A stretch of 64,000 nt of DNA, taken from positions 4,989,501 to 5,053,500 of the forward strand of contig NZ_CP012602.1 in NCBI RefSeq assembly GCF_001278805.1. Reading direction: 5' to 3'. This DNA comes from Bacillus sp. FJAT-18017 (GTDB taxonomy: Bacteria > Bacillota > Bacilli > Bacillales > Cytobacillaceae). The notes beneath the pieces are model-generated. The model did no database searches, had not been told where the DNA came from, and saw only the letters and a program-made list of their open reading frames with translations. This document shows, one piece after another, positions 1 through 64,000 of the stretch (positions are counted from its first letter, which is position 1; each line of letters starts with the position of its first letter). Both the position numbers and the translations under genes were made by a program.

Positions 1-121
1 TCCTAAGGATACCTTGACTGAAAAGCATACAAAAGAAGCAATTGGCGATGAGGAGTTCCTTGTTGTGCGCGAAGCCTTTAAAAATCGTGTCGAGCAAGGT
101 GACGGCAACAGATTTCACTAA
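1..121 (+). CDS. C-terminal end of an unidentified protein (cut by window edge)
   Basis: An open frame enters from the left edge (first full codon at base 2) and ends at a TAA at 119-121, giving a 39-residue tail that ends GDGNRFH. The tail is hydrophilic, with no cysteines, no membrane segment and no motif I recognise, so the family cannot be named. A good rho-independent terminator starts about 13 bases after the stop, which supports a real gene end rather than a chance frame. Confidence 0.6.
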   Translation, partial: PKDTLTEKHTKEAIGDEEFLVVREAFKNRVEQGDGNRFH

Positions 122-133
122 TGGTTTATCCTG

Positions 134-166
134 AGTTCGGAGACATGACTCCGAATTCTTTTTTTG
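134..166 (+). terminator. Rho-independent terminator of the left-edge gene
   Basis: TTCGGAG (136-142) pairs with CTCCGAA (149-155) around a six-base loop and is followed by a T-rich run. It lies just after the stop of the partial left-edge gene. There is no T-run on the other strand, so it does not serve hutH. Confidence 0.8.
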
Positions 167-184
167 TTTTATGAGTCCTTGACT

Positions 185-1702
185 CTACACTTGCTCTTCC
201 TTCGGCAAGACCAACCCTGCAATTTCAAGCTCCTTCAACCAGCTCGCGGCGGCTTCGATATCCTTGGAAAAAATACGATCCTGAGTAATAGCGGGGACAA
301 TCTTCCGTGCTTCTTCAAACAAGTTGGCGGTTGCCGACGCAAGCTTTTCCTTCCCGCGGAACTCGGCTGCCTGAAGCGCGCAGATAAGTTCAATGGCTAG
401 TACACGCCTTACATTCTGAATGATTTGCCAGGCATGCCTTGCTGCAATTGTGCCCATTGAGACGTGGTCCTCCTGATTGGCTGAGGACGGGATCGAATCA
501 ACACTTGCCGGGTGGGCGAGGGTTTTATTTTCCGAAACAAGAGAAGCGGCGGCATACTGCATGATCATCGCCCCTGACTGAAGGCCTGGCTCCGGACTCA
601 GAAAAGGCGGCAGGTCATTCAACTGAGGATTGACAAGTCGTTCAATTCTTCGTTCGGATATATTGGCAAGTTCTGCTGCAGCGATTTTCATAAAATCCAT
701 CGCAAAGGCAATTGGCTGGCCATGGAAATTCCCACCTGAAACAACCATACTGCCGTCATGGAAAATTAGCGGATTATCAGTCGCTGCATTAATCTCGATT
801 TCAAGCTTCTCACGTACATATTCAAGAGCCTGCCAAGATGCCCCGTGCACCTGCGGAATGCACCGTATGCTGTAGGCGTCCTGCACGCGCAGTTCTCCCT
901 GCCTCGATGTCATCTTGCTATCGCGTAAATAATTGCGAATCCTGGCTGCCGTGGAAATTTGTTGGGAATATCCTCGAGCCTGGTGAATTTCATCTGCGAA
1001 TGCATCGATAATGCCGGTAAGGCCTTCAATGGTAAGGCTTGCGATCAGCTCGGCCTGGTAGGCAAGCTGCTCGGCTTCAAGGTATCCGACAGCCCCCATT
1101 GCAGTCATTGCCTGTGTTCCGTTAATAAGCGCAAGCCCCTCTTTAGCTTCAAGTGTTATTGGCAAAATCGATTCCTGCTGAAGTGCCGTTGCAGCATCCA
1201 TCCGGGCACCCTTATAAAAGACCTCTCCCTCACCAATAAGGACAAGCGCTAAATGGGAAAGCGGGGCAAGGTCGCCGCTTGCTCCAAGTGAGCCTTGCTG
1301 GGGAATCACTGGGATAATATTTGCATTAACCAGTTCGATCAGCCGTTCAATAACGACTGGCCGGACACCGGAAAACCCCTTCAAAAGCGCATTCGCCCTA
1401 AGCAGGACCATCGCCTTCGAGACAACTTCCGGGAAAGGCTCCCCAATCCCGCATGCATGTGAGCGTATTAGGTTGAGCTGGAGGTCACGGACATGGGCAG
1501 AATCAATTAGAACATCACTGAATTTCCCAAATCCTGTATTGATTCCATAAACAACCTTTTTCTCAGCAACAATCCGTTCGACAGCTTCCCTGCTTTTCAC
1601 AACACCAGCCATACTCTCGTCAGATGCACAGACTTTGGCGCCCTTATACAGGACTTCCTTCACTTCATTTAAGGTTAGCGTATTACCCGTTAACAGTATC
1701 AT
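185..1702 (-). CDS. hutH: Histidine ammonia-lyase
   Basis: Deaminates L-histidine to urocanate, the first step of histidine degradation, in the cytoplasm. The protein is about 505 residues, the usual family length. It contains the ASG triad (within [11 protein letters not shown], near residue 145) that cyclises to the MIO cofactor. [12 protein letters not shown] near residue 80 and [10 protein letters not shown] near residue 400 are the forms typical of histidine rather than phenylalanine or tyrosine lyases. The start is set at 1702 because AGAGGTG lies just upstream of that ATG; the frame extends 17 codons further, but that part is inside a leader hairpin. No hutP, hutU, hutI or hutG is adjacent, so the gene stands apart from the rest of a hut pathway. 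Confidence 0.93.
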
Positions 1703-1726
1703 TGTTTTCACCTCTACCAATTTAGC

Positions 1727-1783
1727 AGAATAAAGAAAGAGGCTGGACTCCAAATCGGTTACGATTCAGGGTCCAGCCTCTTA
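1727..1783 (-). promoter_or_regulatory. Attenuator-like hairpin in the hutH leader
   Basis: Read on the minus strand, AAGAGGCTGGAC (1782-1771) pairs perfectly with GTCCAGCCTCTT (1748-1737). The loop holds a smaller AATCG/CGATT stem, and a U-rich stretch follows. It sits 25-80 bases before the hutH ATG, so it would terminate transcription before the gene unless opened. In B. subtilis, HutP opens a terminator between hutP and hutH (established knowledge). HutP control here is inference, since no hutP is seen and I did not find clear UAG-repeat sites. Confidence 0.6.
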
Positions 1784-1858
1784 TTTATCATTGCTGCTTG
1801 TTTTATATTCATCGGAATCATCCTTATTTTTCGCGCATAAACGGGCGGTTAACAATCA

Positions 1859-1873
1859 TGGACATGGTTTCAT
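1859..1873 (-). promoter_or_regulatory. Possible CcpA (cre) site upstream of hutH
   Basis: The minus-strand sequence ATGAAACCATGTCCA matches 13 of 15 positions of the cre pattern WTGNAANCGNWNNCW, but it lacks the central CG. It lies upstream of the leader hairpin, where carbon catabolite control of hut genes would be expected. Weak evidence only. Confidence 0.25.
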
Positions 1874-2006
1874 GTTTATCAGAAAATAACGATAATTACC
1901 TTTATTGTATGCCCGATAGGAAATACTGTCAATGGCTGGGAAAGATTACTTTTCGGACATAAAAGCCTGCTTACGGAACAAATTAAGCAGGAAAGGAGTT
2001 GGTTGT

Positions 2007-3527
2007 ATGAAAAAATACTTCCTTATGCTACTTGCTACATGTATGTTGTGCGTGCCGGTATCCTCTTCTTCGGCAACAGGGAAAGTTTCGGATTCCGGCA
2101 ATTCAACCTTGCTAGAGTCTCCTGCTCTTTCAACAGACTCTATGAACGAGGCTGGCACCAAGTCAGATTCCAGGCTCCTTACACCCAACCCGTCTAAAAC
2201 CTCGGAGGCCGATATGGAACCTTCCGATGCCTCAAACCTTAATTCTGAACCTTCCTCCGCTAAAAAACTTAATCCTGGGCCATCCTCTGCCTCCGAGCAG
2301 AATTTGGAACCATCAACATCCTCGGATACAAGGTCTGCACCTTCAACAGCCCCATTAACCAGAGTAAAGGCCGCCTTTATCCGTGATGGCAATCTATGGG
2401 TTCTTATTGGCGGGAAAGAGAAACAGGTTACCTCCTCTGGTAAAATTCAGGCAAAGCCTGTGTGGTCGAGTGACGGAAACTTGCTAGCCTATCAAGAATC
2501 GGCACCTGCCGAATTCAAACAGAATGGCGAGCAGTCAGAACTATGGGTTTATGAGATTGCAACCGGTGAAAAGAAGAAGGTCTTTCACGATGGCCATTAT
2601 CCAAAATGGGCTCCAAGGAAAAACGAGCTTGCCTTCAAGGATGGAGGAATCCTGGATATATCAGATTTAAAAGGATTTTATAATATTGCCACCGGAGTAG
2701 AAGACTACACTTGGTTTCCAGATGGGAACGGCTTTCTTCTTTCCGCTTCGGGTACCCTGCGGCCGGATGGCTGGTCAAGTGCGACGCTGTTTAAAAAGAA
2801 GCTTGCCGGCAATTATAAAGATGTGATTCTCTTCGGCGGAGTGGAACCGTTCTTCCAGCTCCCAAAAGAGATTGGTACCACTAAAGACAATCAGTTGATT
2901 GCAGTATTTCTTAGCCAGCTCACCTTTTCCCCAAGCGGGAAATGGATTTCTTTTATCGTCTCACCAACAGCATCCTGGTCGATGGATAGTAATATGGTTT
3001 GCGTAATTGACAGTGATGGAAAGAGGTTTACGGTCCTGGATGAAATTATTTTTGAGGTCGGCTCGCCTAAATGGGCCCCTTCCGAAGATACAATTGCCTA
3101 TATCGCAGGCGGCGGCAGGATTGTTTTCGGTTTTAAAAATAAAGATCTGAAAGTTCGCGAAATGCCGGCCTCCGTGACGCTCACTCCTTCTGATTATGCA
3201 GATATTGATTTCGACTGGATTGACAACAAGTCACTGGTTGCAGCCCGGATTCGGGAACAGGAATGGTCCAATGACTTCAGCAAGCATCCTCTTCCTGTCC
3301 TTTACTCCATTGATATACCGACTGGCACACAAACAAAGCTTACAAGCCCCCCATCCGGATACGGCGATTATGCTCCGCAATACGTATCGACTGCCGGAAA
3401 ACTAGTCTGGTTAAGAGGAGAGTCAATCCTTAACAAAGGCAGGACACTTTGGCGCGCAAACCCAGACGGATCGCAAGCGGAGAAGTGGCTCGACAATGTC
3501 GATTCAATTGTATTTTTTGAAAAATAA
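2007..3527 (+). CDS. Secreted TolB-like beta-propeller protein
   Basis: A 506-residue exported protein. An N-terminal signal peptide (MKKYFLMLLATCMLCVPVSS) is followed by about 90 residues of low-complexity Ser/Pro/Asn linker with repeats of the type EPSSA..LNPGPSSAS. From about residue 105 to the end there are beta-propeller-like repeats of the WD40/TolB type (KPVWSSDGNLLAYQE, YPKWAPRKNELAFKDG, SPKWAPSEDTIAYIAGG). The start at 2007 is preceded by AAAGGAG; an upstream in-frame start lacks a good site. The propeller probably binds a ligand or protein outside the membrane; no catalytic motif is visible. Function unknown. A terminator follows at once, so it is transcribed alone. Confidence 0.8.
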   Translation: MKKYFLMLLATCMLCVPVSSSSATGKVSDSGNSTLLESPALSTDSMNEAGTKSDSRLLTPNPSKTSEADMEPSDASNLNSEPSSAKKLNPGPSSASEQNLEPSTSSDTRSAPSTAPLTRVKAAFIRDGNLWVLIGGKEKQVTSSGKIQAKPVWSSDGNLLAYQESAPAEFKQNGEQSELWVYEIATGEKKKVFHDGHYPKWAPRKNELAFKDGGILDISDLKGFYNIATGVEDYTWFPDGNGFLLSASGTLRPDGWSSATLFKKKLAGNYKDVILFGGVEPFFQLPKEIGTTKDNQLIAVFLSQLTFSPSGKWISFIVSPTASWSMDSNMVCVIDSDGKRFTVLDEIIFEVGSPKWAPSEDTIAYIAGGGRIVFGFKNKDLKVREMPASVTLTPSDYADIDFDWIDNKSLVAARIREQEWSNDFSKHPLPVLYSIDIPTGTQTKLTSPPSGYGDYAPQYVSTAGKLVWLRGESILNKGRTLWRANPDGSQAEKWLDNVDSIVFFEK

Positions 3528-3528
3528 T

Positions 3529-3560
3529 CCTCTTCCCCTCTGGGAGGAGGTTTCTTCTTT
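3529..3560 (+). terminator. Rho-independent terminator
   Basis: CCTCTTCCC (3529-3537) pairs with GGGAGGAGG (3542-3550), followed by TTTCTTCTTT. It starts immediately after the stop of the TolB-like gene. Confidence 0.75.
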
Positions 3561-3652
3561 ATTGCGTGGACCCCTGAATTCAAAAGTCAGGCTAATTCCG
3601 TTATACTGGTAAGAGGCTTACTCTAATTGCCTGAATGAAAGGATTGAATGCT

Positions 3653-5743
3653 GTGAAATCATTGGTTCTTGCCGAAAAACCGAGTGTTGCCCGTGAGATT
3701 GCACGAGTACTCGGATGCCGCAATACCTCCAAAAGTTATATAGAAGGCGATAAATATATAGTCACATGGGCGCTTGGCCACCTTATTGAGCTAAAGATGC
3801 CCGAAAACTATGCAACTAAGTACAAGGTCTGGAATCTCGAGGATCTGCCGATTATTCCCGACAAGATGGGGATCAAGGTCATGAAGCAGACGAGCCACCA
3901 ATTTCGCGCAATCGAAGGGCTGGCCAACCGGAAGGACATCGGCGAAGTCATCATCGCAACAGATGCCGGCCGTGAAGGTGAGCTAGTCGCACGCTGGATC
4001 CTCGACAGACTTAATTGGAAAAAGCCGATTAAGCGTCTGTGGATTTCCTCGCAGACCGACAAGGCTATTCGTGATGGATTCCGCCAATTGAAGCCAGGTT
4101 CACAATTCGAAAACCTGTATCAATCCGCTGTATGCCGGGCCGAGGCTGACTGGCTGATTGGGTTGAATGTGACCCGCGCGCTAACGACAAAATACCGCGA
4201 TCCCCTTTCTGCCGGACGAGTCCAGACACCAACTCTTGCAATGGTTCTGGATCGCGAGGACCAAATCCAGAAGTTCCAGCCTAAAGAATATTGGACGATT
4301 TCTATGTCTGCCGGCCCATTGTCGCTTGAGTGGGAAAAAAATGGAGAGAAGCGTCTTTTTGATAAGGCAAAGGCAGAGGATATTGTGCGCAAGGTTAAGG
4401 ATGGTAAGGCGGTTGTCTCAAAAATTGACCGCAAGACGAAATCCGAGCCGCAGCCTCTTCCCTACGACCTGACTGAGTTACAGCGGGACGCAAATAAGCG
4501 GTTTGGTTTTTCTGCTAAAAAGACACTGAATACCTTACAGCGTTTGTATGAGCAGTATAAATTAGTTACCTATCCTCGTACGGATTCCCGCTACCTGACA
4601 ACAGACATGGAAGCGACGATGGCCGACCGGCTTGGCGCACTGGCTAACGCTTACCGTGATGAGGTGAAACCTGTTTTAGGTAAAAGCACTGTCCTTGGGA
4701 AGCGCGTTTTCAACAATGCAAAGGTTACAGACCACCACGCAATCATCCCGACCGAGGAGCGGCCAAATTTGTCCGAACTCGATACGGACGAACGTAAAAT
4801 CTACGATCTGATTGTGCGCCGCTTCCTGACGCTCTTTTATCCTGCTTATGAATACGAAACGGTTTCATTCGAGGTGAAAACCGAAGGCGAAATCTTTTCG
4901 ACTCGCGAAACTGTCACAATAGAACCTGGCTTCAAAAAGGTCCTGGGCAAAGAAGAATCTGTTGCCTTAAAACCAGCAGTCGCCGCCCTTAAAGCCGGCC
5001 AGACGCTGACGGTGTCTTCGGCGAACACGAACCAGAAATGGACCGAGCCGCCTTCCCGTTATTCTGAGTCCGATATACTGGGGCAGATGGAAAAATTCGG
5101 ACTAGGCACCCCGGCAACCCGCGCCGAAATCATAGAACGCCTTGTTGAAACCGAAGTTGTTGAGCGCCAGAACGGGCGCTTCCACCCTACGAAAAAGGGC
5201 AAGCAGCTAATCGAGCTTGTCAATGATGATTTAAAGTCCCCCGAGCTTACTGCAAAGTGGGAAGAGGATCTCGAGAAGATTGCCAAAGGGAAAGGGGATC
5301 CTAAGGCGTTTGGCAAGCGGATCCGTGAACAGACGGCTCGCCTGGTTAACGAAATTAAGACCAGTGACAAAACGTACCGTCCGCCAAACCTGACTGGGTC
5401 CAAGTGTCCTGAGTGCGGCGAGTTTCTTAAGGAGCGCACTACAAAGGACGGCAAAATCCTCGTGTGCTCAAGCCCCGAGTGCTCCTACCGGAAGCGCAAG
5501 GATGCCAAGCTGTCAAACCGCCGCTGTCCGCAGTGCCATAAAAAGATGGAAATCCACAATGGCAAAGCCGGCACCTACTTCCAGTGCCGCACCTGCAACG
5601 TGGTGGAAAAAGCAGAAGAACGCAAGAAAGCTGTCAACAAGCGTGAGGAAAAGCGCCTCGTGCAAAAGTATGCACCTCCGAAGGAAGACTTCGGCACCAG
5701 TTTGGGCGATTTACTTAAGCAGGCGCTGGAGAAAAAAGATTAA
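3653..5743 (+). CDS. topB: DNA topoisomerase III (type IA)
   Basis: Relaxes and decatenates DNA by single-strand passage. The Toprim domain is at the N-terminus: the Glu of LAEKPSVAREI near residue 7 and ATDAGREGELVARW near residue 105. The active-site Tyr is in LVTYPRTDSRYL near residue 310, and KFGLGTPATRAEIIE is the usual later motif. The C-terminus has two Cys4 zinc ribbons (CPECGEFL...CSSPEC and CPQCHKKM...CRTC). GTG at 3653 is preferred: it follows a GAAAGGA site at the right distance and gives the usual start MKSLVLAEKPS; an ATG at 3635 lies before that site. About 696 residues, close to B. subtilis TopB. Single-gene unit with a strong terminator. Confidence 0.95.
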   Translation: MKSLVLAEKPSVAREIARVLGCRNTSKSYIEGDKYIVTWALGHLIELKMPENYATKYKVWNLEDLPIIPDKMGIKVMKQTSHQFRAIEGLANRKDIGEVIIATDAGREGELVARWILDRLNWKKPIKRLWISSQTDKAIRDGFRQLKPGSQFENLYQSAVCRAEADWLIGLNVTRALTTKYRDPLSAGRVQTPTLAMVLDREDQIQKFQPKEYWTISMSAGPLSLEWEKNGEKRLFDKAKAEDIVRKVKDGKAVVSKIDRKTKSEPQPLPYDLTELQRDANKRFGFSAKKTLNTLQRLYEQYKLVTYPRTDSRYLTTDMEATMADRLGALANAYRDEVKPVLGKSTVLGKRVFNNAKVTDHHAIIPTEERPNLSELDTDERKIYDLIVRRFLTLFYPAYEYETVSFEVKTEGEIFSTRETVTIEPGFKKVLGKEESVALKPAVAALKAGQTLTVSSANTNQKWTEPPSRYSESDILGQMEKFGLGTPATRAEIIERLVETEVVERQNGRFHPTKKGKQLIELVNDDLKSPELTAKWEEDLEKIAKGKGDPKAFGKRIREQTARLVNEIKTSDKTYRPPNLTGSKCPECGEFLKERTTKDGKILVCSSPECSYRKRKDAKLSNRRCPQCHKKMEIHNGKAGTYFQCRTCNVVEKAEERKKAVNKREEKRLVQKYAPPKEDFGTSLGDLLKQALEKKD

Positions 5744-5758
5744 GTGAAAGTGAATTGG

Positions 5759-5781
5759 AGCGGGCCGCGGCCCGCTTTTTT
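5759..5781 (+). terminator. topB terminator
   Basis: A perfect GC-rich palindrome, AGCGGGCCG/CGGCCCGCT (5759-5776), followed by six T, about 15 bases after the topB stop. Confidence 0.9.
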
Positions 5782-5800
5782 GCTGTTAAAAAGTCTGTAG

Positions 5801-6157
5801 TTTTCTTTGCTGTTTTACTAGTAAGTCTCCAAGTACTGCTAGTGAAATACTACTATAGCCACGTGTTGTCTTAGTAATAAAGTGTTACTGATATCCGTAG
5901 TCCTTCTAGTACTACTCAGAGTACTACTATTTTTCCAGGTTGCTTTACTAGCAAGCCTCTGAGTACGGCTATTGAAAAACCACTATAGAAGCGTGTATCT
6001 TAGTCATAAAGTGTCACTAAAATCCGTAGTCCTTCTAGTACTACTCAGAGTACTACTAGTTTTCCTTGCTGTTTTACTAGTAAGTCTCCGAGTACTGCCA
6101 GTGAAATACTACTATAGCCTCACGTTGTCTTAGTCATAAAGTGTGGTGAAATCCGCA
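5801..6157. repeat. Three imperfect tandem copies of a ~128-bp unit
   Basis: Copy 1 is about 5801-5929, copy 2 about 5930-6058 and copy 3 (shorter) about 6059-6157. Shared landmarks in each copy are TGNTTTACTAG, CACTATAG or ACTATAGCC, and TTAGTNATAAAGTGT. Copies 1 and 2 also share TCCTTCTAGTACTACTCAGA. The unit is rich in ACTA/TAGT words that can pair with each other. It has no start-to-stop reading frame and fills the gap between topB and the convergent sigma-factor gene. Function unknown. Confidence 0.85.
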
Positions 6158-6189
6158 GCGCAATCTAATACTTTTAGTCTTGAACATCT

Positions 6190-7065
6190 TTAAAAATGTT
6201 TTCGAATGGAGGCTAACTTTTCGGGATTCATCATGATATAGATTTCGTTGATTTTGTCATCGGAGATATAAAAGCTCATAGTACTTTGAATCGTACCATC
6301 CATAAAAACAATGATTGCTGGCTGGCCATTTATATTTTTTACATCAATTTCAAATTCTCCTTGGGCTTTGCTAACGATACCACTTAAGAAAGCTATTACA
6401 TTTGCTCGGGATACAATAGGCTTGATTGCTGCCTTAACAATTCCGCCTCCATCCGAGTACAGCGTGACATGTTCAGAAACCAGATCCAGTATCGCAGCCA
6501 AATTCTGAAATTGAAATGCTTGAATAAAGCCGTCTACGATTTTCCTGTTCTTCGAATAATCTAGGCTTTCTCCTTCGACAGCTGAAATTTTCCGCTTCGC
6601 TCGACTGAAAATCTTCCTGCAGTTTTCTTCCTTCTTTTCAACCATATTGGCAATTTCCTTATATTGGAGGCCAAATACATCCTTTAACAAGAGGATTGCG
6701 CGTTCATCTGGGGATAAATGTTCCATCATTCTCAGGTAGGCGATGCTTAGCCCCTCTTTTTGAAGAAGTGCATCCGATGGGTCCACTTCCTGTGAGATTT
6801 CCATTAAAAGTGGCTCTGGGTTCCATGGCCCAATGTACTTCTCCCGCTTGATTCGCGCAGACTTTAAAACATCAAGGCAGCGGTTGGTCAGCATTTTACA
6901 AAGATATGATTTCTTATTTTCAATTTTTTCCTCGTTGATTTGATAGGCTTTTAGAAAGGTTTCATGGACAATATCTTCAGACTCTGTAACTGAACCCAGC
7001 ATCCGGTAACCTATAGAAAACAACAAAGGCTTTAGTTGTAGATACTCTTCATTACTTAATTGCAT
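6190..7065 (-). CDS. ECF41-type RNA polymerase sigma factor (SigJ-like)
   Basis: A 291-residue extracytoplasmic-function sigma factor. The N-terminal region has sigma-2 (LLFSIGYRMLGSVTESEDIVHETF) and sigma-4 (LSPDERAILLLKDVFGLQYKEIA). About 110 extra C-terminal residues form a SnoaL-like domain. Both hallmarks of the ECF41 group are present: a WNPEPL-type linker motif near residue 90 and DGGG near residue 210. In ECF41 proteins the C-terminal extension replaces a separate anti-sigma factor (established knowledge). It starts 4 bases after the stop of the upstream oxidoreductase gene, so the two form an operon. Such sigma factors usually control their neighbouring redox gene; that is inference here. 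Confidence 0.9.
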   Translation of the reverse strand: MQLSNEEYLQLKPLLFSIGYRMLGSVTESEDIVHETFLKAYQINEEKIENKKSYLCKMLTNRCLDVLKSARIKREKYIGPWNPEPLLMEISQEVDPSDALLQKEGLSIAYLRMMEHLSPDERAILLLKDVFGLQYKEIANMVEKKEENCRKIFSRAKRKISAVEGESLDYSKNRKIVDGFIQAFQFQNLAAILDLVSEHVTLYSDGGGIVKAAIKPIVSRANVIAFLSGIVSKAQGEFEIDVKNINGQPAIIVFMDGTIQSTMSFYISDDKINEIYIMMNPEKLASIRKHF

Positions 7066-7069
7066 GACC

Positions 7070-8335
7070 TCACCCCATTCGATTTTTGATGATTTCAGCA
7101 GCTGCCCGTTTTGCGCTGCTTGCTGCCCCCTCTGCCAATATTAAATCGGGACATGCCCAGTCTCCTGCTATATATAATCCTGGAATCTCTGTAGTAGAAC
7201 TGCCTAGCTGAAACTCATCACCAATCTGGGGCAGCCGGTGGTTTACTGTAATTTGGGGCATGTACCGGCTTGTAATCACATGGTCTTTCCAGTCTGGTTG
7301 AATTCCCTCAAGGAACTGTTCTAGCTCCTCTTTAACTTTAGTTCCATCAATCTTCTCGTCCGGATGGAAGTATTTAAATACATGCAAAACACTATTATCC
7401 TTGTCTTCAGAAAGTCTGGCGCAGGCTGAATGGACCGACATATAAAAAGGCTTCCTTATGTCCATAGCAAACAGTTTCTTTGGCCTTGGAAGCTTTGTTA
7501 ATGCTATATCCAAGGTGGCTCCTTTTACCGGGATCATATTCCTGAAGAAGGCACCCTCGTCTTTACCCAGCATCCCGGCCAATTCCTGTGGCCCAGCTGT
7601 ATAAATCACATTTCTGCCCAGGATTTCCTCCCCATCTGAAAGGACAACTTTTAAAGAATCAGTTGAAGTCTCTGTGATTTGTTCTACAGTTTTATGCGTC
7701 TGTATTTGGACACCTGTGATGACCGCTTGGTTGTGAAGTTGGTCAATAATTGTCTGCCATCCTCCATTGAGATAAATAACACCACCCAAGACACTCTTCA
7801 AATGCGACAATATCACTGCAGCACCTACCCGTTCCGGGGCATGGCAATAAGCCGAAAGCCTTCCAAGTACGAATAGTAGCGATTGGACCTTTTTAGAACG
7901 GGCTGTTTGTGTAACCCATTGGCAGAATGTAAGCTCAGCTATTTTTTGCACATCAACACGAATAACTTCTGATAAAACCGCTAACCACTCCACCTTTTCC
8001 TTCCAATTCAAATAATGTGTCGTTAACACCCCTATTGCAGAAAAAGGAGCAATGAATTCATGGTTGTCTCCAGTTAAAATGCCATCCGGTTTGGGCCGCT
8101 TTCCATCAAGCTGGATACCTAATTCTTCGAGAATGACCCATGCTTTTCCTTTTTTATAAAGAGCATGAGGACCAAGGTTAAAATACTGTCCTTTAATTTT
8201 CGTTGTCCTTGCCCTTCCGCCAACTTGTTTCCCCTTTTCCAGCATTAAGACAGACAACTTGCTCCGTGCCAGGTAATTACTTGCCACATAGCCTGCTAAG
8301 CCTCCACCAATTATCACTACGTCCCATTTATCCAT
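7070..8335 (-). CDS. NAD(P)/FAD-dependent oxidoreductase (phytoene dehydrogenase/PPO-like)
   Basis: A 421-residue flavoprotein. The Rossmann FAD-binding motif VVIIGGGLAGYVASNYL is near residue 6, the GG motif KQVGGRARTTK near residue 37, and the C-terminal FAD motif GLYIAGDWACPDLILAEGA near residue 390. This is the amine-oxidase/phytoene-desaturase fold; the substrate cannot be read from sequence. AGGAGG lies 8 bases before the ATG. First gene of an operon with the ECF41 sigma factor, a pairing seen repeatedly for this group (established knowledge). It diverges from the MFS transporter gene. Confidence 0.85.
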   Translation of the reverse strand: MDKWDVVIIGGGLAGYVASNYLARSKLSVLMLEKGKQVGGRARTTKIKGQYFNLGPHALYKKGKAWVILEELGIQLDGKRPKPDGILTGDNHEFIAPFSAIGVLTTHYLNWKEKVEWLAVLSEVIRVDVQKIAELTFCQWVTQTARSKKVQSLLFVLGRLSAYCHAPERVGAAVILSHLKSVLGGVIYLNGGWQTIIDQLHNQAVITGVQIQTHKTVEQITETSTDSLKVVLSDGEEILGRNVIYTAGPQELAGMLGKDEGAFFRNMIPVKGATLDIALTKLPRPKKLFAMDIRKPFYMSVHSACARLSEDKDNSVLHVFKYFHPDEKIDGTKVKEELEQFLEGIQPDWKDHVITSRYMPQITVNHRLPQIGDEFQLGSSTTEIPGLYIAGDWACPDLILAEGAASSAKRAAAEIIKNRMG

Positions 8336-8482
8336 TCTTCATAGCCTCCTTTTATTGTTCATTCTCATGACGATTAAAGGTGCGTGGCTGTGACATTTTG
8401 GTGGTACAGTTATTGTAAATTCTTCCCCGCCGGTAGTATGATAAAGAAGTTATTGGTTAAACAGAGAAATGGAGTTTTTTAT

Positions 8483-9751
8483 ATGCGATTAAGGGATTGG
8501 GATGCGAATTTGCGGATCCGGCTTGTGTCGGAAGCGTTATTAAATACAACCTTTTGGATGTTTTTTCCGTTCTTGACGATTTATTTTGCTGGGGAGTTTG
8601 GAAAAACAAATGCGGGACTGCTGTTAATTTTTTCACAGGTTTTTTCGGTGTTTGCGAATTTACTAGGCGGCTATTGCGCGGATCGGTTTGGCCGCAAGAG
8701 AATGATGGTTGTTGCTGCTGCCGGCCAGGGGATATCCTATCTTCTATTCGGAATCGCTCAGTCGCCATGGCTTGATTCCCCGATGCTTGGGTTCATTTGT
8801 TTCACTGTTGCTGGCATGTTTATTTCAATTTACTGGCCGGCCAGTCAGGCAATGGTTGCTGATCTTGTCGACGAAAAGAACCGCAGCAGTGTTTTTGCTG
8901 TTTTTTATACATCAACCAATATTTCGGTCGTTGTCGGGCCAATTCTGGGTTCAATTTTTTACATCGACTATCCGTCTCAACTGCTGGTTGTCTCAGGGCT
9001 AATCGGTTTCGCGCTGGCGTTCATCCTTGGGAAATGGGTGCGGGAAACGCTGCCGGCATCAGTTGCTGCCTCCAGAACAGCGGACAACTTAAGATGGTAT
9101 CATGTGCTCAGAGACCAGTTTATGGATTATACAGTAATTATAAAGGACCGAACCTTTCTCCTATTCATCATTGCAGGGATTGTGCTTGGACAGACATTCA
9201 TGCAGCTCGACCTTCTATTTCCGGTTTATATGAGTGAGATGGTCAACAACCAGAATCTCTTCAGTTTCGGCAGCTGGTCGTTCGATATTGATGGTGACCG
9301 CGCATTTGGGCTGGTTCTCGCGGAAAACGGCCTGCTTGTTGTCTTATTGACAGTGGTCATTACACGATGGATGGTGAAATTCAAGGAACGCGATGTCTTC
9401 ATCGCCTCGGCGGTCCTGTATGCAGTTGGGATTTATATATTCGGCCAGACAACATGGATTTGGGGGCTTATTATCGCAATGGCGATTTTTACATTCGGGG
9501 AACTAGTGTCTGTAGGCATCCAGCAAAGCTTCGTCTCCAACCTTGCTCCCGAACACTTGCGCGGCCAGTATTTTGCAGCAGCCAGCCTTCGTTTTACTAT
9601 AGCCAAGACAATCGCACCCATTTCGATTCCATTGTCCGGCTGGGTTGGATACGAGTGGACCTTTATCATTCTCGCGCTCCTTTCCTTGGTAAGCGGATGG
9701 ATTTATTGGATTACCTTCAAGACCTACTTTAAACAGAGGTCTCTGGCTTAG
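8483..9751 (+). CDS. Major facilitator superfamily drug/metabolite exporter
   Basis: A 422-residue, roughly 12-helix membrane transporter. The MFS loop signature GGYCADRFGRKRMM lies between helices 2 and 3 (residues 60-75). The extended loop before helix 7 (QNLFSFGSWSFDIDGDRAFG) resembles a subgroup of Bacillus multidrug-type MFS proteins. ATG at 8483 is chosen for the GGAG site upstream and because MRLRDWDANLRIRL is a typical N-terminus; an in-frame start 99 bases upstream lacks a site. Export of a small toxic compound is a family-level inference. Single-gene unit with its own terminator. Confidence 0.82.
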   Translation: MRLRDWDANLRIRLVSEALLNTTFWMFFPFLTIYFAGEFGKTNAGLLLIFSQVFSVFANLLGGYCADRFGRKRMMVVAAAGQGISYLLFGIAQSPWLDSPMLGFICFTVAGMFISIYWPASQAMVADLVDEKNRSSVFAVFYTSTNISVVVGPILGSIFYIDYPSQLLVVSGLIGFALAFILGKWVRETLPASVAASRTADNLRWYHVLRDQFMDYTVIIKDRTFLLFIIAGIVLGQTFMQLDLLFPVYMSEMVNNQNLFSFGSWSFDIDGDRAFGLVLAENGLLVVLLTVVITRWMVKFKERDVFIASAVLYAVGIYIFGQTTWIWGLIIAMAIFTFGELVSVGIQQSFVSNLAPEHLRGQYFAAASLRFTIAKTIAPISIPLSGWVGYEWTFIILALLSLVSGWIYWITFKTYFKQRSLA

Positions 9752-9808
9752 AGATTTTTTTAAAAAAAAAGCAGGTTATGGATTAATCGAATTGAATAAT
9801 AACATGAT

Positions 9809-9851
9809 GGTGCACACGCAGGTTCAGCAACGCTATAGTGTGCACCTTTTT
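9809..9851 (+). terminator. Terminator after the MFS gene
   Basis: GGTGCACAC (9809-9817) pairs with GTGTGCACC (9838-9846), followed by TTTTT. It lies between the MFS gene and the rocB site. Confidence 0.75.
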
Positions 9852-9877
9852 ACTATATATAACCGGAGGAAATTCGT

Positions 9878-11461
9878 ATGCTTTGGCAGACAAAAAAACA
9901 AATGGCAGAGCTGCTGGCACGCCTTGTCAGCATTCCGAGCATCACCGGTTCCGAGTCGGAACAGCTATTCCCGGACTTGCTCGCCCTTGAATTAAAGTCA
10001 CTTCCTTATTTTCAAAAAAATAGCCATCATTTACAGATTCACAAATCACCGGGGGCGTCTTACCTGACCGCATTGGTTGAAAAACCTGGCACTAAAAAAA
10101 CGATTGTAATGATCAGTCATTTTGATGTAGTAGGTGTTGAAGATTACGGCCAGCTTAAGGAGGATGCCTTCTCTACCGATAGGCTGACCAATCGTTTCAG
10201 TGAAGACCCTGAGATGCTGACAGAGGCAGCCCGCGCAGAGCTTGAGAAAGGTGACTGGGTATTTGGGCGCGGGACGATGGATATGAAGGCCGGACTCGTT
10301 GCCCAGATATCTTTATTGGAGAGGTTTTCTTACGGTGAAATTGATGGGAATCTGCTTTTGGTCACGGTTTCCGATGAGGAAGTTGGCTCAAGTGGGATGC
10401 TTGCCGCTGTCGAGGAAATGGTTCGCCTCCAGGAGGAGCTTTGCCTGGAATACGTGCTTTGCCTCAATTCCGAGCCATCGTTCAAGGAGCATCCGCTCGA
10501 TACAATCAAATATATGTACACCGGCACAATTGGCAAAATGATGCCGACATTCTTTTGTGTTGGGCAGGAGACACATGGAGGCGAGCCATTCGCCGGGCTC
10601 AACGCATCGCTCCTAGCCGCAGCACTAACCATGGAGTTTGAACTGAACAACGATTTTCTAGAGCAGGTTGGGGTGGAGAAAACTCCTCCGCCCACCAATT
10701 TGATGCTGCGTGATTTAAAGGAAAGCTACAATGTTCAGACTCCCACCTCGGCGGTTGCAATGTTCAATCTTCTTTATATGGAGCAGACTCCTGAAGAAAT
10801 TGTTGCCAGGACACTTGAAAAAGCGAAACAAGCTGCCAAAAAGGTTCTAGGTCATTATCACAACAAATCGGAAGCTGCGGGCGTTGCCGGACTTCCTTTT
10901 GAAATTCCAGTTCTCACGTGGGCGGATCTTTTTTTAAAAGTAAAGGAAAGCATTGGTGCCTCCCGGACGGAAGAATTGCTGACATATGCACTTGAGGCAA
11001 GTGCCGGGGAGGATGAGCGCGGCAGGAGCCTGCGTATGGTTCAGGAGTTTTCCGCCTACGTTGAATCAAAACCATTCATCGTCTTTTATTTCAGCCCGCC
11101 TTTTTATCCGGCGGTTTCATCCAGATTCGATGAAACAGTCCGCTCCTTGGGTGATTTTTTGAAAAAGGAACAGCCAGAGCTTGTTGAACGTGGCTTTTTC
11201 CCTGGGTTGTGCGATTTGAGTTATGCTACGTCATCGGTTTCAAAAAAGGATACGCAGCTGCTTATTGGGAATATGCCTCTGTATAAACATGGCTATAGCA
11301 TTCCGTTTGAGTTGATCGATCAATTAAGGATGCCCGTTTTCAATCTTGGGCCATATGGTGCAGACCCCCATCAAAAAACAGAACGGCTGGAGCTGAATTA
11401 TTCCTTTGTAACATTGCCTGGTTTGCTCGAGAAGCTTGCCCGCCATGTATTTTCTATATGA
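9878..11461 (+). CDS. rocB: M20-family peptidase, RocB-like
   Basis: A 527-residue cytoplasmic zinc hydrolase of the M20 family. Metal-site motifs are visible: MISHFDVVGVEDYG near residue 83, the WVFGRGTMDMKAGL segment near residue 127, and the VSDEEVGSSG Glu pair near residue 167. The expanded first motif and LKEDAFSTDRLTNRF match RocB, annotated in B. subtilis as an arginine-utilisation protein of unclear substrate. GGAGGA lies at a good distance. No roc genes (rocA, rocD, rocF) are adjacent, so a role in arginine use cannot be read from context. Strong terminator after the stop. Confidence 0.85.
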   Translation: MLWQTKKQMAELLARLVSIPSITGSESEQLFPDLLALELKSLPYFQKNSHHLQIHKSPGASYLTALVEKPGTKKTIVMISHFDVVGVEDYGQLKEDAFSTDRLTNRFSEDPEMLTEAARAELEKGDWVFGRGTMDMKAGLVAQISLLERFSYGEIDGNLLLVTVSDEEVGSSGMLAAVEEMVRLQEELCLEYVLCLNSEPSFKEHPLDTIKYMYTGTIGKMMPTFFCVGQETHGGEPFAGLNASLLAAALTMEFELNNDFLEQVGVEKTPPPTNLMLRDLKESYNVQTPTSAVAMFNLLYMEQTPEEIVARTLEKAKQAAKKVLGHYHNKSEAAGVAGLPFEIPVLTWADLFLKVKESIGASRTEELLTYALEASAGEDERGRSLRMVQEFSAYVESKPFIVFYFSPPFYPAVSSRFDETVRSLGDFLKKEQPELVERGFFPGLCDLSYATSSVSKKDTQLLIGNMPLYKHGYSIPFELIDQLRMPVFNLGPYGADPHQKTERLELNYSFVTLPGLLEKLARHVFSI

Positions 11462-11480
11462 GCTGGCAGACTTATACAAA

Positions 11481-11514
11481 AAAAGATGCTTAGCCGCTGC
11501 TAAGCATCTTTTTT
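11481..11514 (+). terminator. rocB terminator
   Basis: AAAAGATGCTTAGC (11481-11494) pairs perfectly with GCTAAGCATCTTTT (11499-11512) around a four-base loop, ending in a T-run. Confidence 0.92.
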
Positions 11515-11684
11515 ATGTTTTGTCTTAATACTAGTGGATAAAAGAGCTTTCCATTCAACCGATTGTGGAAGAAAAACAATCGTCAACCGATAATTTTGAA
11601 AACTTTGTGAACTTTCAGTTGTTTCACTTGAAATATGAGCGTATACTGCTATTAAAGGTAGATTTCAATATTGGGATGGTGAAA

Positions 11685-11795
11685 ATGATGGATTGGATGT
11701 CGCCGACCTCTTTGTCTGGAATCATAACATTTGTAGCGTTATTTTCCTGGGGTGTTTTCCTAAACGTAAAGCTTTATAATGATATCGGACAGTAG
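11685..11795 (+). CDS. Small single-helix membrane peptide (36 aa)
   Basis: A short frame from ATG 11685 (or 11688) to TAG 11795. It encodes MMDWMSPTSLSG followed by one hydrophobic helix (IITFVALFSWGVFLNV) and a short polar tail. The ribosome site (GGGATGGTG) is modest. The strongest support is a tight, perfect terminator whose stem begins inside the last codons, as expected for a real short transcript. I do not recognise the family; it resembles other tiny Bacillus membrane proteins. A longer in-frame reading from 11565 lacks a site and is less likely. Confidence 0.5.
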   Translation: MMDWMSPTSLSGIITFVALFSWGVFLNVKLYNDIGQ

Positions 11796-11817
11796 GCTTA
11801 GCCTGCTGTCCTTTTTT
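11787..11817 (+). terminator. Terminator of the 36-aa gene
   Basis: GGACAGTAGGC (11787-11797) pairs with GCCTGCTGTCC (11801-11811, one G-T pair) around a three-base loop, followed by six T. Confidence 0.9.
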
Positions 11818-11901
11818 CTGAAATTTCAGCAGTTATTATTTCTTTTTTACATAAAAACACGCTAAACTGTAGAGGACGAAACTGGAAAAGAGGTACATAG
11901 G

Positions 11902-13134
11902 ATGAGCGATTTTAAAACAAGATTAGAGAAGTATGCAGAGCTTGCAGTGAGGGTTGGCGTTAATATTCAGCCTGGGCAAACACTCGTTATCAATTGTACG
12001 CTTGATGCAGTCGAGTTCGTAAGGCTTGCAGTCAAGAAAGCGTACGAAGCGGGTGCGCACAATGTTGTTGTCAACTGGACGGACGATAAAGTATCCCGGA
12101 CGAAATATGAACTTGCTCCTGAGGAAGCATTCAACGAATACCCGAAATGGCGCGCAAAGGAGTCTGAGGAACTGGCGGAAAATGGCGCGGCGTTGATGTC
12201 AATAGTGTCTTCTTCACCAGACTTGCTGAAAGGCGTTAACCCGCATCGAATTGCCAACTTCCAAAAGTCTGCCGGCAAAGCTCTATCCCGTTACCGCCAG
12301 ATGATGCAGGCAGACAAATTCAGCTGGACTGTTATTGCGGTTCCTTCCGCGGAATGGGCTGCAAAGGTTTTCCCGGATGTCCCAGAATCCGAGCAGGTCA
12401 GCAAACTTTGGGATGCCATTTTTGCTTCTGTCCGTGTCGATGCTGAAGATCCGGTACTCGCGTGGAAACAGCATGACCAGACATTGCATGCAAAGGTTCA
12501 TGTATTGAATGAACGACGCTTTAAATTCCTTCATTATAAAGCTCCTGGAACTGATTTGATTATTGAGCTGCCAAAAGGTCATCTTTGGGTGGGAGCAGGC
12601 AGCACGAATGAACAGGGCCACGAGTTTATGGCGAACATGCCTACTGAGGAAGTTTTCACAGTTCCTTTAAAAACAGGTGTGAATGGCGTTGTCTCTTCGA
12701 CCAAGCCGCTTTCGTACGGCGGCAATATCATCGACAAATTCAGCGTAACCTTCCAGGAAGGCCGAATTGTTGATGTTAAAGCGGAAGAAGGCGAGGAAAT
12801 TCTTCGCCAGCTAGTCGAAACCGACGAAGGCTCTCACTATCTAGGTGAAGTGGCGCTCGTACCGCACGACTCACCAATTTCAAACTCGAATGTTTTGTTC
12901 TACAATACATTGTTCGATGAAAATGCCTCCAACCACCTTGCGATCGGGGCTGCTTATGCATTCTGTCTCGAAGGCGGCAAGACAATGACCCGGGAGCAGC
13001 TTGACGCGGCAGGCCTGAACGACAGCCTGACCCATGTCGATTTCATGATTGGCTCTGCTGAAATGGACATCGACGGCATTTCAGAAGACGGTGCACGAGT
13101 GCCAGTCTTCCGCTCCGGTAACTGGGCAATCTAA
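11902..13134 (+). CDS. ampS: M29-family aminopeptidase
   Basis: A 410-residue cytoplasmic metallo-aminopeptidase of the M29 (AmpS/T) family. Characteristic stretches are YAELAVRVGVNIQPGQTL at the N-terminus, WKQHDQTLHAKVHVLNE near residue 190, the metal-site region FQEGRIVDVKAEEGEE near residue 288, and SPISNSNVLFYNTLFDENAS near residue 330, with a C-terminal HVDFMIGSAEMDIDG. The length is typical. It releases N-terminal residues from peptides. AAAGAGGT lies upstream of the ATG. Single gene with no evident operon partner. Confidence 0.93.
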   Translation: MSDFKTRLEKYAELAVRVGVNIQPGQTLVINCTLDAVEFVRLAVKKAYEAGAHNVVVNWTDDKVSRTKYELAPEEAFNEYPKWRAKESEELAENGAALMSIVSSSPDLLKGVNPHRIANFQKSAGKALSRYRQMMQADKFSWTVIAVPSAEWAAKVFPDVPESEQVSKLWDAIFASVRVDAEDPVLAWKQHDQTLHAKVHVLNERRFKFLHYKAPGTDLIIELPKGHLWVGAGSTNEQGHEFMANMPTEEVFTVPLKTGVNGVVSSTKPLSYGGNIIDKFSVTFQEGRIVDVKAEEGEEILRQLVETDEGSHYLGEVALVPHDSPISNSNVLFYNTLFDENASNHLAIGAAYAFCLEGGKTMTREQLDAAGLNDSLTHVDFMIGSAEMDIDGISEDGARVPVFRSGNWAI

Positions 13135-13201
13135 GCCCCGCGCGGGTTCAAGCAAATTTAATCAAACGTCCGTTTAAATTTGAATACTAAAGCCAAGCAT
13201 G

Positions 13202-13240
13202 AAAAGCATTGGACTCCTCTTCAGGAATCCAGTGCTTTTT
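13202..13240. terminator. Terminator between convergent genes
   Basis: AAAAGCATTGGACT pairs with AATCCAGTGCTTTT around a short loop, with a T-run on the plus side and an A-run on the other. It can serve both ampS (plus) and the broken gene (minus) that ends at 13247. Confidence 0.7.
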
Positions 13241-13246
13241 TCCATT

Positions 13247-14182
13247 TCACAAATAGCCGAATGCCTTAAAAAGCTTGTATCTCCTGACAGCAAGTATTCC
13301 TTTCCAATACCGTTTGGCTGCTTCCGCCTCCTCGGGGTACATGCCCCAGCTCCAGGTAATTTCCCAGATCCCGTCTTCACCCATCGTCTCAAGATAATGG
13401 GCTAAGTTCTCCTCGACAAGTGTTCCGAACCGCTCACAAAGCGCATTTTCCGGTCCGTCTATGAAATCAAGCGGCAGTGGTCTATAGCCTTTTCCCCATT
13501 AAACGTTTCGGTCCACAGCCTGTTCAGCCAGAGAAAGTACCTTCTCTGAGACACCATCAAAAGAAAACGGCAGCTTCGAATTAAACTCCTGTTCCTGCGG
13601 GCTGAGGATTTTTATCATTTGAAGAAAATTATTAATCTCATGCCAGTCCATTTCGGATTGTTCCATTAAATAACTGACTGCTTTTTCAATGCTGTCCCAT
13701 CCGGTTTGTGCGGCTTCGCTTCCAGCCTCTGACCAATGGACAAGGAATGCAGCGAGCTCTGCGCCGGGGTTGAACATCCAATTGTCTTGCGCCCCCTCCT
13801 GCCAGTGCCACCATGGAGCGTGGGGATGCTCATTGTTTTCAGGCTGGACTGTTTCCCACATTCCTGTGCCGCCATCGACAGTTTTCACGAGATAATCCAG
13901 CATCCTACTCACAACCGGCTCATCCCGATTTGCCCCAATTTCAAATAAAATCTGCCCTGCTGTCCATGTTCCGATGGCAGAAGAAGCTGGCAGCCAGAAA
14001 TCTGGTTCAATTCCATGCCCAAAACCGCCATCTTCATTTTGATAATGTTTCAACTGCTCGATGACTTCTTCCCTACTTCCGTTTTGAAAAAGTAAATCAA
14101 AACGGGCTAGTTCCAAATCCCTTCCTTGTGTCGCTATGTATTCCCTTGCCTGTTGAAGCTTTCTTTCCTGAACCTTGCTCAT
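13247..14182 (-). pseudogene. Prenyltransferase/squalene-cyclase-repeat-like gene interrupted by one in-frame stop
   Basis: The frame starting at ATG 14182 (GGGGGAG site just upstream) runs to a TAA at 13499-13501. It then continues in the same frame for 83 more sensible codons (WGKGYRPLPLDFIDG..., ENLAHYLETMGEDG, IWEITWSWGMYPEEAE) to a TGA at 13247-13249. The full product would be about 311 residues. Motifs such as YQNEDGGFGHGIEPD and YLETMGEDGIWEITW resemble alpha/alpha-toroid repeats of the prenyltransferase/squalene cyclase type; the substrate is unknown. One base change creating TAA explains everything. Alternatives are a sequencing error or a truncated but working 227-residue protein. 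Confidence 0.7.
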
Positions 14183-14254
14183 ATCCATCTCCCCCTTGAA
14201 AAACTTACTAGTATACAATTCGATAGGAAACTATCTATTTCCTTTTGAACTATA

Positions 14255-14285
14255 TGAAAAGGCCATCCTTATGCAGGATGCCCTT
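14255..14285 (-). terminator. Terminator of the TRIC-channel gene
   Basis: On the minus strand, GGCATCCT and AGGATGGCC pair with one mismatch, followed by TTTTCATAT. It lies just after the stop of the gene at 14299. Confidence 0.55.
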
Positions 14286-14298
14286 TGAGGGAATAAAT

Positions 14299-14940
14299 TT
14301 ATGCCGCCTTTTTCCAGGTCCGAACCTCACCTCTTCTGAAGGTTGGGAAATTGACTTGATAGTATACCGAAATGACCCTTATCGTAAACGTAACAGCCAG
14401 ACAACTATAAAAAGTAACTGAATCCGGAACATGACCGTCCAGCATGTAGTAAATGAACCCCCCTGCTATGGAGGCTACCGCATAGACCTCCCTCCTGAAC
14501 ACGAAAGGAATTTCTTTTGTAAAAATATCGCGAGCAATGCCGCCTCCTATTCCGGTGGCAAGCCCCATCGAAAGGACGAGGAACATCCCTGCACCGGGAA
14601 TGGAAAGAGCGGCATCCGCACCAAGCCCAGTGAAAACGCCGAGGCCAATGGTGTCCGAGACAATAATTGTGTTTTTCAGCCTGATCGTATTTTTATAAAA
14701 AAGAATAGTAGTAATTGCGGCGGCAACACTTGCCAGAAACCAGTACGGTGATGAAAAGGCAACTGGTGGAAACTGGCCAATCAACACATCACGGATAATC
14801 CCCCCGCCTAGAGCAGTTGCAACAGCCAACGAGACTATGCCAAAAAGGTCGAGCCTCTTTTTAATCCCGGTCAATGTCCCCGACACCGCAGCGGCAATGA
14901 TACCAATATATATTAAAATCGTAAATATCACAGTGTCCAT
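14299..14940 (-). CDS. TRIC-family (UPF0126) cation channel protein
   Basis: A 213-residue membrane protein with about seven helices made of two related halves. Signature repeats are DLFGIVSLAVATALGGGIIRDVLIG (residues 32-56) and a second GMGLATGIGGGIARDIFTKEIP (residues 125-145). The GGGxxRD motif is the hallmark of the trimeric intracellular cation channel family, whose bacterial members conduct monovalent cations such as K+ (established knowledge). AGGAGA lies upstream of the ATG. Single gene, divergent from mscL. Confidence 0.88.
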   Translation of the reverse strand: MDTVIFTILIYIGIIAAAVSGTLTGIKKRLDLFGIVSLAVATALGGGIIRDVLIGQFPPVAFSSPYWFLASVAAAITTILFYKNTIRLKNTIIVSDTIGLGVFTGLGADAALSIPGAGMFLVLSMGLATGIGGGIARDIFTKEIPFVFRREVYAVASIAGGFIYYMLDGHVPDSVTFYSCLAVTFTIRVISVYYQVNFPTFRRGEVRTWKKAA

Positions 14941-15145
14941 TGTGCTTTCTCCTAAAGATGAAATCCATTCCGAAATTAAATGTACTCTCCCTGGAGCGTA
15001 ACGGCAATTGATTTTTTATGAACGTTTTGTGTAGATATATGGCAATGCCATTTACACCTATTTCCCTTTGCCAACAAATTGCAGTGACTTTTATCCATAC
15101 TATTGTTAGAGTATTTTTGTAGATTAAAAATTGGAGGAGTACCAG

Positions 15146-15547
15146 ATGAGTCATTTTTTACAAGAGTTTAAGAAGTTTGCAATGAAGGGGAATGTCATTG
15201 ACCTGGCAGTCGGGGTGATAATCGGGACTGCTTTCGGAAAAATTGTTACCTCCCTTGTGGCAGATATCGTCATGCCGCTACTGGGCATCCTGATGGGCGG
15301 GGTCAAGTTCACCGGCTTGAAAAAACAGGTAGGCGATGCAACAGTAATGTACGGGTCTTTCCTGCAAACCGTTGTTGACTTTCTAATTATTTCTTTCTCC
15401 ATCTTCCTGTTTATCAAATTCATTAACCGATTTAAAAGGAAAGAAGAAGAAGAGATAGTTGTTGAGAAAATCGATCGATCCGAGGAGCTTCTGACCGAAA
15501 TTAGGGACCTTTTGAAGGAACAATCCGGGAAACGCGGACTAGAATAA
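15146..15547 (+). CDS. mscL: Large-conductance mechanosensitive channel
   Basis: A 133-residue channel that opens under high membrane tension to release solutes during hypo-osmotic shock. It has two helices. The N-terminal motif [27 protein letters not shown] is classic MscL, with the [14 protein letters not shown] pore-lining segment. The second helix ([18 protein letters not shown]) and a charged cytoplasmic C-terminus follow. ATG 15146 is preferred over an upstream TTG because GGAGGAG lies 8 bases before it. Single gene. Confidence 0.96.
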
Positions 15548-15647
15548 TAAGGATGTTATTTTTTTCAAAAAAATAAATAAAAGGTTGAAACCTTTCATAT
15601 AGTTGTTCGTAAAACACTTTACTACAAATCCAGAGGTGACCTTTTAT

Positions 15648-16283
15648 ATGTACGCTCAAACAAGTACAGAATATTTACCGTCCGTGATGAGGACTTTCGC
15701 AATGTCGATTGCGTTTGCGTTTCTCGGGTCAATTGCAGGCATGTTCGTTCCGCCTGCACTGTTCATGCCGCTTGTGTTCGTTGAACTTGGCATGCTGCTG
15801 TTTGCGTTCTTGATTCGAAGAAAAAAGCTGATATCATATACATTCCTTTATACCTTCACATTTATCTCAGGGATTACGACATATCCAGTGGTTGCCTATT
15901 ATGCAGCAGCATCAGGCGGAAATACAGTTCTTTTGGCGCTTGCCACAACCACAGTCGTGTTTGCCGGCATTGGTGTTTACGCAACTAAATCGAAGCGCAA
16001 TTTTTCCTGGATGGGCGGGATGCTCGTTGCAGCCCTGCTTGCTCTGATTGCTATTTCCATCTTCAATATCATCTGGCCGCTTAGCTCGACAGGGATGCTT
16101 GCCTTTTCATTCATAGGTGTTCTTGTATTCAGTGGTTATGTATTATTTGATTTCAGCAGGATGAAGCATTACGGAGTATCTGCAGAGGAAGTGCCGCTGA
16201 TGGCCCTTAACCTGTATCTGGACTTCCTTAACCTGTTTACTAGTATCCTGCGGATTTTCGGAATCCTTGGCAGTGATGACTAA
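15648..16283 (+). CDS. Bax inhibitor-1 (YetJ/YccA) family membrane protein
   Basis: A 211-residue, seven-helix membrane protein. Family features include the segment FISGITTYPVVAYYAA, SFIGVLVFSGYVLFDFSRMKHYG near residue 165 (the conserved Asp of the pH sensor) and a C-terminal ALNLYLDFLNLFTSILRIFG that matches the family's LYLDFIN-type ending. B. subtilis YetJ is a pH-sensitive calcium leak channel; the same role is inferred. ATG 15648 follows AGAGGTGA. An earlier in-frame start at 15603 has no site. Single gene with a strong terminator. Confidence 0.88.
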   Translation: MYAQTSTEYLPSVMRTFAMSIAFAFLGSIAGMFVPPALFMPLVFVELGMLLFAFLIRRKKLISYTFLYTFTFISGITTYPVVAYYAAASGGNTVLLALATTTVVFAGIGVYATKSKRNFSWMGGMLVAALLALIAISIFNIIWPLSSTGMLAFSFIGVLVFSGYVLFDFSRMKHYGVSAEEVPLMALNLYLDFLNLFTSILRIFGILGSDD

Positions 16284-16342
16284 ACTCCTATTTATTGGTA
16301 TAAGAAAGCAGGGACCCCCGTCCTGCATTTCTGAAACAGTTA

Positions 16343-16370
16343 AACCCGGCTAAAGCCGGGTTCTTTTTAT
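16343..16370 (+). terminator. Terminator after the Bax-inhibitor-like gene
   Basis: AACCCGGC (16343-16350) pairs with GCCGGGTT (16355-16362) around TAAA, followed by CTTTTTAT. Confidence 0.9.
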
Positions 16371-16443
16371 ATCATTTGGTTGTTATAGAATCATATTATT
16401 TCGGACAATATTCGCATAGCCTTTGGAGCGACGATCAGCTGCC

Positions 16444-17391
16444 TCATTTAAAAAACGAATTTTTCTTCTTGCCCCGCAATATATCACCGGACCAGCCCTT
16501 CCTCTTTACAATTCCGAACAGTAATAGTGTAGAAAAGATAATTACCCCGAAGGAAAAAAGGTAACCATACTTCCATTCGAGCTCCGGCATATACTTAAAG
16601 TTCATTCCCCATATGGCTCCAAGTACAGTAGCTGGAGTGAACAAGGTTGTCAGGACAGTGAGTGTTTTCATAATCTCGTTGCCGCGGTGAGATGAAACTA
16701 CCTCTTCCAGGTTAATTAAGGTATCAATCTCTGCCTGATAATCACTAACTATGGTGAAACCGCGTTCAATTTTAAGGCAAATCCGCTGATAATACGGCTT
16801 GTCAGCAATCCTTTCGGCGAAGGCCTCCTCCAGCGCTATTCTAATTTCCCTGATTGGTATCATCAAATGCTTCAACACGAGAAGCTCATGCCTGCACTGG
16901 TAAATCTCTTCGAGTATCTCGGTACTATTCTGCTCCTTCATTTTCCAAAGTAAGTTATTCAGCCTTACTTCAAATGGATCTATTTTAATAAGACTGCTAG
17001 TCATCACTTCACCAAGCAGAACCGAAAAGCCCTCAATTGCGTTCCCTGTATTCTCCATCTGCTCATCTAAAATATATTTGCTATCGTTTTTACCAAGGAG
17101 ACTGTATTCAAGATTGGAAGTAATCAGAAAGTCCTCTCCTACAAAGAAGTGGAAAAGGTGGTTATCGTCTTTATCTAATAAGTCCTGCCTGAACACCAAT
17201 GAACCCCCGACCCACTCTGCCCCTGGCCTAAATGTATTTATCACAATACTATTTGTTTTTGTTTCCTGGATTTTTTTTATCCAGTAATCAAGGTCATATT
17301 GAGCTTTCTCAGCGGCTATCTTCTGCAGACCTTCCAAGTCAAAATCCTCAAAATCATACCAGGACCATGAATTATTAAATTTCTTCACCAT
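16444..17391 (-). CDS. CorA-family divalent cation transporter
   Basis: A 315-residue Mg2+/divalent cation channel. It has a long soluble N-terminal domain with coiled-coil helices, two C-terminal helices, and the signature WGMNFKYMPELEWKYGY in the loop between them. GMN is the selectivity motif. CorA proteins form pentamers that open when cytoplasmic Mg2+ falls (established knowledge). The first ATG (17403) overlaps its own site, so the ATG at 17391 is preferred. No M-box riboswitch is visible upstream. Single gene. Confidence 0.88.
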   Translation of the reverse strand: MVKKFNNSWSWYDFEDFDLEGLQKIAAEKAQYDLDYWIKKIQETKTNSIVINTFRPGAEWVGGSLVFRQDLLDKDDNHLFHFFVGEDFLITSNLEYSLLGKNDSKYILDEQMENTGNAIEGFSVLLGEVMTSSLIKIDPFEVRLNNLLWKMKEQNSTEILEEIYQCRHELLVLKHLMIPIREIRIALEEAFAERIADKPYYQRICLKIERGFTIVSDYQAEIDTLINLEEVVSSHRGNEIMKTLTVLTTLFTPATVLGAIWGMNFKYMPELEWKYGYLFSFGVIIFSTLLLFGIVKRKGWSGDILRGKKKNSFFK

Positions 17392-17562
17392 GCAATTCCA
17401 CATCCTAAGAAAAAGGTCTTACTTTATCCATCCCCATCTTGCCCCCATTCAAAACTGGCACTATGTAATTGACATGTTTTCGAACTCTAAAGATGGGTAT
17501 TTAATATAGACAAGATATGAAAGATAGTAGAGACAAACTTTTATAAAGGAGAGGATTTAGCC

Positions 17563-17826
17563 GTGAAAACTAATACACGATATTTGGTCGCAGGAGCCGG
17601 AATTGGAGCGCTTCTCTGGTATGCGTTAAAGCCAACAAAAATGGATGTTAAAGGTATGTATGAAACGGTAGCAAACAAACTCCCTTTTGGAAAAACAACC
17701 ACTGAGCCGGTTGTTGCAAAAGCTGGCCTTTCAGATCCGATGGATTTCGATGACAACAAGATGGTCAGTGAAGGTTCGCAATATGGAGTCCATTATTATA
17801 ATCAGAACGAGCAGGATAAGGCCTAA
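17563..17826 (+). CDS. Small membrane-anchored protein (87 aa)
   Basis: Begins with GTG 17563 after a good AAAGGAGAGG site. The N-terminus has one short hydrophobic helix (YLVAGAGIGALLWYALKP), followed by a polar region with Pro/Thr stretches and a Tyr-rich tail (SQYGVHYYNQNEQ). No family recognised. A terminator overlaps the end of the gene, supporting a real transcript. It is probably an envelope-associated small protein of unknown role. Confidence 0.7.
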   Translation: MKTNTRYLVAGAGIGALLWYALKPTKMDVKGMYETVANKLPFGKTTTEPVVAKAGLSDPMDFDDNKMVSEGSQYGVHYYNQNEQDKA

Positions 17827-17851
17827 AGGAATAACCTCCTTTAGGCTTTTT
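17821..17851 (+). terminator. Terminator of the 87-aa gene
   Basis: GCCTAAAGGA (17821-17830) pairs perfectly with TCCTTTAGGC (17837-17846) around ATAACC, followed by TTTTT. Confidence 0.9.
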
Positions 17852-17897
17852 GCCGCTAGGAATACAGCTATTCGGCCTATTTAATGGGGGAATTTCC

Positions 17898-18617
17898 ATG
17901 GGGTATGGATTTATTGTGGTTTATATAAGCATCATTCTCTTGGTGGTTGAATTGTGTACTGTCCTATTTGTGCTGACCGGCCTGGACAAACATATTGCCC
18001 GTTTTCAGGTTATATCAATATTAACAGGCACCGGCTTTACGACAGGTGAGTCGGAGTTGATTATTGCACATCCAATCCGAAGGCGGCTGGGTGCCTTTTT
18101 GATATTCTTCGGGGCCTTTTCACTTGCGGTTATTATCTCTGCAATAAGTGGAATTCTTCAGAAGAGCTTTCACTTCAAGGAAATTGGCATCGTTGCGGGT
18201 ATCCTGGCAGCCCTCTTGTTGATTGTCAAGCTTCCTTCGGTGCAAAAAAAGCTTTCTGATAAAATCCACAAAGAGCTGGAGGAGGATTTCAGCCTCGAGG
18301 AGCTGCCTATCAAGGACGTTTTTTTGCATAAGGAAGATGATTTCTTTGCGGATATTCATATTCATGAGGAATCAGGTTTTATCGGGAAGACGTTAAAAGA
18401 TCAAATTAAAGAAGAGGACGACATTAATGTTCTTTTTATCAGGAGAGGCGATGTCATTCTCCGCCATAAACGTTATGAGGAAAAAATCCAGGCAGGTGAC
18501 CAGCTCCTCCTTTATGGAGATAAAAACTTCCTCGAAGATTTTTTTGCTGATGAAATCGAAGCTCAAAAGAAAATGAAAAAGGAAAAAATTGAGACCCACA
18601 CCAATAGCCAGAGATAA
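17898..18617 (+). CDS. Membrane protein with C-terminal TrkA-C (RCK_C) domain
   Basis: A 239-residue protein. The N-terminal half has about three helices (YGFIVVYISIILLVVELCTVLFVL, LGAFLIFFGAFSLAVIISAISGIL, GIVAGILAALLLIVKL). Between helices 1 and 2 lies ILTGTGFTTGESELI, which resembles the selectivity-loop signature of Trk/Ktr-type K+ transporters. The C-terminal half, from about residue 140, is a TrkA-C ligand domain (GFIGKTLKDQIKEEDDINVLFIRRG...IQAGDQLLLYG). ATG 17898 follows AATGGGGGA; the longer frame overlaps the previous terminator. A role in cation flux gated by a small ligand is inferred; the family is poorly characterised. Confidence 0.72.
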   Translation: MGYGFIVVYISIILLVVELCTVLFVLTGLDKHIARFQVISILTGTGFTTGESELIIAHPIRRRLGAFLIFFGAFSLAVIISAISGILQKSFHFKEIGIVAGILAALLLIVKLPSVQKKLSDKIHKELEEDFSLEELPIKDVFLHKEDDFFADIHIHEESGFIGKTLKDQIKEEDDINVLFIRRGDVILRHKRYEEKIQAGDQLLLYGDKNFLEDFFADEIEAQKKMKKEKIETHTNSQR

Positions 18618-18647
18618 GAAAAAGCCCTTCATTTAGGTGAGGGGCTT
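18616..18647 (-). terminator. Terminator of liaFSR
   Basis: On the minus strand AAGCCCCTC and GAAGGGCTT form the stem, followed by TTTTCTT. It lies 40 bases after the liaR stop. Confidence 0.75.
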
Positions 18648-18687
18648 AGTCATAATAGCAGTTACCCTAAAAGATAAGAAATAATTA

Positions 18688-19320
18688 CTATTTAGTCAAA
18701 TTGTGCTTGAATGCGTAAATGACAGCCTGGGTCCGGTCCTGGACCTGTAGCTTGGATAGGATGTTGCTAACATGCGTTTTGACGGTTTTCAGGGCAATGA
18801 ACAGCTCGTCGGCAATTTCCTGGTTCGCTTTGCCTTCAGTCATCAGAAGGAGAATTTCCATTTCACGCTCTGTCAGTTCCTCATGGGGAAGGATTTCTTT
18901 CTTCTGCCGCATTTTCATCATCATTTTTCCGGTGACTTCCGGTTCAAGAATTGACTGCCCCTTGTATGTAGAACGGACTGCGTTTGCTATTTCGCTTGCC
19001 TTTGAAGTTTTCAACATATAGCTCGTCGCCCCTGCCTCGAGAGCTGGGTAGACCTTTTCATCGTCAAGAAAACTTGTCACAATGATGATTTTCGCATCGG
19101 GCCATTGCTCGATAATTTGTCTTGTCGCCTCAATCCCGTCCATCTCTTTCATAACAAGGTCCATGAGGATGATATCCGGCCTTAAGCTGAGAGCGAGTTC
19201 TACGCCTTTTTTCCCATTATCAGCCTCGCCGATCACCTCGATGTCAGGCTGCGCCGAAAGGTAGGATGAAACACCGATCCGCACCATTTCATGGTCATCC
19301 ACAAACACTACCTTAATCAT
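18688..19320 (-). CDS. liaR: Response regulator LiaR
   Basis: A 210-residue NarL/LuxR-type response regulator. The receiver domain has the acidic pair in FVDDHEMVR, the phospho-acceptor Asp in [13 protein letters not shown] (near residue 54) and Lys in [11 protein letters not shown]. The C-terminal LuxR helix-turn-helix is [40 protein letters not shown]. The order liaF-liaS-liaR upstream identifies it as LiaR of the cell-wall-antibiotic stress system. ATG 19320 overlaps the end of liaS by 8 bases (translational coupling). The target in B. subtilis is the liaIH promoter. Confidence 0.93.
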
Positions 19321-20356
19321 TTTCCCCATCCCCATTCGAGACAGCCGGTACCTTTACTTCAAGCCGCGTCCCTTTATTTTTTACAGAAACAATCTTCAAT
19401 GTGCCGCCAATTTCAAGTGCTCTTTCATGCATATTTTGCATGCCATATGAGCCTGCCTTCCTGTCTTCTTCATCAAAACCAACTCCATCATCGGTTACAC
19501 GAAGAATGATTAAACCGTCGCGTTTGACTAACAGGACACTCAAGGTAGTTGCCTTTGCATGACGCAGCGTGTTCGAGACAGATTCCTGAAGGACCCTGAA
19601 CAAGTGGTCCTCGACCCCTTTATCCATTTGGAAGTCTTCTGCCTTCCAATTAATGTTGATTGTAACCTTTTGGGCCAATTCACTCATCAGTTCAGCTATG
19701 CCTTCTTGAAGCGTCTTACCCTTTAACGCAGCCGGCCTCAAGTGAAGGAGGAGTGCACGCATTTCAATTTGCGACTGGTGAATCATTCCCTCTACCAGCT
19801 TTAACTGTTGAGCTTCCGGTTCTTTCTCCGGCATTGTCTCTGTTATCGCCGACATTAGCATCGAGGCAGCAAAAAGCTGCTGGCTGACCGAGTCATGCAG
19901 CTCGCGGGCGAGCCGATTGCGCTCCTGTGAAATAATTTCCTGGATTCTCGTTTCCTGGACTTCCGCCTTTTCTGTCGCAAGCCGCTGGGATATTTTCGCT
20001 TTTTCCGTCAGCTGGCGATTGAGGTGTCCAATCTGCGCCTGAATTTGCTTCATTTCGTACAGCGAGCTCTCCGCCCTCTGTTCGGCATAATGGCCTTCCT
20101 CGATTTGGCGGAGCGACTGCTCAACCAAAGCAAACTGAGACCTCCAATATTGGCCGGAAACAAACCCGCCGACAATTCCCAGGACACCCCCGAACAGAGG
20201 AGTAAAGATGAGGAATGGAATACCCAGAATATGTGTTGTCCATAACGAAGACCATTTATCGAGCGGATAAACGGCAAAAAACGCCGCCGTGCTGGCCACT
20301 GTTAGAAGAAAGGCAAAACCGAGGCTCCATAGGACCTGACGTTGAATTGCGCTCAT
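19313..20356 (-). CDS. liaS: Sensor histidine kinase LiaS
   Basis: A 347-residue intramembrane-sensing kinase. Two N-terminal helices (residues 9-30 and 43-68) have a short extracellular loop between them. A HAMP-like coiled coil follows, then HisKA_3 with the phospho-His in [20 protein letters not shown], and HATPase_c ([12 protein letters not shown]..., [26 protein letters not shown]). LiaS is held inactive by LiaF and activated by cell-wall antibiotics such as bacitracin or nisin (established knowledge). It overlaps liaF by 4 bases and liaR by 8, so the three genes are one unit. Confidence 0.93.
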
Positions 20357-21090
20357 ATCCTGGCCACCTCTAGGTTCCCGACAACTAGTGAAGTAAAAAT
20401 CTTCACTTTCTGGCTCGCGATATCGTAATCCCCCGTTTTCATGTGAAGAACCTGATTAAACACTTTTGGTTCCTCATGTTCAAACACTGTCGTTGAGCCG
20501 GCAACCACAGAATGATGGACGCTGACTTCAAGCTCATAAGGCACCAGGATTCGGACATTGCCAATAATATTGCGGACAAAAATCACTGATTCCCCTTTTG
20601 GCAGCAGAGTATAACTTAAATCAATCACAGTGTCGCCAATTCCCGTTTGGATATTGATGTCGTTCCAGTCATATACCCCGCCAGGAGTCTTTTGTGATGC
20701 AAATATGACATTCTCGAGGAGCGGCTGTGTCCGGATGAGGGGTCTGCCGGGTTCAGGATTATCAGCGGGCAGATTGATGTCGGGCTTTATTTGTTTTGGC
20801 GTTTTTTTGGATTGAATAAACTGGGTGAGCACAAATAGCAGCAACGCAATCAGGATAAGCTTAAAGGTCATCATATTAATAATGCTCGTGACCAGAATGA
20901 TAATTCCAACCCAGAAAATAAGCCTCCAGAACTTCGAGTGCCGTTTTTTCCTTCCCATATAAATCATTGCACCAGAGAGGAAGATAGCAAATAACAGCCC
21001 GCTATTAAAAAAGGCAATTTCCAAAAGAAGCACAATCGCTCCAGCAATGATTAGCCAGCCCATATAATCCCCTGTCATTTTTCTATCCAT
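20353..21090 (-). CDS. liaF: LiaF, negative regulator of LiaRS
   Basis: A 245-residue protein with four N-terminal helices (residues 10-90) and a soluble C-terminal beta-strand domain of the LiaF/VraT type (IQTGIGDTVIDLSYTLLPKG, FVRNIIGNVRILVPYELEV). It inhibits LiaS in the absence of envelope stress. GGGAGGAAGC lies before the ATG. First gene of liaFSR here. In B. subtilis it is part of liaIHGFSR; here liaG is missing and liaIH is separated by a terminator. Confidence 0.92.
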   Translation of the reverse strand: MDRKMTGDYMGWLIIAGAIVLLLEIAFFNSGLLFAIFLSGAMIYMGRKKRHSKFWRLIFWVGIIILVTSIINMMTFKLILIALLLFVLTQFIQSKKTPKQIKPDINLPADNPEPGRPLIRTQPLLENVIFASQKTPGGVYDWNDINIQTGIGDTVIDLSYTLLPKGESVIFVRNIIGNVRILVPYELEVSVHHSVVAGSTTVFEHEEPKVFNQVLHMKTGDYDIASQKVKIFTSLVVGNLEVARI

Positions 21091-21357
21091 CTTGCTTCCT
21101 CCCCACAGGTGTACAGTCTATAGTGAATTCACCAAATTACTTCGGTGAGAGCTTTTTTAAATTTAGTTATGGGCGATTAGCTTTCCATATGGTCCAATTC
21201 AAGAATATCATTCCCAAGGTTTTTCAGGAAGGGACAGGTTAAAACTTTGTTCCTCTCTCTGTAACCTTTTGACAAAATACTGCAACTCTATTTCCGCAGT
21301 GAAAAATTGAAGGGCGGACTCGTTCGAAATACGATTTCCGCACACTGGTTTGATTTG

Positions 21358-21390
21358 CCAAAAGGAGACCCCTTCTCCAGGGTCCCCCTC
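21358..21390 (-). terminator. Terminator between liaIH and liaFSR
   Basis: On the minus strand, GGGGGACCC and GGGGTCTCC pair with small imperfections, followed by TTTTGG. It lies directly after the liaH stop, so most liaIH transcripts should end before liaF. The rest of the 21091-21357 gap holds no gene; a CACCGAA/TTTGGTG imperfect dyad at about 21137-21154 lies just upstream of liaF. Confidence 0.65.
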
Positions 21391-21399
21391 TTACCATCC

Positions 21400-22041
21400 T
21401 TACTGAGCGTCCTTTATTTCCTTGTTCTTTATATCTTTTTCAAGCTGGGCAATTCTGGCATCAATTGTATTGCGGAAATACGAGCTATTGACTTCATGCT
21501 CCAAATTATCAAGGTATGATTCAATTTCCCTGAATTTGTTCGCCGATTTAATTTCGCCTGTATCAACGACCTGATTAATTCGATGAGTGGCGCGGCTCAT
21601 ATTTTCCCGTCCCATTAATTCCAGGCGGCGCAGGTTCATATCTTTCAATTTGTGCTTCATTTCCTCATACTTTGCCTCAAGCTCATTCAACTGGCGGCCG
21701 GCAAGGGCAATTGCTTCTTCCAGGCGTACAGCCCGCTCCGTATATTGGATCTGTTCACGGTTAGCAAATTCGTAAAGTTCCTGTTCGCCTGCCAGGTTGG
21801 CTACATCTGCCTGAGACGAGCGTTTTTCCGCCATTTCCTTAGCAAGGTGATACTCGCGAGTGAATTCTTCCTTCAATGCATGCTGGCGTTCTACCAGCTT
21901 CCGGACTTTTTCAGTTTCCTTTTCACACTGGCGCAGGTACTCGTTCAGCATCGCAACCGGATTCTGCCTTTCCTTTTGGTCCAATGCTTCATGAAGGTCT
22001 GCCATTACAGTGTTTTTAAGCTTTGTAAATAAGTTAGCCAT
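21400..22041 (-). CDS. liaH: PspA/IM30 family phage-shock protein LiaH
   Basis: A 213-residue, almost entirely alpha-helical coiled-coil protein of the PspA/Vipp1/IM30 family. It begins FTKLKNTVMADLHEALDQKE and has long heptad-rich helices without membrane segments. LiaH forms large ring-like oligomers that protect the membrane under envelope stress, docking through LiaI (established knowledge). AAAGGAGAGAG lies upstream. It follows liaI by 18 bases and precedes liaFSR, which fixes the identity. Confidence 0.93.
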   Translation of the reverse strand: MANLFTKLKNTVMADLHEALDQKERQNPVAMLNEYLRQCEKETEKVRKLVERQHALKEEFTREYHLAKEMAEKRSSQADVANLAGEQELYEFANREQIQYTERAVRLEEAIALAGRQLNELEAKYEEMKHKLKDMNLRRLELMGRENMSRATHRINQVVDTGEIKSANKFREIESYLDNLEHEVNSSYFRNTIDARIAQLEKDIKNKEIKDAQ

Positions 22042-22059
22042 TTCGACTCTCTCCTTTAA

Positions 22060-22422
22060 TTAGTAATTTTTGTTTAGTTCGTTCCATTGCCTTTCAAAGT
22101 TAACGAATGGATCGCCCGCTTCTGCTTTTACTGGCTCAGCATACTTTGTGCCGTTCCAGTGTTTGTACACAAGGTACAACACATAAGCAGCCGCTACACC
22201 AAAGATGGCCGGGGCATTGCTTGCGGCAATTGATAAAACAATCAAGCCGATGATTCCCAGCCCGATTTTCCCCATTGTGGAATCCGTTTTGAGGAATTGT
22301 TTAATGACGAAGTACAGGATTGCCAGGCTGACCGCCATCCCTGCAATCGGCCCAATGGTTGACAGCAATACAATCGCCGCTATCCCTCCAGCAACAAGTA
22401 ACCCGAATTTTTTCATGTTCAT
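22060..22422 (-). CDS. liaI: LiaI-like membrane anchor
   Basis: About 120 residues with three to four hydrophobic helices (FGLLVAGGIAAIVLLSTIG, AGMAVSLAILYFVIKQFL, IGLGIIGLIVLSIAASNAPAIFGVAAAYVLYLVY) and a short charged C-terminal tail (DPFVNFERQWNELNKNY). It sits directly before liaH as liaI does in B. subtilis, where it recruits LiaH to the membrane. The B. subtilis protein has fewer helices, so this may be the broader LiaI/Lmo0954-like type. AGGAGAGG precedes two close ATGs (22422 and 22416); the first is given. Confidence 0.78.
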   Translation of the reverse strand: MNMKKFGLLVAGGIAAIVLLSTIGPIAGMAVSLAILYFVIKQFLKTDSTMGKIGLGIIGLIVLSIAASNAPAIFGVAAAYVLYLVYKHWNGTKYAEPVKAEAGDPFVNFERQWNELNKNY

Positions 22423-22540
22423 TTCCTCTCCTTTCATGTCTCTATCTTAGCTCTATCGCAGATTTCCCATAACGAACCCTAGCCAGATTTTGAACTAAGA
22501 CTTGAGGCTGAGGACATGCAGGACCTACGGATTTTTTCCA

Positions 22541-22572
22541 TAAAAAAGCACCCGTCGAATTCGAAGGGTGCC
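22541..22572 (-). terminator. Orphan terminator on the minus strand
   Basis: On the minus strand, GGCACCC pairs with GGGTGC around a 12-base loop, followed by TTTTTTAT. No recognised gene lies upstream on that strand (22573-22840), although an open stretch without a start codon is present. It may end a small RNA or an unrecognised short transcript. The rest of the 22423-22840 gap holds only the expected promoter regions. Confidence 0.55.
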
Positions 22573-22840
22573 AGCAGTAAGTCTAATTTTGATATGAGGA
22601 TTTACTGGGTCGCACAGCCCCATAGCAGACCCAATATGCGAAAAGCTTCGCTTCAGGATGTTGCTCGTAACCTGGTGATTGTCAAACCATGGCCCCCACC
22701 AAACTAATGGTGTTTTTCACAAAAATATCACGATTACGATTATTCTTTTCACCATCAGGGAAACAGTTAAGCAGGCGCACTAGAATGAAAAACCAGGCCA
22801 AGTTCACACTATACAACAGAGGTACACAGGAGGCGTATCA

Positions 22841-23266
22841 ATGGAAAACTTTGAAAACCTGTCATGGTTGGAACTTATCATACTCATACTCGCCAGCTAT
22901 CGGCTTACACACTTGATTGTTTTTGACAAAATTACAGAGTTTCTCCGCAAGCCGTTTATGAAAAAAAAGCGAATCGAAACCGCTCATGGGAGCGAAGTCA
23001 AAAACGTTCCAAAAAATATGTTCGGCTATTTGCTTAACTGTTACTGGTGCGCGGGGATTTGGAGCGCTATTTTTTTCGGAGGAGCTTATCTTTTGTTTCC
23101 GGATTTTGCACTTATCATTGCGTTTGTATTCGCGATTGCAGGCGGCCAATCCATCATTGAAACATTCGTTGGGGTAAATATAAAGAAGGTTGCCTATTAT
23201 TCGGCACTTGAGCACGCCAACAAAGATGTCCCTGCATCACCGCCAAAAGAAAATCCAAAGGGATAG
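22841..23266 (+). CDS. DUF1360 family membrane protein
   Basis: 141 residues with an N-terminal helix (LELIILILASYRLTHLIVFD) and two central helices flanking the motif GYLLNCYWCAGIWSA. The ASYRLTHL...LNCYWCAGIW pattern identifies the DUF1360 family of Bacillus, often linked to sporulation, with no known biochemical role. The two cysteines of CYWC could bind metal or form a disulfide. AGGAGG lies 8 bases upstream of the ATG. Single gene with a strong terminator. Confidence 0.8.
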   Translation: MENFENLSWLELIILILASYRLTHLIVFDKITEFLRKPFMKKKRIETAHGSEVKNVPKNMFGYLLNCYWCAGIWSAIFFGGAYLLFPDFALIIAFVFAIAGGQSIIETFVGVNIKKVAYYSALEHANKDVPASPPKENPKG

Positions 23267-23271
23267 AAGAA

Positions 23272-23306
23272 ACGGGATTCCACCGGCAGGCGGGAATCCC
23301 GTTTTG
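23272..23306 (+). terminator. Terminator of the DUF1360 gene
   Basis: ACGGGATTCC (23272-23281) pairs perfectly with GGAATCCCGT (23293-23302), followed by TTTTGCTTT. Confidence 0.9.
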
Positions 23307-23335
23307 CTTTAACATAATTTTTTACCCTTTTCCTA

Positions 23336-24070
23336 TCAGTCCGTCTCCATTTTTATCAAATCCCAGGAGGATACAATGCCTACCGGTTCTTCTTTATGGG
23401 AGCCGTTCTCGGTTATGATAACTGCCTCTAGCTTGTTTTCGCTCTCCGTACGTGACTCATACAAATCTTCTAATTCAAATATATTCATATCCTTTGATAC
23501 GATTTTAACTGTATTAGTCTTTTCATACTCTTGGACATCAGCAATTTTTTGTCCGGAAAGATCAATGGATGCCTCCCTCAGTCTACTTGAAAAAAACTTG
23601 CGCAGTCCGCTCTCGGTTATCAAGAATTTGAATTGGTTCCCATCATATACCGGGTATTGAGTATACTCATATTTGTCCATCTCCAGGATGGCCTCACTTA
23701 CATCATCGTCTGCTTGAAAGGTCTTTACCGGCTTTGAAGCAACAGTCAAAATTGATGGCGGAACTGACATAAATTCAGCAATGCTCTCAATTTGCTCAAC
23801 AACCTCTGTATGAGGCTCGGCAATATAGAAATTTTTTCGGCTCTTCTCATGTACAAGTGCGTTACGGAGCCGGGCATAGCTTTTCAAATCCTCAAAATAG
23901 CGTCTGATTGGTGCATGGCGGTTTTTCACTTTATGGAGAAGCTCAACAAAATGGTCTGTATCACCATTGTTCCCAAGCTTTTTCAATTCTGTGTGAATCT
24001 GATTGAACGCAATTTCAAAGCGTTCCGATTTTTCTCTTTGGCGTTTTATCTCGTTTTTTTCGTTAGCCAT
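23336..24070 (-). CDS. CBS-domain protein
   Basis: 244 residues. The N-terminal 100 residues are helical and charged (FELLHKVKNRHAPIRRYFEDLKSYARLRNALVHEK). The C-terminal part has a pair of CBS motifs: TFQADDDVSEAILEMDKYEYTQYPVYDGNQFKFLIT (near residue 118) and a second ending GIVSSWDLIKME. CBS pairs bind adenosyl ligands such as AMP, ATP or c-di-AMP and act as regulatory modules. The RLRNALVH segment resembles HEPN-like or DUF-type N-terminal domains. The ATG at 24070 follows AGGAGG at 6 bases. No operon partner. Confidence 0.75.
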   Translation of the reverse strand: MANEKNEIKRQREKSERFEIAFNQIHTELKKLGNNGDTDHFVELLHKVKNRHAPIRRYFEDLKSYARLRNALVHEKSRKNFYIAEPHTEVVEQIESIAEFMSVPPSILTVASKPVKTFQADDDVSEAILEMDKYEYTQYPVYDGNQFKFLITESGLRKFFSSRLREASIDLSGQKIADVQEYEKTNTVKIVSKDMNIFELEDLYESRTESENKLEAVIITENGSHKEEPVGIVSSWDLIKMETD

Positions 24071-24191
24071 AGGCTGCCTCCTCAAAATTTTCTCACCCCC
24101 TCCTTATTTACCATTCTTGTTAAAGATCTGAAACATAGAGGATGTTTCCAGCCCATGTCTCCCATATAAAGACAAATTGAGCTGCACCCAA

Positions 24192-24318
24192 TCTCGAAGT
24201 GTCATACATCCATAAGTTCGATGAATGACAAAACAACTTGGTTTTAAACCCGAAATGTCATTCATAAGCCCAGTGAATGACAAAACAACCTGGTTTTGAT
24301 CTCGAAGTGTCATTGATA
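24192..24318. repeat. Two and a half imperfect tandem copies of a ~52-57-bp unit
   Basis: Units start at about 24192, 24250 and 24301 with the theme TCGAAGTGTCAT. Each full unit contains an inverted repeat (TGTCATTCA...TGAATGACA in unit 2) and ends AAAACAACYTGGTTTT. The cluster fills the gap between the CBS gene and the terminator of the PLP-enzyme gene. It can fold into successive hairpins; it is not protein-coding. Confidence 0.75.
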
Positions 24319-24351
24319 ATAAAAATAGCACCAGGCATAAATGCCCGGCGC
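24318..24351 (-). terminator. Terminator of the PLP-enzyme gene
   Basis: On the minus strand, GCGCCGGGCAT pairs with ATGCCTGGTGC (G-U pairs included), followed by TATTTTTATT, about 12 bases after the stop at 24364. Confidence 0.8.
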
Positions 24352-24363
24352 ATAAGACGAATA

Positions 24364-25509
24364 CTAGTTCTTTGATTCACTTATCGCTTTCTCAAACTGG
24401 CCAATAATGTCATCGGCATGTTCGATGCCAACAGAGATTCGGACAACCTGACGATTTATACCTAGTGCAGCTCGTGCTTCCGGTGAGAGCGCCCGGTGCG
24501 AGGTAACTTCCGGGTGGGAAACGGTTGTTTCCACTCCTGCGAGAGTTGGAGCTATTTTAATCCAGGACAAAGCACGGAAGAACTTGTTCATATCGGCCTG
24601 TTCCGACAGTTCGATTGTGACCATTGCCCCAAAGCCGTCCTCTCCACCGTATTCAAATGGATAATAGACACTTTTAACGCCAGAATTCCCTTTAAGAGCG
24701 AGTGCAAGCTTGCGGGCGCTCGCCGATTGTGCCCTCATCCTTAGCGCTAACGTCTTAAGGCCGCGGACCGTGAGCCACGCTTCAAATGGGCTTAAATTGG
24801 AGCCGAGATTGGAAATTTTCCCGCTTGCCCTGGCTATCAAATCCTCCCTGCCCACAATGACACCAGAGGTAACATCGCTGTGCCCGCCAATGTACTTTGT
24901 CGAGCTATGGACAACCATATCCGCACCAAGCTCATAGGGGCGAACATGAAGCGGTGTTGCAAACGTATTGTCAACCAGTGTCAGCAATTGTTGCTTCCTG
25001 GCCAACTCAATAACCGCACTTAGGTCCTCAACCCGCAGCAGCGGATTGGTAATCGATTCTGTATAGAGAAGACGGGTGTTCCCCCGAATCTCTTTTTTAA
25101 CCTGGGATAAATCTGTAAATGAAACAAAGCTCGTCTCGATGCCAAAGTCGTTTAGTTCATCCTTTAGCATATGATAACTTCCGCCATACAGGTCATCAGC
25201 GGCAATAATATGGTCGCCTGCCTTTACGGCTGCGAGAATTCCGGCAAGGATAGCCGCCAGCCCGGAGGAAGCAGCTGCACCCGCCGGCGCACCTTCTAGC
25301 CTGGCTGCAGCTTTACCAAGCTCGTCCGTGTTCGGGTTGCCTGTACGTGAATACAAGTATCGTCCATTCCCTTGGTAAAAGCCTTCTAGCTCGTCAAGGT
25401 CCTTAAAGGTGAATGCGGACGTCTGGTAAATCGGCGTCACCTTGCTGGCAATCTCTTTGTTCTCCTTTTTGTCACCATGTAATACTCTTGTCTCAAACTC
25501 ATTTGCCAT
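24364..25509 (-). CDS. Cys/Met-metabolism PLP enzyme (gamma-lyase/synthase family)
   Basis: A 381-residue cytoplasmic enzyme. The PLP lysine is in VVHSSTKYIGGHSDVTSG near residue 200. Other family motifs are YSRTGNPNTDELGKAAARLE (residues 54-73) and DNTFATPLHVRPYELGAD. The family includes cystathionine gamma-lyase and synthase and methionine gamma-lyase; the sequence does not settle which. ATG 25509 follows AGAAGGTG; the GTG 9 bases upstream overlaps that site. No S-box or T-box leader is visible upstream and no sulfur genes are adjacent, so catabolic thiol or amino-acid use is as likely as methionine synthesis. Confidence 0.85.
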   Translation of the reverse strand: MANEFETRVLHGDKKENKEIASKVTPIYQTSAFTFKDLDELEGFYQGNGRYLYSRTGNPNTDELGKAAARLEGAPAGAAASSGLAAILAGILAAVKAGDHIIAADDLYGGSYHMLKDELNDFGIETSFVSFTDLSQVKKEIRGNTRLLYTESITNPLLRVEDLSAVIELARKQQLLTLVDNTFATPLHVRPYELGADMVVHSSTKYIGGHSDVTSGVIVGREDLIARASGKISNLGSNLSPFEAWLTVRGLKTLALRMRAQSASARKLALALKGNSGVKSVYYPFEYGGEDGFGAMVTIELSEQADMNKFFRALSWIKIAPTLAGVETTVSHPEVTSHRALSPEARAALGINRQVVRISVGIEHADDIIGQFEKAISESKN

Positions 25510-25729
25510 TTTTGACACCTTCTTCTGTAATCTTCCCTTATGAGGTGGAGTATATCAATCCATGCTTCATCCGTCAACGATCCATGTCACAAAACCTCAC
25601 ACAGAAAATTAAATTACCCTAATACGAAAATGACATTATTACCCTAGTTAAGCACAAAATATTGGATTCATTTACCTAAGTTAGGGAACTATAAAGTAGA
25701 TAACCAACCGAGGAAAAAGGAGGACCACA

Positions 25730-27253
25730 ATGAGCGGACAAAGCAATATGCCTAAATTTCCTCGAACTTATTGGCGGGAGATCGAACTGCCGAAGTTCGA
25801 AAAGCTAAGCGAAGATATTTCTGTCGATGTCGCAATCGTCGGGGCAGGGATGACCGGAATTACCACAGCCTACCTACTTACCCAGCAAGGGAAACGAGTA
25901 GCAATCATTGAAGCCGGAAGTGTTTTGAACGGTACAACCGGGCATACAACTGCAAAAGTTACAGCACAGCATGGTTTGCTATATGATGAATTGATCAATC
26001 ATTTTGGCGAGGAAAAGGCCAAGCTCTATTACGAATCGCATGCAGATGCAATCGGCTTTATTAGAAGGACTGTCAACGAACAGGGTATTGATTGTGATTT
26101 CAGTGACCAGGAAGCCGTTATGTACGCGACAACCGAGCAATATCAATCCAAGCTTGAAACCGAAATGGAAGCCTATCAAAAGCTTAGCATCCCGGGAGAA
26201 CTGAGGAGCAGCATCCCGTTTGATATTGAAATAAAGAATGCCCTGGTTATGCCCAACCAGGCCCAGTTTCACCCTCTCAAATATTTACGGGCACTCCTGA
26301 AAAAGGCTGTTGACGCTGGCTGCCTCGTGTATGAAAATACGACCGCCAAGGATATCACAGTTGAAGGCGGGACTGTTGTGCATACGAAGGAAGACAGAAA
26401 AATTTCCTGCAGTCATGCAGTCATCGCATCGCATTGGCCATTTTTTGACAAAAGAGGGCTGTACTTTGCCCGTATGTATGCGTCACGCTCTTATGCGATT
26501 GGAGTCAAGACTGAAAAGGAATATCCTGGCGGGATGTACATCAGTGCTGACTCACCGTCACGCTCGATCCGCTATACGCCGGTTAATGGTGAGAATCTGC
26601 TGATTATCGGCGGGGAAAACCACCGGACCGGGACTGGCAAGGATACGCTTGAGCATTATGAGGCACTTGAAAAATGGACCGAAGAAGTTTTCGGCATTCA
26701 TGAATATGAGTACCGCTGGTCGGCGCAGGATTTGGAGACTCTCGATAAGCTTCCGTATATTGGCCCATTGAAGGACGATGAGGAAACTATCCTTGTCGCA
26801 ACAGGCTATAAAAAGTGGGGAATGACAACCTCTACACTGGCTGCGCATATTTTGACAGATTATGTGATGGATATAGAAAGTCCTTACAAGGAACTTTATC
26901 ATCCTTCCCGCTTTGAATTGGACCCTGCCCTGAAGAAAGCAGCAACTTTCAACTTGGAGGTTGCGGGTCATTTTGTAAAGGGAAAGCTTGAGTTCGTACC
27001 TAAGGATCCGGAAGATTTGAAGGTCGGCGAAGGCGGGGTTGTCCTCGTTAACGGGAAACGGGCTGGCGGTTATAAGGATGAGACTGGACAGCTTTATTTG
27101 GTTGATACGACTTGTACACATTTGGGCTGTGAATGCGAATGGAACCATGCCGAAAAGACGTGGGACTGTCCGTGCCATGGTTCCCGTTTCTCGTATGGCG
27201 GTGATGTGGTTGAAGGTCCGGCTATCGAGGCGTTGAAAAAGCTGGAAGACTAG
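25730..27253 (+). CDS. yhfW: FAD-dependent oxidoreductase with C-terminal Rieske domain (YhfW-like)
   Basis: 507 residues. The N-terminal DAO-type flavoprotein domain has the FAD motif DVAIVGAGMTGITTAYLL (residues 29-46) and GTTGHTTAKVTAQHG. The C-terminal Rieske [2Fe-2S] domain (about 410-507) has ligands in CTHLGCECEW and CPCHGSRFSYGGDV. The fusion matches B. subtilis YhfW. It probably oxidises a small amine or similar substrate and passes electrons to the 2Fe-2S centre; the substrate is unknown. AAAGGAGG lies upstream. Upstream DNA has several TTACCCTA-like words that might be operators. Strong terminator downstream. Confidence 0.9.
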   Translation: MSGQSNMPKFPRTYWREIELPKFEKLSEDISVDVAIVGAGMTGITTAYLLTQQGKRVAIIEAGSVLNGTTGHTTAKVTAQHGLLYDELINHFGEEKAKLYYESHADAIGFIRRTVNEQGIDCDFSDQEAVMYATTEQYQSKLETEMEAYQKLSIPGELRSSIPFDIEIKNALVMPNQAQFHPLKYLRALLKKAVDAGCLVYENTTAKDITVEGGTVVHTKEDRKISCSHAVIASHWPFFDKRGLYFARMYASRSYAIGVKTEKEYPGGMYISADSPSRSIRYTPVNGENLLIIGGENHRTGTGKDTLEHYEALEKWTEEVFGIHEYEYRWSAQDLETLDKLPYIGPLKDDEETILVATGYKKWGMTTSTLAAHILTDYVMDIESPYKELYHPSRFELDPALKKAATFNLEVAGHFVKGKLEFVPKDPEDLKVGEGGVVLVNGKRAGGYKDETGQLYLVDTTCTHLGCECEWNHAEKTWDCPCHGSRFSYGGDVVEGPAIEALKKLED

Positions 27254-27265
27254 TACGACCAAAAT

Positions 27266-27297
27266 GGCAATCCACATTAGGTGGATTGCCTCTTTTC
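27266..27297 (+). terminator. yhfW terminator
   Basis: GGCAATCCAC (27266-27275) pairs perfectly with GTGGATTGCC (27281-27290), followed by TCTTTTC. Confidence 0.88.
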
Positions 27298-27401
27298 ATG
27301 TGAGGGCTTGTAATGGTGTTTTGAAAGGAGTTTGATAAGGCGCCCGTTGTTTTCTGCATCTTTCTTGGATTTTTTAACGCTTAACTAGTGAAAAAGGTTT
27401 A

Positions 27402-27426
27402 TATAAAAAGCCACCAAAGCGGTGGC
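27402..27426 (-). terminator. Terminator behind the riboswitch-linked pseudogene
   Basis: On the minus strand GCCACC pairs with GGTGGC around GCTTT, followed by TTTTTATAT. It lies 10 bases after the last remnant of the pseudogene. Confidence 0.85.
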
Positions 27427-27435
27427 TAAGTATAC

Positions 27436-27888
27436 TTAAGGCTTCATATTCATCCAGCTTTCAAGATAATGGATGGCGAACACAAGATTCCCGCCATATT
27501 GTGCTACACAGCGGAAAGCTCACCATCCATATACGCTTTGCCTTCTTCATGAAATGTAATAAGTAGGTGCTCCGTCCAGGGCATGTAGCTGAATACCTGC
27601 AGCTGATGCCTTGCTAATGAATTGCTTGTAGGCAGCATTCGGAATACTGCGGTTGATTTGCAGGTAAACCCGGTTGGCATTGTTTCCGTTGAGATACGCA
27701 ATCACTTCATCCGGTTTCAATTGAATAAGGGCTGTATCCCAGAGCCAGGTTGCTCTCGATGTTCCTTCCTCGTTTACAACTCTTGAACCAAACTGATTTG
27801 CCAATGAACCAACCACCAATAATGTTAACATGATGAATCTTGTTGCGCAAAAAACATTGTTCTTCCTCTCTTGATTTGTCCCAGACAT
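27436..27888 (-). pseudogene. Degraded secreted-protein gene behind a c-di-GMP riboswitch
   Basis: The first part reads a signal-like N-terminus (FIMLTLLVVGSLANQFG), then RATWLWDTALIQLKPDEV and VYLQINRSIPNAAYKQFISK, up to HALDGAP. It then stops at once. In a second frame, LLITFHEEGKAYMDGELSAV follows, ending in TAG. In a third, AQYGGNLVFAIHYLESW and the tail MNMKP end at 27436. From memory of intact Bacillus relatives, these are the beginning and end of a protein of about 270 residues, with roughly 140 central residues deleted and two frame changes. The intact family is secreted and of unknown activity. The riboswitch and terminator around it are still intact. Confidence 0.75.
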
Positions 27889-27900
27889 TCAAAAGAAGTC

Positions 27901-27983
27901 CGGCGGCGTGGCAGCCGTTCGGTTTCCCGGGTAGGCCCATCGCTTTGCGTCCCTGCCTTTAGACAGGTTTGCCTTTGTCAGAT
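27901..27983 (-). promoter_or_regulatory. Cyclic di-GMP-I (GEMM) riboswitch
   Basis: On the minus strand the conserved GEMM-I core is clear. GGCAAACC opens the P1b hairpin (CCTGTC/TAAA/GGCAGG, six pairs), followed by GGGACGCAAAGC, then GGGCCTA and the second arm ACCCGGGAAACCG...CGGCTGCC. The order and spacing match the family. The tetraloop is TAAA rather than the usual GNRA. A GC-rich stem near 27900-27917 followed by TTCTTTT could be the expression platform. It leads directly into the degraded gene at 27888, so it now appears to control nothing functional. Confidence 0.9.
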
Positions 27984-28005
27984 TTTGCTTTGATTGCTAA
28001 TCTTA

Positions 28006-28011
28006 TTATAG
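28006..28011 (-). promoter_or_regulatory. Likely -10 box of the riboswitch transcript
   Basis: A perfect TATAAT on the minus strand, about 23 bases upstream of the GEMM core. The -35 region (TTTTTG at 17 bases, or TTGAAT closer) is weak. Confidence 0.5.
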
Positions 28012-28076
28012 CGCCTTAGTACCTATTCAAAAATAAGTCTTTATAACACCAGAAAATATGACAAATTTCCGCAACG

Positions 28077-28105
28077 AAAAGCCACCCAGGGATTCCCCAA
28101 AGTGG
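28077..28105 (-). terminator. Terminator of the 44-aa gene
   Basis: On the minus strand, GCCACTTTGGGGA pairs with TCCCTGGGTGGC (small bulges), followed by TTTT, 17 bases after the stop at 28122. Confidence 0.8.
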
Positions 28106-28121
28106 CTGCAAAATTTTCCTC

Positions 28122-28256
28122 TTAATCGTCGTTTGGCCGGTTGCGCACAAGCCTGTCCTGGCCTGTCGTGAATTTTACCAGCTCCGAGCTTGTTTTACCG
28201 ACCTTCTTGTTGTTGTTTATTTGCGCATTGCGGTTCCCCAGCTTTTGTCTGCCCAT
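28122..28256 (-). CDS. Small basic protein (44 aa), possibly spore-related
   Basis: ATG at 28256 preceded by AAAGGAGTG at a suitable distance; stop TAA at 28122. The product begins MGRQKLGNRNAQINNNKKVG and ends DRLVRNRPNDD. It is rich in Asn, Lys and Arg with no hydrophobic helix, the composition of minor small acid-soluble spore proteins. I cannot assign it to a named Ssp family. The strong ribosome site and an immediate terminator support a real gene. Confidence 0.68.
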   Translation of the reverse strand: MGRQKLGNRNAQINNNKKVGKTSSELVKFTTGQDRLVRNRPNDD

Positions 28257-28818
28257 AATAAAAACACTCCTTTACCAGGATGTATTCATAGTTTGGGCTC
28301 TTGAACCCCGATTATGCTGGCAGTTTCTTCATTCCTCTTCCTAGCCTGTTATTTTTTGAACAGCATAGGCTTGCTCTAGGCCGGGCTGCCAAGCGTACTT
28401 ACCAATAAACAGCAGTTATCCGAGATGCATATCCTGCTTGGCGGACACGCCTCCCTCCATTTAAGATCGCTGCTGTATTCCTACACAAAATCTCACTTGC
28501 TTTGTATACATCGAAAACAAGAGAGTGGATATACTTTATTTATAAAGCCTTTTAAAATGGATAGCGGAATAACGTTTAAGGTTATTCCCTCGTTACAAAA
28601 CCAGTCCGCTTAAAACCATGAGAAGATTTAAAATGATGTGCCATATAACGGATGGAAAATTACTCTTGGATTTGATTGTTATACCACCGTAGACAATCCT
28701 CCAATTGAATTGACCAAACAGATTAGCCAAGGAAAACCTAATGAGTTACGCTGCAGGCCAAAGCCCAAGCTTGTTGCTGCCACTGCCCACTTTTCACCTA
28801 ATTGCTCCGAAAACCGGC
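28257..28818. other. Long gap without a supported gene
   Basis: About 560 bases with only short, weakly started frames. Inverted words (GGAATAACG...GGTTATTCC near 28566-28588) could form a small hairpin. The flanks are pseudogenes, so this may be eroded coding DNA. A plus-strand frame from GTG 28638 looks protein-like but has no good start site. Confidence 0.5.
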
Positions 28819-28849
28819 TCAAAAGAGCTCCTCTCCAAAAAGCTCTTTA
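28819..28849 (-). terminator. Terminator at the end of the broken membrane-protein gene
   Basis: On the minus strand AAAGAGCT pairs with AGCTCTTT around an 11-base loop, followed by TGAG. The T-run is partly within the stem. It overlaps the stop codon at 28847. Confidence 0.5.
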
Positions 28850-29276
28850 AAAAAAGGCATTTGTAAATGCAAATAGAATAGCGAGTAGCCATATTTCCTG
28901 AAAATAAGACCAGCCATTACTAATAATAAAAGGCAAAAATACCGCCACATTGATTGTTATCGCTATCATCAGAAAGTGCTTAATCTTTATACAGTGGAAA
29001 CCTGACCAGATGAAAGGAAAGCAGATCGGTTCATTCCAATCCGGTTTCCTCAAATATTTAATAAAAGTGGCTTTAAATAGAAATCCAATACAGCCATCGG
29101 TGGTAAAATCGCAACTAAAGATAACCTGCTTAACACAATCCGCCACTCTTTTGTTTCGAACTGCCCGTCCAATTTGAGTTTATAAACAGGTACATAAAGA
29201 ACCCAATTCTAAATGTCATACTGGTAATAATGAGGGATATGGGATAGACGTACAAGCTAAACCGAATTCCTTTCAT
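28847..29276 (-). pseudogene. Frameshifted small membrane-protein gene
   Basis: Three consecutive frames on the minus strand join into one sensible protein of about 143 residues. Frame one is MKGIRFSLYVYPISLIIT through FINSNWTGSSK. After CAAAAG, frame two gives EWRIVLSRLSLVAILPPMAV through LDFYLKPLLL. After TTAAATA, frame three gives KYLRKPDWNEPICFPFIWSG, then a helix (FLMIAITINVAVFLPFIIS) and FQEIWLLAILFAFTNAFF. Both shifts fall at short homopolymer runs. No family named. No clear ribosome site is left upstream, so the gene is probably dead. Confidence 0.6.
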
Positions 29277-29314
29277 ATCATATAACTAATCAGCTAAATA
29301 AAGGAGATTGGTAT

Positions 29315-29728
29315 ATGTATATTCGAAAGCGCAATCCTGCGAGGGATGATAATCGGTTAATTGATATAACAGTTAATAATTTTCGGACAAGCACAGCGGC
29401 GGTACGTGAAAAATTAAGGACGGCTGACGGGGTAGTCGTCGTTTGTACGGAGAATCATGAAGTTGCCGGGTATCTTTCGTACAGACTGGTTTTTCCTGGA
29501 ACGGCATATATCACCTATGCAGTTTTGGATAAAGAATTCCAAGGGCAAGGAATTGGCCGTGCTTTACTTCCGAACTTAGTTGAGTATGCAAGAGAAAACG
29601 GAATCCGTGCTCTAACCGGATTTGTCAGCAATCAGAATATGAAGAGCTTGAATCTATTTATGAAATGGGGATTCGTCCCCATAGCTAACCGGCAAAACGG
29701 CTACTTAATTGGAAGACTTTTGTTATGA
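29315..29728 (+). CDS. GNAT-family N-acetyltransferase
   Basis: 137 residues, one compact GNAT domain. The acetyl-CoA pyrophosphate loop is EFQGQGIGRALLPNLVEYA (residues 75-93), and the C-terminal motif is NQNMKSLNLFMKWGFVPIAN. Substrate unknown. AAAGGAG lies 8 bases before the ATG. Single gene with its own terminator, standing alone between decayed genes. Confidence 0.85.
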   Translation: MYIRKRNPARDDNRLIDITVNNFRTSTAAVREKLRTADGVVVVCTENHEVAGYLSYRLVFPGTAYITYAVLDKEFQGQGIGRALLPNLVEYARENGIRALTGFVSNQNMKSLNLFMKWGFVPIANRQNGYLIGRLLL

Positions 29729-29754
29729 AGCAAGCAACTTGTATTTCTTAAACA

Positions 29755-29798
29755 AAAAAGTGTTCGCCCAGTTGAAAGCAGGGGAACACTTTTTCTTT
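29755..29798 (+). terminator. GNAT-gene terminator
   Basis: AAAAAGTGTTCGCCC pairs with GGGGAACACTTTTT around an 11-base loop. Its left arm is identical to that of the terminator at 29901-29942. Confidence 0.88.
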
Positions 29799-29900
29799 TA
29801 GGTTCCGTAACCGCGCATATTTTGGGAAACCATCCCCTGTCTCTCCTTCTTAACGTATGTAACTTACTTACGGGCCTACTTTTTTATTCCAGAAAAATAA

Positions 29901-29942
29901 AAAAAAGTGTTCGCCCAGCCCATAGCTGGTGAACACTTTTTC
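29901..29942. terminator. Terminator of the repeat-protein gene (bidirectional)
   Basis: AAAAAGTGTTCGCCCAGC pairs with GCTGGTGAACACTTTTT. T-runs exist on both strands. It lies 4 bases after the stop of the minus-strand repeat-protein gene. The left arm duplicates that of the terminator at 29755. Confidence 0.85.
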
Positions 29943-29946
29943 CTTC

Positions 29947-30552
29947 TTAACAGGAACGTCTATTCCTGCCTCTGCGATCCTGGTCTCTTCTATCTTTGCG
30001 GTCCTTGTCTCTAGGATCTTTTAGGTCCTTGCCTCTTGTGTCTTTGCGATCCTTGTCTCTGGGATCTTTTAGATCCTTGCCTCTTGTGTCTTTACAATCC
30101 TTGTCTCTGGGATCTTTTAGATCCTTGCCTCTTGTGTCTTTACAATCCTTGTCTCTGGGATCTTTTAGGTCCTTGCCTCTTGTGTCTTTGCGATCCTTGT
30201 CTCTGGGATCTTTTAGATCCTTGCCCCCGACCGAGTCTCTTCCGCAGCAATTTGAATCTTTTCCAATGAAATCTTTTGAATGCTGGTCTTTCCCGGACGG
30301 AGTTTTGTCACTCAGACCCAACACAGAGGTATTTAGTAGCGGCAGGTTGCCAGATGGGATTTTTCCAAGAGGCGTCTTGCCGGATGGAATTTTGCCTGAT
30401 AACAGATTGTTGGATAGTAGCGGGGTTTTTCCTCCTGTAGGAATCTTGCCTGTTAATCCCAATACGGAGTTGCCCATGTTGTTTTGTAAAGATTGCCTAA
30501 GGCTGTTCCGAAGAAGTTCCCTTGCAATCCTTTTTCCTCTGCTTTCACTCAC
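29947..30552 (-). CDS. Charged tandem-repeat protein, possibly spore-coat-like
   Basis: A 201-residue hydrophilic protein. GTG 30552 is chosen because a full-strength site (AAGGAGGTGAT) ends 4 bases before it; an earlier in-frame GTG lies inside that site. The N-terminal 35 residues are helical (SESRGKRIARELLRNSLRQS). Residues 35-85 are GKIPSG-type repeats. Then come nearly five copies of the 16-residue unit KDLKDPRDKDRKDTRG and an Arg-rich end, RRGRNRRSC. Alternating Lys/Asp/Arg repeats recall CotG-like coat proteins, but this is resemblance only. A sporulation-type -10 (CATAAAGTA) lies 32 bases upstream. Confidence 0.7.
   Translation of the reverse strand: MSESRGKRIARELLRNSLRQSLQNNMGNSVLGLTGKIPTGGKTPLLSNNLLSGKIPSGKTPLGKIPSGNLPLLNTSVLGLSDKTPSGKDQHSKDFIGKDSNCCGRDSVGGKDLKDPRDKDRKDTRGKDLKDPRDKDCKDTRGKDLKDPRDKDCKDTRGKDLKDPRDKDRKDTRGKDLKDPRDKDRKDRRDQDRRGRNRRSC
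29992..30222. repeat. 48-bp coding tandem repeat (4.8 copies)
   Basis: Each unit encodes KDLKDPRDKD[R/C]KDTRG. The copies differ at only a few bases, so recent expansion or ongoing copy-number change is likely. The antisense strand is also open across the repeat, a by-product of the composition. Confidence 0.9.
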
Positions 30553-30583
30553 CTGTATCACCTCCTTGTTACTGTCCTAATAC

Positions 30584-30592
30584 TACTTTATG
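30584..30592 (-). promoter_or_regulatory. Possible sporulation sigma (E/K) -10 box
   Basis: The minus-strand sequence CATAAAGTA fits CATANNNTA, the -10 pattern of sigma-E/sigma-K promoters. The expected -35 element is not clear. It lies upstream of the repeat-protein gene. Confidence 0.3.
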
Positions 30593-30814
30593 ATTCTAGG
30601 ACAAGTTTGCTCACGGACAAGTGATGACTTTTGAAAAAATAGGCTATTTAGAATTAAGGTTTTAAACTTAAATTCTTGGGCTTTTCCCCCTAGTTTTAAT
30701 ACTGACGCCTCATCCAGGGAATAAGAAAGTCATAAACTCCCTATCCCAATATGAGTCCTATCCTATAAATAGCACTATTCTAATGAGCTCATTTCCACTT
30801 CAGTGCATAGGATT

Positions 30815-31339
30815 CTACTCATTAACAAGGATTTGAATATTATCCATAATTGCCTCAATGTCTACTTTCTCTTGTGTGTTGGCCATTTTTATATAGTCCT
30901 CTAATTTGATTATCTTTGTCTATTAGGTACATGGTTGTATTGTGGGCGGTAGCCCCGCCATTTACCTTCTGAAATTTCATATGATACGAATCTGCAATTT
31001 CTATCGTTTCAGCAATGCTGCCTCTAAGTAATTTCCATCCGGATGGGTCAGCTTGAAAGTTTTTGTGCATACTTTTTAAGTATCTCTAAACTATCCGTTT
31101 CCGGGTCTAATGTAATTGCTAGTAACTCAACTTTCTCTCCAAACACGCCTTCCTTCTTCAATTCAGCCTGCATTTTTGCATAATCAATCATAGTTAGGGG
31201 ACAAATATCCGGGCAATTTGTATAAAAAAATGCCAGGAGCTTCACTTTATGATTGTTAGAGTCATAGTTAGCCTTCTCTGTATAATTAAGAGGAAGCTTT
31301 TTTTAATACATCCTTGATACTTTGTTTATATTTGCTCAT
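30815..31339 (-). pseudogene. SCO1/SenC-like copper/thiol protein gene with three frameshifts
   Basis: Four frame segments join into one protein of about 170 residues. They are MSKYKQSIKDVLK; then LPLNYTEKANYDSNNHKVK and AFFYTNCPDICPLTM (the CxxxC copper/thiol motif) to KKYAQ; then NFQADPSGWKLLRGSIAETI to IRGLYK; then MANTQEKVDIEAIMDNIQIL and VNE. The breaks fall at runs of seven, five and five A. The conserved His of SCO proteins is in GGATAHNTTMYLID. SCO proteins help assemble the CuA site of cytochrome oxidase. There is no signal peptide, unlike typical BsSco, so the 5' end may also be lost. Confidence 0.78.
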
Positions 31340-31721
31340 CTCGATATCGCCCTTCCTGTAAAAATTATTTTTTGCATACGATACCATATTGGATAGTGGG
31401 CATACGTGTATAGACAAATATACCGGGACCCAAAAAAAGGGCGGTTTTCCAAAGATGACTAGTTTGATCCTTCTCAATTTAATAACACTCTTTATAACAA
31501 TCAACAAAATGGGAAATAACATTTTCAATGAACATCTTTGGGGAAGGTCTCTGATACATCTTCCGGCTACAATGGAGCGCTCTCGGATCGAACACCGTCC
31601 TGAAAAGGCACAAAGTGAAGAATGTCGTAGTATCGAGGTGCTAGGCACTACTAATAAAACATCTGTCGCATGGGTGGCAAGAGTTTAGCACATGATATTT
31701 TGGATTTGTGGTCTCTAAATA
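31340..31721. other. Gap without a supported gene
   Basis: About 380 bases between the broken SCO-like gene and the amidase terminator. A minus-strand frame with a hydrophobic stretch (MLFPILLIVIKSVIKL) runs through it into the SCO frame, but it has no site and no recognisable family. It may be eroded coding sequence. Confidence 0.4.
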
Positions 31722-31776
31722 ATAAAAAAGAGCTGTCCGAAAAAACCGCTGAATAACGGTTTCTCGGACAGCTTTT
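31722..31776 (-). terminator. Amidase terminator
   Basis: On the minus strand AGCTGTCCGA pairs perfectly with TCGGACAGCT. An inner AAACCG/CGGTTT stem is present and TTTTTTATT follows. It starts about 25 bases after the amidase stop. Confidence 0.92.
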
Positions 31777-31800
31777 ACCACAGATTCTTTATTCCTCGGC

Positions 31801-33288
31801 CTAGTCTGCTGTTTGTTTTTCAGCCGCAAGTACTGGCGCCTTCCTAGCCCTGGTTGCTTGTTCGTAGGCAAAGGCAATCTGGATAAGCACCGGCTCGCTC
31901 CAGGCCGTTCCGGCAAACGTAATCCCAACAGGTTCTCCTTCATCGGTATATCCTGCCGGTACGCAAACTGAAGGATACCCCGCCCGCGCAGACAAGTCGC
32001 AGCCTTCCTCATGTGGAAAAAGAATCGCATCAACCCCATAATCCTTTAGCACGAAGTCAATTCCGTTTTCCTTTGCATGATACTCGTTAAATTCAAGTGA
32101 CCGGATATACTCCTCCTCGTACAGCCCGCCGCTTGTTGCCTCAGAGTTGTTTAGGACATCCTGCCCGTAACGGAGCATCTCCTCAGGATTTTCATCATTG
32201 AAGCGAATTACATCGGCAAGTGTCCTAACTTCGGCTGACGGTGCGAGCCCTTTTAAATAAGCATTAACGCCCGCTTTAAACTCATATTTTAACACTTCCC
32301 AATCCCACATCAATCTCGCGGATGGGATAACAACATCGACTACCTCTGCTCCCAGCGTTTTCAGCACTTCAATCGCCTGATCGGCTATCTTCGCTTTTTT
32401 TTCACCAGCTTGGGAAAAATAAAAATCACGGGCAATCCCTATTCTTTTCCCAGTAAGCCCCTCCTCCAAAAAGGCTGTAAAGTCAACATGTTCTAATGGA
32501 TTTGCATGCGTCGCCTGATCCGCTGAGTCAACCCCGGATAACGCTGACAGCAAGATGGCCGCATCGGTTACCGTCCGAGCCATAGGGCCGGCCGTATCCT
32601 GGGAATGGGCAATCGGAATAATGCCGCGGCGGCTGATTAGACCGACCGTCGGTTTAACGCCGACTAGTGAATTCTGGCAAGCTGGATTTAGGATGGACCC
32701 GGAAGTCTCCGTCCCAACTGCTACGGCCGCAAAGTTTGCGGCAATTGCAGCGCCAGACCCGGAGCTTGATCCGCCAACATTAAAAATTCCTGGCCCATAA
32801 GGATTCAAAGTCTGCCCACCGCGTGATGAGTAGCCGCTTTCCATTTCATAGGCCATGTAATTTGCCCATTCAGTCATGTTTGTTTTTCCAAGAATGACAG
32901 CACCGGCTATCCTAAGGCTTAGAGCAACCTCAGAGTCCTCGATTGCATATGAATCAGCCAGTGCTTTTGAACCTGCACTTGTATGCAGCTTATCTGCTGT
33001 GTCGATATTATCCTTCAGCAGCACCGGGATACCATGCAACGGGCTACGAGGGCCATCCGCCTTGCGCTCGGCATCCAATGCCGCCGCAATATGCAGCGCC
33101 TCGGGATTGATTTCTAGCACTGACCGCAGCTCCGATCCTTTATGGTCATACTGAGAAATTCGGTACAGGTACATCAGCACGAGCTCCTTCGATGTTAGCT
33201 CGCCGGATTTCATCTTTTCCTGCATATCTTCAATTGTGGCTTCTTCAAGCCAGGTATCATACAAATGCTTCAGTTTTGGATTTTGCAA
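31801..33288 (-). CDS. Amidase signature family enzyme
   Basis: About 495 residues. The Ser-cisSer-Lys triad is visible: Lys in GIPVLLKDNIDT (near residue 92), the glycine/serine-rich signature VGGSSSGSGAAIAANFAAVAVGTETSGSI (about 170-198) with cis-Ser and nucleophilic Ser. It hydrolyses amides; it is not GatA, because the C-terminus and context differ and no gatC/gatB is adjacent. The protein has no clear signal peptide. The start is a TTG at 33288 near GGGGCAGGGAG; spacing is unusual, so the exact start is uncertain. Single gene. Confidence 0.88.
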   Translation of the reverse strand: MQNPKLKHLYDTWLEEATIEDMQEKMKSGELTSKELVLMYLYRISQYDHKGSELRSVLEINPEALHIAAALDAERKADGPRSPLHGIPVLLKDNIDTADKLHTSAGSKALADSYAIEDSEVALSLRIAGAVILGKTNMTEWANYMAYEMESGYSSRGGQTLNPYGPGIFNVGGSSSGSGAAIAANFAAVAVGTETSGSILNPACQNSLVGVKPTVGLISRRGIIPIAHSQDTAGPMARTVTDAAILLSALSGVDSADQATHANPLEHVDFTAFLEEGLTGKRIGIARDFYFSQAGEKKAKIADQAIEVLKTLGAEVVDVVIPSARLMWDWEVLKYEFKAGVNAYLKGLAPSAEVRTLADVIRFNDENPEEMLRYGQDVLNNSEATSGGLYEEEYIRSLEFNEYHAKENGIDFVLKDYGVDAILFPHEEGCDLSARAGYPSVCVPAGYTDEGEPVGITFAGTAWSEPVLIQIAFAYEQATRARKAPVLAAEKQTAD

Positions 33289-33360
33289 ACTCCCTGCCCC
33301 TTTTCTATGCCAAGTTTATTATTTTTATTTCGCCAATCGGCTATCCAAAACCTTTTTTAT

Positions 33361-33387
33361 AAAAATAAAAGCCCCAATACTGGGGCT
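33361..33387 (-). terminator. Terminator downstream of the helicase/repeat region
   Basis: On the minus strand AGCCCCAGTATTGGGGCT forms a tight hairpin, followed by TTTATTTTTAT. It lies beyond the repeat cluster, about 220 bases after the helicase stop, so the helicase transcript may include the repeats. Confidence 0.75.
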
Positions 33388-33394
33388 AATGCTT

Positions 33395-33600
33395 TGTTCT
33401 TGTATTAGTAACGTTTCACTTGCTCTTACACTTTGAAATGTCGCCAACGGCCACCATTGGTATCATTTCACCTGCGTTTTCGCTTTAAAATGTCGTCAAT
33501 AGCCTGTATTGGCAACGTTTTGATAACTTTTTCCCACTGAAATGTTATCAATAGTCTGTATTGGTTCCGTTTCGCCTACTGATTACTAGCAGAAATGTTA
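33395..33600. repeat. Four imperfect tandem copies of a ~52-bp unit
   Basis: On the minus strand each unit follows the pattern YTATTGNNNACATTT, then about 20 variable bases, then GTGAAACGNTACCAATACAGG. Within a unit CCAAT/ATTGG and GAAACG/CATTTC-like words can pair, giving a chain of hairpins. Copy starts lie at about 33597, 33545, 33493 and 33441. The same type of unit recurs at 37485-37640. Confidence 0.8.
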
Positions 33601-33607
33601 CCAACGA

Positions 33608-34768
33608 TTATTTCCTTTTCGCCCGTTCAAGCTGGCGGATATTGTCTACCGCAATTTGGCCTTTATAGAAAATCCGTTTTTCAACAGAAAGATTCAACTT
33701 CTTTGCAAAAATCTTCAACTCGCGCTCTTCCCGCTCGGTTACGAGCGAAATGACCGTTCCATCTGCACCCATCCGGCCAGTCCTTCCCGAACGGTGGATG
33801 TACTGCTCGATATCCCGTGGGAAATCCACATGGACCACATGCGTGACTCCTTGAATATCGAGGCCGCGCGCCGCGACATCGGTTGCCACAAGCATGTTTA
33901 TTTTCCCATCACGAAAATCTTTAATAGCCTTCTGCCTGACCGTTTTATCCAACTCACTGTGGAGGAGGCCTGCAGATAACTCTTTAAACTGAAGCTTTGC
34001 GGTAATTACCCCAATCTCGGTTATATCATTAATAAACGCAAGTGTCTTAATGTTTTGGAGGCGGGCAATTTTCTCAAGCAAGAGCAGCTTTTCCCGTGGC
34101 TCACATGAGAAATAAATATGCTCGACCTTCCCTTGCTCGATTGACGTATCCTTTTTAATACGAATTACTTCCGGATTTTCTGTCAGCCTCTTGGCCATCT
34201 CTTCTGTTTCCGGCTTCATTGTTGCTGAGAACAGCACCACTTGGCGGGACTTCAGCGAAGATTTAACAATATCCTCCACCTGCCCGATATGCTCGCGAAC
34301 CAGCAGCTGATCACCTTCATCTAATACAACCATCTTCACTTCATGCATCTTGATTTTCTTCTGCTTTATTAATTCATTCATCCGGCCTGGTGTCCCGAAG
34401 GCAATATGCGGCTTTTTCTTAAGCTTCTCAAGCTGCCGTTTCACGTTGGCGCCGCCAATGAACGTTGCGCCGCGGATGCCGCTCCCTTCCGACCATTTCT
34501 GGAATTCTTGATACACCTGCATAATTAGCTCCTGGCTGGACGCAAGCACGACCGCCTGAAGCCCAATGCTTGAGCTGTCGATTTTCTCGAGGACTGGCAG
34601 CAAGTACGCAAGTGTCTTTCCGGTCCCAGTCGGCGACTCGGCAATCAAATCACGTCCATCAAGGATCGCCGGGATTGCGGCCTCCTGAATTGACGTCGGC
34701 TGCTTAAAACCCGACTTCTCCCAAACATTTTGAACAAATGGCTTAAAAGTTTCTTGTATATTCAGCAT
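33608..34768 (-). CDS. yfmL: DEAD-box-type RNA helicase (YfmL-like)
   Basis: A 386-residue ATP-dependent RNA helicase. Q motif FKQPTSIQEAAIPAIL, Walker A SPTGTGKTLA, motif II as VLDEGD (Gly in place of Ala), SAT as LFSATM, motif V/VI VATDVAARGLDIQ and HRSGRTGRMG. B. subtilis YfmL is a short DEAD-box protein linked to ribosome assembly and cold growth; assignment to it rests on length and general similarity. ATG 34768 follows AAAGGAG. The C-terminus is short and basic (QLERAKRK), which can bind RNA. Confidence 0.85.
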   Translation of the reverse strand: MLNIQETFKPFVQNVWEKSGFKQPTSIQEAAIPAILDGRDLIAESPTGTGKTLAYLLPVLEKIDSSSIGLQAVVLASSQELIMQVYQEFQKWSEGSGIRGATFIGGANVKRQLEKLKKKPHIAFGTPGRMNELIKQKKIKMHEVKMVVLDEGDQLLVREHIGQVEDIVKSSLKSRQVVLFSATMKPETEEMAKRLTENPEVIRIKKDTSIEQGKVEHIYFSCEPREKLLLLEKIARLQNIKTLAFINDITEIGVITAKLQFKELSAGLLHSELDKTVRQKAIKDFRDGKINMLVATDVAARGLDIQGVTHVVHVDFPRDIEQYIHRSGRTGRMGADGTVISLVTEREERELKIFAKKLNLSVEKRIFYKGQIAVDNIRQLERAKRK

Positions 34769-34879
34769 AAACTGCTCCTTTTTCACAGGTGATTGTTCCT
34801 ATTATAAGGATAATTCCGGGATAAATCCATTCACGCCCGTTTTGGGAAAAGAATGCTGCCGATACGTTCAGCCTTTACC

Positions 34880-35749
34880 TCATTGGCTATACCCCCGGTT
34901 TATGTTTGTTCCTTTCCTTACAAACTTGCCATGCTCCGGGACGGCGATTTGATTGAAGTGGCTGACAAGGTAATCAAGGGCTTCTACAAGTTCATCCCCG
35001 TTCATGGGTAGGCCATGTCCGGTGACTGCGAGTACTGGCTTTAAAAACAAGAGTTCCTTGACTGATTGGTACGCGGCTTCCCAGTCTGTTGTGTAGTACT
35101 TTGGCGGGCCGCTGATTTCCTGTGTTTGTGTTAGTACCTTATATAGAGATTCCTGTTTCACCGTTACAAATGCGTCCCCGGCAATCAGGGACCTGTCACG
35201 CTCCCGGAACAGTGAAATATGCCCCGGAGTATGACCTGGAGTATGCACCCATATCCATTCCTCAAGGCCCGGAACACCTCCATTATTAGGCAATGCCTCT
35301 ATCCTGTTACCGAGATTGATGCCGTGATTGGGGAAAAGAGGGGAAAGCTCAGAGACCAGGCCGCCATCCGTCTCGGGGTCTCCTTTCGGGTAATCCGCTC
35401 TCCCGGTCAAGTAAGGGAGTTCCAAACGATGTGCATAGACAGGCACCTCCCACCTTTCAAGCAACTCAGCAAGCGACCCAACATGGTCAAAATGTCCATG
35501 AGTCAAAATAATTGAAGCTGGTTTCGCCCCTTTTCCAAACCGATCCTCGACAGCTTTTATAATTTCATCTGCACACTTCGGCATTCCTGAGTCAATCAAC
35601 GAGAAGCTTCCTTCTGTTTCCGGATTGCCAATTAGAAACAAATTCACAATTTTTGTTGTATACATATAAACGTCATCAAGAACATTAATGCCAATTTTAT
35701 CGCCGATGCTTATTAGCGGCAAAATTGAATTCTCAAATTTGTAATCCAT
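34880..35749 (-). CDS. Metallo-beta-lactamase-fold hydrolase
   Basis: 289 residues. The metal motif is ILTHGHFDHVGSLAELLE (HxHxDH, near residue 80). Further ligands are the His in HTPGHTPGHISLF, the Asp in LIAGDAFV and a C-terminal His in AVTGHGLPMNGDE. It is a soluble enzyme; family members include glyoxalase II-like thioester hydrolases, lactonases and others, and the substrate is not evident. ATG 35749 follows GGAGGAGA. Single gene. Confidence 0.85.
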   Translation of the reverse strand: MDYKFENSILPLISIGDKIGINVLDDVYMYTTKIVNLFLIGNPETEGSFSLIDSGMPKCADEIIKAVEDRFGKGAKPASIILTHGHFDHVGSLAELLERWEVPVYAHRLELPYLTGRADYPKGDPETDGGLVSELSPLFPNHGINLGNRIEALPNNGGVPGLEEWIWVHTPGHTPGHISLFRERDRSLIAGDAFVTVKQESLYKVLTQTQEISGPPKYYTTDWEAAYQSVKELLFLKPVLAVTGHGLPMNGDELVEALDYLVSHFNQIAVPEHGKFVRKGTNINRGYSQ

Positions 35750-35835
35750 TGTTTTCTCCTCCGGCCACACCGATTCTTATTCTTACTATGTGAACAGCAC
35801 TCATTTTTATCCAGCTAACGCTCACTCACCTTAAT

Positions 35836-35853
35836 TTTGACAGTTTTGTCAAA
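35836..35853. promoter_or_regulatory. Perfect inverted repeat in a divergent promoter region
   Basis: TTTGACA (35836-35842), GTTT, TGTCAAA (35847-35853). It lies between the divergent MBL-hydrolase and 90-aa-protein genes, with no T-run, so it is more likely an operator than a terminator. The regulator is unknown. A nearby ATTGTGAACAAT is also partly palindromic. Confidence 0.4.
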
Positions 35854-35957
35854 GCAAATTTGAAACTATTGTGAACAATGGCCGGACGGCAACTTTATTG
35901 AGGGAACCAATGATATGATAAAAACAATACGATACCAACATATCGGAGTTGAAAATA

Positions 35958-36230
35958 ATGCTAAAAAAGACCCTATTAATCATCGTCCTGTTATTTTTGG
36001 CGATTTCCAATAAAGCACTTGCAGACACTCATATAAATCCATTCCTTTTGAACACAACAATTGAAATGGCTTCTCCTCAGGATTCCACTCCTATTGCAGC
36101 TAAAACTAAAGTCTTGTCGGAAGGTGAAACCTTGCCCATACAGTCCTTTATCATTCCTGTTGTTGCAGCAGTTTTAATTATCGGCGGACTTATCTTTTAT
36201 TGGTTTTACTTTAGGAAGAAACTCGTTTAA
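35958..36230 (+). CDS. Small exported membrane protein (90 aa)
   Basis: Begins with a signal peptide (MLKKTLLIIVLLFLAISNKA, then LADTH), followed by a 35-residue extracellular stretch and a C-terminal helix (SFIIPVVAAVLIIGGLIFYWFYF) ending in basic RKKLV. The product would be held by its C-terminus with the short domain outside. Family not recognised. ATG 35958 is chosen over a TTG because CGGAG lies at the right distance. A terminator follows. Confidence 0.7.
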   Translation: MLKKTLLIIVLLFLAISNKALADTHINPFLLNTTIEMASPQDSTPIAAKTKVLSEGETLPIQSFIIPVVAAVLIIGGLIFYWFYFRKKLV

Positions 36231-36258
36231 ACCCAACACTTTCGAACCTGTTAACCAA

Positions 36259-36294
36259 AATCGTCCGAGGCATTATGCCCCGGACGATTTTTTA
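36259..36294. terminator. Terminator between convergent genes
   Basis: AAATCGTCCG.GGC pairs with GCC.CGGACGATTT around TTAT-like loop bases, with a T-run on the plus side and an A-run on the other. It serves the 90-aa gene and probably also the ferredoxin-like gene ending at 36292. Confidence 0.82.
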
Positions 36295-37311
36295 ATGGCC
36301 GATATTGTTGACCGACGGAATCAGCATCCTGAATTCCTCATACGTAATCATTGTTTCCCAATGGCCGGTCAGCTTGGCAATTGCGACAACAATAAAGAAG
36401 GTTGCAAAGAAAGCGATAGGAATGGTCCATTTATTAACCTTTTTGTTGGCAACCGTCATGTTCAGCGTATCTTTGACAGGGCAGACTTCCACACACGACA
36501 TACATGCCGAGCAATCCGGAGTCCTGACTGCCTTTTTCGTCGAAACGGAAATACGCTGAGGACAAACCCTTGTACAAGCATTGCAATCGATACAGGTTTC
36601 TTCGTTCCTCTTGATTTTGGTAATCCCCAAAACAGAACCCAGGCCGATCATCGCACCGTACGGGCACAGGACGCGACACCAGAAATTTTTAAAGAAAACC
36701 GACAGGACGGCAAGTACAAGCAAGACAGTCAACCCTACACCGCCAATATTTAAAAAGAACATCATCATCTTTACATCGGAAATTTTATTATAATTACCAG
36801 CCATGAAGTCAATCGCATAAAAAACCGGCATATCAAAAATGATCGCCTTTATGAAGAAAATCAGTATCAAGTATTTTAATGGCGTAAGAATCCAAATGAG
36901 CCATCTTGGCATGTCAAAGTTCCGTTTGAAGAGCTTTCTGCCAAACCTGGCAAGCCATTCACCAAGAGTTCCAATTGGACAAATCCAGCCGCAGAATGCT
37001 TTCCGAAAAATAAAACCAGAAGCTACAAAAAATGTGAATAGTACAAGTCCTGCAGGATGGATTGGGTCAAAGATGCCTGTCGTGACCCAAACCTTTAAGC
37101 CCACAAGCGCTGAAACCGGCAGGAATCCCTCTACCACGCCTGGTCTTGGCACGAGCGGCTCAATGCCCATCGTATTGAAATGCTGATAAAACTGATAAAA
37201 GCGAAACCCGACAAATAGCATGAACAATGCAAATGCAATTTGCACCGCCATCCTAGTATATTGGATAGGGTGCCTCTTGACCCGCTTATAATACTTTGTT
37301 AATGCGGACAT
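36292..37311 (-). CDS. NapH/NosR-like membrane 4Fe-4S protein
   Basis: 339 residues with about five helices. Near residue 110 is FCGWICPIGTLGEW, and a second CxxxCP-type stretch, FWCRVLCPYGAMIGL, lies near residue 210. The C-terminal pair of [4Fe-4S] motifs, CIDCNACTRVCPQ and CSACMSCVEVCPV, is followed by one more helix. These proteins move electrons from quinol to redox partners such as Nap, Nos or flavin systems. The partner is not adjacent, although a molybdoenzyme operon lies 14 kb away. ATG 37311 follows GGAGGGAG. Single gene. Confidence 0.83.
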   Translation of the reverse strand: MSALTKYYKRVKRHPIQYTRMAVQIAFALFMLFVGFRFYQFYQHFNTMGIEPLVPRPGVVEGFLPVSALVGLKVWVTTGIFDPIHPAGLVLFTFFVASGFIFRKAFCGWICPIGTLGEWLARFGRKLFKRNFDMPRWLIWILTPLKYLILIFFIKAIIFDMPVFYAIDFMAGNYNKISDVKMMMFFLNIGGVGLTVLLVLAVLSVFFKNFWCRVLCPYGAMIGLGSVLGITKIKRNEETCIDCNACTRVCPQRISVSTKKAVRTPDCSACMSCVEVCPVKDTLNMTVANKKVNKWTIPIAFFATFFIVVAIAKLTGHWETMITYEEFRMLIPSVNNIGH

Positions 37312-37484
37312 GTCTTTCTCCCTCCGTTTCATTCCTTATACCGGACACTTAAACTAACCATCAAAAAGGAATTCTGGCAGTTTTGATCTATATCCACTAT
37401 AAAAAATGTTTCGGAGGGAGTATGTGATATAAATAACAAAGTTGGGAAGTTCGGAAAAATGACACACAAATTGACCGTCTAAAT

Positions 37485-37640
37485 GAACAATGGGTGAACG
37501 TCTGGCGCTTATTGGAACCATTTCTTCCTCTGCAGTATGGCAAAATGTGCCATCCTCTGCAACAGAGCAAAATGAATCCAATGAGCTGTATTGGAAACAT
37601 TTCACCCTCTGCAGGAAGCTAAAATGTGCCCAATGAACAG
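37485..37640. repeat. Degenerate copies of the ~52-bp unit also seen at 33.5 kb
   Basis: Two to three copies. GTATTGGAAACATTTCACCC and TTATTGGAACCATTTCTTCC recur, each followed by CTCTGCAG, about 16-18 bases and AAAATGTGCC. ATTGGNAACATTTC...AAAATGTGCCCAAT is an inverted repeat inside a unit. The cluster fills the gap between the ferredoxin-like gene and the oxidoreductase gene. Confidence 0.7.
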
Positions 37641-37688
37641 TTTTTTAATCAATAATGGCCATATTTTCCCTCTTCCATCGGAAGGATG

Positions 37689-38678
37689 TTATTCTTTTTC
37701 CACTTTAAAAATAATCCCGTTCTGTTTCCTTGCTTCACCTATGACTTCGAGCACAATGCGAGATTGCTGCTTCAATTCCTGGTAAGCTTCATTCTGCTTT
37801 TGCTCAATGATATCTGCAAAGCGTGCTGCTTCGTACATCATGTCCTCCTCAGCAGGCTGGGAACCGAAGCTAAGCTTCTCGCCGCTTTTCCTGTCCAGAA
37901 ATTCAATTGACGAAATCGGGGCCACATCTCCAAGGATAAAGGTTCCGCTCTCCCCATGGATTTCACACGGAATAAATGAATCGGATATTTTCGAGCACAT
38001 GATCGTACAAACAAAGCCTGGATAGGACAATACAAGAGTTCCGGAGCCATCAACCCCTGTCGGCAGCATGACTGGGGAGTACGACACCTTTTGCGGCCTG
38101 CCAAACAGCCTGACGGCAAGATGGATTGCATAGACACCGAGGTCCATTAGAGCGCCGCCGGAGAATTTTGCTGAAAAAATATTTGGTTCTTCACCTTTTA
38201 AAACGAGGTCATAGCGGGAGGAGTATTTCATATAGGTAAGAAATGCGCTCCTCAAAGTCCCCGCTCGGCCAAGCTCCTCTCTCAGGATGTCAAGATTCGG
38301 CGAATGAATATTGCGGATTGCCTCAAATAAATAGACTCCATTTTTCTCCGCTACACGAAATGCCTCTTCCAGCTCTTTTGAGTTTGTAAACATTGGTTTT
38401 TCGCAGAACACGTGCTTCTTATTTTTCAAAAAAAGAAGTGCCTGCCTGAAATGCTCGGAGTTTGGAGATGCTATGTAGACTGCGTCGATATCTGGGCTTT
38501 GTGCCATTTCTTCAAGGTTTGTGTAAATCCGAGGAGCACCAGTATGATCAGCAAATGTACGAGCCTTATCCGCAGAGCGGGAATAGATTGCTTTAAGCTC
38601 AAGTTTTCCGCTAAGACGAGCTGCCGAAATGAACGCCTCTGTAATCCAGCTCGTCCCGATTGTTGCAAGATTAATCAT
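37689..38678 (-). CDS. Gfo/Idh/MocA-family oxidoreductase
   Basis: 329 residues. The N-terminal Rossmann fold has an unusual first loop (LATIGTSWITEAFISAA). DAVYIASPNSEHFRQALLFL and the catalytic EKP motif KHVFCEKPMFTNSKEL (near residue 92) follow. The C-terminal alpha/beta substrate domain has GGALMDLGVYAIHLAVRLFG. It probably oxidises or reduces a sugar or inositol-like compound with NAD(P); the substrate is not visible from context. The ribosome site is weak. Single gene divergent from glnS. Confidence 0.85.
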   Translation of the reverse strand: MINLATIGTSWITEAFISAARLSGKLELKAIYSRSADKARTFADHTGAPRIYTNLEEMAQSPDIDAVYIASPNSEHFRQALLFLKNKKHVFCEKPMFTNSKELEEAFRVAEKNGVYLFEAIRNIHSPNLDILREELGRAGTLRSAFLTYMKYSSRYDLVLKGEEPNIFSAKFSGGALMDLGVYAIHLAVRLFGRPQKVSYSPVMLPTGVDGSGTLVLSYPGFVCTIMCSKISDSFIPCEIHGESGTFILGDVAPISSIEFLDRKSGEKLSFGSQPAEEDMMYEAARFADIIEQKQNEAYQELKQQSRIVLEVIGEARKQNGIIFKVEKE

Positions 38679-38835
38679 CGAAGATACCGCCTTTATGGTT
38701 TTTCTTTCATTTTAGGCTTATTGGGACCGATGTCAAAATTAAGGTCTTAAATGGCGGGTTTTATGGAAAAATAGTAATATATATGATATATATACAAATA
38801 ACATTTATTGCGCTTTATGAAAGAGGTAGAAAACT

Positions 38836-40497
38836 GTGGAGCATACTTCATCTAATTTTATCCGCGATATCATCATAAAAGACTTGGAATCAGGAAAGCG
38901 TGACAGCGTTGTGACCCGCTTCCCTCCTGAACCGAATGGCTACCTGCATATCGGGCATGCCAAATCAATCATCCTGAACTTCGGCCTGGCTGACGAGTTC
39001 AAGGGAACCACCAATCTACGCTTTGATGACACCAATCCTTTGAAGGAAGACATTGAATACGTCAATTCAATCAAGGAAGATGTCCAATGGCTTGGCTTCG
39101 AGTGGGACAATCTTTATTTTGCTTCTGATTATTTTGAGGAAATGTACAACCGAGCTGTACTATTAATTAAAAAGGGGCTTGCCTATGTGGACGACCTGTC
39201 CGCTGATGAAATTCGCGAGTACCGCGGTACGTTGACAGAGCCAGGCAAGGAAAGCCCGTACCGGAATCGTTCCATTGAGGAAAACCTTGACCTGTTTGAA
39301 CGGATGAGGGCCGGCGAATTTGGGAATGGCGAGAAAGTGCTCCGCGCAAAAATTGATATGGGCTCACCGAATATCAACCTTCGTGATCCTGTCATTTACC
39401 GGATTTCACATACAACTCACCACAACACTGGCGACAAATGGTGCATCTATCCGATGTATGCATTTGCCCACCCGATCGAGGATGCGATTGAAGGTGTGAC
39501 TCACTCGATTTGTACGATTGAGTTTGAGGACCAGCGCCCATTTTACAATTGGGTTGTCGAGCAATGTGAAATGGAGGCAACTCCGCAGCAAATTGAGTTC
39601 GGCCGCCTGAATGTCACCAATACAGTTATGAGCAAACGCAAATTAAAGCAGTTGGTTGACGAAGGCTTCGTTGACGGCTGGGACGATCCACGGATGCCGA
39701 CAATCTCCGGGATGCGCCGCCGCGGCTATACCCCTGAATCGATTCGTTCGTTCGTCCGCGAAACAGGCGTTTCAAAAGGATCTGGCGCGGTCGACGAGCA
39801 AATGCTTGAGCACTTTGTCCGTGAAGATTTAAAGATGAAGGCGCTTCGGACGATGGCGATTCTGAACCCGCTCAAGGTTGTTATCACCAATTATCCTGAA
39901 AGTGAAGTAGAATGGCTTGAGGCTGAGAACAATCCGGAAAATGAGGAAATGGGCAAAAGGCAAATTCCGTTCTCCCGCGAAATTTATATTGAGCAGGACG
40001 ACTTCATGGAGAACCCTCCAGCCAAGTACTTCCGCCTCTTCCCTGGCAACGAAGTTCGCCTGAAGCACGCGTATTTCATTAAATGCGAGGAAGTCGTTAA
40101 AGACGAGGATGGCAATGTTGTCGAGCTTCGCTGCACGTACGACCCGGAAACAAAGAGCGGCACTGGTTTTACCGGCCGGAAAGTAAAAGGAACGATTCAC
40201 TGGGTTGAAGCAAGCCAGGCTGTTCCTGCCGAGTTCCGTTTGTACGAGCCGCTAATCCTTGATGACAACGGCGAAGAAGATGGCGAAGATGATACGAAAA
40301 CGTTCCTGGACAAGGTGAATCCAAATTCGCTTCAGGTACTGCAAGGCTTTGTCGAGCCAAACATGAAGGGTGTGGCAGCCCAGGAGAAGTTCCAGTTCTT
40401 CCGCCACGGCTACTTTAATGTAGACCCGAAATATACAAATGAAGAAAAACCGGTATTCAACCGGATTGTTTCGTTGAAGAGTTCGTTTAAACTATAA
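38836..40497 (+). CDS. glnS: Glutaminyl-tRNA synthetase
   Basis: 553 residues, a class I synthetase charging tRNA-Gln directly. The HIGH motif is in [18 protein letters not shown] (residues 28-45), the KMSKS equivalent is [11 protein letters not shown] near residue 262, and a C-terminal beta-barrel anticodon domain has [20 protein letters not shown]. The start is GTG 38836 after AAGAGGT. Most Bacillus species have no glnS and make Gln-tRNA by GatCAB amidation (established knowledge), so this gene marks a lineage difference and was probably gained by transfer. No T-box leader upstream. A terminator follows. Confidence 0.95.
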
Positions 40498-40507
40498 AAA
40501 GACTATA

Positions 40508-40541
40508 GCCCCTTCCCATACTGGGAAAGGGCTTGTTTTAT
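40508..40541 (+). terminator. glnS terminator
   Basis: GCCCCTTCCCA and TGGGAAAGGGC pair with one bulge, followed by TTGTTTTAT. It overlaps the 3' end of the convergent DinB-like gene. Confidence 0.8.
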
Positions 40542-41017
40542 ATAATTTCACTTTTGATTTCATCAATTTGCGCTGTATGCCTTTTTTCATGAAAGCCGAT
40601 AAAATCGACGAGATTCTTCAGACTCATCCGCCCAAACGCTTCATCCTCGATTGACTTGTTTATAAAGGCTTCCTCACCCTCCTTTTTTACCAATTGCTCA
40701 AGGTTTTCCCTCGACTCAAGGAGAAGCGCACATACGTCCTGCTTTTCAAGAAACTGAGCTGGAGGTTCTGTTTCTGATTTCACCTTCCTGGTTCTGTCCA
40801 CTATAAAACTGAAATCCCGCTCCTCCGCTTTTTCACTTTCAAGCTCCAAACTTTCACGTAATGAGCCTACAATCTGTTTTTCCGTCGTGTAGAGATGATG
40901 GGCAACCTGGGCTGCGCTCCACCTGTCCTCAGCTGGCTTTTGGTTAAATTGTTCTTCGGTGAACTCCATAATGCATCGCATTAAGTCTTCCCGGATTGAT
41001 TTAAGTTGTGACAGCAT
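40538..41017 (-). CDS. DinB-like four-helix protein
   Basis: 159 residues of the DinB/YfiT-type four-helix-bundle superfamily. Metal-site histidines are in WSAAQVAHHLYTTEKQIVG (near residue 43) and HEKRHTAQIDEI at the C-terminus. Such proteins are often metal-dependent thiol transferases or hydrolases; the substrate here is unknown. ATG 41017 follows GAGGTGA; the GTG 9 bases upstream is inside that site. Single gene. Confidence 0.82.
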   Translation of the reverse strand: MLSQLKSIREDLMRCIMEFTEEQFNQKPAEDRWSAAQVAHHLYTTEKQIVGSLRESLELESEKAEERDFSFIVDRTRKVKSETEPPAQFLEKQDVCALLLESRENLEQLVKKEGEEAFINKSIEDEAFGRMSLKNLVDFIGFHEKRHTAQIDEIKSEII

Positions 41018-41107
41018 TCTACTCACCTCGTTTATTATCTAGTTTCCCTCTGCAACCACTGGTAAAACTAGTTAAATAGAATCCTCTTTACTAGCGCAAT
41101 ATTAATT

Positions 41108-41180
41108 CAGCGATTTTTTAATTAATTCTAACAGTTTTGAGATTAATTCAGCGGTTTTGAAATTAATTCTTAAAGTGCAT
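41108..41180. repeat. About four tandem copies of a ~21-bp unit
   Basis: The word ATTAATTC recurs at about 21-base intervals (ATTAATTCAGCGATTTTTTA, ATTAATTCTAACAGTTTTGA, ATTAATTCAGCGGTTTTGAA, ATTAATTCTTAAAGTGC). It lies between two minus-strand genes, the DinB-like gene and yknZ. ATTAAT is itself palindromic. Function unknown. Confidence 0.7.
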
Positions 41181-41235
41181 AATATTCGGAAAACTAATAC
41201 CAAAAAAGGCGGGGCTTACTTAACCCCCGCCAATC

Positions 41236-42429
41236 TTATTCATATCTCAATGATTCTATCGGGTCGAGCTTTGATGCCTTGTTCGCCGGCAGGATTCCGA
41301 AAATCACGCCGATGACCATTGAGAACAGGACACCGCCGACAACAACCTGCCAGGAAACGAGTGAAGGCCAGCCTGCGAATATGCTTACCAATGTCGCAAC
41401 GCCCCAGCCGAGGCCAATTCCCAGAATACCGCCAATCAATGTCAACGTCACAGACTCAATCAGGAACTGTGTGAGTACCTGATTTCGGGTTGCTCCAAGC
41501 GCCATCCGAATCCCGATTTCCCGCGTCCGTTCTGTGACAGAGACGAGCATGATATTCATTACACCAATACCGCCGACAAACAGTGATATCCCGGCAATGC
41601 TGCCGATGATGAGGGTCATGATATTCGTAATTTGGCCCACTCCTGCCGCTATTTCTTCCATATTGATGACCCGGTACGACTCCTCCGTATTATGAAGATT
41701 ATTCAGTGTCCTTTCAGCCTTTTTGCCGGCTGTCTGGATATGGTCCGGCTCATCGGCCTGAAGGGTCACTTGCGTGTAATCCGAGCTGCCATACATCATC
41801 CGCCACGTCTGGAAGGGCATATACACTTCCATTGAACCAAACGCGAACAATCCTTCGGGCTTTTCGAGTACACCGATAATTTCCACAGGCTGATTAGCAA
41901 CCAGAATAACCTTTCCTACAGGAGATTTCCCTTCAAAAAGCTCTTCCTGAAGCTTGTTGCTCGCAAGCCCTACCCGCCTGCCACCAAGGAAGTCAGAGGA
42001 GGAAAGCTCCCTCCCCTTTTCAATCTTCAATTCATACAGGTCCATATACTCTTTTGTAATTCCAACTGCAGAAACATCTATCGTCTTTTCCTTCAGCCTG
42101 GCAGAGGAAAATTGAGTGCTCGAAGCGACAACTCGTTTCACTTCTGGGATTTGTTCAAGAGCACGAATATCTTCCTGGGTGAAGGGGGCTTTAAGCATAA
42201 TATTTGGATTGGCACGGATTTCTTCGTCAGAAGGCTGATAAAATACTTCAATCGTATTGCCGGGTCCGGTTATCTGCTCCTTCAGCATCGCTTCACCGCC
42301 CTGGCCAATCGCCACGACGATGATGACTGCCCCTACCCCGATGATAATGCCCAGCATAGTCAAAATGGATCTCAGCTTATGTGCCTTCAGTGAGCTCAAT
42401 GCCATCTTGAAATTTTCCATTACACTCAT
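41236..42429 (-). CDS. yknZ: MacB-type ABC transporter permease YknZ
   Basis: 397 residues, the same length as B. subtilis YknZ. It has an N-terminal helix (LRSILTMLGIIIGVGAVIIVVAIG), a large extracellular MacB-PCD domain (about 50-270) and three C-terminal helices with the FtsX-type signature GGIGVMNIMLVSVTERTREIGIRMALGAT. ATG 42429 overlaps the stop of yknY by one base with GGGGGA upstream, implying coupled translation. With yknW, X and Y it forms an exporter that in B. subtilis protects against the SdpC toxin. Confidence 0.92.
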   Translation of the reverse strand: MSVMENFKMALSSLKAHKLRSILTMLGIIIGVGAVIIVVAIGQGGEAMLKEQITGPGNTIEVFYQPSDEEIRANPNIMLKAPFTQEDIRALEQIPEVKRVVASSTQFSSARLKEKTIDVSAVGITKEYMDLYELKIEKGRELSSSDFLGGRRVGLASNKLQEELFEGKSPVGKVILVANQPVEIIGVLEKPEGLFAFGSMEVYMPFQTWRMMYGSSDYTQVTLQADEPDHIQTAGKKAERTLNNLHNTEESYRVINMEEIAAGVGQITNIMTLIIGSIAGISLFVGGIGVMNIMLVSVTERTREIGIRMALGATRNQVLTQFLIESVTLTLIGGILGIGLGWGVATLVSIFAGWPSLVSWQVVVGGVLFSMVIGVIFGILPANKASKLDPIESLRYE

Positions 42430-43121
42430 CAGCGCATCCCCCATTCCTCGGAATCGGGCCGGACAATCTCGCCATCCCTGACAAGGATAGTCCGATTCGC
42501 GTATTCGGCAATTTCCGGCTCATGGGTGACAACAATGACCGTAACGCCTTCTTCCTGGTTGAGCTTCTGGAATTGCTCCATAATCGTCATGCTCGTTTTA
42601 GTATCCAGCGCTCCCGTAGGTTCATCAGCAAGGATAATTGACGGACGATTGACGATGGCGCGGGCAATGGCCACCCGTTGTTTCTGGCCTCCTGAGAGTT
42701 CGTTAGGCATATGGTCCATCCTGTCCCAAAGACCCATTTTACCAAGAGCCTCCTCGGCCCGTTCCTCGCGCTCATCCTTACCCAATCCCGCATAAATCAT
42801 TGGAAGCTCAACATTTTTGCGGGCAGACAATCTTGGCAGCAAGTGAAACTGCTGAAATACGAAACCTATTGACCTGTTTCGCACTCCAGCAAGCTCTGCT
42901 TCCTTATAATCCGAGATATTGACTCCCTCAAGGAGGTATGTTCCTTCAGATGCTTTATCAAGGCAGCCAATAATATTCATGAGCGTTGATTTTCCCGATC
43001 CGGAAGGGCCCATTATGGCAACAAACTCGCCCTCTTCAATCGTTAAATCAACTTCCTTCAGGACATCGATTTTCTCGGAGCCAATGGTATAGGATTTTGT
43101 GACTGACCTTAGCTCAATCAT
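42429..43121 (-). CDS. yknY: ABC transporter ATP-binding protein YknY
   Basis: 230 residues, LolD/MacB-type ATPase. Walker A is GPSGSGKSTLMNIIG (35-49), followed by the Q loop FVFQQFHLLPRL, signature LSGGQKQRVAIARAI, Walker B IILADEPTGALD and the switch His in VVTHEPEIA. Its ATG overlaps the yknX stop by 4 bases. It powers the YknXYZ exporter. Confidence 0.95.
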   Translation of the reverse strand: MIELRSVTKSYTIGSEKIDVLKEVDLTIEEGEFVAIMGPSGSGKSTLMNIIGCLDKASEGTYLLEGVNISDYKEAELAGVRNRSIGFVFQQFHLLPRLSARKNVELPMIYAGLGKDEREERAEEALGKMGLWDRMDHMPNELSGGQKQRVAIARAIVNRPSIILADEPTGALDTKTSMTIMEQFQKLNQEEGVTVIVVTHEPEIAEYANRTILVRDGEIVRPDSEEWGMR

Positions 43122-44230
43122 TTAACAGTCACTTCCATCCCGTCCTCAAGATCTTCATTCGGGTCAGTGACTACCTTCTCCTTCAGTTCCAGCCCCTCAG
43201 TAATTTCAACCTCGGTGCCGGAAATAATGCCTGTCTTCACCTCTCGCTTGTAGACGATGCCTATTTCTGCGACAAATACATACTGCTTATCACCGTCGTC
43301 AATAAGCGCAGAATCTGGGAGGACAATCCCTGTCTTCTTCTCGATTTCAATTTCCATAATGACTTGGAAACCGGGCTTCAGGACGGAGTTTTTCCCGCTA
43401 AGCTTAACAAACACTGGATACTGGACTGCCTCCTGAGGGGCACCAGCCAGTTGAGTTTCTGGCAGTTTGCCTACCTTTGTTACTTCCGCAGCCCATTCCT
43501 TGTCTTGAATCGCGTCGGAGCGAACATTTACCTTTTGTCCAAGGCTAACTTTCAATGTGTCATATTCGGATAAAAGGCCTTTGGCCACCAGGCCATCCAT
43601 TTTTCCAACAACAACGGCTGGCTCTGCACCCGCCGCTGTTGCATTTTCGTTCACCAGCAGGACGGTACCGTCTATATTACTCTTGATCTCCAATTCTGCT
43701 GTTCTCTTCTCAATGCTTTCTTCTTGCAGGTTGGCCTGCTTAAGCTCAAGCTCGGCAATCTGCAATTCAGCTTCAAGCTGGCTAATCTGCGCAGCTACCT
43801 GGGAAAGAGCGGCAGGGTCTGGAAGAAGTGTGTTTGACAAGGCCTCCTCCTGCGCCCTTAGCTCGGTCAGCTGGCTTTCAGTTTGGGAGATTCTAAGATT
43901 AGTTGATTCGAGAGAAAGGCTATTCTGCTCTTCCTCAAGCTGAAGCTGGGCATTTTCAAATCTGGCTAAGACAGTGCCTTTTTTAATAGACTGTCCTTCC
44001 TCAACAGTAATTTCCTTCAAAGTACCGCGTTCTGGAGAAGGATAGACAATCTGTTCCTGTTCAAGGCTAATTGTTCCCGGCACTAGCAAAAAAGAGGAAA
44101 TTTCGTCTTCCGCCACTTCGATTACCTTCACTGATGGGCCTTTCGCGTAAACCTCCCGATAGACGCTGACACCAATCATGGCCGAAAGCAGCAATAGGAT
44201 GAGTGTGCCTATCAATATTTTCTTTTTCAT
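43118..44230 (-). CDS. yknX: Membrane-fusion (HlyD/MacA-like) subunit YknX
   Basis: 370 residues. One N-terminal anchor helix (ILIGTLILLLLSAMIGVSVY), then a lipoyl/barrel-sandwich domain (PSPERGTLKEITVEEGQSI), a long coiled-coil hairpin (about residues 95-185, ESTNLRISQTESQLTELRAQ) and beta-barrel domains. It links the permease to the extracellular side. Operon member of yknWXYZ, starting 6 bases after yknW. Confidence 0.93.
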   Translation of the reverse strand: MKKKILIGTLILLLLSAMIGVSVYREVYAKGPSVKVIEVAEDEISSFLLVPGTISLEQEQIVYPSPERGTLKEITVEEGQSIKKGTVLARFENAQLQLEEEQNSLSLESTNLRISQTESQLTELRAQEEALSNTLLPDPAALSQVAAQISQLEAELQIAELELKQANLQEESIEKRTAELEIKSNIDGTVLLVNENATAAGAEPAVVVGKMDGLVAKGLLSEYDTLKVSLGQKVNVRSDAIQDKEWAAEVTKVGKLPETQLAGAPQEAVQYPVFVKLSGKNSVLKPGFQVIMEIEIEKKTGIVLPDSALIDDGDKQYVFVAEIGIVYKREVKTGIISGTEVEITEGLELKEKVVTDPNEDLEDGMEVTVK

Positions 44231-44236
44231 AAGAAG

Positions 44237-44899
44237 TTAGGCGCCTCCCGGTATCATGGACCCAAGAAGAGCCATCAAAATACCAATCAGGAAGAAAATA
44301 ATTGCAATCGTCCATGATAGCCACTTCGAAAGTCCCGCCACTTTGTGGAGGCCGATTGCCGTAAGAATCGTTGACCAGATGGTAAAGACCTCGATTGCTC
44401 CAAGCACACCAGTGTCCTTGCCAAGCAAGCCTCCTAACGAAGTGACATGAGTCTCATAGCTTGTCCCTATCAAATTACCAATGATCATATTCAGCAGATG
44501 GCCAACCGATGTTACAAATACAATGTATGTATTCATTGAAAACAATTGCCTGAACGTAACAGGTGAGCCAGCAATCTTTGTGATGGCAAGGTAAATAGCG
44601 CTTGAAATTAGCACTGTTAGGATCGGGATGAGCACTCCTGAACCAATCATCGTATACTTTGTAAAAGCAAGAACCATGTCTAAATCCTGTTCAGAAATTC
44701 CCGGGCCGGCCACGTCACTTGGTTTCATCAGCCGGGACATTAGCCACATTGCAACAACCTCAATGATGGTTACAATTAGCAGCGGTACCCAAATTTTCGG
44801 TTTTTTCCTGATTCGTTCAAAGGTCTCGATCGGGCTGGTAAAAATCCCAATCAAGGATGGTGCTGGCTGTTTCACGTTTGCCTCTACTTGCGGTTCCAT
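44237..44899 (-). CDS. yknW: Yip1-family membrane protein YknW
   Basis: 220 residues with five to six helices and the Yip1-like N-terminus SLIGIFTSPIETFERIRKKPKIW. It is the first gene of yknWXYZ, where YknW assists assembly of the XYZ complex (established knowledge for B. subtilis). The site AAGGGGGAA precedes the ATG. In B. subtilis the operon is sigma-W controlled; I did not find a convincing sigma-W promoter in 44900-45000. Confidence 0.88.
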   Translation of the reverse strand: MEPQVEANVKQPAPSLIGIFTSPIETFERIRKKPKIWVPLLIVTIIEVVAMWLMSRLMKPSDVAGPGISEQDLDMVLAFTKYTMIGSGVLIPILTVLISSAIYLAITKIAGSPVTFRQLFSMNTYIVFVTSVGHLLNMIIGNLIGTSYETHVTSLGGLLGKDTGVLGAIEVFTIWSTILTAIGLHKVAGLSKWLSWTIAIIFFLIGILMALLGSMIPGGA

Positions 44900-45104
44900 A
44901 GCTGTTCCCCCTTAAAGCTTAATAAGAAAACCGTACCATATTTAGGAATTTCTATAAATAGATAAGTCGAATTTTTGCGAATTTTACAGTTAAAGCAAGC
45001 AAAGCTAACAAATTTTAATTGCGCTTAATAGAACCCATCCTCCACCGAGAGTTAATTGAATATTATTCAATGAAAAACTAAGGAACAAAAAAACACTTAT
45101 AACA

Positions 45105-45135
45105 CAATAGGCCTGGCTCAAAAAGCCAGGCCTGT
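45105..45135 (-). terminator. Hairpin after the DMT-transporter gene
   Basis: On the minus strand AGGCCTGGCT pairs perfectly with AGCCAGGCCT around TTTTG. The bases after it (ATTGTGTTAT) are only partly T-rich, so termination may be imperfect. Confidence 0.6.
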
Positions 45136-45140
45136 TGCAT

Positions 45141-45581
45141 TTAAGAATTCCTGAAAAACATATATATAGCCGCCATCAGCAAAATGGTGCCGATTGACCG
45201 ATCAAGCCCAAAAGATACCTGCCGGCTGCCAAACCATCCGAAATGGTCAATAACGGCGCTAAGCAAGATCTGCCCGGCCATGACCGCTACCATCGTAGCC
45301 GTTACACCTAGTTGCGGCACAAGCGTCACAAGTATGAAAACATAAAACGCCCCCAATAGGCCTCCTGCAAGCTGCCACTTCGGAACTCCGAAAGTTAAAA
45401 GCACATTGCCTTTCCCTAAAATCGGCATCAGTATAGCAAGCGCAATCGTCCCAATAACAAAGGAGACAAACGACGCTTCAATTGTTCCGACTGTTTTTCC
45501 AAGTCTGCTATTAACTGCCGACTGTATGCTGACTGCCATCCCGCCAAGTACAGCAAGGAGAGGCAAAAGTATTTTTCCCAA
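45141..45581 (-). CDS. Small DMT-family transporter (YdcZ/DUF606 type)
   Basis: 146 residues with five helices, half the size of classic DMT transporters. The N-terminal signature is GGMAVSIQSAVNSRLGKTVGTIEASFVSF; GVTATMVAVMAGQILLSAVIDHFGWFG lies in the second half. These short members work as dimers or as paired genes; only one is present here. Substrate unknown. A GAAGGAGGG site lies upstream. Single gene. Confidence 0.85.
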   Translation of the reverse strand: MGKILLPLLAVLGGMAVSIQSAVNSRLGKTVGTIEASFVSFVIGTIALAILMPILGKGNVLLTFGVPKWQLAGGLLGAFYVFILVTLVPQLGVTATMVAVMAGQILLSAVIDHFGWFGSRQVSFGLDRSIGTILLMAAIYMFFRNS

Positions 45582-45856
45582 AAAAAGCCCTCCTTCTTAA
45601 AACCGTTTACATTATAGCAGTTTACCTTTTCCTATGTATAATGACAAAGACAATTGGCTATATCTGTTAAAAAAGTTCAAATACAGTCAGCATGATTTCA
45701 GTTGATTGTTAGTATTGAAATGCAGGTAATCTTGTCTGTCCCTCCTTTTTCTACTGGTACATATACTATACAGGGCAGAAGTGGCTATCTCTTCACGCTG
45801 GATGAACCGTTTATATACAGGAAAATTATTATTATTACACCCGGGAGGAACACACA

Positions 45857-46243
45857 ATGAACTTCATTGGAAAAACTCAGCTAGCCGCCATAGGCTTTGC
45901 AGTTGGCTGGCTGATTTATTTAAATATACTGGCATTAGCGAATGATTCTAATCAAACCATGCCCTACATTGATTGGTTGGTATATATCCTAGCCTTCTTA
46001 CTGGGAACAGCCATCTTTTTCTATACAAAACGGTATATAGGCAAGCAATGGCTCGCAGCACCTTTCGTACTTGTCCCTTATATCTTTCTTTATCACCCGC
46101 TCCTGCCAATTTTTCAACGGGCAATTAGCAGTGAAGGATATAACCAAAGGCTATTGCTTTTTTTCAAGTCAACGAGCCCCTACATTCTCCTCATAACAGC
46201 TTTGGCATTTATGGGCGGCATCCTATTCACGAAAAAAATCTAA
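45857..46243 (+). CDS. Membrane protein of unknown function (128 aa)
   Basis: Four predicted helices (residues 8-27, 39-56, 66-84, 108-124). Between helices 3 and 4 lies a Tyr/Gln-rich loop (ISSEGYNQRLLLFFKS). No motif recognised. GGGAGGAA is the ribosome site. A terminator follows directly, so it is a single-gene unit. Confidence 0.72.
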   Translation: MNFIGKTQLAAIGFAVGWLIYLNILALANDSNQTMPYIDWLVYILAFLLGTAIFFYTKRYIGKQWLAAPFVLVPYIFLYHPLLPIFQRAISSEGYNQRLLLFFKSTSPYILLITALAFMGGILFTKKI

Positions 46244-46249
46244 GAGTGA

Positions 46250-46284
46250 AAAATCCTCCCGTCATTTGGCGGAAGGATTTTTTC
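46250..46284 (+). terminator. Terminator of the 128-aa membrane-protein gene
   Basis: AAATCCTCCCG and CGGAAGGATTT pair with one mismatch, followed by TTTC. Confidence 0.82.
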
Positions 46285-46311
46285 TCTTACTTCTGTTTCT
46301 CACTCATAATC

Positions 46312-46965
46312 TCATTTAAATGCTGTCATTTCCCTAACAGCTTGGTCTATCTTCGCATTAATTTCATCACTTCTGCCAGCATAAAACATCAGTACATTCC
46401 TGGATTTGTAAATCTGATAGCCAATCAGGTTCATTGTGGCGGTGGACTCATTAAATTGATTGGCTGCCGAGTCAACTTCATATTCATTTTGAAACACATA
46501 CACAGAAATTTGCCCTTCAGAAAGATTATAAATAACGGGTTCGAGCCGATTCAAATCTTGATGGAAGATATTTTCCTCGATGCGCTCGGCATTATTAATC
46601 TCAAGGCCCTGCGTCCTCAGAGATTCCTCCACCAATTCGAGCGACAACAGAACCGTGCTCGCATCCTCTTTAGCATCCGAATAAGCTCCATCGCTATCAT
46701 GTGCAACCTTAGCAGATTCCTGTTGGCTCGTTGAACTCATTGGTAATGAAAGCCCAATAAAAACAAAGAGGAACAAGGCTGCGACCCCCGCAATGCCCCA
46801 CATGGACTTTTTAAAAATTTTCATCCTTCTATCGTTCCTGCCCAGCCGGTTTGCCTCTTCCAATAAGTTACCGTGGATACTCTTGAATGCTTTCGGGGCT
46901 AACTGTTTTTCTGGCATACTCTTCAAGGCAAACTCGAGTTCACGAAATTCTTCCTGACCATTCAT
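46312..46965 (-). CDS. Probable anti-sigma factor
   Basis: 217 residues. A cytoplasmic N-terminal part of about 50 residues (FRELEFALKSMPEKQLAPKA) is followed by one helix (MWGIAGVAALFLFVFIGLSL, near residue 55) and an extracellular domain of about 140 residues. The gene overlaps the preceding ECF sigma gene by 26 bases and has the layout of a membrane anti-sigma factor. The extracellular domain (ISVYVFQNEYEVDSAANQFN) resembles anti-sigma or lipoprotein-type stress domains; no family name is certain. It lacks a visible HxxxCxxC zinc motif. Confidence 0.75.
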   Translation of the reverse strand: MNGQEEFRELEFALKSMPEKQLAPKAFKSIHGNLLEEANRLGRNDRRMKIFKKSMWGIAGVAALFLFVFIGLSLPMSSTSQQESAKVAHDSDGAYSDAKEDASTVLLSLELVEESLRTQGLEINNAERIEENIFHQDLNRLEPVIYNLSEGQISVYVFQNEYEVDSAANQFNESTATMNLIGYQIYKSRNVLMFYAGRSDEINAKIDQAVREMTAFK

Positions 46966-47470
46966 TGAGGCTCCCTCCTTTCTGGCTGCGAAGAGCTTTT
47001 AAAGCACGGTGATAATTTGTCCTGACCATATCAGGAGTCCAATTTAATACCTCTGCCGTCTCAGCCACACTCAATTCCTTGATGCCCCTTAATATGACAA
47101 CATCCCGGTAGCTCTGTTTTAGCTTTTGAATTGAAGACAGCAACTCCTGTGCCTGTTCATTTCCTTCAAAAATTGATTCCGGGGTCTCCCCAGACATGCC
47201 CTCATGTCTCTTATCCAGTTTGGCTATTGTTTCCCATATCCTGTTTTTCTTCTTTCTTGCTTCATCAATAGCCACATTGCGGGCAATCGTAAATAGCCAC
47301 GTCTTGGGGCTTGAGTTGTAATTAAAGCTATCTAGCCCTTTCAGTGCCTTTATGAATGTTTCCTGCACCAAGTCCTCCACATCGCGCTTGCCTGTGTAGT
47401 AAATCAAAAAATTATAGACATCGTGGCTATAAGCATGGAACCACTCTGAGATGATTTCTTGTCTCGACAT
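46940..47470 (-). CDS. ECF RNA polymerase sigma factor
   Basis: 176 residues. Region 2 is YNFLIYYTGKRDVEDLVQETFIKALKG, with SPKTWLFTIARNVAIDEARKKK. Region 4 is LKQSYRDVVILRGIKELSVAETAEVLNWTPDMVRTNYHRALKAL. It directs transcription of an envelope-stress or similar regulon and is paired with the overlapping anti-sigma gene. It does not match SigM, SigW or SigX closely enough to name. GGGGGAAA lies before the ATG. Confidence 0.88.
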   Translation of the reverse strand: MSRQEIISEWFHAYSHDVYNFLIYYTGKRDVEDLVQETFIKALKGLDSFNYNSSPKTWLFTIARNVAIDEARKKKNRIWETIAKLDKRHEGMSGETPESIFEGNEQAQELLSSIQKLKQSYRDVVILRGIKELSVAETAEVLNWTPDMVRTNYHRALKALRSQKGGSLNEWSGRIS

Positions 47471-47922
47471 TAGTTTTTCCCCCGTTTTCCCTCTCGTATA
47501 TTAGACGGAAGTTCTGTCATTCTATAACACTCCATGCAAGAAAAAGATTAAAAAAACCACAGCTCTGCCTCGATTCCTCTAAAAAGTTGGCGCTATGGGA
47601 GGAACTCGCGGAATAGACCCGAATGAAAAGCTGAATAAAGGCAGCAATTCATTGCCCAGCTCCGCCCCTTCACAAAAAACAGCCTGGCAGAAAATCCACC
47701 AGACTTCTTACTTTCTATAGTACATTTTTAAAATTGAAATACCACCCTTAATTTACCAATATTTCTTTTCCAGGTAATGCAAGAAAGAAGAGCTTTTGCA
47801 GCAACCCTTTGATAAAACCTGTGTTCCTTAACAAATCTATAATTCTATGTATAGTTTTTATCATCTGCAAGACATATTGCAGATGGCACTTGTAGTATTA
47901 GAACTCCCAATAGTCTTTAAAG
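47471..47922. other. Gap with no supported gene
   Basis: About 450 bases between the ECF sigma gene and the acetyltransferase gene. It presumably contains the sigma operon promoter. I see no tandem repeat, no strong hairpin and no supported small gene. Confidence 0.5.
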
Positions 47923-48693
47923 CTATAAATAAATATAATACGTTTCGGTGTTCCGTTTCACCGTACAGCCATTTTTTAAAAAAACCTTTTGCATTTTTCT
48001 ATTTGCCTGATGGGTGCTGCCAACATAATAGCTTGCGCCAAGGCCCATAAGCATATGAAGGGACTGTGCATGCAACACTGGACCCAGGCCCCGTCCCCTT
48101 GCTTCAGGAAGAATGCCGAAGTAAAACAACCTTCCCTCCTCATATGTACCAGGCTCAATATGCGGGATCGTAACTCCAATTGGTACATCTTTTTCAAAAA
48201 AGACTCGGCAGGCACTGCGCCAGCTCTCGCCGAGTTCAGCCCTTACCGACTGGAGATGCTCGTCCAGAGAGAGAGTGGACTGCTGATTGGCGGAAAAACT
48301 CATCGACTGGCCCCAGTATTTTTTGAATTCCTCGTCAGCCAGGCCGGAACTATCGAGCGAAAGCCAATCCAACGAAACCTCTGGCATTGGCAAGTCATGT
48401 AAATCCCTATACACTTCCACGCTTGAGGAGAAATGTTTAAAACCGCTTTCTAGTAAAGCCTCAACAATTGAAGCTTCATCAACTGTTTCTTTTTCAAATA
48501 TAAAACCTGCCCGTTTTGCCCCAAACCTTGAAGCCATTTGGACGAACATTCTTACTTTATCTCCCCAGTTCAGAACCAAGCCTGGATGGGCCTGCTGTTC
48601 AATAACCAATGACTCCGGCAATCCATACAACAGCTTAAATCCTTCCCCAAATAGCTGATTAACCAACTTTATTGATTCCTGTTTCTTTTCCAC
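47923..48693 (-). CDS. GNAT-family acetyltransferase (256 aa)
   Basis: A two-part protein. The N-terminal 100 residues form a helper domain, and the C-terminal GNAT domain has LFYFGILPEARGRGLGPVLHAQSLHML (acetyl-CoA loop) and YVGSTHQANRKMQKVFLKNGC. Substrate unknown; GNAT genes of this length are common in Bacillus. GGGGAGAGA lies before the ATG. It precedes no obvious partner; the next gene on the strand is a broken phosphatase upstream. Confidence 0.82.
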   Translation of the reverse strand: MEKKQESIKLVNQLFGEGFKLLYGLPESLVIEQQAHPGLVLNWGDKVRMFVQMASRFGAKRAGFIFEKETVDEASIVEALLESGFKHFSSSVEVYRDLHDLPMPEVSLDWLSLDSSGLADEEFKKYWGQSMSFSANQQSTLSLDEHLQSVRAELGESWRSACRVFFEKDVPIGVTIPHIEPGTYEEGRLFYFGILPEARGRGLGPVLHAQSLHMLMGLGASYYVGSTHQANRKMQKVFLKNGCTVKRNTETYYIYL

Positions 48694-48731
48694 AAATCTC
48701 TCCCCTAGCTCTTACCTTATTTTTATAAAGT

Positions 48732-49272
48732 TCAGCCATATACTCTTTTTATTTGCGCATTGTCTTCAGTTAAGCTTAGCTCAAACACATCCGGATTGGA
48801 TAGGGACCTCCATTGTTCAAATCCAAAGTTTCTATCATAGTGATTCAAAATTAGGGCAAGCAGGTTCCCATGCGTTACGAATGCAGCGTTGCCTATGGAA
48901 TGTGCCAGAACGTTGTTAAGGGCGGCAAGACCTCTTTCCATTGCCTTTCTGCCTGATTCCCCTCCTTCAAACTCCAAATCTGGATTTGCAAATGACTGTT
49001 CAAGCATAGACAGCCAATTCTTTGTTGGAGTTGAAGTCAATACCCGTTCTGCTAATCTTGGATCTGTTTTTATAGGTAATCTAGTCTTTTCCGCAAACGG
49101 TCTTATTGACGAAACCGCCCTCTCATAGGGACTGGAAACAATATAGCTGATCTTCCTGCCTATTAATAACCCAGCCAGCTCACGGGCCTGTGCTTTTCCC
49201 AACGGGGTAAGGGCAGCATCCGGCTCCTGTCCATCTGCTTGGCAATGGCGAATGATATAAACCTTTTTTCAT
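48732..49272 (-). pseudogene. Histidine phosphatase gene frameshifted at its first codons
   Basis: With a one-base correction the gene starts at ATG 49272 behind GGAGGAG and reads MKKVYIIRHCQADGQEPDAA then LTPLGKAQAREL, a normal phosphoglycerate-mutase/histidine-phosphatase start with the catalytic RH pair. The observed DNA has ATG followed by six A, one too many, which puts the ATG out of frame with the rest. The in-frame part downstream has SSPYERAVSSIRPF and the second His in AAFVTHGNLLALI. A TTG at 49202 could start a shorter product lacking the catalytic His. Slippage on the A-run during transcription could restore some full-length protein. Confidence 0.72.
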
Positions 49273-49465
49273 TTTTTCTCCTCCAGTATTAGTTCAATTA
49301 CACTGACGTTTTATTTCTCCAGGTGTTTCAGCCAAATTGTTTTTTTAAAAGTTGGGAAAATAATGTTAGAATTTACAAATTATTCAGAAACAATTATAAT
49401 TACTGTGATTTTGTTATAAAGGAGGATCGTTTTACGTAAAATTTAAATTTTAGGGGGAATTGCCA

Positions 49466-49813
49466 ATGGCAATGAAAGAAGAATTAGTTAAAAAGGCTAA
49501 ATCTCAACCTACTTCTCCAGATTACACAGCTATCGTCCAATCTCCGGCCTTCAAGCAGCTGCTCCAGGAAAAACGTAAATTTTTGCTGCCATTTTGTTTG
49601 TTCTTCATGGCATTTTACTTCACTCTTCCAATTATAACAGCCTATACAACGGTTCTGAACAATCCTGCATTCGGCCCTATTAGCTGGGCATGGGTGTTTG
49701 CCTTTGCCCAATTTATCATGACTTGGGCGCTTTGCAGCATTTACACCAGGAAAGCAGCAAAATTTGATGTGCTTGTTGCTGAAATTAAAGAAACCTATGT
49801 GCGGGGGAAATAG
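49466..49813 (+). CDS. ywcB: DUF485 membrane protein (YwcB-like)
   Basis: 115 residues with two helices (FLLPFCLFFMAFYFTLPIITAY and ISWAWVFAFAQFIMTWALCSIY) and a short cytoplasmic tail (FDVLVAEIKETYVRG). DUF485 proteins are encoded directly before acetate/SSS symporters in many bacteria and are presumed partner subunits. It ends 3 bases before the symporter gene. ATG 49466 follows TAGGGGGAA. Confidence 0.88.
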   Translation: MAMKEELVKKAKSQPTSPDYTAIVQSPAFKQLLQEKRKFLLPFCLFFMAFYFTLPIITAYTTVLNNPAFGPISWAWVFAFAQFIMTWALCSIYTRKAAKFDVLVAEIKETYVRGK

Positions 49814-49816
49814 CAG

Positions 49817-51343
49817 ATGAATATTTTGGCTTTTTCGTTGTTTTTAGGAATTGTAGCATTGACCTTGGTCATTACGTATTTCGCTTCTAAAAGGACAAAG
49901 ACAGCAAGTGATTTCTATACAGCCGACTCGAGCTTAACAGGCTTCCAAAATGGACTTGCTGTTGCCGGCGATTATATGTCCGCCGCATCATTCCTTGGAA
50001 TTGCCGGAATGGTTGCCTTATCAGGCTTTGATGGCTTCTTCTATAGTATTGGCTTCCTTGTCGCCTACCTGGTTGTCCTTTATCTCGTTGCCGAACCGCT
50101 CCGGAATCTTGGGAAATTTACCATGGCCGATATGATCGCGGCCCGCTTTAATGATAAAAAAGTAAGAGGTGTTGCCGCCCTTAATACAATTACTATCTCA
50201 ATTTTTTATATGATTGCCCAGCTAGTCGGCGCAGGTGCACTTATAAAGTTATTATTAGGAATTGATTATATTTATTCAGTCCTGATTGTTGGGACTTTGA
50301 TGACGATTTACGTGGTTTTTGGCGGGATGACCGCAACAAGCTGGGTCCAGATTGTAAAGGCCGTACTTTTGATGGCAGGTACCTTTATAATCTCATTTAT
50401 TGTATTTGCAAAGTTTGATTTTAGCGTCGTTAAAATGTTCAACGAAATGAAAGCGGCTACACCTCTTGGTGAGGCGTATTTAAATCCTGGAAACAAGTTT
50501 AAAAATCCGCTCGACACTATTTCCCTGAACCTTGCGCTTGTTCTTGGAACGGCTGGATTGCCGCACATTCTTATTCGCTTTTTTACGGTTAAAGATGCAA
50601 TAACCGCAAGGAAATCAGTTGTATATGCAACTTGGATTATCGGAATTTTCTATGTTATGACTGTATTCCTTGGCTTTGGAGCAGCCGCGTTTGTCGGTTT
50701 TGACGAAATTATTGCTGCAAATGCTGCAGGCAATATGGCGGCCCCATTGCTGGCTGAAGCACTGGGCGGGGAATTCTTGTTTGCTTTCGTTTCGGCAGTG
50801 GCATTTGCGACGATTCTAGCGGTGGTTGCGGGCCTAGTTCTATCTGCCGCTTCTGCTTTTGCCCATGACTTCTATGCCCATATCCTTAAAAAAGGGAAGG
50901 CTGAAGAGAAACAGCAGGTAAAAGTGGCACGCTATGCTTCCGTTGGCGTTGCAATCCTGTCCATCTTGCTAGCTCTGTTTGCACAGAAGATGAATGTTGC
51001 CTTCCTGGTTTCCCTTGCATTTGCTGTTGCGGCTAGTGCGAATCTGCCAGTCATCCTATTCACGATTTTCTGGAAACGGTTTAACACAGCAGGCGCCATA
51101 ACCGGTATGATTGTTGGTTTGGCAAGCGCGTTAATCATGGTAGCTATTTCTCCAAATATCTGGTCTCCTGAAGCCGGAGCCGCCATCTTCGTCGGAGAAC
51201 CTCTTGTTAGCCTGACCAACCCTGGCATCGTTTCGATTCCGCTTGGCTTCATTGGCGCATACGTTGGCACCCTCCTTTCTTCGAGGAAGGAAGACGTCAA
51301 GAAATTTGATGAAATATTGGTAAGGGCCAATACTGGGATTTAA
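49817..51343 (+). CDS. actP: Cation/acetate-type symporter (SSS family)
   Basis: 508 residues with about 13 helices. Sodium:solute symporter signatures are TADSSLTGFQNGLAVAGDYMSAASFLGIAGM (residues 35-65) and GGMTATSWVQIVKAVLLMAG. The protein is the ActP/YwcA type, and ywcB is its partner in the same transcription unit. Acetate or another short monocarboxylate is the likely substrate. It could feed respiration driven by the neighbouring molybdoenzyme operon; that link is inference from location. Confidence 0.88.
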   Translation: MNILAFSLFLGIVALTLVITYFASKRTKTASDFYTADSSLTGFQNGLAVAGDYMSAASFLGIAGMVALSGFDGFFYSIGFLVAYLVVLYLVAEPLRNLGKFTMADMIAARFNDKKVRGVAALNTITISIFYMIAQLVGAGALIKLLLGIDYIYSVLIVGTLMTIYVVFGGMTATSWVQIVKAVLLMAGTFIISFIVFAKFDFSVVKMFNEMKAATPLGEAYLNPGNKFKNPLDTISLNLALVLGTAGLPHILIRFFTVKDAITARKSVVYATWIIGIFYVMTVFLGFGAAAFVGFDEIIAANAAGNMAAPLLAEALGGEFLFAFVSAVAFATILAVVAGLVLSAASAFAHDFYAHILKKGKAEEKQQVKVARYASVGVAILSILLALFAQKMNVAFLVSLAFAVAASANLPVILFTIFWKRFNTAGAITGMIVGLASALIMVAISPNIWSPEAGAAIFVGEPLVSLTNPGIVSIPLGFIGAYVGTLLSSRKEDVKKFDEILVRANTGI

Positions 51344-51361
51344 TCTCTTCTGACAAAAATT

Positions 51362-51400
51362 AGAACCGGTCTGCGGATTTCCGTAGCCGGTTCTTTCTTT
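51362..51400 (+). terminator. Terminator of ywcB-actP
   Basis: AGAACCGG (51362-51369) pairs with CCGGTTCT (51387-51394), with inner CTGCGG/CCGTAG pairing, then TTCTTT. The remaining 200 bases to the convergent operon end at 51618 hold nothing recognised. Confidence 0.85.
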
Positions 51401-51617
51401 GAGTTTGGTGGGCAACTTCAATCCTATACTGGACAATGAGTTTCAAGGACATTTCACCTTACCGGCAGTATCAAATTGTACTCGAAGTCACGATTCGTCC
51501 GCGACAGAATCTTTCCCCAATCCCAGCCATCTTAGGAAATCAAAAAAGAGCTGTGCACTGCCGAGACCCCTTCCAAGCAATGGCCACAGAATGCCAAATT
51601 CGCCGATTTCTCTCCGA

Positions 51618-52955
51618 TTATCTAGCAGGTACTTCCAAGACGACCTTCGTCCCCTTGCCAGGTGAAGATATTATTTGAAATTCCCCGCCGGATGCCCGAG
51701 CCCGCTCATCCATGCTAAACAGTCCAACCCCACGGGAAGCAGCCTCCGTGTCAAATCCCTGCCCGCGATCCTCAATCATAACCCGGACCGCATCTTCGTA
51801 TTCACGAATGACTACAAAAGCCTCATCCACCCCTGCATACTTTCTGACGTTGGTGAGTGCTTCCTGAATGACCCGATAAATAGTCGTTTCGGTGCTTGCT
51901 GCAAGCCGGCGCCCAAGCACACATTCAAAATGAACATCAATTTTATAATGAGTTGAGTAACGATTTAAAAAAGAACGAATTGCCGGCACAAGCCCGAGGT
52001 CATCCAACACAGACGGACGCAGTTCCCAAGAGAGGCTGCGAATTTCTTCAATCAGTTCCATGGCTTCTTCCTGCATTTGAGTAAGCAATGGGTGGTCCAT
52101 CTCGGACAGGAGCCGGTTAATGGTAATCAGGTGGCTGTATAAATTTTGGCCAAGCCCGTCATGCAATTCCCGGGAAAGCCGCTTCCGTTCTTCTTCCTGG
52201 ACATCAATGATGCGGGTCATCATATGCTGCAGCTCAGCTTCCATTCGTTTCCGCTCTGTAACTTCGAAACGGATTGCCAGGTATTGATATGGCTTACCTG
52301 ATTCATCCAAAAACGGAACAATGGTTGTATCAACCCAATACAGGCTTCCGTCCTTTGCTCTATTTTTTATTTCACCATGCCAGACATCCCCATTGGAAAT
52401 TGTCCTCCATAGACTATTAAAGAATTCCTTCGGATGATAACCAGAATTAATGACTCTGTGGTCTTCACCAATTAATTCATCAGCCCTGTATTTGGATATC
52501 TCGCAAAACTTATCATTCACATATTTGATTGTTCCTCGCCTATCCGTAATCGCAACGATTGCCGACTGGTCCAATGCAAATTTATAGTCGACCAATTCAT
52601 TGAGCGGCTGCGACAGCTCCTTGTCAAGGCGACTCCTGTTTTTTATATCCTGAAACACAAACAGTGAGTATGTCTCTCTATCCAATTCAAAGCTGTTCAC
52701 GCTGAAAAAGAGCGGAAATGTCTCCCCCTCTGCATTAAGTCCATATGTACTTGCGACCAATCCCTGTACAAAATTTTCAAGGTCAATATCAGGCAAAAGC
52801 GTATAAATATCAACGTTTCCCTGTATACTCGACTCAGGATTTAAACCAAAAATAGTACGCGCCTGGCCATTTATATAGGATATTTTACCGAGCGAGTCTA
52901 CCAGGACGACCCCATCGCCTAAATCAAGCTTATTAACTGCTGGTCCTTCTCCCAC
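51618..52955 (-). CDS. PAS-domain histidine kinase (last gene of the molybdoenzyme operon)
   Basis: 445 soluble residues: PAS 1 (about 8-60, VVLVDSLGKISYINGQA), PAS 2 with PAC (about 125-240, AIVAITDRRGTIKYVNDKFCEIS), HisKA_3 with the phospho-His in RKRLSRELHDGLGQNLYSHL, then HATPase_c (EALTNVRKYAG, EDRGQGFDTE, GLFSMDERARASGG). There are no transmembrane helices and only two cysteines, so it lacks the Cys4 Fe-S site of NreB. It resembles a NreB-type kinase with PAS-based sensing. GTG 52955 with GGGGG upstream. It follows the GAF gene by 18 bases. Confidence 0.88.
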   Translation of the reverse strand: MGEGPAVNKLDLGDGVVLVDSLGKISYINGQARTIFGLNPESSIQGNVDIYTLLPDIDLENFVQGLVASTYGLNAEGETFPLFFSVNSFELDRETYSLFVFQDIKNRSRLDKELSQPLNELVDYKFALDQSAIVAITDRRGTIKYVNDKFCEISKYRADELIGEDHRVINSGYHPKEFFNSLWRTISNGDVWHGEIKNRAKDGSLYWVDTTIVPFLDESGKPYQYLAIRFEVTERKRMEAELQHMMTRIIDVQEEERKRLSRELHDGLGQNLYSHLITINRLLSEMDHPLLTQMQEEAMELIEEIRSLSWELRPSVLDDLGLVPAIRSFLNRYSTHYKIDVHFECVLGRRLAASTETTIYRVIQEALTNVRKYAGVDEAFVVIREYEDAVRVMIEDRGQGFDTEAASRGVGLFSMDERARASGGEFQIISSPGKGTKVVLEVPAR

Positions 52956-52973
52956 TTTAAAAAGCCCCCTGCC

Positions 52974-53426
52974 TTAAAGTTGTATGTACCCTGCAAGTAT
53001 TTCCTCCAGAGCCGCCGCGGCTTCTTTCACATCAGCGCACCATTGGATGACAAAAGACTCGTTTGACCGGTTTCCAACAAGCAGTACACCCTTGGGGATG
53101 CCATTAAAAAATAATGGGACGGCATAAGCAGATTTTAGTTTTTCGGCAAGCATGATTGGATAATCTGTCGCTTTACCCAGTATATTAGCAGGAAAATTTT
53201 CCGAAAGTATTGGACTTCCGCTTGATAATACCTTCCCGGCAATTCCCTTTCCAAACCGGACAGTGATTCGTTCATATTTATCATTCAGATTTCCTGAAGC
53301 AGTATGCCAGCGGATGTCTGGTCCAATTTTATTTTGAATGGCCAGTCCGACAAAGTCGCATCCAATTTCACGCCGAAGATGCTCGCAAATTTCTGCGATT
53401 GACTGAAGGTTTCTCAATTCATCCAC
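52974..53426 (-). CDS. GAF-domain protein (NreA-like sensor)
   Basis: 150 residues forming one GAF domain (ICEHLRREIGCDFVGLAIQN, VRFGKGIAGKVLSSGSPILSE, SAYAVPLFFNGIPKGVLLVG). Its length and its position beside a HisKA_3 kinase and a NarL-type regulator resemble NreA, the nitrate-binding co-sensor of staphylococci (established knowledge). Nitrate binding is inference; I cannot verify the pocket residues. Start GTG 53426 after AGGAG. Confidence 0.8.
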   Translation of the reverse strand: MDELRNLQSIAEICEHLRREIGCDFVGLAIQNKIGPDIRWHTASGNLNDKYERITVRFGKGIAGKVLSSGSPILSENFPANILGKATDYPIMLAEKLKSAYAVPLFFNGIPKGVLLVGNRSNESFVIQWCADVKEAAAALEEILAGYIQL

Positions 53427-53441
53427 GCCGGTCTACTCCTC

Positions 53442-54095
53442 TCACAGTCCGTATCCCAACAGCCCTTTTTTTATTGCATACTGAACAAGTTCAGGCCTGG
53501 TTTTTAAGCTTAACTTCTCCATGACTTTTCCTTTATGGGTTTCAACTGTTTTGACAGAGATCACAAGCTGCTCGGCAATTTCCTTATTAGAAAATCCTTT
53601 GGCAATGAGAGTTAGTACTTCTTTTTCCCGGTCGGACAATAAATTCAATGTATCTGTACTTCCCTGCTTAACGGCACCCATATATTCTTCCATCAGCCGT
53701 TTTGTTGCGGCAGGATGGAGATATGCCTCTCCATTCGCAACGGATTGTATTGCACCCTGCAGTTCATCATGGGGTGCACTCTTTAAAATACAGCCCGATG
53801 CTCCGGCCTGAATCGCCCTAAACAAGTACTCCTCATCATCATGCATGGTCAGAACCAGAATGTTTACCTCTGGCATCAGCTTCTTTAGCTCGGTTGTCGC
53901 TGATAGGCCGTCTTTGCCATGAGGCATACTGAGGTCCATAATAATAACATGGGGTTTGAGGTCCATCGCTTTCCGGATTCCTTCATTCCCTTCGGACGCT
54001 TCCCCGACTACTGTCATATCGGGATGAGAATTCAGAAGCATAGAAAGCCCCATTCTTACAACAGCATGGTCATCTACTAGCAGGATTTTTATCAA
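53442..54095 (-). CDS. LuxR/NarL-type response regulator (NreC-like)
   Basis: 217 residues. Receiver domain with LVDDHAVVR, phospho-Asp in VIIMDLSMPHGKDG and Lys in CILKSAPHDEL. LuxR helix-turn-helix LSDREKEVLTLIAKGFSNKEIAEQLVISVKTVETHKGKVMEKL. It is the only regulator in an operon with two kinases and a GAF sensor. Two palindromes near 60028-60064 that resemble NreC sites are its likely targets (inference). Confidence 0.9.
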   Translation of the reverse strand: MIKILLVDDHAVVRMGLSMLLNSHPDMTVVGEASEGNEGIRKAMDLKPHVIIMDLSMPHGKDGLSATTELKKLMPEVNILVLTMHDDEEYLFRAIQAGASGCILKSAPHDELQGAIQSVANGEAYLHPAATKRLMEEYMGAVKQGSTDTLNLLSDREKEVLTLIAKGFSNKEIAEQLVISVKTVETHKGKVMEKLSLKTRPELVQYAIKKGLLGYGL

Positions 54096-54132
54096 GACAA
54101 ACTCCCCTTTATCTCTTAAACGATATGCTGCT

Positions 54133-54792
54133 TTAGAAAATAGGCAAGGTCAATTCTATCCTTGTACCTTCCCCTATTGTAGAGGATATCGTACAGTCAC
54201 CGCCAGCCAGAAGCATCCTTTCCTTCATTGCAGCGAGGCCGGATGTCTTGGCCGAGTCCACATCCCCCGCAAGCTCAAAACCTTTGCCAAAATCGAGAAT
54301 CTCAACTCGAAGCTCCTCAGCTTTCCAGTTCACCCTCAGTTCCACCTGGCTGGTGTCCGCGTATTGGGCAATGTTAGCAAGGGCTTCCTGACAGACACGA
54401 AAAACGGCAATCCTGCCTTTTTCCGAGATTGGCTTTTCCTCCCCTTCTGTGACTATATTGACGAGGATTCCAAATGTGGATGTATAGAGTTTGATGTAGC
54501 TTTTAATTGCCGGGACAAGGCCCAGTGTACCCAATGTCGGAGGATGCAGTTCAACGGACAGCAGCCGGATTTCCTGGATGGTTTTTTCCATTAGCTGGGC
54601 CATTTCCTTCACATACGCCTTCATCGATGGTTCCTGGACAGCATTTTGGATCAGCTGCAGACCATTGAAAACACTATATAGGTTTTGTCCGACGCCTTCA
54701 TGAAGGTCCAGAGCGATCCGCTTAAGCTCTGCCTCCTGCGCCTGAATGATATACGAGCTGATTTCCTTGCTTCCAGTTAAAAGCTCCATCAT
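54133..54792 (-). CDS. Soluble histidine kinase without sensor domain
   Basis: 219 residues containing HisKA_3 (LKRIALDLHEGVGQNLYSVFNG, phospho-His near residue 29) and HATPase_c (EALANIAQYADTSQVEL, DFGKGFELAG, GLAAMKERMLLAGGD). There is no membrane helix and no recognisable sensor domain, so signal input must come from a partner such as the GAF protein or the small operon proteins. ATG 54792 follows AGGAGGAA; an in-frame start 7 codons earlier lies before the site. Confidence 0.88.
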   Translation of the reverse strand: MMELLTGSKEISSYIIQAQEAELKRIALDLHEGVGQNLYSVFNGLQLIQNAVQEPSMKAYVKEMAQLMEKTIQEIRLLSVELHPPTLGTLGLVPAIKSYIKLYTSTFGILVNIVTEGEEKPISEKGRIAVFRVCQEALANIAQYADTSQVELRVNWKAEELRVEILDFGKGFELAGDVDSAKTSGLAAMKERMLLAGGDCTISSTIGEGTRIELTLPIF

Positions 54793-54813
54793 GCTTCCTC
54801 CTAATTGTTGCAT

Positions 54814-55083
54814 TTATACCTTTTTGACTAAATAAAATAGAGAGCTATCAGCATCATAAGCTGTCAGCTCATCCTCGCTGCCTCCAAACTCACTTGAGAG
54901 AGGGATGGCAAGGAACTTATTTGTGTCAAAATAAAACCGGACATGAGTGCCATCCGGACACATTAATACATATTTAATCGTCTTTCGGATTGCAGGGGCT
55001 TGCTCGCCTTCTGAATCCTTTATGGCAAGCTCGACATTCTGCCCCTCAAAACGTTTTAATTCTTTTAGCTTAGTGGGTTCCAC
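54814..55083 (-). CDS. Unknown small protein A of the molybdoenzyme operon (89 aa)
   Basis: Starts at GTG 55083 behind GAGAGGGTG and overlaps the previous gene by 14 bases. Soluble, with beta-strand-like segments (LKRFEGQNVELAIKDSEG, IKYVLMCPDGTHVRFYFDTN). One cysteine. It might be a small SH3-like or PilZ-like fold, but this is a guess; I do not recognise a family. Position suggests a maturation or regulatory role for the complex. Confidence 0.7.
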   Translation of the reverse strand: MEPTKLKELKRFEGQNVELAIKDSEGEQAPAIRKTIKYVLMCPDGTHVRFYFDTNKFLAIPLSSEFGGSEDELTAYDADSSLFYLVKKV

Positions 55084-55384
55084 AGCTATTGCACCCTCTC
55101 TTGTTCGGGTAGATGAAAATCTTATAACCCTGCAGGTACTCCCAGAAAACATTATGAGCATTAGTTTCTATGAACTCAATCGCTTCGTCCTCGCTCTGGA
55201 ACGGGCTCATTCCCTTGATTTCAGCTATGACGACATCCGCACCTTCAGATACCTTCTCCTCAAGATACCAGGAAAGCCGTTTGCCAGGGAAAAGCTCCTT
55301 TAGCAATGAATCAATTTTAGGAGTAAACCCTCCGCCTTCTTGTTTTCTCGCAAAAATGAAGTCGATGTACGTTTCGCTGTTCAT
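55070..55384 (-). CDS. Unknown small protein B of the molybdoenzyme operon (104 aa)
   Basis: Soluble protein starting MNSETYIDFIFARKQEGGG and ending GYKIFIYPNKRGCNSCGTH. The C-terminal CNSC pair could bind metal or be redox-active. The middle (VVIAEIKGMSPFQSEDEAIEFIETN) looks alpha/beta. No family recognised. It overlaps both neighbouring genes, so it is translated with them. Two adjacent ATGs are possible; the second is given. Confidence 0.72.
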   Translation of the reverse strand: MNSETYIDFIFARKQEGGGFTPKIDSLLKELFPGKRLSWYLEEKVSEGADVVIAEIKGMSPFQSEDEAIEFIETNAHNVFWEYLQGYKIFIYPNKRGCNSCGTH

Positions 55385-55584
55385 CATTTCCCTTCACGCT
55401 CCAGCCTGCGGTCCCGTTTATACACATAAAAAGCAACCGGGAACAGCAGAACATTCAATGTCCCAAAGATTAAAGAGGTGGCATAATTCTCGAAAAAGTA
55501 CTGCTGGATCATGAAGTGGGTGCAAATAATGTTCAGCATTAAAATAGCACAAAGGATGAAGAAATTCACTTTGCTAGGCTTCAT
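55384..55584 (-). CDS. Small two-helix membrane protein of the molybdoenzyme operon (66 aa)
   Basis: Two helices (FFILCAILMLNIICTHFMIQ and SLIFGTLNVLLFPVAFYVYK) joined by a short loop, with a charged C-terminal tail (RDRRLEREGK). It overlaps the Rieske gene by 11 bases. It may be an accessory membrane subunit. No family recognised. Confidence 0.72.
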   Translation of the reverse strand: MKPSKVNFFILCAILMLNIICTHFMIQQYFFENYATSLIFGTLNVLLFPVAFYVYKRDRRLEREGK

Positions 55585-56098
55585 AGCGTTTCACCCCTGT
55601 TGCATAAATGCCACCTTTATCGACCTTCACAAATATCTCCGGAAGCGGCCTTCTAGGCGGGCCTGCTGTCGGTGCACCGGTTTCGACATCAAACTTGCCA
55701 TGGTGGCATGGGCAGAGCAAATCATTTTCTTTCTTATCCCAGAATACCGGGCAGCGAAGATGTGTACATGCATTCTGATAAGCTACAAATTTTTTCTCCG
55801 AAAGCCTGATCATGATTGCACTGTCATGTTCACCGGGATAATGGAATTCAACAGCATCGCCAATAGCGACTGAATCCAGGCTGGCAATTTTTTGGCGAGG
55901 GTATTCCTTTTCCCCAAGCCCAGCCAATTCCTTTGCAGCCATTACTCCCCACGGCAGGGAGGAAACTGCGAAAACGCCCGCCGCTCCGACAAGAGTCTTC
56001 ATAAAGCCGCGGCGGTCCAGCTTCCGCTCGTTGTTGCGGTTAATATTATGGGTATAGTTATCTTCTTCGAACGGGATTTTATTATTTTTCTCTGACAT
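55574..56098 (-). CDS. Tat-exported Rieske [2Fe-2S] protein
   Basis: 174 residues. An N-terminal Tat signal/anchor has the twin Arg in LDRRGFMKTLVGAAGVFAVSS (residues 27-47). The Rieske domain has ligands Cys111/His113 in CTHLRCP and Cys129/His132 in CPCHHGKFD, with Cys116 and Cys131 as the usual disulfide pair. GPPRRPLPEI near the end is also typical. The 2Fe-2S domain should sit outside the membrane, as in bc1/b6f complexes, yet no standard bc1 genes are nearby. It starts 11 bases after the ferredoxin gene. Confidence 0.9.
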   Translation of the reverse strand: MSEKNNKIPFEEDNYTHNINRNNERKLDRRGFMKTLVGAAGVFAVSSLPWGVMAAKELAGLGEKEYPRQKIASLDSVAIGDAVEFHYPGEHDSAIMIRLSEKKFVAYQNACTHLRCPVFWDKKENDLLCPCHHGKFDVETGAPTAGPPRRPLPEIFVKVDKGGIYATGVKRYEA

Positions 56099-56109
56099 GC
56101 CAATCCCTC

Positions 56110-56673
56110 CTAAAACAGTTTCGTTACACCCTGCAGGATACCCGGCAGGTTGACTTTAACATTTGTTTCTCCCTCCAGATATGGAAGGCTTGTTACCCAC
56201 TTGCCGCCGTTATCCAGATTGAATTGCTCTCTTTTTGCATCAATCTCTTCATCTGTCAGCCATTGCAGAGTATTTGTCGGGCAGACGCTCGCACACATTG
56301 GCGGGATGCCATCCTTCGAGCGGTCGATACATAGATCGCATTTATACATTAAGTTTTGCTCGGTATCAAACTTAGGAATACCGTATGGGCAGGCAATCGT
56401 ACAGTTTTGGCAGCCAATGCACTTTTCAACAAGCGCTGATAGAACGGCGCCTGTTTCATGAATCTGAATTGCCTGGGCAGGACAGCTTCTCGCACATGCC
56501 GGGTTCTCACAGTGAAGGCACATCAGAGGCATGGTTTGCCGGTTAACAAGCGGATTTACGTCATAAACGTAGTTCCTGTTCCGTTCCTCATGCCCGCCGC
56601 ACTGTGTGCAGGCAGCCAGACATGAGCGGCATCCTATACAGTTTTCGAGTTCTATATACAACCTCTTGTTCAT
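56110..56673 (-). CDS. Four-cluster ferredoxin subunit (NrfC/DmsB-like)
   Basis: 187 residues with four Cys motifs for four [4Fe-4S] clusters (CIGCRSCLAACTQCGG, CLHCENPACARSCP, CIGCQNCTIACPYG, CDLCIDRSKDG...CASVCP). It carries electrons between the membrane cytochrome and the molybdoenzyme. No signal peptide. ATG 56673 overlaps the stop of the catalytic gene by 4 bases with GAAGAAGGTG upstream, as for subunits made together. The first cluster's extra CTQCGG differs slightly from classic DmsB. Confidence 0.93.
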   Translation of the reverse strand: MNKRLYIELENCIGCRSCLAACTQCGGHEERNRNYVYDVNPLVNRQTMPLMCLHCENPACARSCPAQAIQIHETGAVLSALVEKCIGCQNCTIACPYGIPKFDTEQNLMYKCDLCIDRSKDGIPPMCASVCPTNTLQWLTDEEIDAKREQFNLDNGGKWVTSLPYLEGETNVKVNLPGILQGVTKLF

Positions 56674-58883
56674 GATTGCACCTTCTTCAATAAGCATTTT
56701 TCGTTTTGTGCTTCGACTTTTTCAATCTGGGCAGCGCATGCCTTGAATTCAGGCATCCGGCTGATTGGGTCGAGTGCCGGTATAGTCAGCAGGTTAATTG
56801 ACTTCTCATGTCCCCATGAATACGGAACAAATACTGTATCTTTCCTGATGGCTTCGGTAATTTTCACCGGATACTCCGCTTCACCGCGGCGTGTATACAG
56901 GCGCACTCTTTCTTCGTGCTCAATACCGTACTTTTCCGCAGTTTCCGGATGAACCTCTACAAAAGGCTCCGGACACATATCATGCAAGAATTGAATTCTG
57001 CGAGTCTGATTGCCTGATAGATAATGATAGACCACCCTGCCAGTTGTCAGGCGAAGCGGGAACTCATCATCTGGCTCCTCTGCGGGTGGTGTATAGGGAA
57101 GCGCGAATAGCTTTGCTTTACCATCTGGATGATAAAACTTCTTGTCGAGGAACAAATGGGGTGTTCCTGGATCGTCTTCGCTCTTGCAAGGCCAGAAGAC
57201 GCCGTCCTGTTTATCAATCTTTTCCCATGTAACACCGGAATAATCCGCTATTCCGCCTTTTGAAGCACGGCGCAGCTCATTAAAGATATCCAGAGGCGTT
57301 TTTAAATGAGAGAAGTATTTGCCACGGCCCATCCGTTCTGCAATTTCAACCTGTATTTTCCAATCCGGTTTAGATTCGCCAAGCGGTTTCTGGGCCTGGT
57401 TGATTTTAATGATCCGTCCTTCTACATTCGTTGTTGTTCCTTCATCCTCGGCCCAAGTAGTAGTTGGCAGGATAACATCCGCAAATTCGGCTGATTCAGA
57501 CATGTAGAAATCAACACAGACCATGAAATCAAGATTCTTCATTTGTTCTCTTACATAGTTCAGATTTGGTGCCGATACCGCTGGATTTGAGCAGAGCAGA
57601 TACAAGGCACGAATTGTCTTTTGTTCCATCAGCCCGAACATTTCATATGCGGATACACCTGGTAACGGCATTTCCTCAGGCTGGATTCCCCATACCTCAG
57701 CTACTTCACGAACGTGTTCCGGGTATGCAAGCTTCCGGTAGCCAGGAAGTGCGTCAGCCTTTTGGCCATGCTCGCGGCCGCCCTGTCCGTTGCCTTGACC
57801 GGTAATTGTGGCAACCCCGGCTTTAGGCCGGCCAATTTTACCAGTAACCAGCGACATATTTACATAAGCGGATACGTTATCTACACCTTTTTTCTGCTGC
57901 TCAATGCCGCGTGCGAACATGACAATCGCATTGGGTGCTTTCCCGAACAGCTCAGCTGCCTTAATGATTTTCTCCGGTGCAACACCCGTTATCGCACTTG
58001 TATATTCTGGAGTGAACTCTTTTAAAAGTTCTTTAAGCTCTTCAAAACCATTCGTATGGTTATTTACAAAACCAATATCAGCATAGCCATTTTGGATGAG
58101 CAGATTTACTATCCCATTTGCAAGGGCAAGGTCGGTTCCAGGCCTTAAATCAAGATGTACATCTGCCCGTCTTGCAATTGGCGTTTCCCTCGGGTCGGCA
58201 ATGATCAAGTAGCCGCCGCGCTCTTGAACATTCCAGACACGAAACATGGAAGTCGGATGGCATTCAGCTGTGTTGCTTCCAGCGATAAACAATAGGTCAG
58301 TTTCGTGGACATCAGTCCAAGGTACAGTGGAGCCGCGGTCGATTCCCAAAGAACGATTCAAGCCGCCAGCCGCGCTTGACATACAAAAGCGGCCATTATA
58401 ATCAATATATCTGGTCTGCAGGCCGACACGGGCAAATTTCCCTGTCAGGTAGCACTTTTCATTCGTCATCGACACGCCACCGTAAACAGATACGCTGTCT
58501 TTACCATAGTCCGCCTGAAGCTTCTTAAAGTTAGTAACAATCAGGTCATACGCTTCATTCCATGTCGCTTCCCGGAACCCTTCTTTTGTACCCTTCAAGG
58601 ATTTATCATCACGGATAAGCGGCTTTAGAATCCGGTCTTGGTGGTTAACCTGCTGGTATGCGGTTACACCTTTCGGGCACATTTTTCCAAGTGTGACCGG
58701 CCAGTCGTAGCGAGGTTCAACCCCGATAATCTTATTCGTTGCAGTATTAACGCGAAGATTCATCCCGCACTGCATCGCACAGTAGCTGCAATGTGTCGGT
58801 ACGAGGGTTTCATTTGGATGAATGACATTTTCTACTTCTTTGAAATATTTATCGCGTTCGTTCCTGAACTCAACCTTTTGCAT
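56670..58883 (-). CDS. Molybdopterin oxidoreductase, Nap/NarB-like catalytic subunit
   Basis: 737 residues. The N-terminal [4Fe-4S] ligands are Cys32, Cys35, Cys39 and Cys69 (HCSYCAMQCGMN...KMCPKG). The molybdenum ligand is probably Cys167 in YNGRFCMSSAAGG, the form seen in Nap and assimilatory nitrate reductases; formate dehydrogenases usually have CHSS or selenocysteine. GQGNGQGGREHGQKAD and the C-terminal molybdopterin domain (LRLTTGRVVYHYLSGNQTRR) complete the fold. No Tat signal, so it should be cytoplasmic. Nitrate is the most likely substrate, by motif and by the NreABC-like neighbours, but it is unproven. Confidence 0.85.
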   Translation of the reverse strand: MQKVEFRNERDKYFKEVENVIHPNETLVPTHCSYCAMQCGMNLRVNTATNKIIGVEPRYDWPVTLGKMCPKGVTAYQQVNHQDRILKPLIRDDKSLKGTKEGFREATWNEAYDLIVTNFKKLQADYGKDSVSVYGGVSMTNEKCYLTGKFARVGLQTRYIDYNGRFCMSSAAGGLNRSLGIDRGSTVPWTDVHETDLLFIAGSNTAECHPTSMFRVWNVQERGGYLIIADPRETPIARRADVHLDLRPGTDLALANGIVNLLIQNGYADIGFVNNHTNGFEELKELLKEFTPEYTSAITGVAPEKIIKAAELFGKAPNAIVMFARGIEQQKKGVDNVSAYVNMSLVTGKIGRPKAGVATITGQGNGQGGREHGQKADALPGYRKLAYPEHVREVAEVWGIQPEEMPLPGVSAYEMFGLMEQKTIRALYLLCSNPAVSAPNLNYVREQMKNLDFMVCVDFYMSESAEFADVILPTTTWAEDEGTTTNVEGRIIKINQAQKPLGESKPDWKIQVEIAERMGRGKYFSHLKTPLDIFNELRRASKGGIADYSGVTWEKIDKQDGVFWPCKSEDDPGTPHLFLDKKFYHPDGKAKLFALPYTPPAEEPDDEFPLRLTTGRVVYHYLSGNQTRRIQFLHDMCPEPFVEVHPETAEKYGIEHEERVRLYTRRGEAEYPVKITEAIRKDTVFVPYSWGHEKSINLLTIPALDPISRMPEFKACAAQIEKVEAQNEKCLLKKVQS

Positions 58884-59952
58884 TCTGGTTGGCCTCCTTG
58901 ACTTTCACTTGGTGTGTTGCAATTCCTGAGAATTGTGCGATCCGGTATTTGCGGCGGCAAGGCAGGCATAGCTCGGCGAGGTGATAGCCTTCCTGGGACG
59001 CAAATTCTATTTTGTTTACTCCGAGAACATCGATAACATCGTTGGATTGCTCAACTGAAACAAATTCTGTTCCGCACACCTTGCATTCCTTCATCGCCTG
59101 TTCACTGTAATGTTCACGGTAGTTTCTCGCCAGAACACTCATAGGGCGGAATGGGATATGCGCCAATTTTCCAAATGGCATATAAATCAGCGTAATAATA
59201 ACTGAATACTGATGAATCAGGGACATCGCCTGGTGACCAAAACCGTGCAGAAAGACATTGATGAATGTCAGAGCCAGCCCAGTTATCGAGACCAAAAGCA
59301 GCAGATAAAGCGGCATGAAATCATACATGAATGTCTGCTCTGCCCTAGCCTGCATATTTTTCAAACGGCGATACAGCGCCATACAAACACCTGTAATAAC
59401 CATGATCGCGGAGATATTCAATGCATTATAAGACAAGAAAGCGATAAAGCCGTCAGCAGGTACTGTCATTAAGTTAATTCCCATAAAAACGATTGTGTAC
59501 ATACCATTGTCTGCCATCGTGAAGTACATCCAGCCAAACACAAGCGGGAATGTAACCATAAGCGCGAGCACGCAGCCCCAGCCCATCATGATGTGCTGTG
59601 TCCAGCGGTACAGACCGCGGTTCCAGATGAACCGATATGTAACCAGCTGTTCTGTCGCTGTTTTAGGAGTTGATTTCTTGAATATGAGCTTTAACCCTTT
59701 TTTAATAAAAACCTTAGTAGGCGGGCGCTCTCCCCAGGAGATAAACCGGTAAAAAAAGCCTCCCAGAAAAACAATTGTGCCTACCATATATCCATAAAGG
59801 TTCAAGTCAACATGGGTGAACATCCGGGTTGCAATAAATGAAAGAATAACGATTCCACTAATTGTTAAGAACATGGACTTGGCAAAATGTGATGCGAACG
59901 CATCGCTTACCGATTTACCTGGCTTTTTTGCCGTTTCAAGATTTGCCTGCAT
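58870..59952 (-). CDS. NarI/DsrM-like cytochrome b subunit with C-terminal Cys domain
   Basis: 360 residues, first gene of the operon. About six helices (26-44, 53-71, 120-145, 152-195, 212-235, 245-262). Possible haem ligands are His120 in WTQHIMMGWG and His247/His265 in LIHQYSVIITLIYMPFGKLAHIP, matching the H...PFxxLxH end of NarI-type quinol-oxidising subunits. After the last helix, a soluble tail has CKVC (290-293) and CLPC (329-332), likely a zinc or rubredoxin-like site, unusual for NarI. It overlaps the catalytic gene by 14 bases. It probably delivers electrons from menaquinol. Confidence 0.8.
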   Translation of the reverse strand: MQANLETAKKPGKSVSDAFASHFAKSMFLTISGIVILSFIATRMFTHVDLNLYGYMVGTIVFLGGFFYRFISWGERPPTKVFIKKGLKLIFKKSTPKTATEQLVTYRFIWNRGLYRWTQHIMMGWGCVLALMVTFPLVFGWMYFTMADNGMYTIVFMGINLMTVPADGFIAFLSYNALNISAIMVITGVCMALYRRLKNMQARAEQTFMYDFMPLYLLLLVSITGLALTFINVFLHGFGHQAMSLIHQYSVIITLIYMPFGKLAHIPFRPMSVLARNYREHYSEQAMKECKVCGTEFVSVEQSNDVIDVLGVNKIEFASQEGYHLAELCLPCRRKYRIAQFSGIATHQVKVKEANQNAKG

Positions 59953-60027
59953 TGAGAATTCCTCCTCGAAATAACACTCTCTTATATGATAGTTTTATTG
60001 TAAGGAAAAACCTCTCCCTTCCTGTAT

Positions 60028-60064
60028 CAGGGATTTCCCCTATCCTTTGGGGAAAATCCCCCTA
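60028..60064. promoter_or_regulatory. Two NreC-like palindromes upstream of the molybdoenzyme operon
   Basis: On the minus strand, TAGGGGAAATCCCTG (60042-60028) and TAGGGGGATTTTCCCCA (60064-60048) are adjacent GGG...CCC palindromes. The NreC site of staphylococci is TAGGG-N4-CCCTA (from memory). They lie 76-112 bases before the operon's first ATG, suiting an activator upstream of a promoter near 59985-60010. No T-run follows on the minus strand. The operon's own NarL-type regulator is the obvious candidate to bind (inference). Confidence 0.6.
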
Positions 60065-60154
60065 GTTCAGCTCGATTTGACAAACTTTAGACACAAACAC
60101 ATCAAAATCGTTCAAAAAGTAAAGAAGTCATTCATATTGAGAATCTTGAATAGT

Positions 60155-60211
60155 ACAAAAAAAGCAGCTTCCAGTCATTTGCCGCTATGGGCAAATTTCC
60201 GGAACTGCTTT
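60155..60211 (-). terminator. Terminator of the M50 protease gene
   Basis: On the minus strand AAGCAGTTCC and GGAAGCTGCTT pair around an inner ATTTGCC/GGCAAAT stem, followed by TTTTTT. About 23 bases after the stop at 60234. Confidence 0.85.
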
Positions 60212-60233
60212 TCTTACTTTTATGATATTGATT

Positions 60234-61460
60234 TCATTCACTGGTTTTCAAGCAGCTTTCATTATCCTGCCGACGTGTCCCTGTTCCACTGTACTTCCTT
60301 GACCATGAAAAAACAAGGATTCCACCACCAATGACCGTTTCAAGGATAATGAGCATCCCATCTATAAAAGGTTTAGAAAGGATTGGATTACTTAATCTTT
60401 GTACAGCCTCTTCCATGACATATGTCATTTGAGGCAGAGAATAGAAGACAAAAATCGCCACAGTCAAGCAGACACCAAGAAAATAAAAGATGCTGTACGT
60501 TGCAATTGTCCATTTTTCCTCTTTATATGATACTTCACCTATGTTCCGATCTTTCTTACTAAACAAATTTCTTAAAAGGTAATTGGCATTTTCCATTAAA
60601 TTATAGCTGCCAGTTACATTCTCAAGCACAAAATACAGATCCGTTTTCATATATATGCCACACTGAAAAACAAATCGGATAAAAATGTCGATCACTACGA
60701 TTTTAGCAATGGATAATAAAAGTGCAGGACTCTCAGGGTAAACTATCTGAACAGATAAAGCAGCTGCCAGAATCACCATATCCAAAGCCAAACCTCCTAG
60801 ATACAGAACATTCCTGCTTCTCGATGGTAATTTCCATGCTGCAGTCAGGTCTGTTTCCAAAACGATAAACACTAGTCTATGACTAAGGCTTAACTTTGCA
60901 GGCAACCCTTTGGAGCGAATGGATAAAATATGGCCTAGTTCATGGATAACTAATAGAACTGTACCGATTCCCATCCATAGAAGAATATCCAGAGCCATCC
61001 ATTCAAATACGAAATAATCGGTGTAACTTGGGAATAATTCAGGAAACATGATAAAAAGACCTAGGTTTAACAAAAACAAAAGTACATAAATAGAAAAACT
61101 GATCTTATTAAAAAAAAGCTTCCCAAGGTTGGGAGGAATCCACAAGAAGCCTTGAGAAGCTAAAGATTTTTCTTTATGTTTGATAACATCCTGTCCGTCA
61201 ATTTTGCTTACCAGTTCCAACTCTATAAGTTGATGGGTAAAGTCAAGGATATCAATCTCTTCTTCTGGATACAATGCTTCAAGCTCAACTTGAATGGTCT
61301 CCAAGTCAACCCCTCGATTAATTTTACCTATAGCGTCAATTGCCGGAAGAGGCATTTCATAAAAGTCCCCGGAATTTAAATCCTCTACTATATAATTCTT
61401 CTTATCACTCCGAATAACATGTGGAACCAATGTCAACTTTGATAAATATGTTATTTTCAT
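60234..61460 (-). CDS. Membrane M50 zinc protease with N-terminal PqqD-like domain
   Basis: 408 residues. The N-terminal part (about 1-95; YIVEDLNSGDFYEMPLPAID, DFTHQLIELELVSK) looks like the PqqD-type winged helix (RRE) that binds RiPP leader peptides. Helices follow from about residue 120. The zinc motif HELGH is at 173-177, and MKTDLYFVLENVTG near 271-284 is a likely third ligand (Asp274). About six to eight helices. The arrangement resembles peptide-processing M50 proteins such as YydH. It lies 44 bases after a 25-residue peptide gene, the probable substrate. No ABC transporter or radical-SAM gene is adjacent. Confidence 0.78.
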   Translation of the reverse strand: MKITYLSKLTLVPHVIRSDKKNYIVEDLNSGDFYEMPLPAIDAIGKINRGVDLETIQVELEALYPEEEIDILDFTHQLIELELVSKIDGQDVIKHKEKSLASQGFLWIPPNLGKLFFNKISFSIYVLLFLLNLGLFIMFPELFPSYTDYFVFEWMALDILLWMGIGTVLLVIHELGHILSIRSKGLPAKLSLSHRLVFIVLETDLTAAWKLPSRSRNVLYLGGLALDMVILAAALSVQIVYPESPALLLSIAKIVVIDIFIRFVFQCGIYMKTDLYFVLENVTGSYNLMENANYLLRNLFSKKDRNIGEVSYKEEKWTIATYSIFYFLGVCLTVAIFVFYSLPQMTYVMEEAVQRLSNPILSKPFIDGMLIILETVIGGGILVFSWSRKYSGTGTRRQDNESCLKTSE

Positions 61461-61504
61461 CTGCTTATTTTCACCAGCCTATAATGATTGAGATGCATAA
61501 TTAA

Positions 61505-61582
61505 TTACGCACCACCCAACCACCAGCACCACCAGCAAGGAATTGCAGTTGCTTTTACTTTTTTAAGCTTACGAATTTTCAT
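61505..61582 (-). CDS. Putative RiPP precursor peptide with CWWCWW core (25 aa)
   Basis: ATG 61582 behind a GGGGGGTGG site; TAA at 61505. The product has a basic leader (MKIRKLKKVKATA) and a Cys/Trp-rich C-terminus (IPCWWCWWLGGA). It lies 17 bases after the HD-GYP gene and 44 bases before the PqqD-M50 protease gene. Small size, leader/core layout and the neighbouring leader-binding protease all suggest a ribosomally made, processed peptide. I know of no described family with this core. No modifying enzyme is seen in the window, so cleavage alone, disulfide formation or a distant enzyme is possible. Confidence 0.62.
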   Translation of the reverse strand: MKIRKLKKVKATAIPCWWCWWLGGA

Positions 61583-61599
61583 TTTTCCACCCCCCTTTT

Positions 61600-62778
61600 C
61601 TAACCTATATTAAAGTTTGAAAATTGACCTATTGGTTTACTATTCCATTCTTTATGAACTTGTGTCCATAAAGGATATACTACTTTAAATACCTCTACCA
61701 ATTGTGGATCAAACTGTGAACCACTCCCCTGAAGAATTCTGGTATAAGCTTCATCCGTTGATAGTGCAGCCCGGTAAGACCTCGAACTTGTCATAGCATC
61801 AAATGCGTCTGCAATTGAAGAAATTCGGGCTAGGTAAGGTATTTCTTCACCTTTTAATTGATCAGGATATCCTTTGCCATCCCATCTTTCATGGTGGGAT
61901 CGTATAACAGAAATGCTAGAACTTAGTCCCTCAACATTTGCGACAGCTTTTTCTCCTACGGCTGGATGAGACTTTATTATTTCATATTCTTCTCTTGTTA
62001 GGGCAGTTGGTTTCATAAGAATATTGTCAGGAATTTGAACTTTTCCAATATCATGCAAAAGACAAGCATAATTAAAGGTTTTTAATTCCTCTTTGGAAAA
62101 CTTCCCAGTTTCTTTTGCAAGAATTTGGGCATAAATAGCTACCCTTTCGCTATGGCCCCTCGTATAGGGATCCTTTAATTCAAGTGTTGAGATTACACCC
62201 TTGACTATTCCGATTAACTGGAGGTCATAGGAGGACTTTACAGCGTTCACATATGCCTGGAATCTGCTCATGATAATAAAGGAGAATATCGAAAGAACGC
62301 CAACCATCAGAAGCCCAAAAAGGGCATAAGCTGATTTAAGCATAGCTCCAAGAATTAAATATTTTGCAATGAATCCAAGTAATACAGTAAAAAAGAAAGG
62401 AGTGCTGACAAAAATAGGAGCCAGGAGTAGCCAAAAAATTTCTACAGGATTCCCACTTCTTAAATTTTCATCGCTCCCAACAAAAGTTAAGATATCATTA
62501 AATAGTGTTAGCAATGTATATGTTATAAAATATAGATACTTAACAGAGTAGGACCGTCCTGTCCTGAAAAGATACCATGCTACCGGAATGAGCATAAATA
62601 GAAAGATGTAAATCGTATATCCCATCACATCATCTATCTCATAGTCACTTCCCATTTCCGGCATAAAAATGTCATAAAACAAGTCGAACCCTAAGGAAAT
62701 TATATAAAATAGGGCTATAAACCATTTTAGTGATCGCTCTTCCTCGTTTAAAATACTTCTGTTTATATGTTTTTGCAT
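61600..62778 (-). CDS. HD-GYP domain protein with membrane sensor (putative c-di-GMP phosphodiesterase)
   Basis: About 392 residues. Six helices make an N-terminal sensor (residues 18-175). The HD-GYP domain (about 195-370) has ELKDPYTRGHSERVA, LLHDIGK (the HD pair), HHERWDGKGYP and SIADAFDAMTSSRSYR. All expected catalytic residues are present, so degradation of c-di-GMP is likely. The membrane domain resembles that of the neighbouring kinase (LRSGNPVEIFWLLLAPIF here, [18 protein letters not shown] there). ATG 62778 is preferred because GAGGT directly abuts the earlier ATG. Confidence 0.88.
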   Translation of the reverse strand: MQKHINRSILNEEERSLKWFIALFYIISLGFDLFYDIFMPEMGSDYEIDDVMGYTIYIFLFMLIPVAWYLFRTGRSYSVKYLYFITYTLLTLFNDILTFVGSDENLRSGNPVEIFWLLLAPIFVSTPFFFTVLLGFIAKYLILGAMLKSAYALFGLLMVGVLSIFSFIIMSRFQAYVNAVKSSYDLQLIGIVKGVISTLELKDPYTRGHSERVAIYAQILAKETGKFSKEELKTFNYACLLHDIGKVQIPDNILMKPTALTREEYEIIKSHPAVGEKAVANVEGLSSSISVIRSHHERWDGKGYPDQLKGEEIPYLARISSIADAFDAMTSSRSYRAALSTDEAYTRILQGSGSQFDPQLVEVFKVVYPLWTQVHKEWNSKPIGQFSNFNIG

Positions 62779-62857
62779 TGCCATACCTCGTCGCTTAATC
62801 GGATTGTCTAGATGTTAATCTTTAGAGTTTTTGCCAAAAATTAAGACTCCCTCTTAC

Positions 62858-62863
62858 ATTATA
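62858..62863 (-). promoter_or_regulatory. Possible -10 box of the HD-GYP/peptide/protease unit
   Basis: A perfect TATAAT on the minus strand, about 75 bases upstream of the HD-GYP start, with only a weak -35 (TATTTT at 16 bases). It would drive HD-GYP, the small peptide and the M50 gene. Confidence 0.35.
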
Positions 62864-62954
62864 AATCAATTTCGACTCTAAAATATAGGTCAATCAAATC
62901 AAAATATGTATATCGAGAGGAAAATAAGTTGATTTTCCACCAATTAACTACAAA

Positions 62955-64000
62955 TTACTCCTTTGGCAGAAAAATATTAATGGTAGTTCCCTTACCCACT
63001 TCACTATGAATCTTGATTTCCCCATTATGATCAAGGACAATTTGGTTTGTTACCATTAAACCAAGTCCAGTACCATCTGCTTTAGTTGTAAAAAACGGAA
63101 TAAACAACTTTTCTAAATGTTCCTGCGGGATTCCGCAGCCATGGTCAGTAACGGTAAGTACAACTCTATCCTTACTGTCCGCACTAATCTGAATCCGTAC
63201 TTCTCCAGTTTCCACCATCGACTCTACTGCATTCTTCACCAGATTAATCACAAGTTGCTTTAATTGTTTCTCATCGCCCTTAATGTTTATAGGCAAGGGC
63301 TCGTATTCCTTAATCAACTTAATGTTTGTTCCAATTGCAATTTGCTCACAGATTGAAATTGCATAATCAACAATTTCCACCAAATTGACCTGGGTATTAA
63401 TTTCGCGTTTCGGCTTTCCAAGAATCATTAAGTCATCGACAATTGTTCCAATACGATCAACTTCTTGTTTCATAATTGGAGTGTAATCACTTTTACTCAA
63501 AGGGGATTCTTGCTGTAACTGAATGAATCCCTTTAAAGAAGTAAGCGGATTTCGAATTTCATGGGCAATCCCCGTTGCCATTTGCCCGAGATTTATTAAT
63601 TTCTCTTTCTGATTCATCTCATCATTAATGGCAATTAGAGCATTAATATACGAATTTATACGAGTTAAAATGATATACGAAATAACAGAGATGAGAAGAA
63701 GTAAAATTAACGGCAGTAGGACATCGGTTGTTTGTAAAGCAAGACCGGTTATCAGGTATTTGACCATAATGCCTATTGTAACTGTCCAATAATAGATTTT
63801 ATTAATAAATATTGGTGCAAAAAAGATAAACACAACTTCTGTAAAGTTGCCAGCACGAAACGACTCATTCGTGTTGTAATAGATTAATAGATTGTTAATC
63901 ATATCTAGCAGATTATAAGTTATAAAGAAAAAATATTTAATTGTATATAACTTGCTTTTTTTATAGAGACCAAAACAGATTGGCAGTAACAACAGTCCGA
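62955..64000 (-). CDS. Membrane sensor histidine kinase (N-terminus cut by window edge)
   Basis: At least 347 residues, open to the right edge; the true start lies beyond. Helices up to about residue 115 form a sensor like that of the HD-GYP protein. Then come a linker ([20 protein letters not shown]), HisKA with the phospho-His in [20 protein letters not shown], and HATPase_c ([30 protein letters not shown]). It is the Kin type typical of Bacillus sporulation or environmental kinases. No response regulator gene is adjacent in the window. Confidence 0.88.

Follow-up and report, generated by a model that had tools for sequence, protein, structure and literature searches.

A gene of only 25 codons, encoding a peptide with a strongly basic leader and a CWWC motif, is conserved in Bacillus sp. 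FJAT-18017 and its relatives between the gene of a MASE12-HD-GYP phosphodiesterase and that of an M50 metalloprotease with a predicted leader-binding domain. We studied it in a stretch of 64,000 nucleotides of this genome (hereafter the window), for which an earlier note had put forward a minimal RiPP system made of the peptide and the protease. From gene content, the unit is larger than noted, as the MASE12-HD-GYP protein belongs to it (154/154 loci), often together with a MASE12 kinase. We give about an even chance to the reading that this unit is a peptide-signalling or micropeptide-regulatory cassette with c-di-GMP as its output, in which the protease would process the peptide while the piece made of CWWC and the tail would act on the MASE12-HD-GYP protein. 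This model builds on the conserved gene set, the conserved catalytic residues, the predicted folds, the selection pattern and the natural losses of the protease; from these we infer leader binding, cleavage and its site, the direction of release, the identity of the receptor, action between or within cells, export and the chemistry of the cysteines. The features concerned are the following.

60234..61460, minus strand: RRE-M50 intramembrane metalloprotease, 408 aa (Pfam and NCBIfam scans of homologues, alignment, structure model)
60639..60641, minus strand: D274, probable third zinc ligand, in an invariant MKTD motif (invariant in 54 aligned sequences)
60930..60944, minus strand: HExxH zinc site (H173, E174, H177; invariant in 54 aligned sequences)
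61191..61460, minus strand: PqqD/RRE-like domain, protease residues 1-90 (predicted fold)
61505..61582, minus strand: peptide gene, 25 codons, MKIRKLKKVKATAIPCWWCWWLGGA (ORF translation; orthologues beside the close M50 gene in 154/154 loci)
61526..61537, minus strand: CWWC motif, residues 16-19 (both Cys in 132/132 peptides; kept in both M50-less loci)
61547..61582, minus strand: codons 1-12, conserved Lys/Arg leader, putative RRE-binding part (selection and conservation; diverged in two M50-less genomes)
61583..61600, minus strand: G-rich ribosome-binding stretch 5' of the peptide ATG (Shine-Dalgarno-like string in 151/153 orthologues)
61600..62784, minus strand: MASE12-HD-GYP c-di-GMP phosphodiesterase, 394 aa (Pfam MASE12 2.3e-27, HD_5 4.9e-36)
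62955..63998, minus strand: MASE12-HisKA histidine kinase, 5' end beyond the window (Pfam MASE12 3.5e-21, HisKA 1.7e-13, HATPase_c 9.5e-30)

The peptide ORF (61505-61582) lies upstream of the M50 ORF (60234-61460), with a gap of 44 nt, and an orthologue is found 5' of the M50 gene in all 154 loci of the close subfamily, which stand for 128 genomes (one per species) and 26 named loci, the latter partly overlapping with the former. A script detected such an ORF, of the MKIRKL type with C[WYF][WVIL]C, in 153 loci; in the last one (L164, genome G810), where pieces of a group II intron (Rfam RF02001 and RF01998; L164:1814-2099) part the peptide from the M50 gene, it was seen by direct look. The frame expected beside homologous proteases is thus conserved throughout the close subfamily. 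Likewise, a first protease search matched 37 of 101 related genomes, with an upstream MKIRKL...CWWC ORF in 30/30 loci read. A Shine-Dalgarno-like string, defined by a broad pattern, precedes the ORF in 151 of 153 loci. Among these loci 138 peptide DNAs are distinct, and the 132 distinct M50-linked peptides, 18 to 26 residues long, share the consensus MKIRKLKKVKTT-CWWC followed by a fast-evolving tail of 2 to 10 residues. L6 and both cysteines are invariant (132/132), while K2 (131/132), R4 and K5 (130/132 each) and T12 (129/132) are nearly so; the first tryptophan of the core is W in 130/132 peptides and the second in 124/132, being otherwise I, V or L. Hence, of the CWWCWW core highlighted in the earlier note, the CWWC part stands, whereas the second WW belongs to the variable tail.

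For the leader and CWWC, comparison of 70 distinct DNA sequences yielded 10304 synonymous versus 3604 non-synonymous codon differences (all pairs), with a median dN/dS of 0.045 (based on the 921 pairs, out of 2415, whose dS estimate is positive), which indicates that both parts are under strong purifying selection. At face value, an ORF of 25 codons in an intergenic gap, with no match to family models, might have arisen by chance; conservation in 154/154 loci combined with this dN/dS leads us to reject that explanation, whose probability we regard as negligible. A search for paralogues of the peptide in its own genome gave no other convincing match (next best E 0.30). At the sequence level, the 25-codon peptide gene is a real gene, and the overlooked gene with a basic leader and a Cys/Trp core that had first been proposed from the window alone is borne out.

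A regulatory role of the ORF itself has also to be weighed, in which it would be a Trp- or Cys-codon attenuator controlling the M50 gene, its product being without function. The adjacent Trp codons are in line with this idea, as are the terminator-like hairpins found between peptide and M50 genes in 59/152 loci versus 2/152 after one mononucleotide shuffle each. Yet the amino acids of the leader are conserved, and not only the Trp codons, in spite of many synonymous changes, the downstream protein has a leader-binding type of fold, and Rfam gives no match at the gathering score in seven named loci, the stretch in the window having a sub-threshold snoRNA match (E 0.51). Above all, loci without a downstream M50 gene retain the CWWC ORF (see below), and it is mainly for this reason that we reject attenuation as very improbable. 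A hairpin between the two genes would give more peptide than protease. The copy in the window has no terminator hairpin after the peptide; a stem of the GGATGC...GCATCC type is common to 14 of the 59 hairpins.

The structure model of the M50 protein features an N-terminal PqqD/RRE-like fold followed by a site-2-protease core, and residues 1-90 match the RREs of TbiB1, lasso B1 and PqqD proteins in Foldseek searches, though with weak E-values (best 0.026). The M50-PqqD fusion is therefore supported at the level of the structure model, and the PqqD-like N-terminus anticipated by the earlier note is predicted as well. The model also combines the HExxH site with a distal aspartate in a predicted S2P fold; the role of D274 as a ligand is presumed from the S2P family. 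In scans with E-values up to 10, all 54 homologues match Pfam M50 (best 5.6e-6) and 10/54 match Pfam PqqD (best 0.014). The NCBIfam models for the daptide protease (29/54, best 1.3e-6), YydH/LiaK (7/54, best 1e-7; no match for the window protein) and PqqD-WgkC (20/54, best 3.1e-4) are matched too; these matches are weak, and the unrelated lipoate-ligase model LplB is also matched by 11/54 homologues. A sequence search of the PDB with the M50 alignment returned no match at E up to 0.1.

Upstream of the peptide, an HD-GYP homologue is present in 154/154 loci. Its complete HD and GYP motifs make it a putative phosphodiesterase: the catalytic residues H211, H244, D245, H273, H297, H298, G305, Y306 and P307 are invariant in 26/26 aligned proteins. 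The model of this protein (mean pLDDT 82.8) shows six N-terminal helices, then the HD-GYP domain. Searched against the PDB, it retrieved 16 chains of HD or HD-GYP type with E < 0.001, the best matches being HD-GYP domains, and nothing convincing for the six MASE12 helices. The kinase was counted in 86/154 loci, a figure kept low by the short flanks (about 1.5 kb) of 53 loci, and its position varies, as it lies downstream in L250 and divergently in L249, still adjoining the unit. Since the kinase is optional in other families (14 genomes with a close M50 gene in the order sample have a single MASE12 domain) and mobile, only HD-GYP, peptide and M50 make up the strict set, with the kinase as a frequent fourth member. 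The suspected link to the upstream HD-GYP/kinase pair is thus strict for its first partner and frequent for its second.

In the host family, MASE12 is found in 142/193 genomes. Among the 105 genomes with a close M50 gene, 104 have at least two MASE12 domains, the exception (G842) lying near a contig start, while three genomes without M50 have at least two (G041, G807 and G850, the contig of the latter ending just after the peptide). Another 34 genomes combine one MASE12 domain with no close M50 gene. Nine of their loci were read, and eight hold a MASE12 kinase with no such peptide nearby (for L157, the sequence extends only some 225 nt downstream). Altogether, a CWWC-type peptide or an M50 gene was found beside none of 14 kinase-only MASE12 loci (these eight, L163 in G064 and five in other families); MASE12 kinases therefore occur without peptide or M50, and MASE12 as such need not sense this peptide. 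In the ninth locus, L158 (7566-8827), a C-terminal M50 match comes directly after a MASE12 kinase, apparently because a deletion has removed HD-GYP, peptide and most of M50 from the module. In G807 (L238:218-4239), three MASE12 proteins stand in a row, two kinases and one HD-GYP protein, and the second kinase is apparently interrupted.

An M50 match of any kind was obtained in 48/299 genomes of the order sample and in 107/193 genomes of the host family, of which 105 belong to the close subfamily (G038 and G761 have distant matches only). In a sample of 398 genomes of the phylum, good matches were limited to the host and one genome of the same family, with none outside the family, and a spread of the module beyond the order was rejected, as there were only two fragmentary matches (E 1.1e-4 and 0.001). 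Among the named hosts are Neobacillus, Mesobacillus, Sporosarcina, Solibacillus, Ureibacillus, Oceanobacillus, Ornithinibacillus, Gracilibacillus and Paucisalibacillus. Distant M50 loci (25-32% identity) have neither the CWWC peptide (0/18) nor MASE12-HD-GYP (0/18), and the second M50 gene of the window's own genome (28% identity; C1:1024824-1025966, L077:7768-9000) has neither a CWWC peptide nor a MASE12 protein in its vicinity. Different micropeptides may accompany distant RRE-M50-like proteins: a 20-codon ORF with a good ribosome site, MKIKVRKSEKLAPTFIPYPG, lies at L078:6079-6141 before a distant M50 protein of 778 aa (29% identity). In G794 (L237), the M50 gene is split, with two overlapping matches (residues 2-199 and 196-392), next to an intact peptide and with an HD-GYP homologue upstream.

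Two natural losses of the protease inform on the parts of the peptide. G041 (L159) and G807 (L238) have no M50 match in the locus or elsewhere in the genome, and they keep the kinase, the HD-GYP protein and a CWWC peptide, the gene after the peptide being in both cases the respiratory gene seen after the module elsewhere. The two peptides, MKLIRFLMLIVSCWWCLWWQP and MNILKLKKLITACWWCAWLGV, both have a ribosome site; their leaders show a mean hydropathy of 1.83 and 0.57 (versus -1.39 to 0.06 in the 132 M50-linked peptides) and a net charge of 2 and 3 (versus a median of 6, range 3-6). Both contain [LVIMA][ASTVIG][GASN]C, a lipobox-like pattern of the kind that, after a hydrophobic stretch, goes with lipoprotein-type processing, against 7/132 M50-linked peptides, in a small sample and with short hydrophobic stretches. 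That the leader diverged where M50 was lost, while CWWC and HD-GYP were kept, links the former to the protease and the CWWC motif to the HD-GYP protein. These loci, albeit two cases only, are the best evidence for what would be a division of labour, with the leader serving the protease and CWWC the sensors.

According to the cassette model, the precursor of 18-26 aa (fixed, strongly basic leader, then C[W]WC and a variable tail) would be made, probably in excess over the protease, and the N-terminal RRE of the M50 protein would hold the leader at the cytoplasmic face, with the aromatic CWWC-tail part in the membrane. The M50 site would then cut near the TT/CWWC junction, thereby releasing the CWWC-tail piece within the membrane or across it. 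Finally, this piece would bind the six-helix MASE12 domain of the HD-GYP protein, and perhaps that of the adjacent kinase too, altering c-di-GMP breakdown and kinase activity. As no transporter family is common to the neighbourhoods, export would need the M50 protein itself or a general route. A more specific version, which we hold tentatively, is a cell-cell signalling system of Bacillales based on a minimal pro-pheromone, whose C(W)WC warhead is followed by a lineage-specific tail. It would be captured by an RRE-protease, set free with no dedicated modification or ABC export, and then read by MASE12-HD-GYP itself; where the protease is lost, the leader would become more hydrophobic and lipobox-like and another protease would take over. 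Through such direct reading, peptide sensing would feed into c-di-GMP without a response regulator.

The tail was compared with the other parts over 73 pairs having an M50 synonymous divergence (pS) of 0.02-0.55, pairs that are not independent because there are near-duplicates among them; for the tail itself, only tails of equal length were used (24 pairs with unequal tails being excluded). Non-synonymous divergence (pN) reaches 0.208 in the tail, as against 0.038 in the leader and 0.008 in CWWC, the median for M50 being 0.102, so that the tail is the fastest-evolving part of the peptide. This count replaces an earlier one over 743 leader-similar pairs (0.753 non-synonymous versus 0.100 synonymous differences per tail codon), which had suggested an extreme change of the tail and was not calibrated by divergence. 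Positive selection on the tail is not seen (pN 0.208 < pS 0.365), and relaxed constraint would also explain its change. In Mantel tests on 138 of 153 loci, in which shared ancestry remains in the statistic, tail distance is correlated with that of the HD-GYP protein, equally for MASE12 (partial r 0.135) and for the catalytic domain (0.133; 0/500 permutations each), and weakly with that of the RRE (0.067, 7/500), while it is not correlated with the M50 core (-0.023, 427/500) or the C-terminal part (431/500). In the 44 loci with a kinase, the value is 0.176 (1/500) for the MASE12 domain of the HD-GYP protein, with no link to that of the kinase (0.057, 104/500). The tail/HD-GYP correlation is weak, and it is equal for both domains. 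Leader distance, which varies little, is not correlated with RRE distance when other domains are held fixed (partial r 0.012, 197/500), which does not help the leader-recognition part of the model.

The same loci can be read with the opposite role for the protease. The intact peptide would be a membrane micropeptide regulator, bound to MASE12-HD-GYP and perhaps responsive to redox state or metals through its CxxC, and the RRE-M50 protein would remove it, the leader acting as a degron. The fate of the M50-less loci, where the leader diverges while CWWC and HD-GYP persist, accords with such an off-switch, and so do the lack of a transporter family common to the loci and the make-up of the peptide, in which both cysteines are fixed (132/132) and an aromatic residue occurs in the tail of 124/132 peptides, the sequence of the tail not being fixed. 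However, a lineage-specific tail has no obvious role in a regulator beyond hydrophobicity, and hairpins favouring an excess of peptide are more in line with a product than with a controlled regulator, albeit not decisively. We consider this alternative rather unlikely, yet the most serious rival to the cassette model in which a processed piece acts on the sensor.

Is the module a RiPP system? Of the minimal RiPP suggested in the earlier note, the leader/core architecture holds, with a near-invariant leader, a variable tail and selection on the coding sequence, and so does a leader-binding RRE in a pathway protein, as a predicted fold of residues 1-90; a modification enzyme is what does not follow. 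No radical SAM, YcaO, lanthionine or ABC domain was found in 15 scanned ORFs of the window (peptide included), and by gene clustering, no modification-enzyme or transporter family is common to 21 longer loci (14-16 kb). For want of a common modification enzyme, the name RiPP is unproven and should not be used yet, even though the module is built like the leader/RRE/protease half of such a system. That the product would be membrane-active, disulfide-bonded or metal-binding, as the earlier note put forward, or secreted, is likewise a proposal. An antimicrobial or toxin-like RiPP, whose modifying enzymes would be encoded elsewhere in the genome and for which kinase and HD-GYP would provide regulation or self-sensing, is in our view unlikely. 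It would account for the weak matches of homologues to daptide and YydH/LiaK protease models and for a Cys/Trp core that is chemically attractive, and PMC10885120 reports M50 proteases that mature the epipeptide EpeX and release pearlins. Against it speak the scanned ORFs and the 21 loci just mentioned, in which clustering revealed no further gene family throughout, and the strict link to an intact-looking c-di-GMP phosphodiesterase.

Among known systems, EpeX/YydF with EpeP/YydH is similar in having a small precursor gene beside an M50 intramembrane metalloprotease (PMC10885120), and the Bacillus subtilis operon is given as epeXEPAB in the abstract of PMC12871923. Seven of the 54 homologues of the present protease match the YydH/LiaK model (best E 1e-7), the window protein not being among the matches. 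The module differs by its fused RRE, its shorter and different peptide and its HD-GYP and kinase partners. Epipeptide operons carry a radical SAM epimerase and an ABC transporter; neither was found here in the scanned window ORFs or among the families common to the longer loci. The daptide intramembrane metalloprotease (NF041824) is matched by 29/54 homologues (best E 1.3e-6), although not by the window protein. Daptide loci include modification genes, whereas none of these was seen here, and the precursor is different. The pearlin proteases TglG and TmoG are likewise membrane M50 proteases acting on short peptides (PMC10885120); they remove C-terminal modified residues from a scaffold peptide, while here the C-terminus is the variable part.

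In organization, the module recalls quorum-sensing loci. Both agr (AgrD/AgrB/AgrC) and ComX/ComQ/ComP unite in one locus a short peptide with a conserved leader and a variable product, an enzyme in the membrane that processes it and a membrane sensor of several helices, all of which have counterparts here. Unlike in these systems, the processing enzyme is an RRE-M50 protein instead of AgrB or ComQ, an HD-GYP phosphodiesterase stands as the invariant sensor partner and no response-regulator family is common to all 21 longer loci. The sex pheromones of enterococci derive from lipoprotein signal peptides through the S2P protease Eep and are imported to cytoplasmic receptors. As there, an M50 protease would release a short hydrophobic peptide; in contrast, the peptide here has a dedicated gene and a basic leader that does not resemble a signal.

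In the open full-text literature (preprints being outside this scope), we found no description of a CWWC peptide cassette and no paper combining CWWC, Bacillus and peptide, and the CWWC and leader strings occur in unrelated contexts only, among the matches listed. For MASE12, a full-text search of the same literature gave unrelated mentions only (Alteromonas locus tags and image processing). If the cassette model is true, the MASE12 sensor domain gains a candidate ligand, c-di-GMP breakdown comes under the direct influence of a peptide signal, and RRE-M50 fusions are able to act on micropeptides for which no further enzyme is required.

A respiratory link of the module is possible, but other genera are devoid of the genes concerned. 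In the window (55574-59952) and in 8/20 longer loci (L031-L037, L043), genes for a nitrate-reductase-gamma-like protein, a molybdopterin oxidoreductase and a 4Fe-4S protein come after the module, and these neighbourhoods mostly feature a Rieske protein too, then regulator genes, which in the window encode a GAF protein, a LuxR-type regulator and HisKA_3 kinases.
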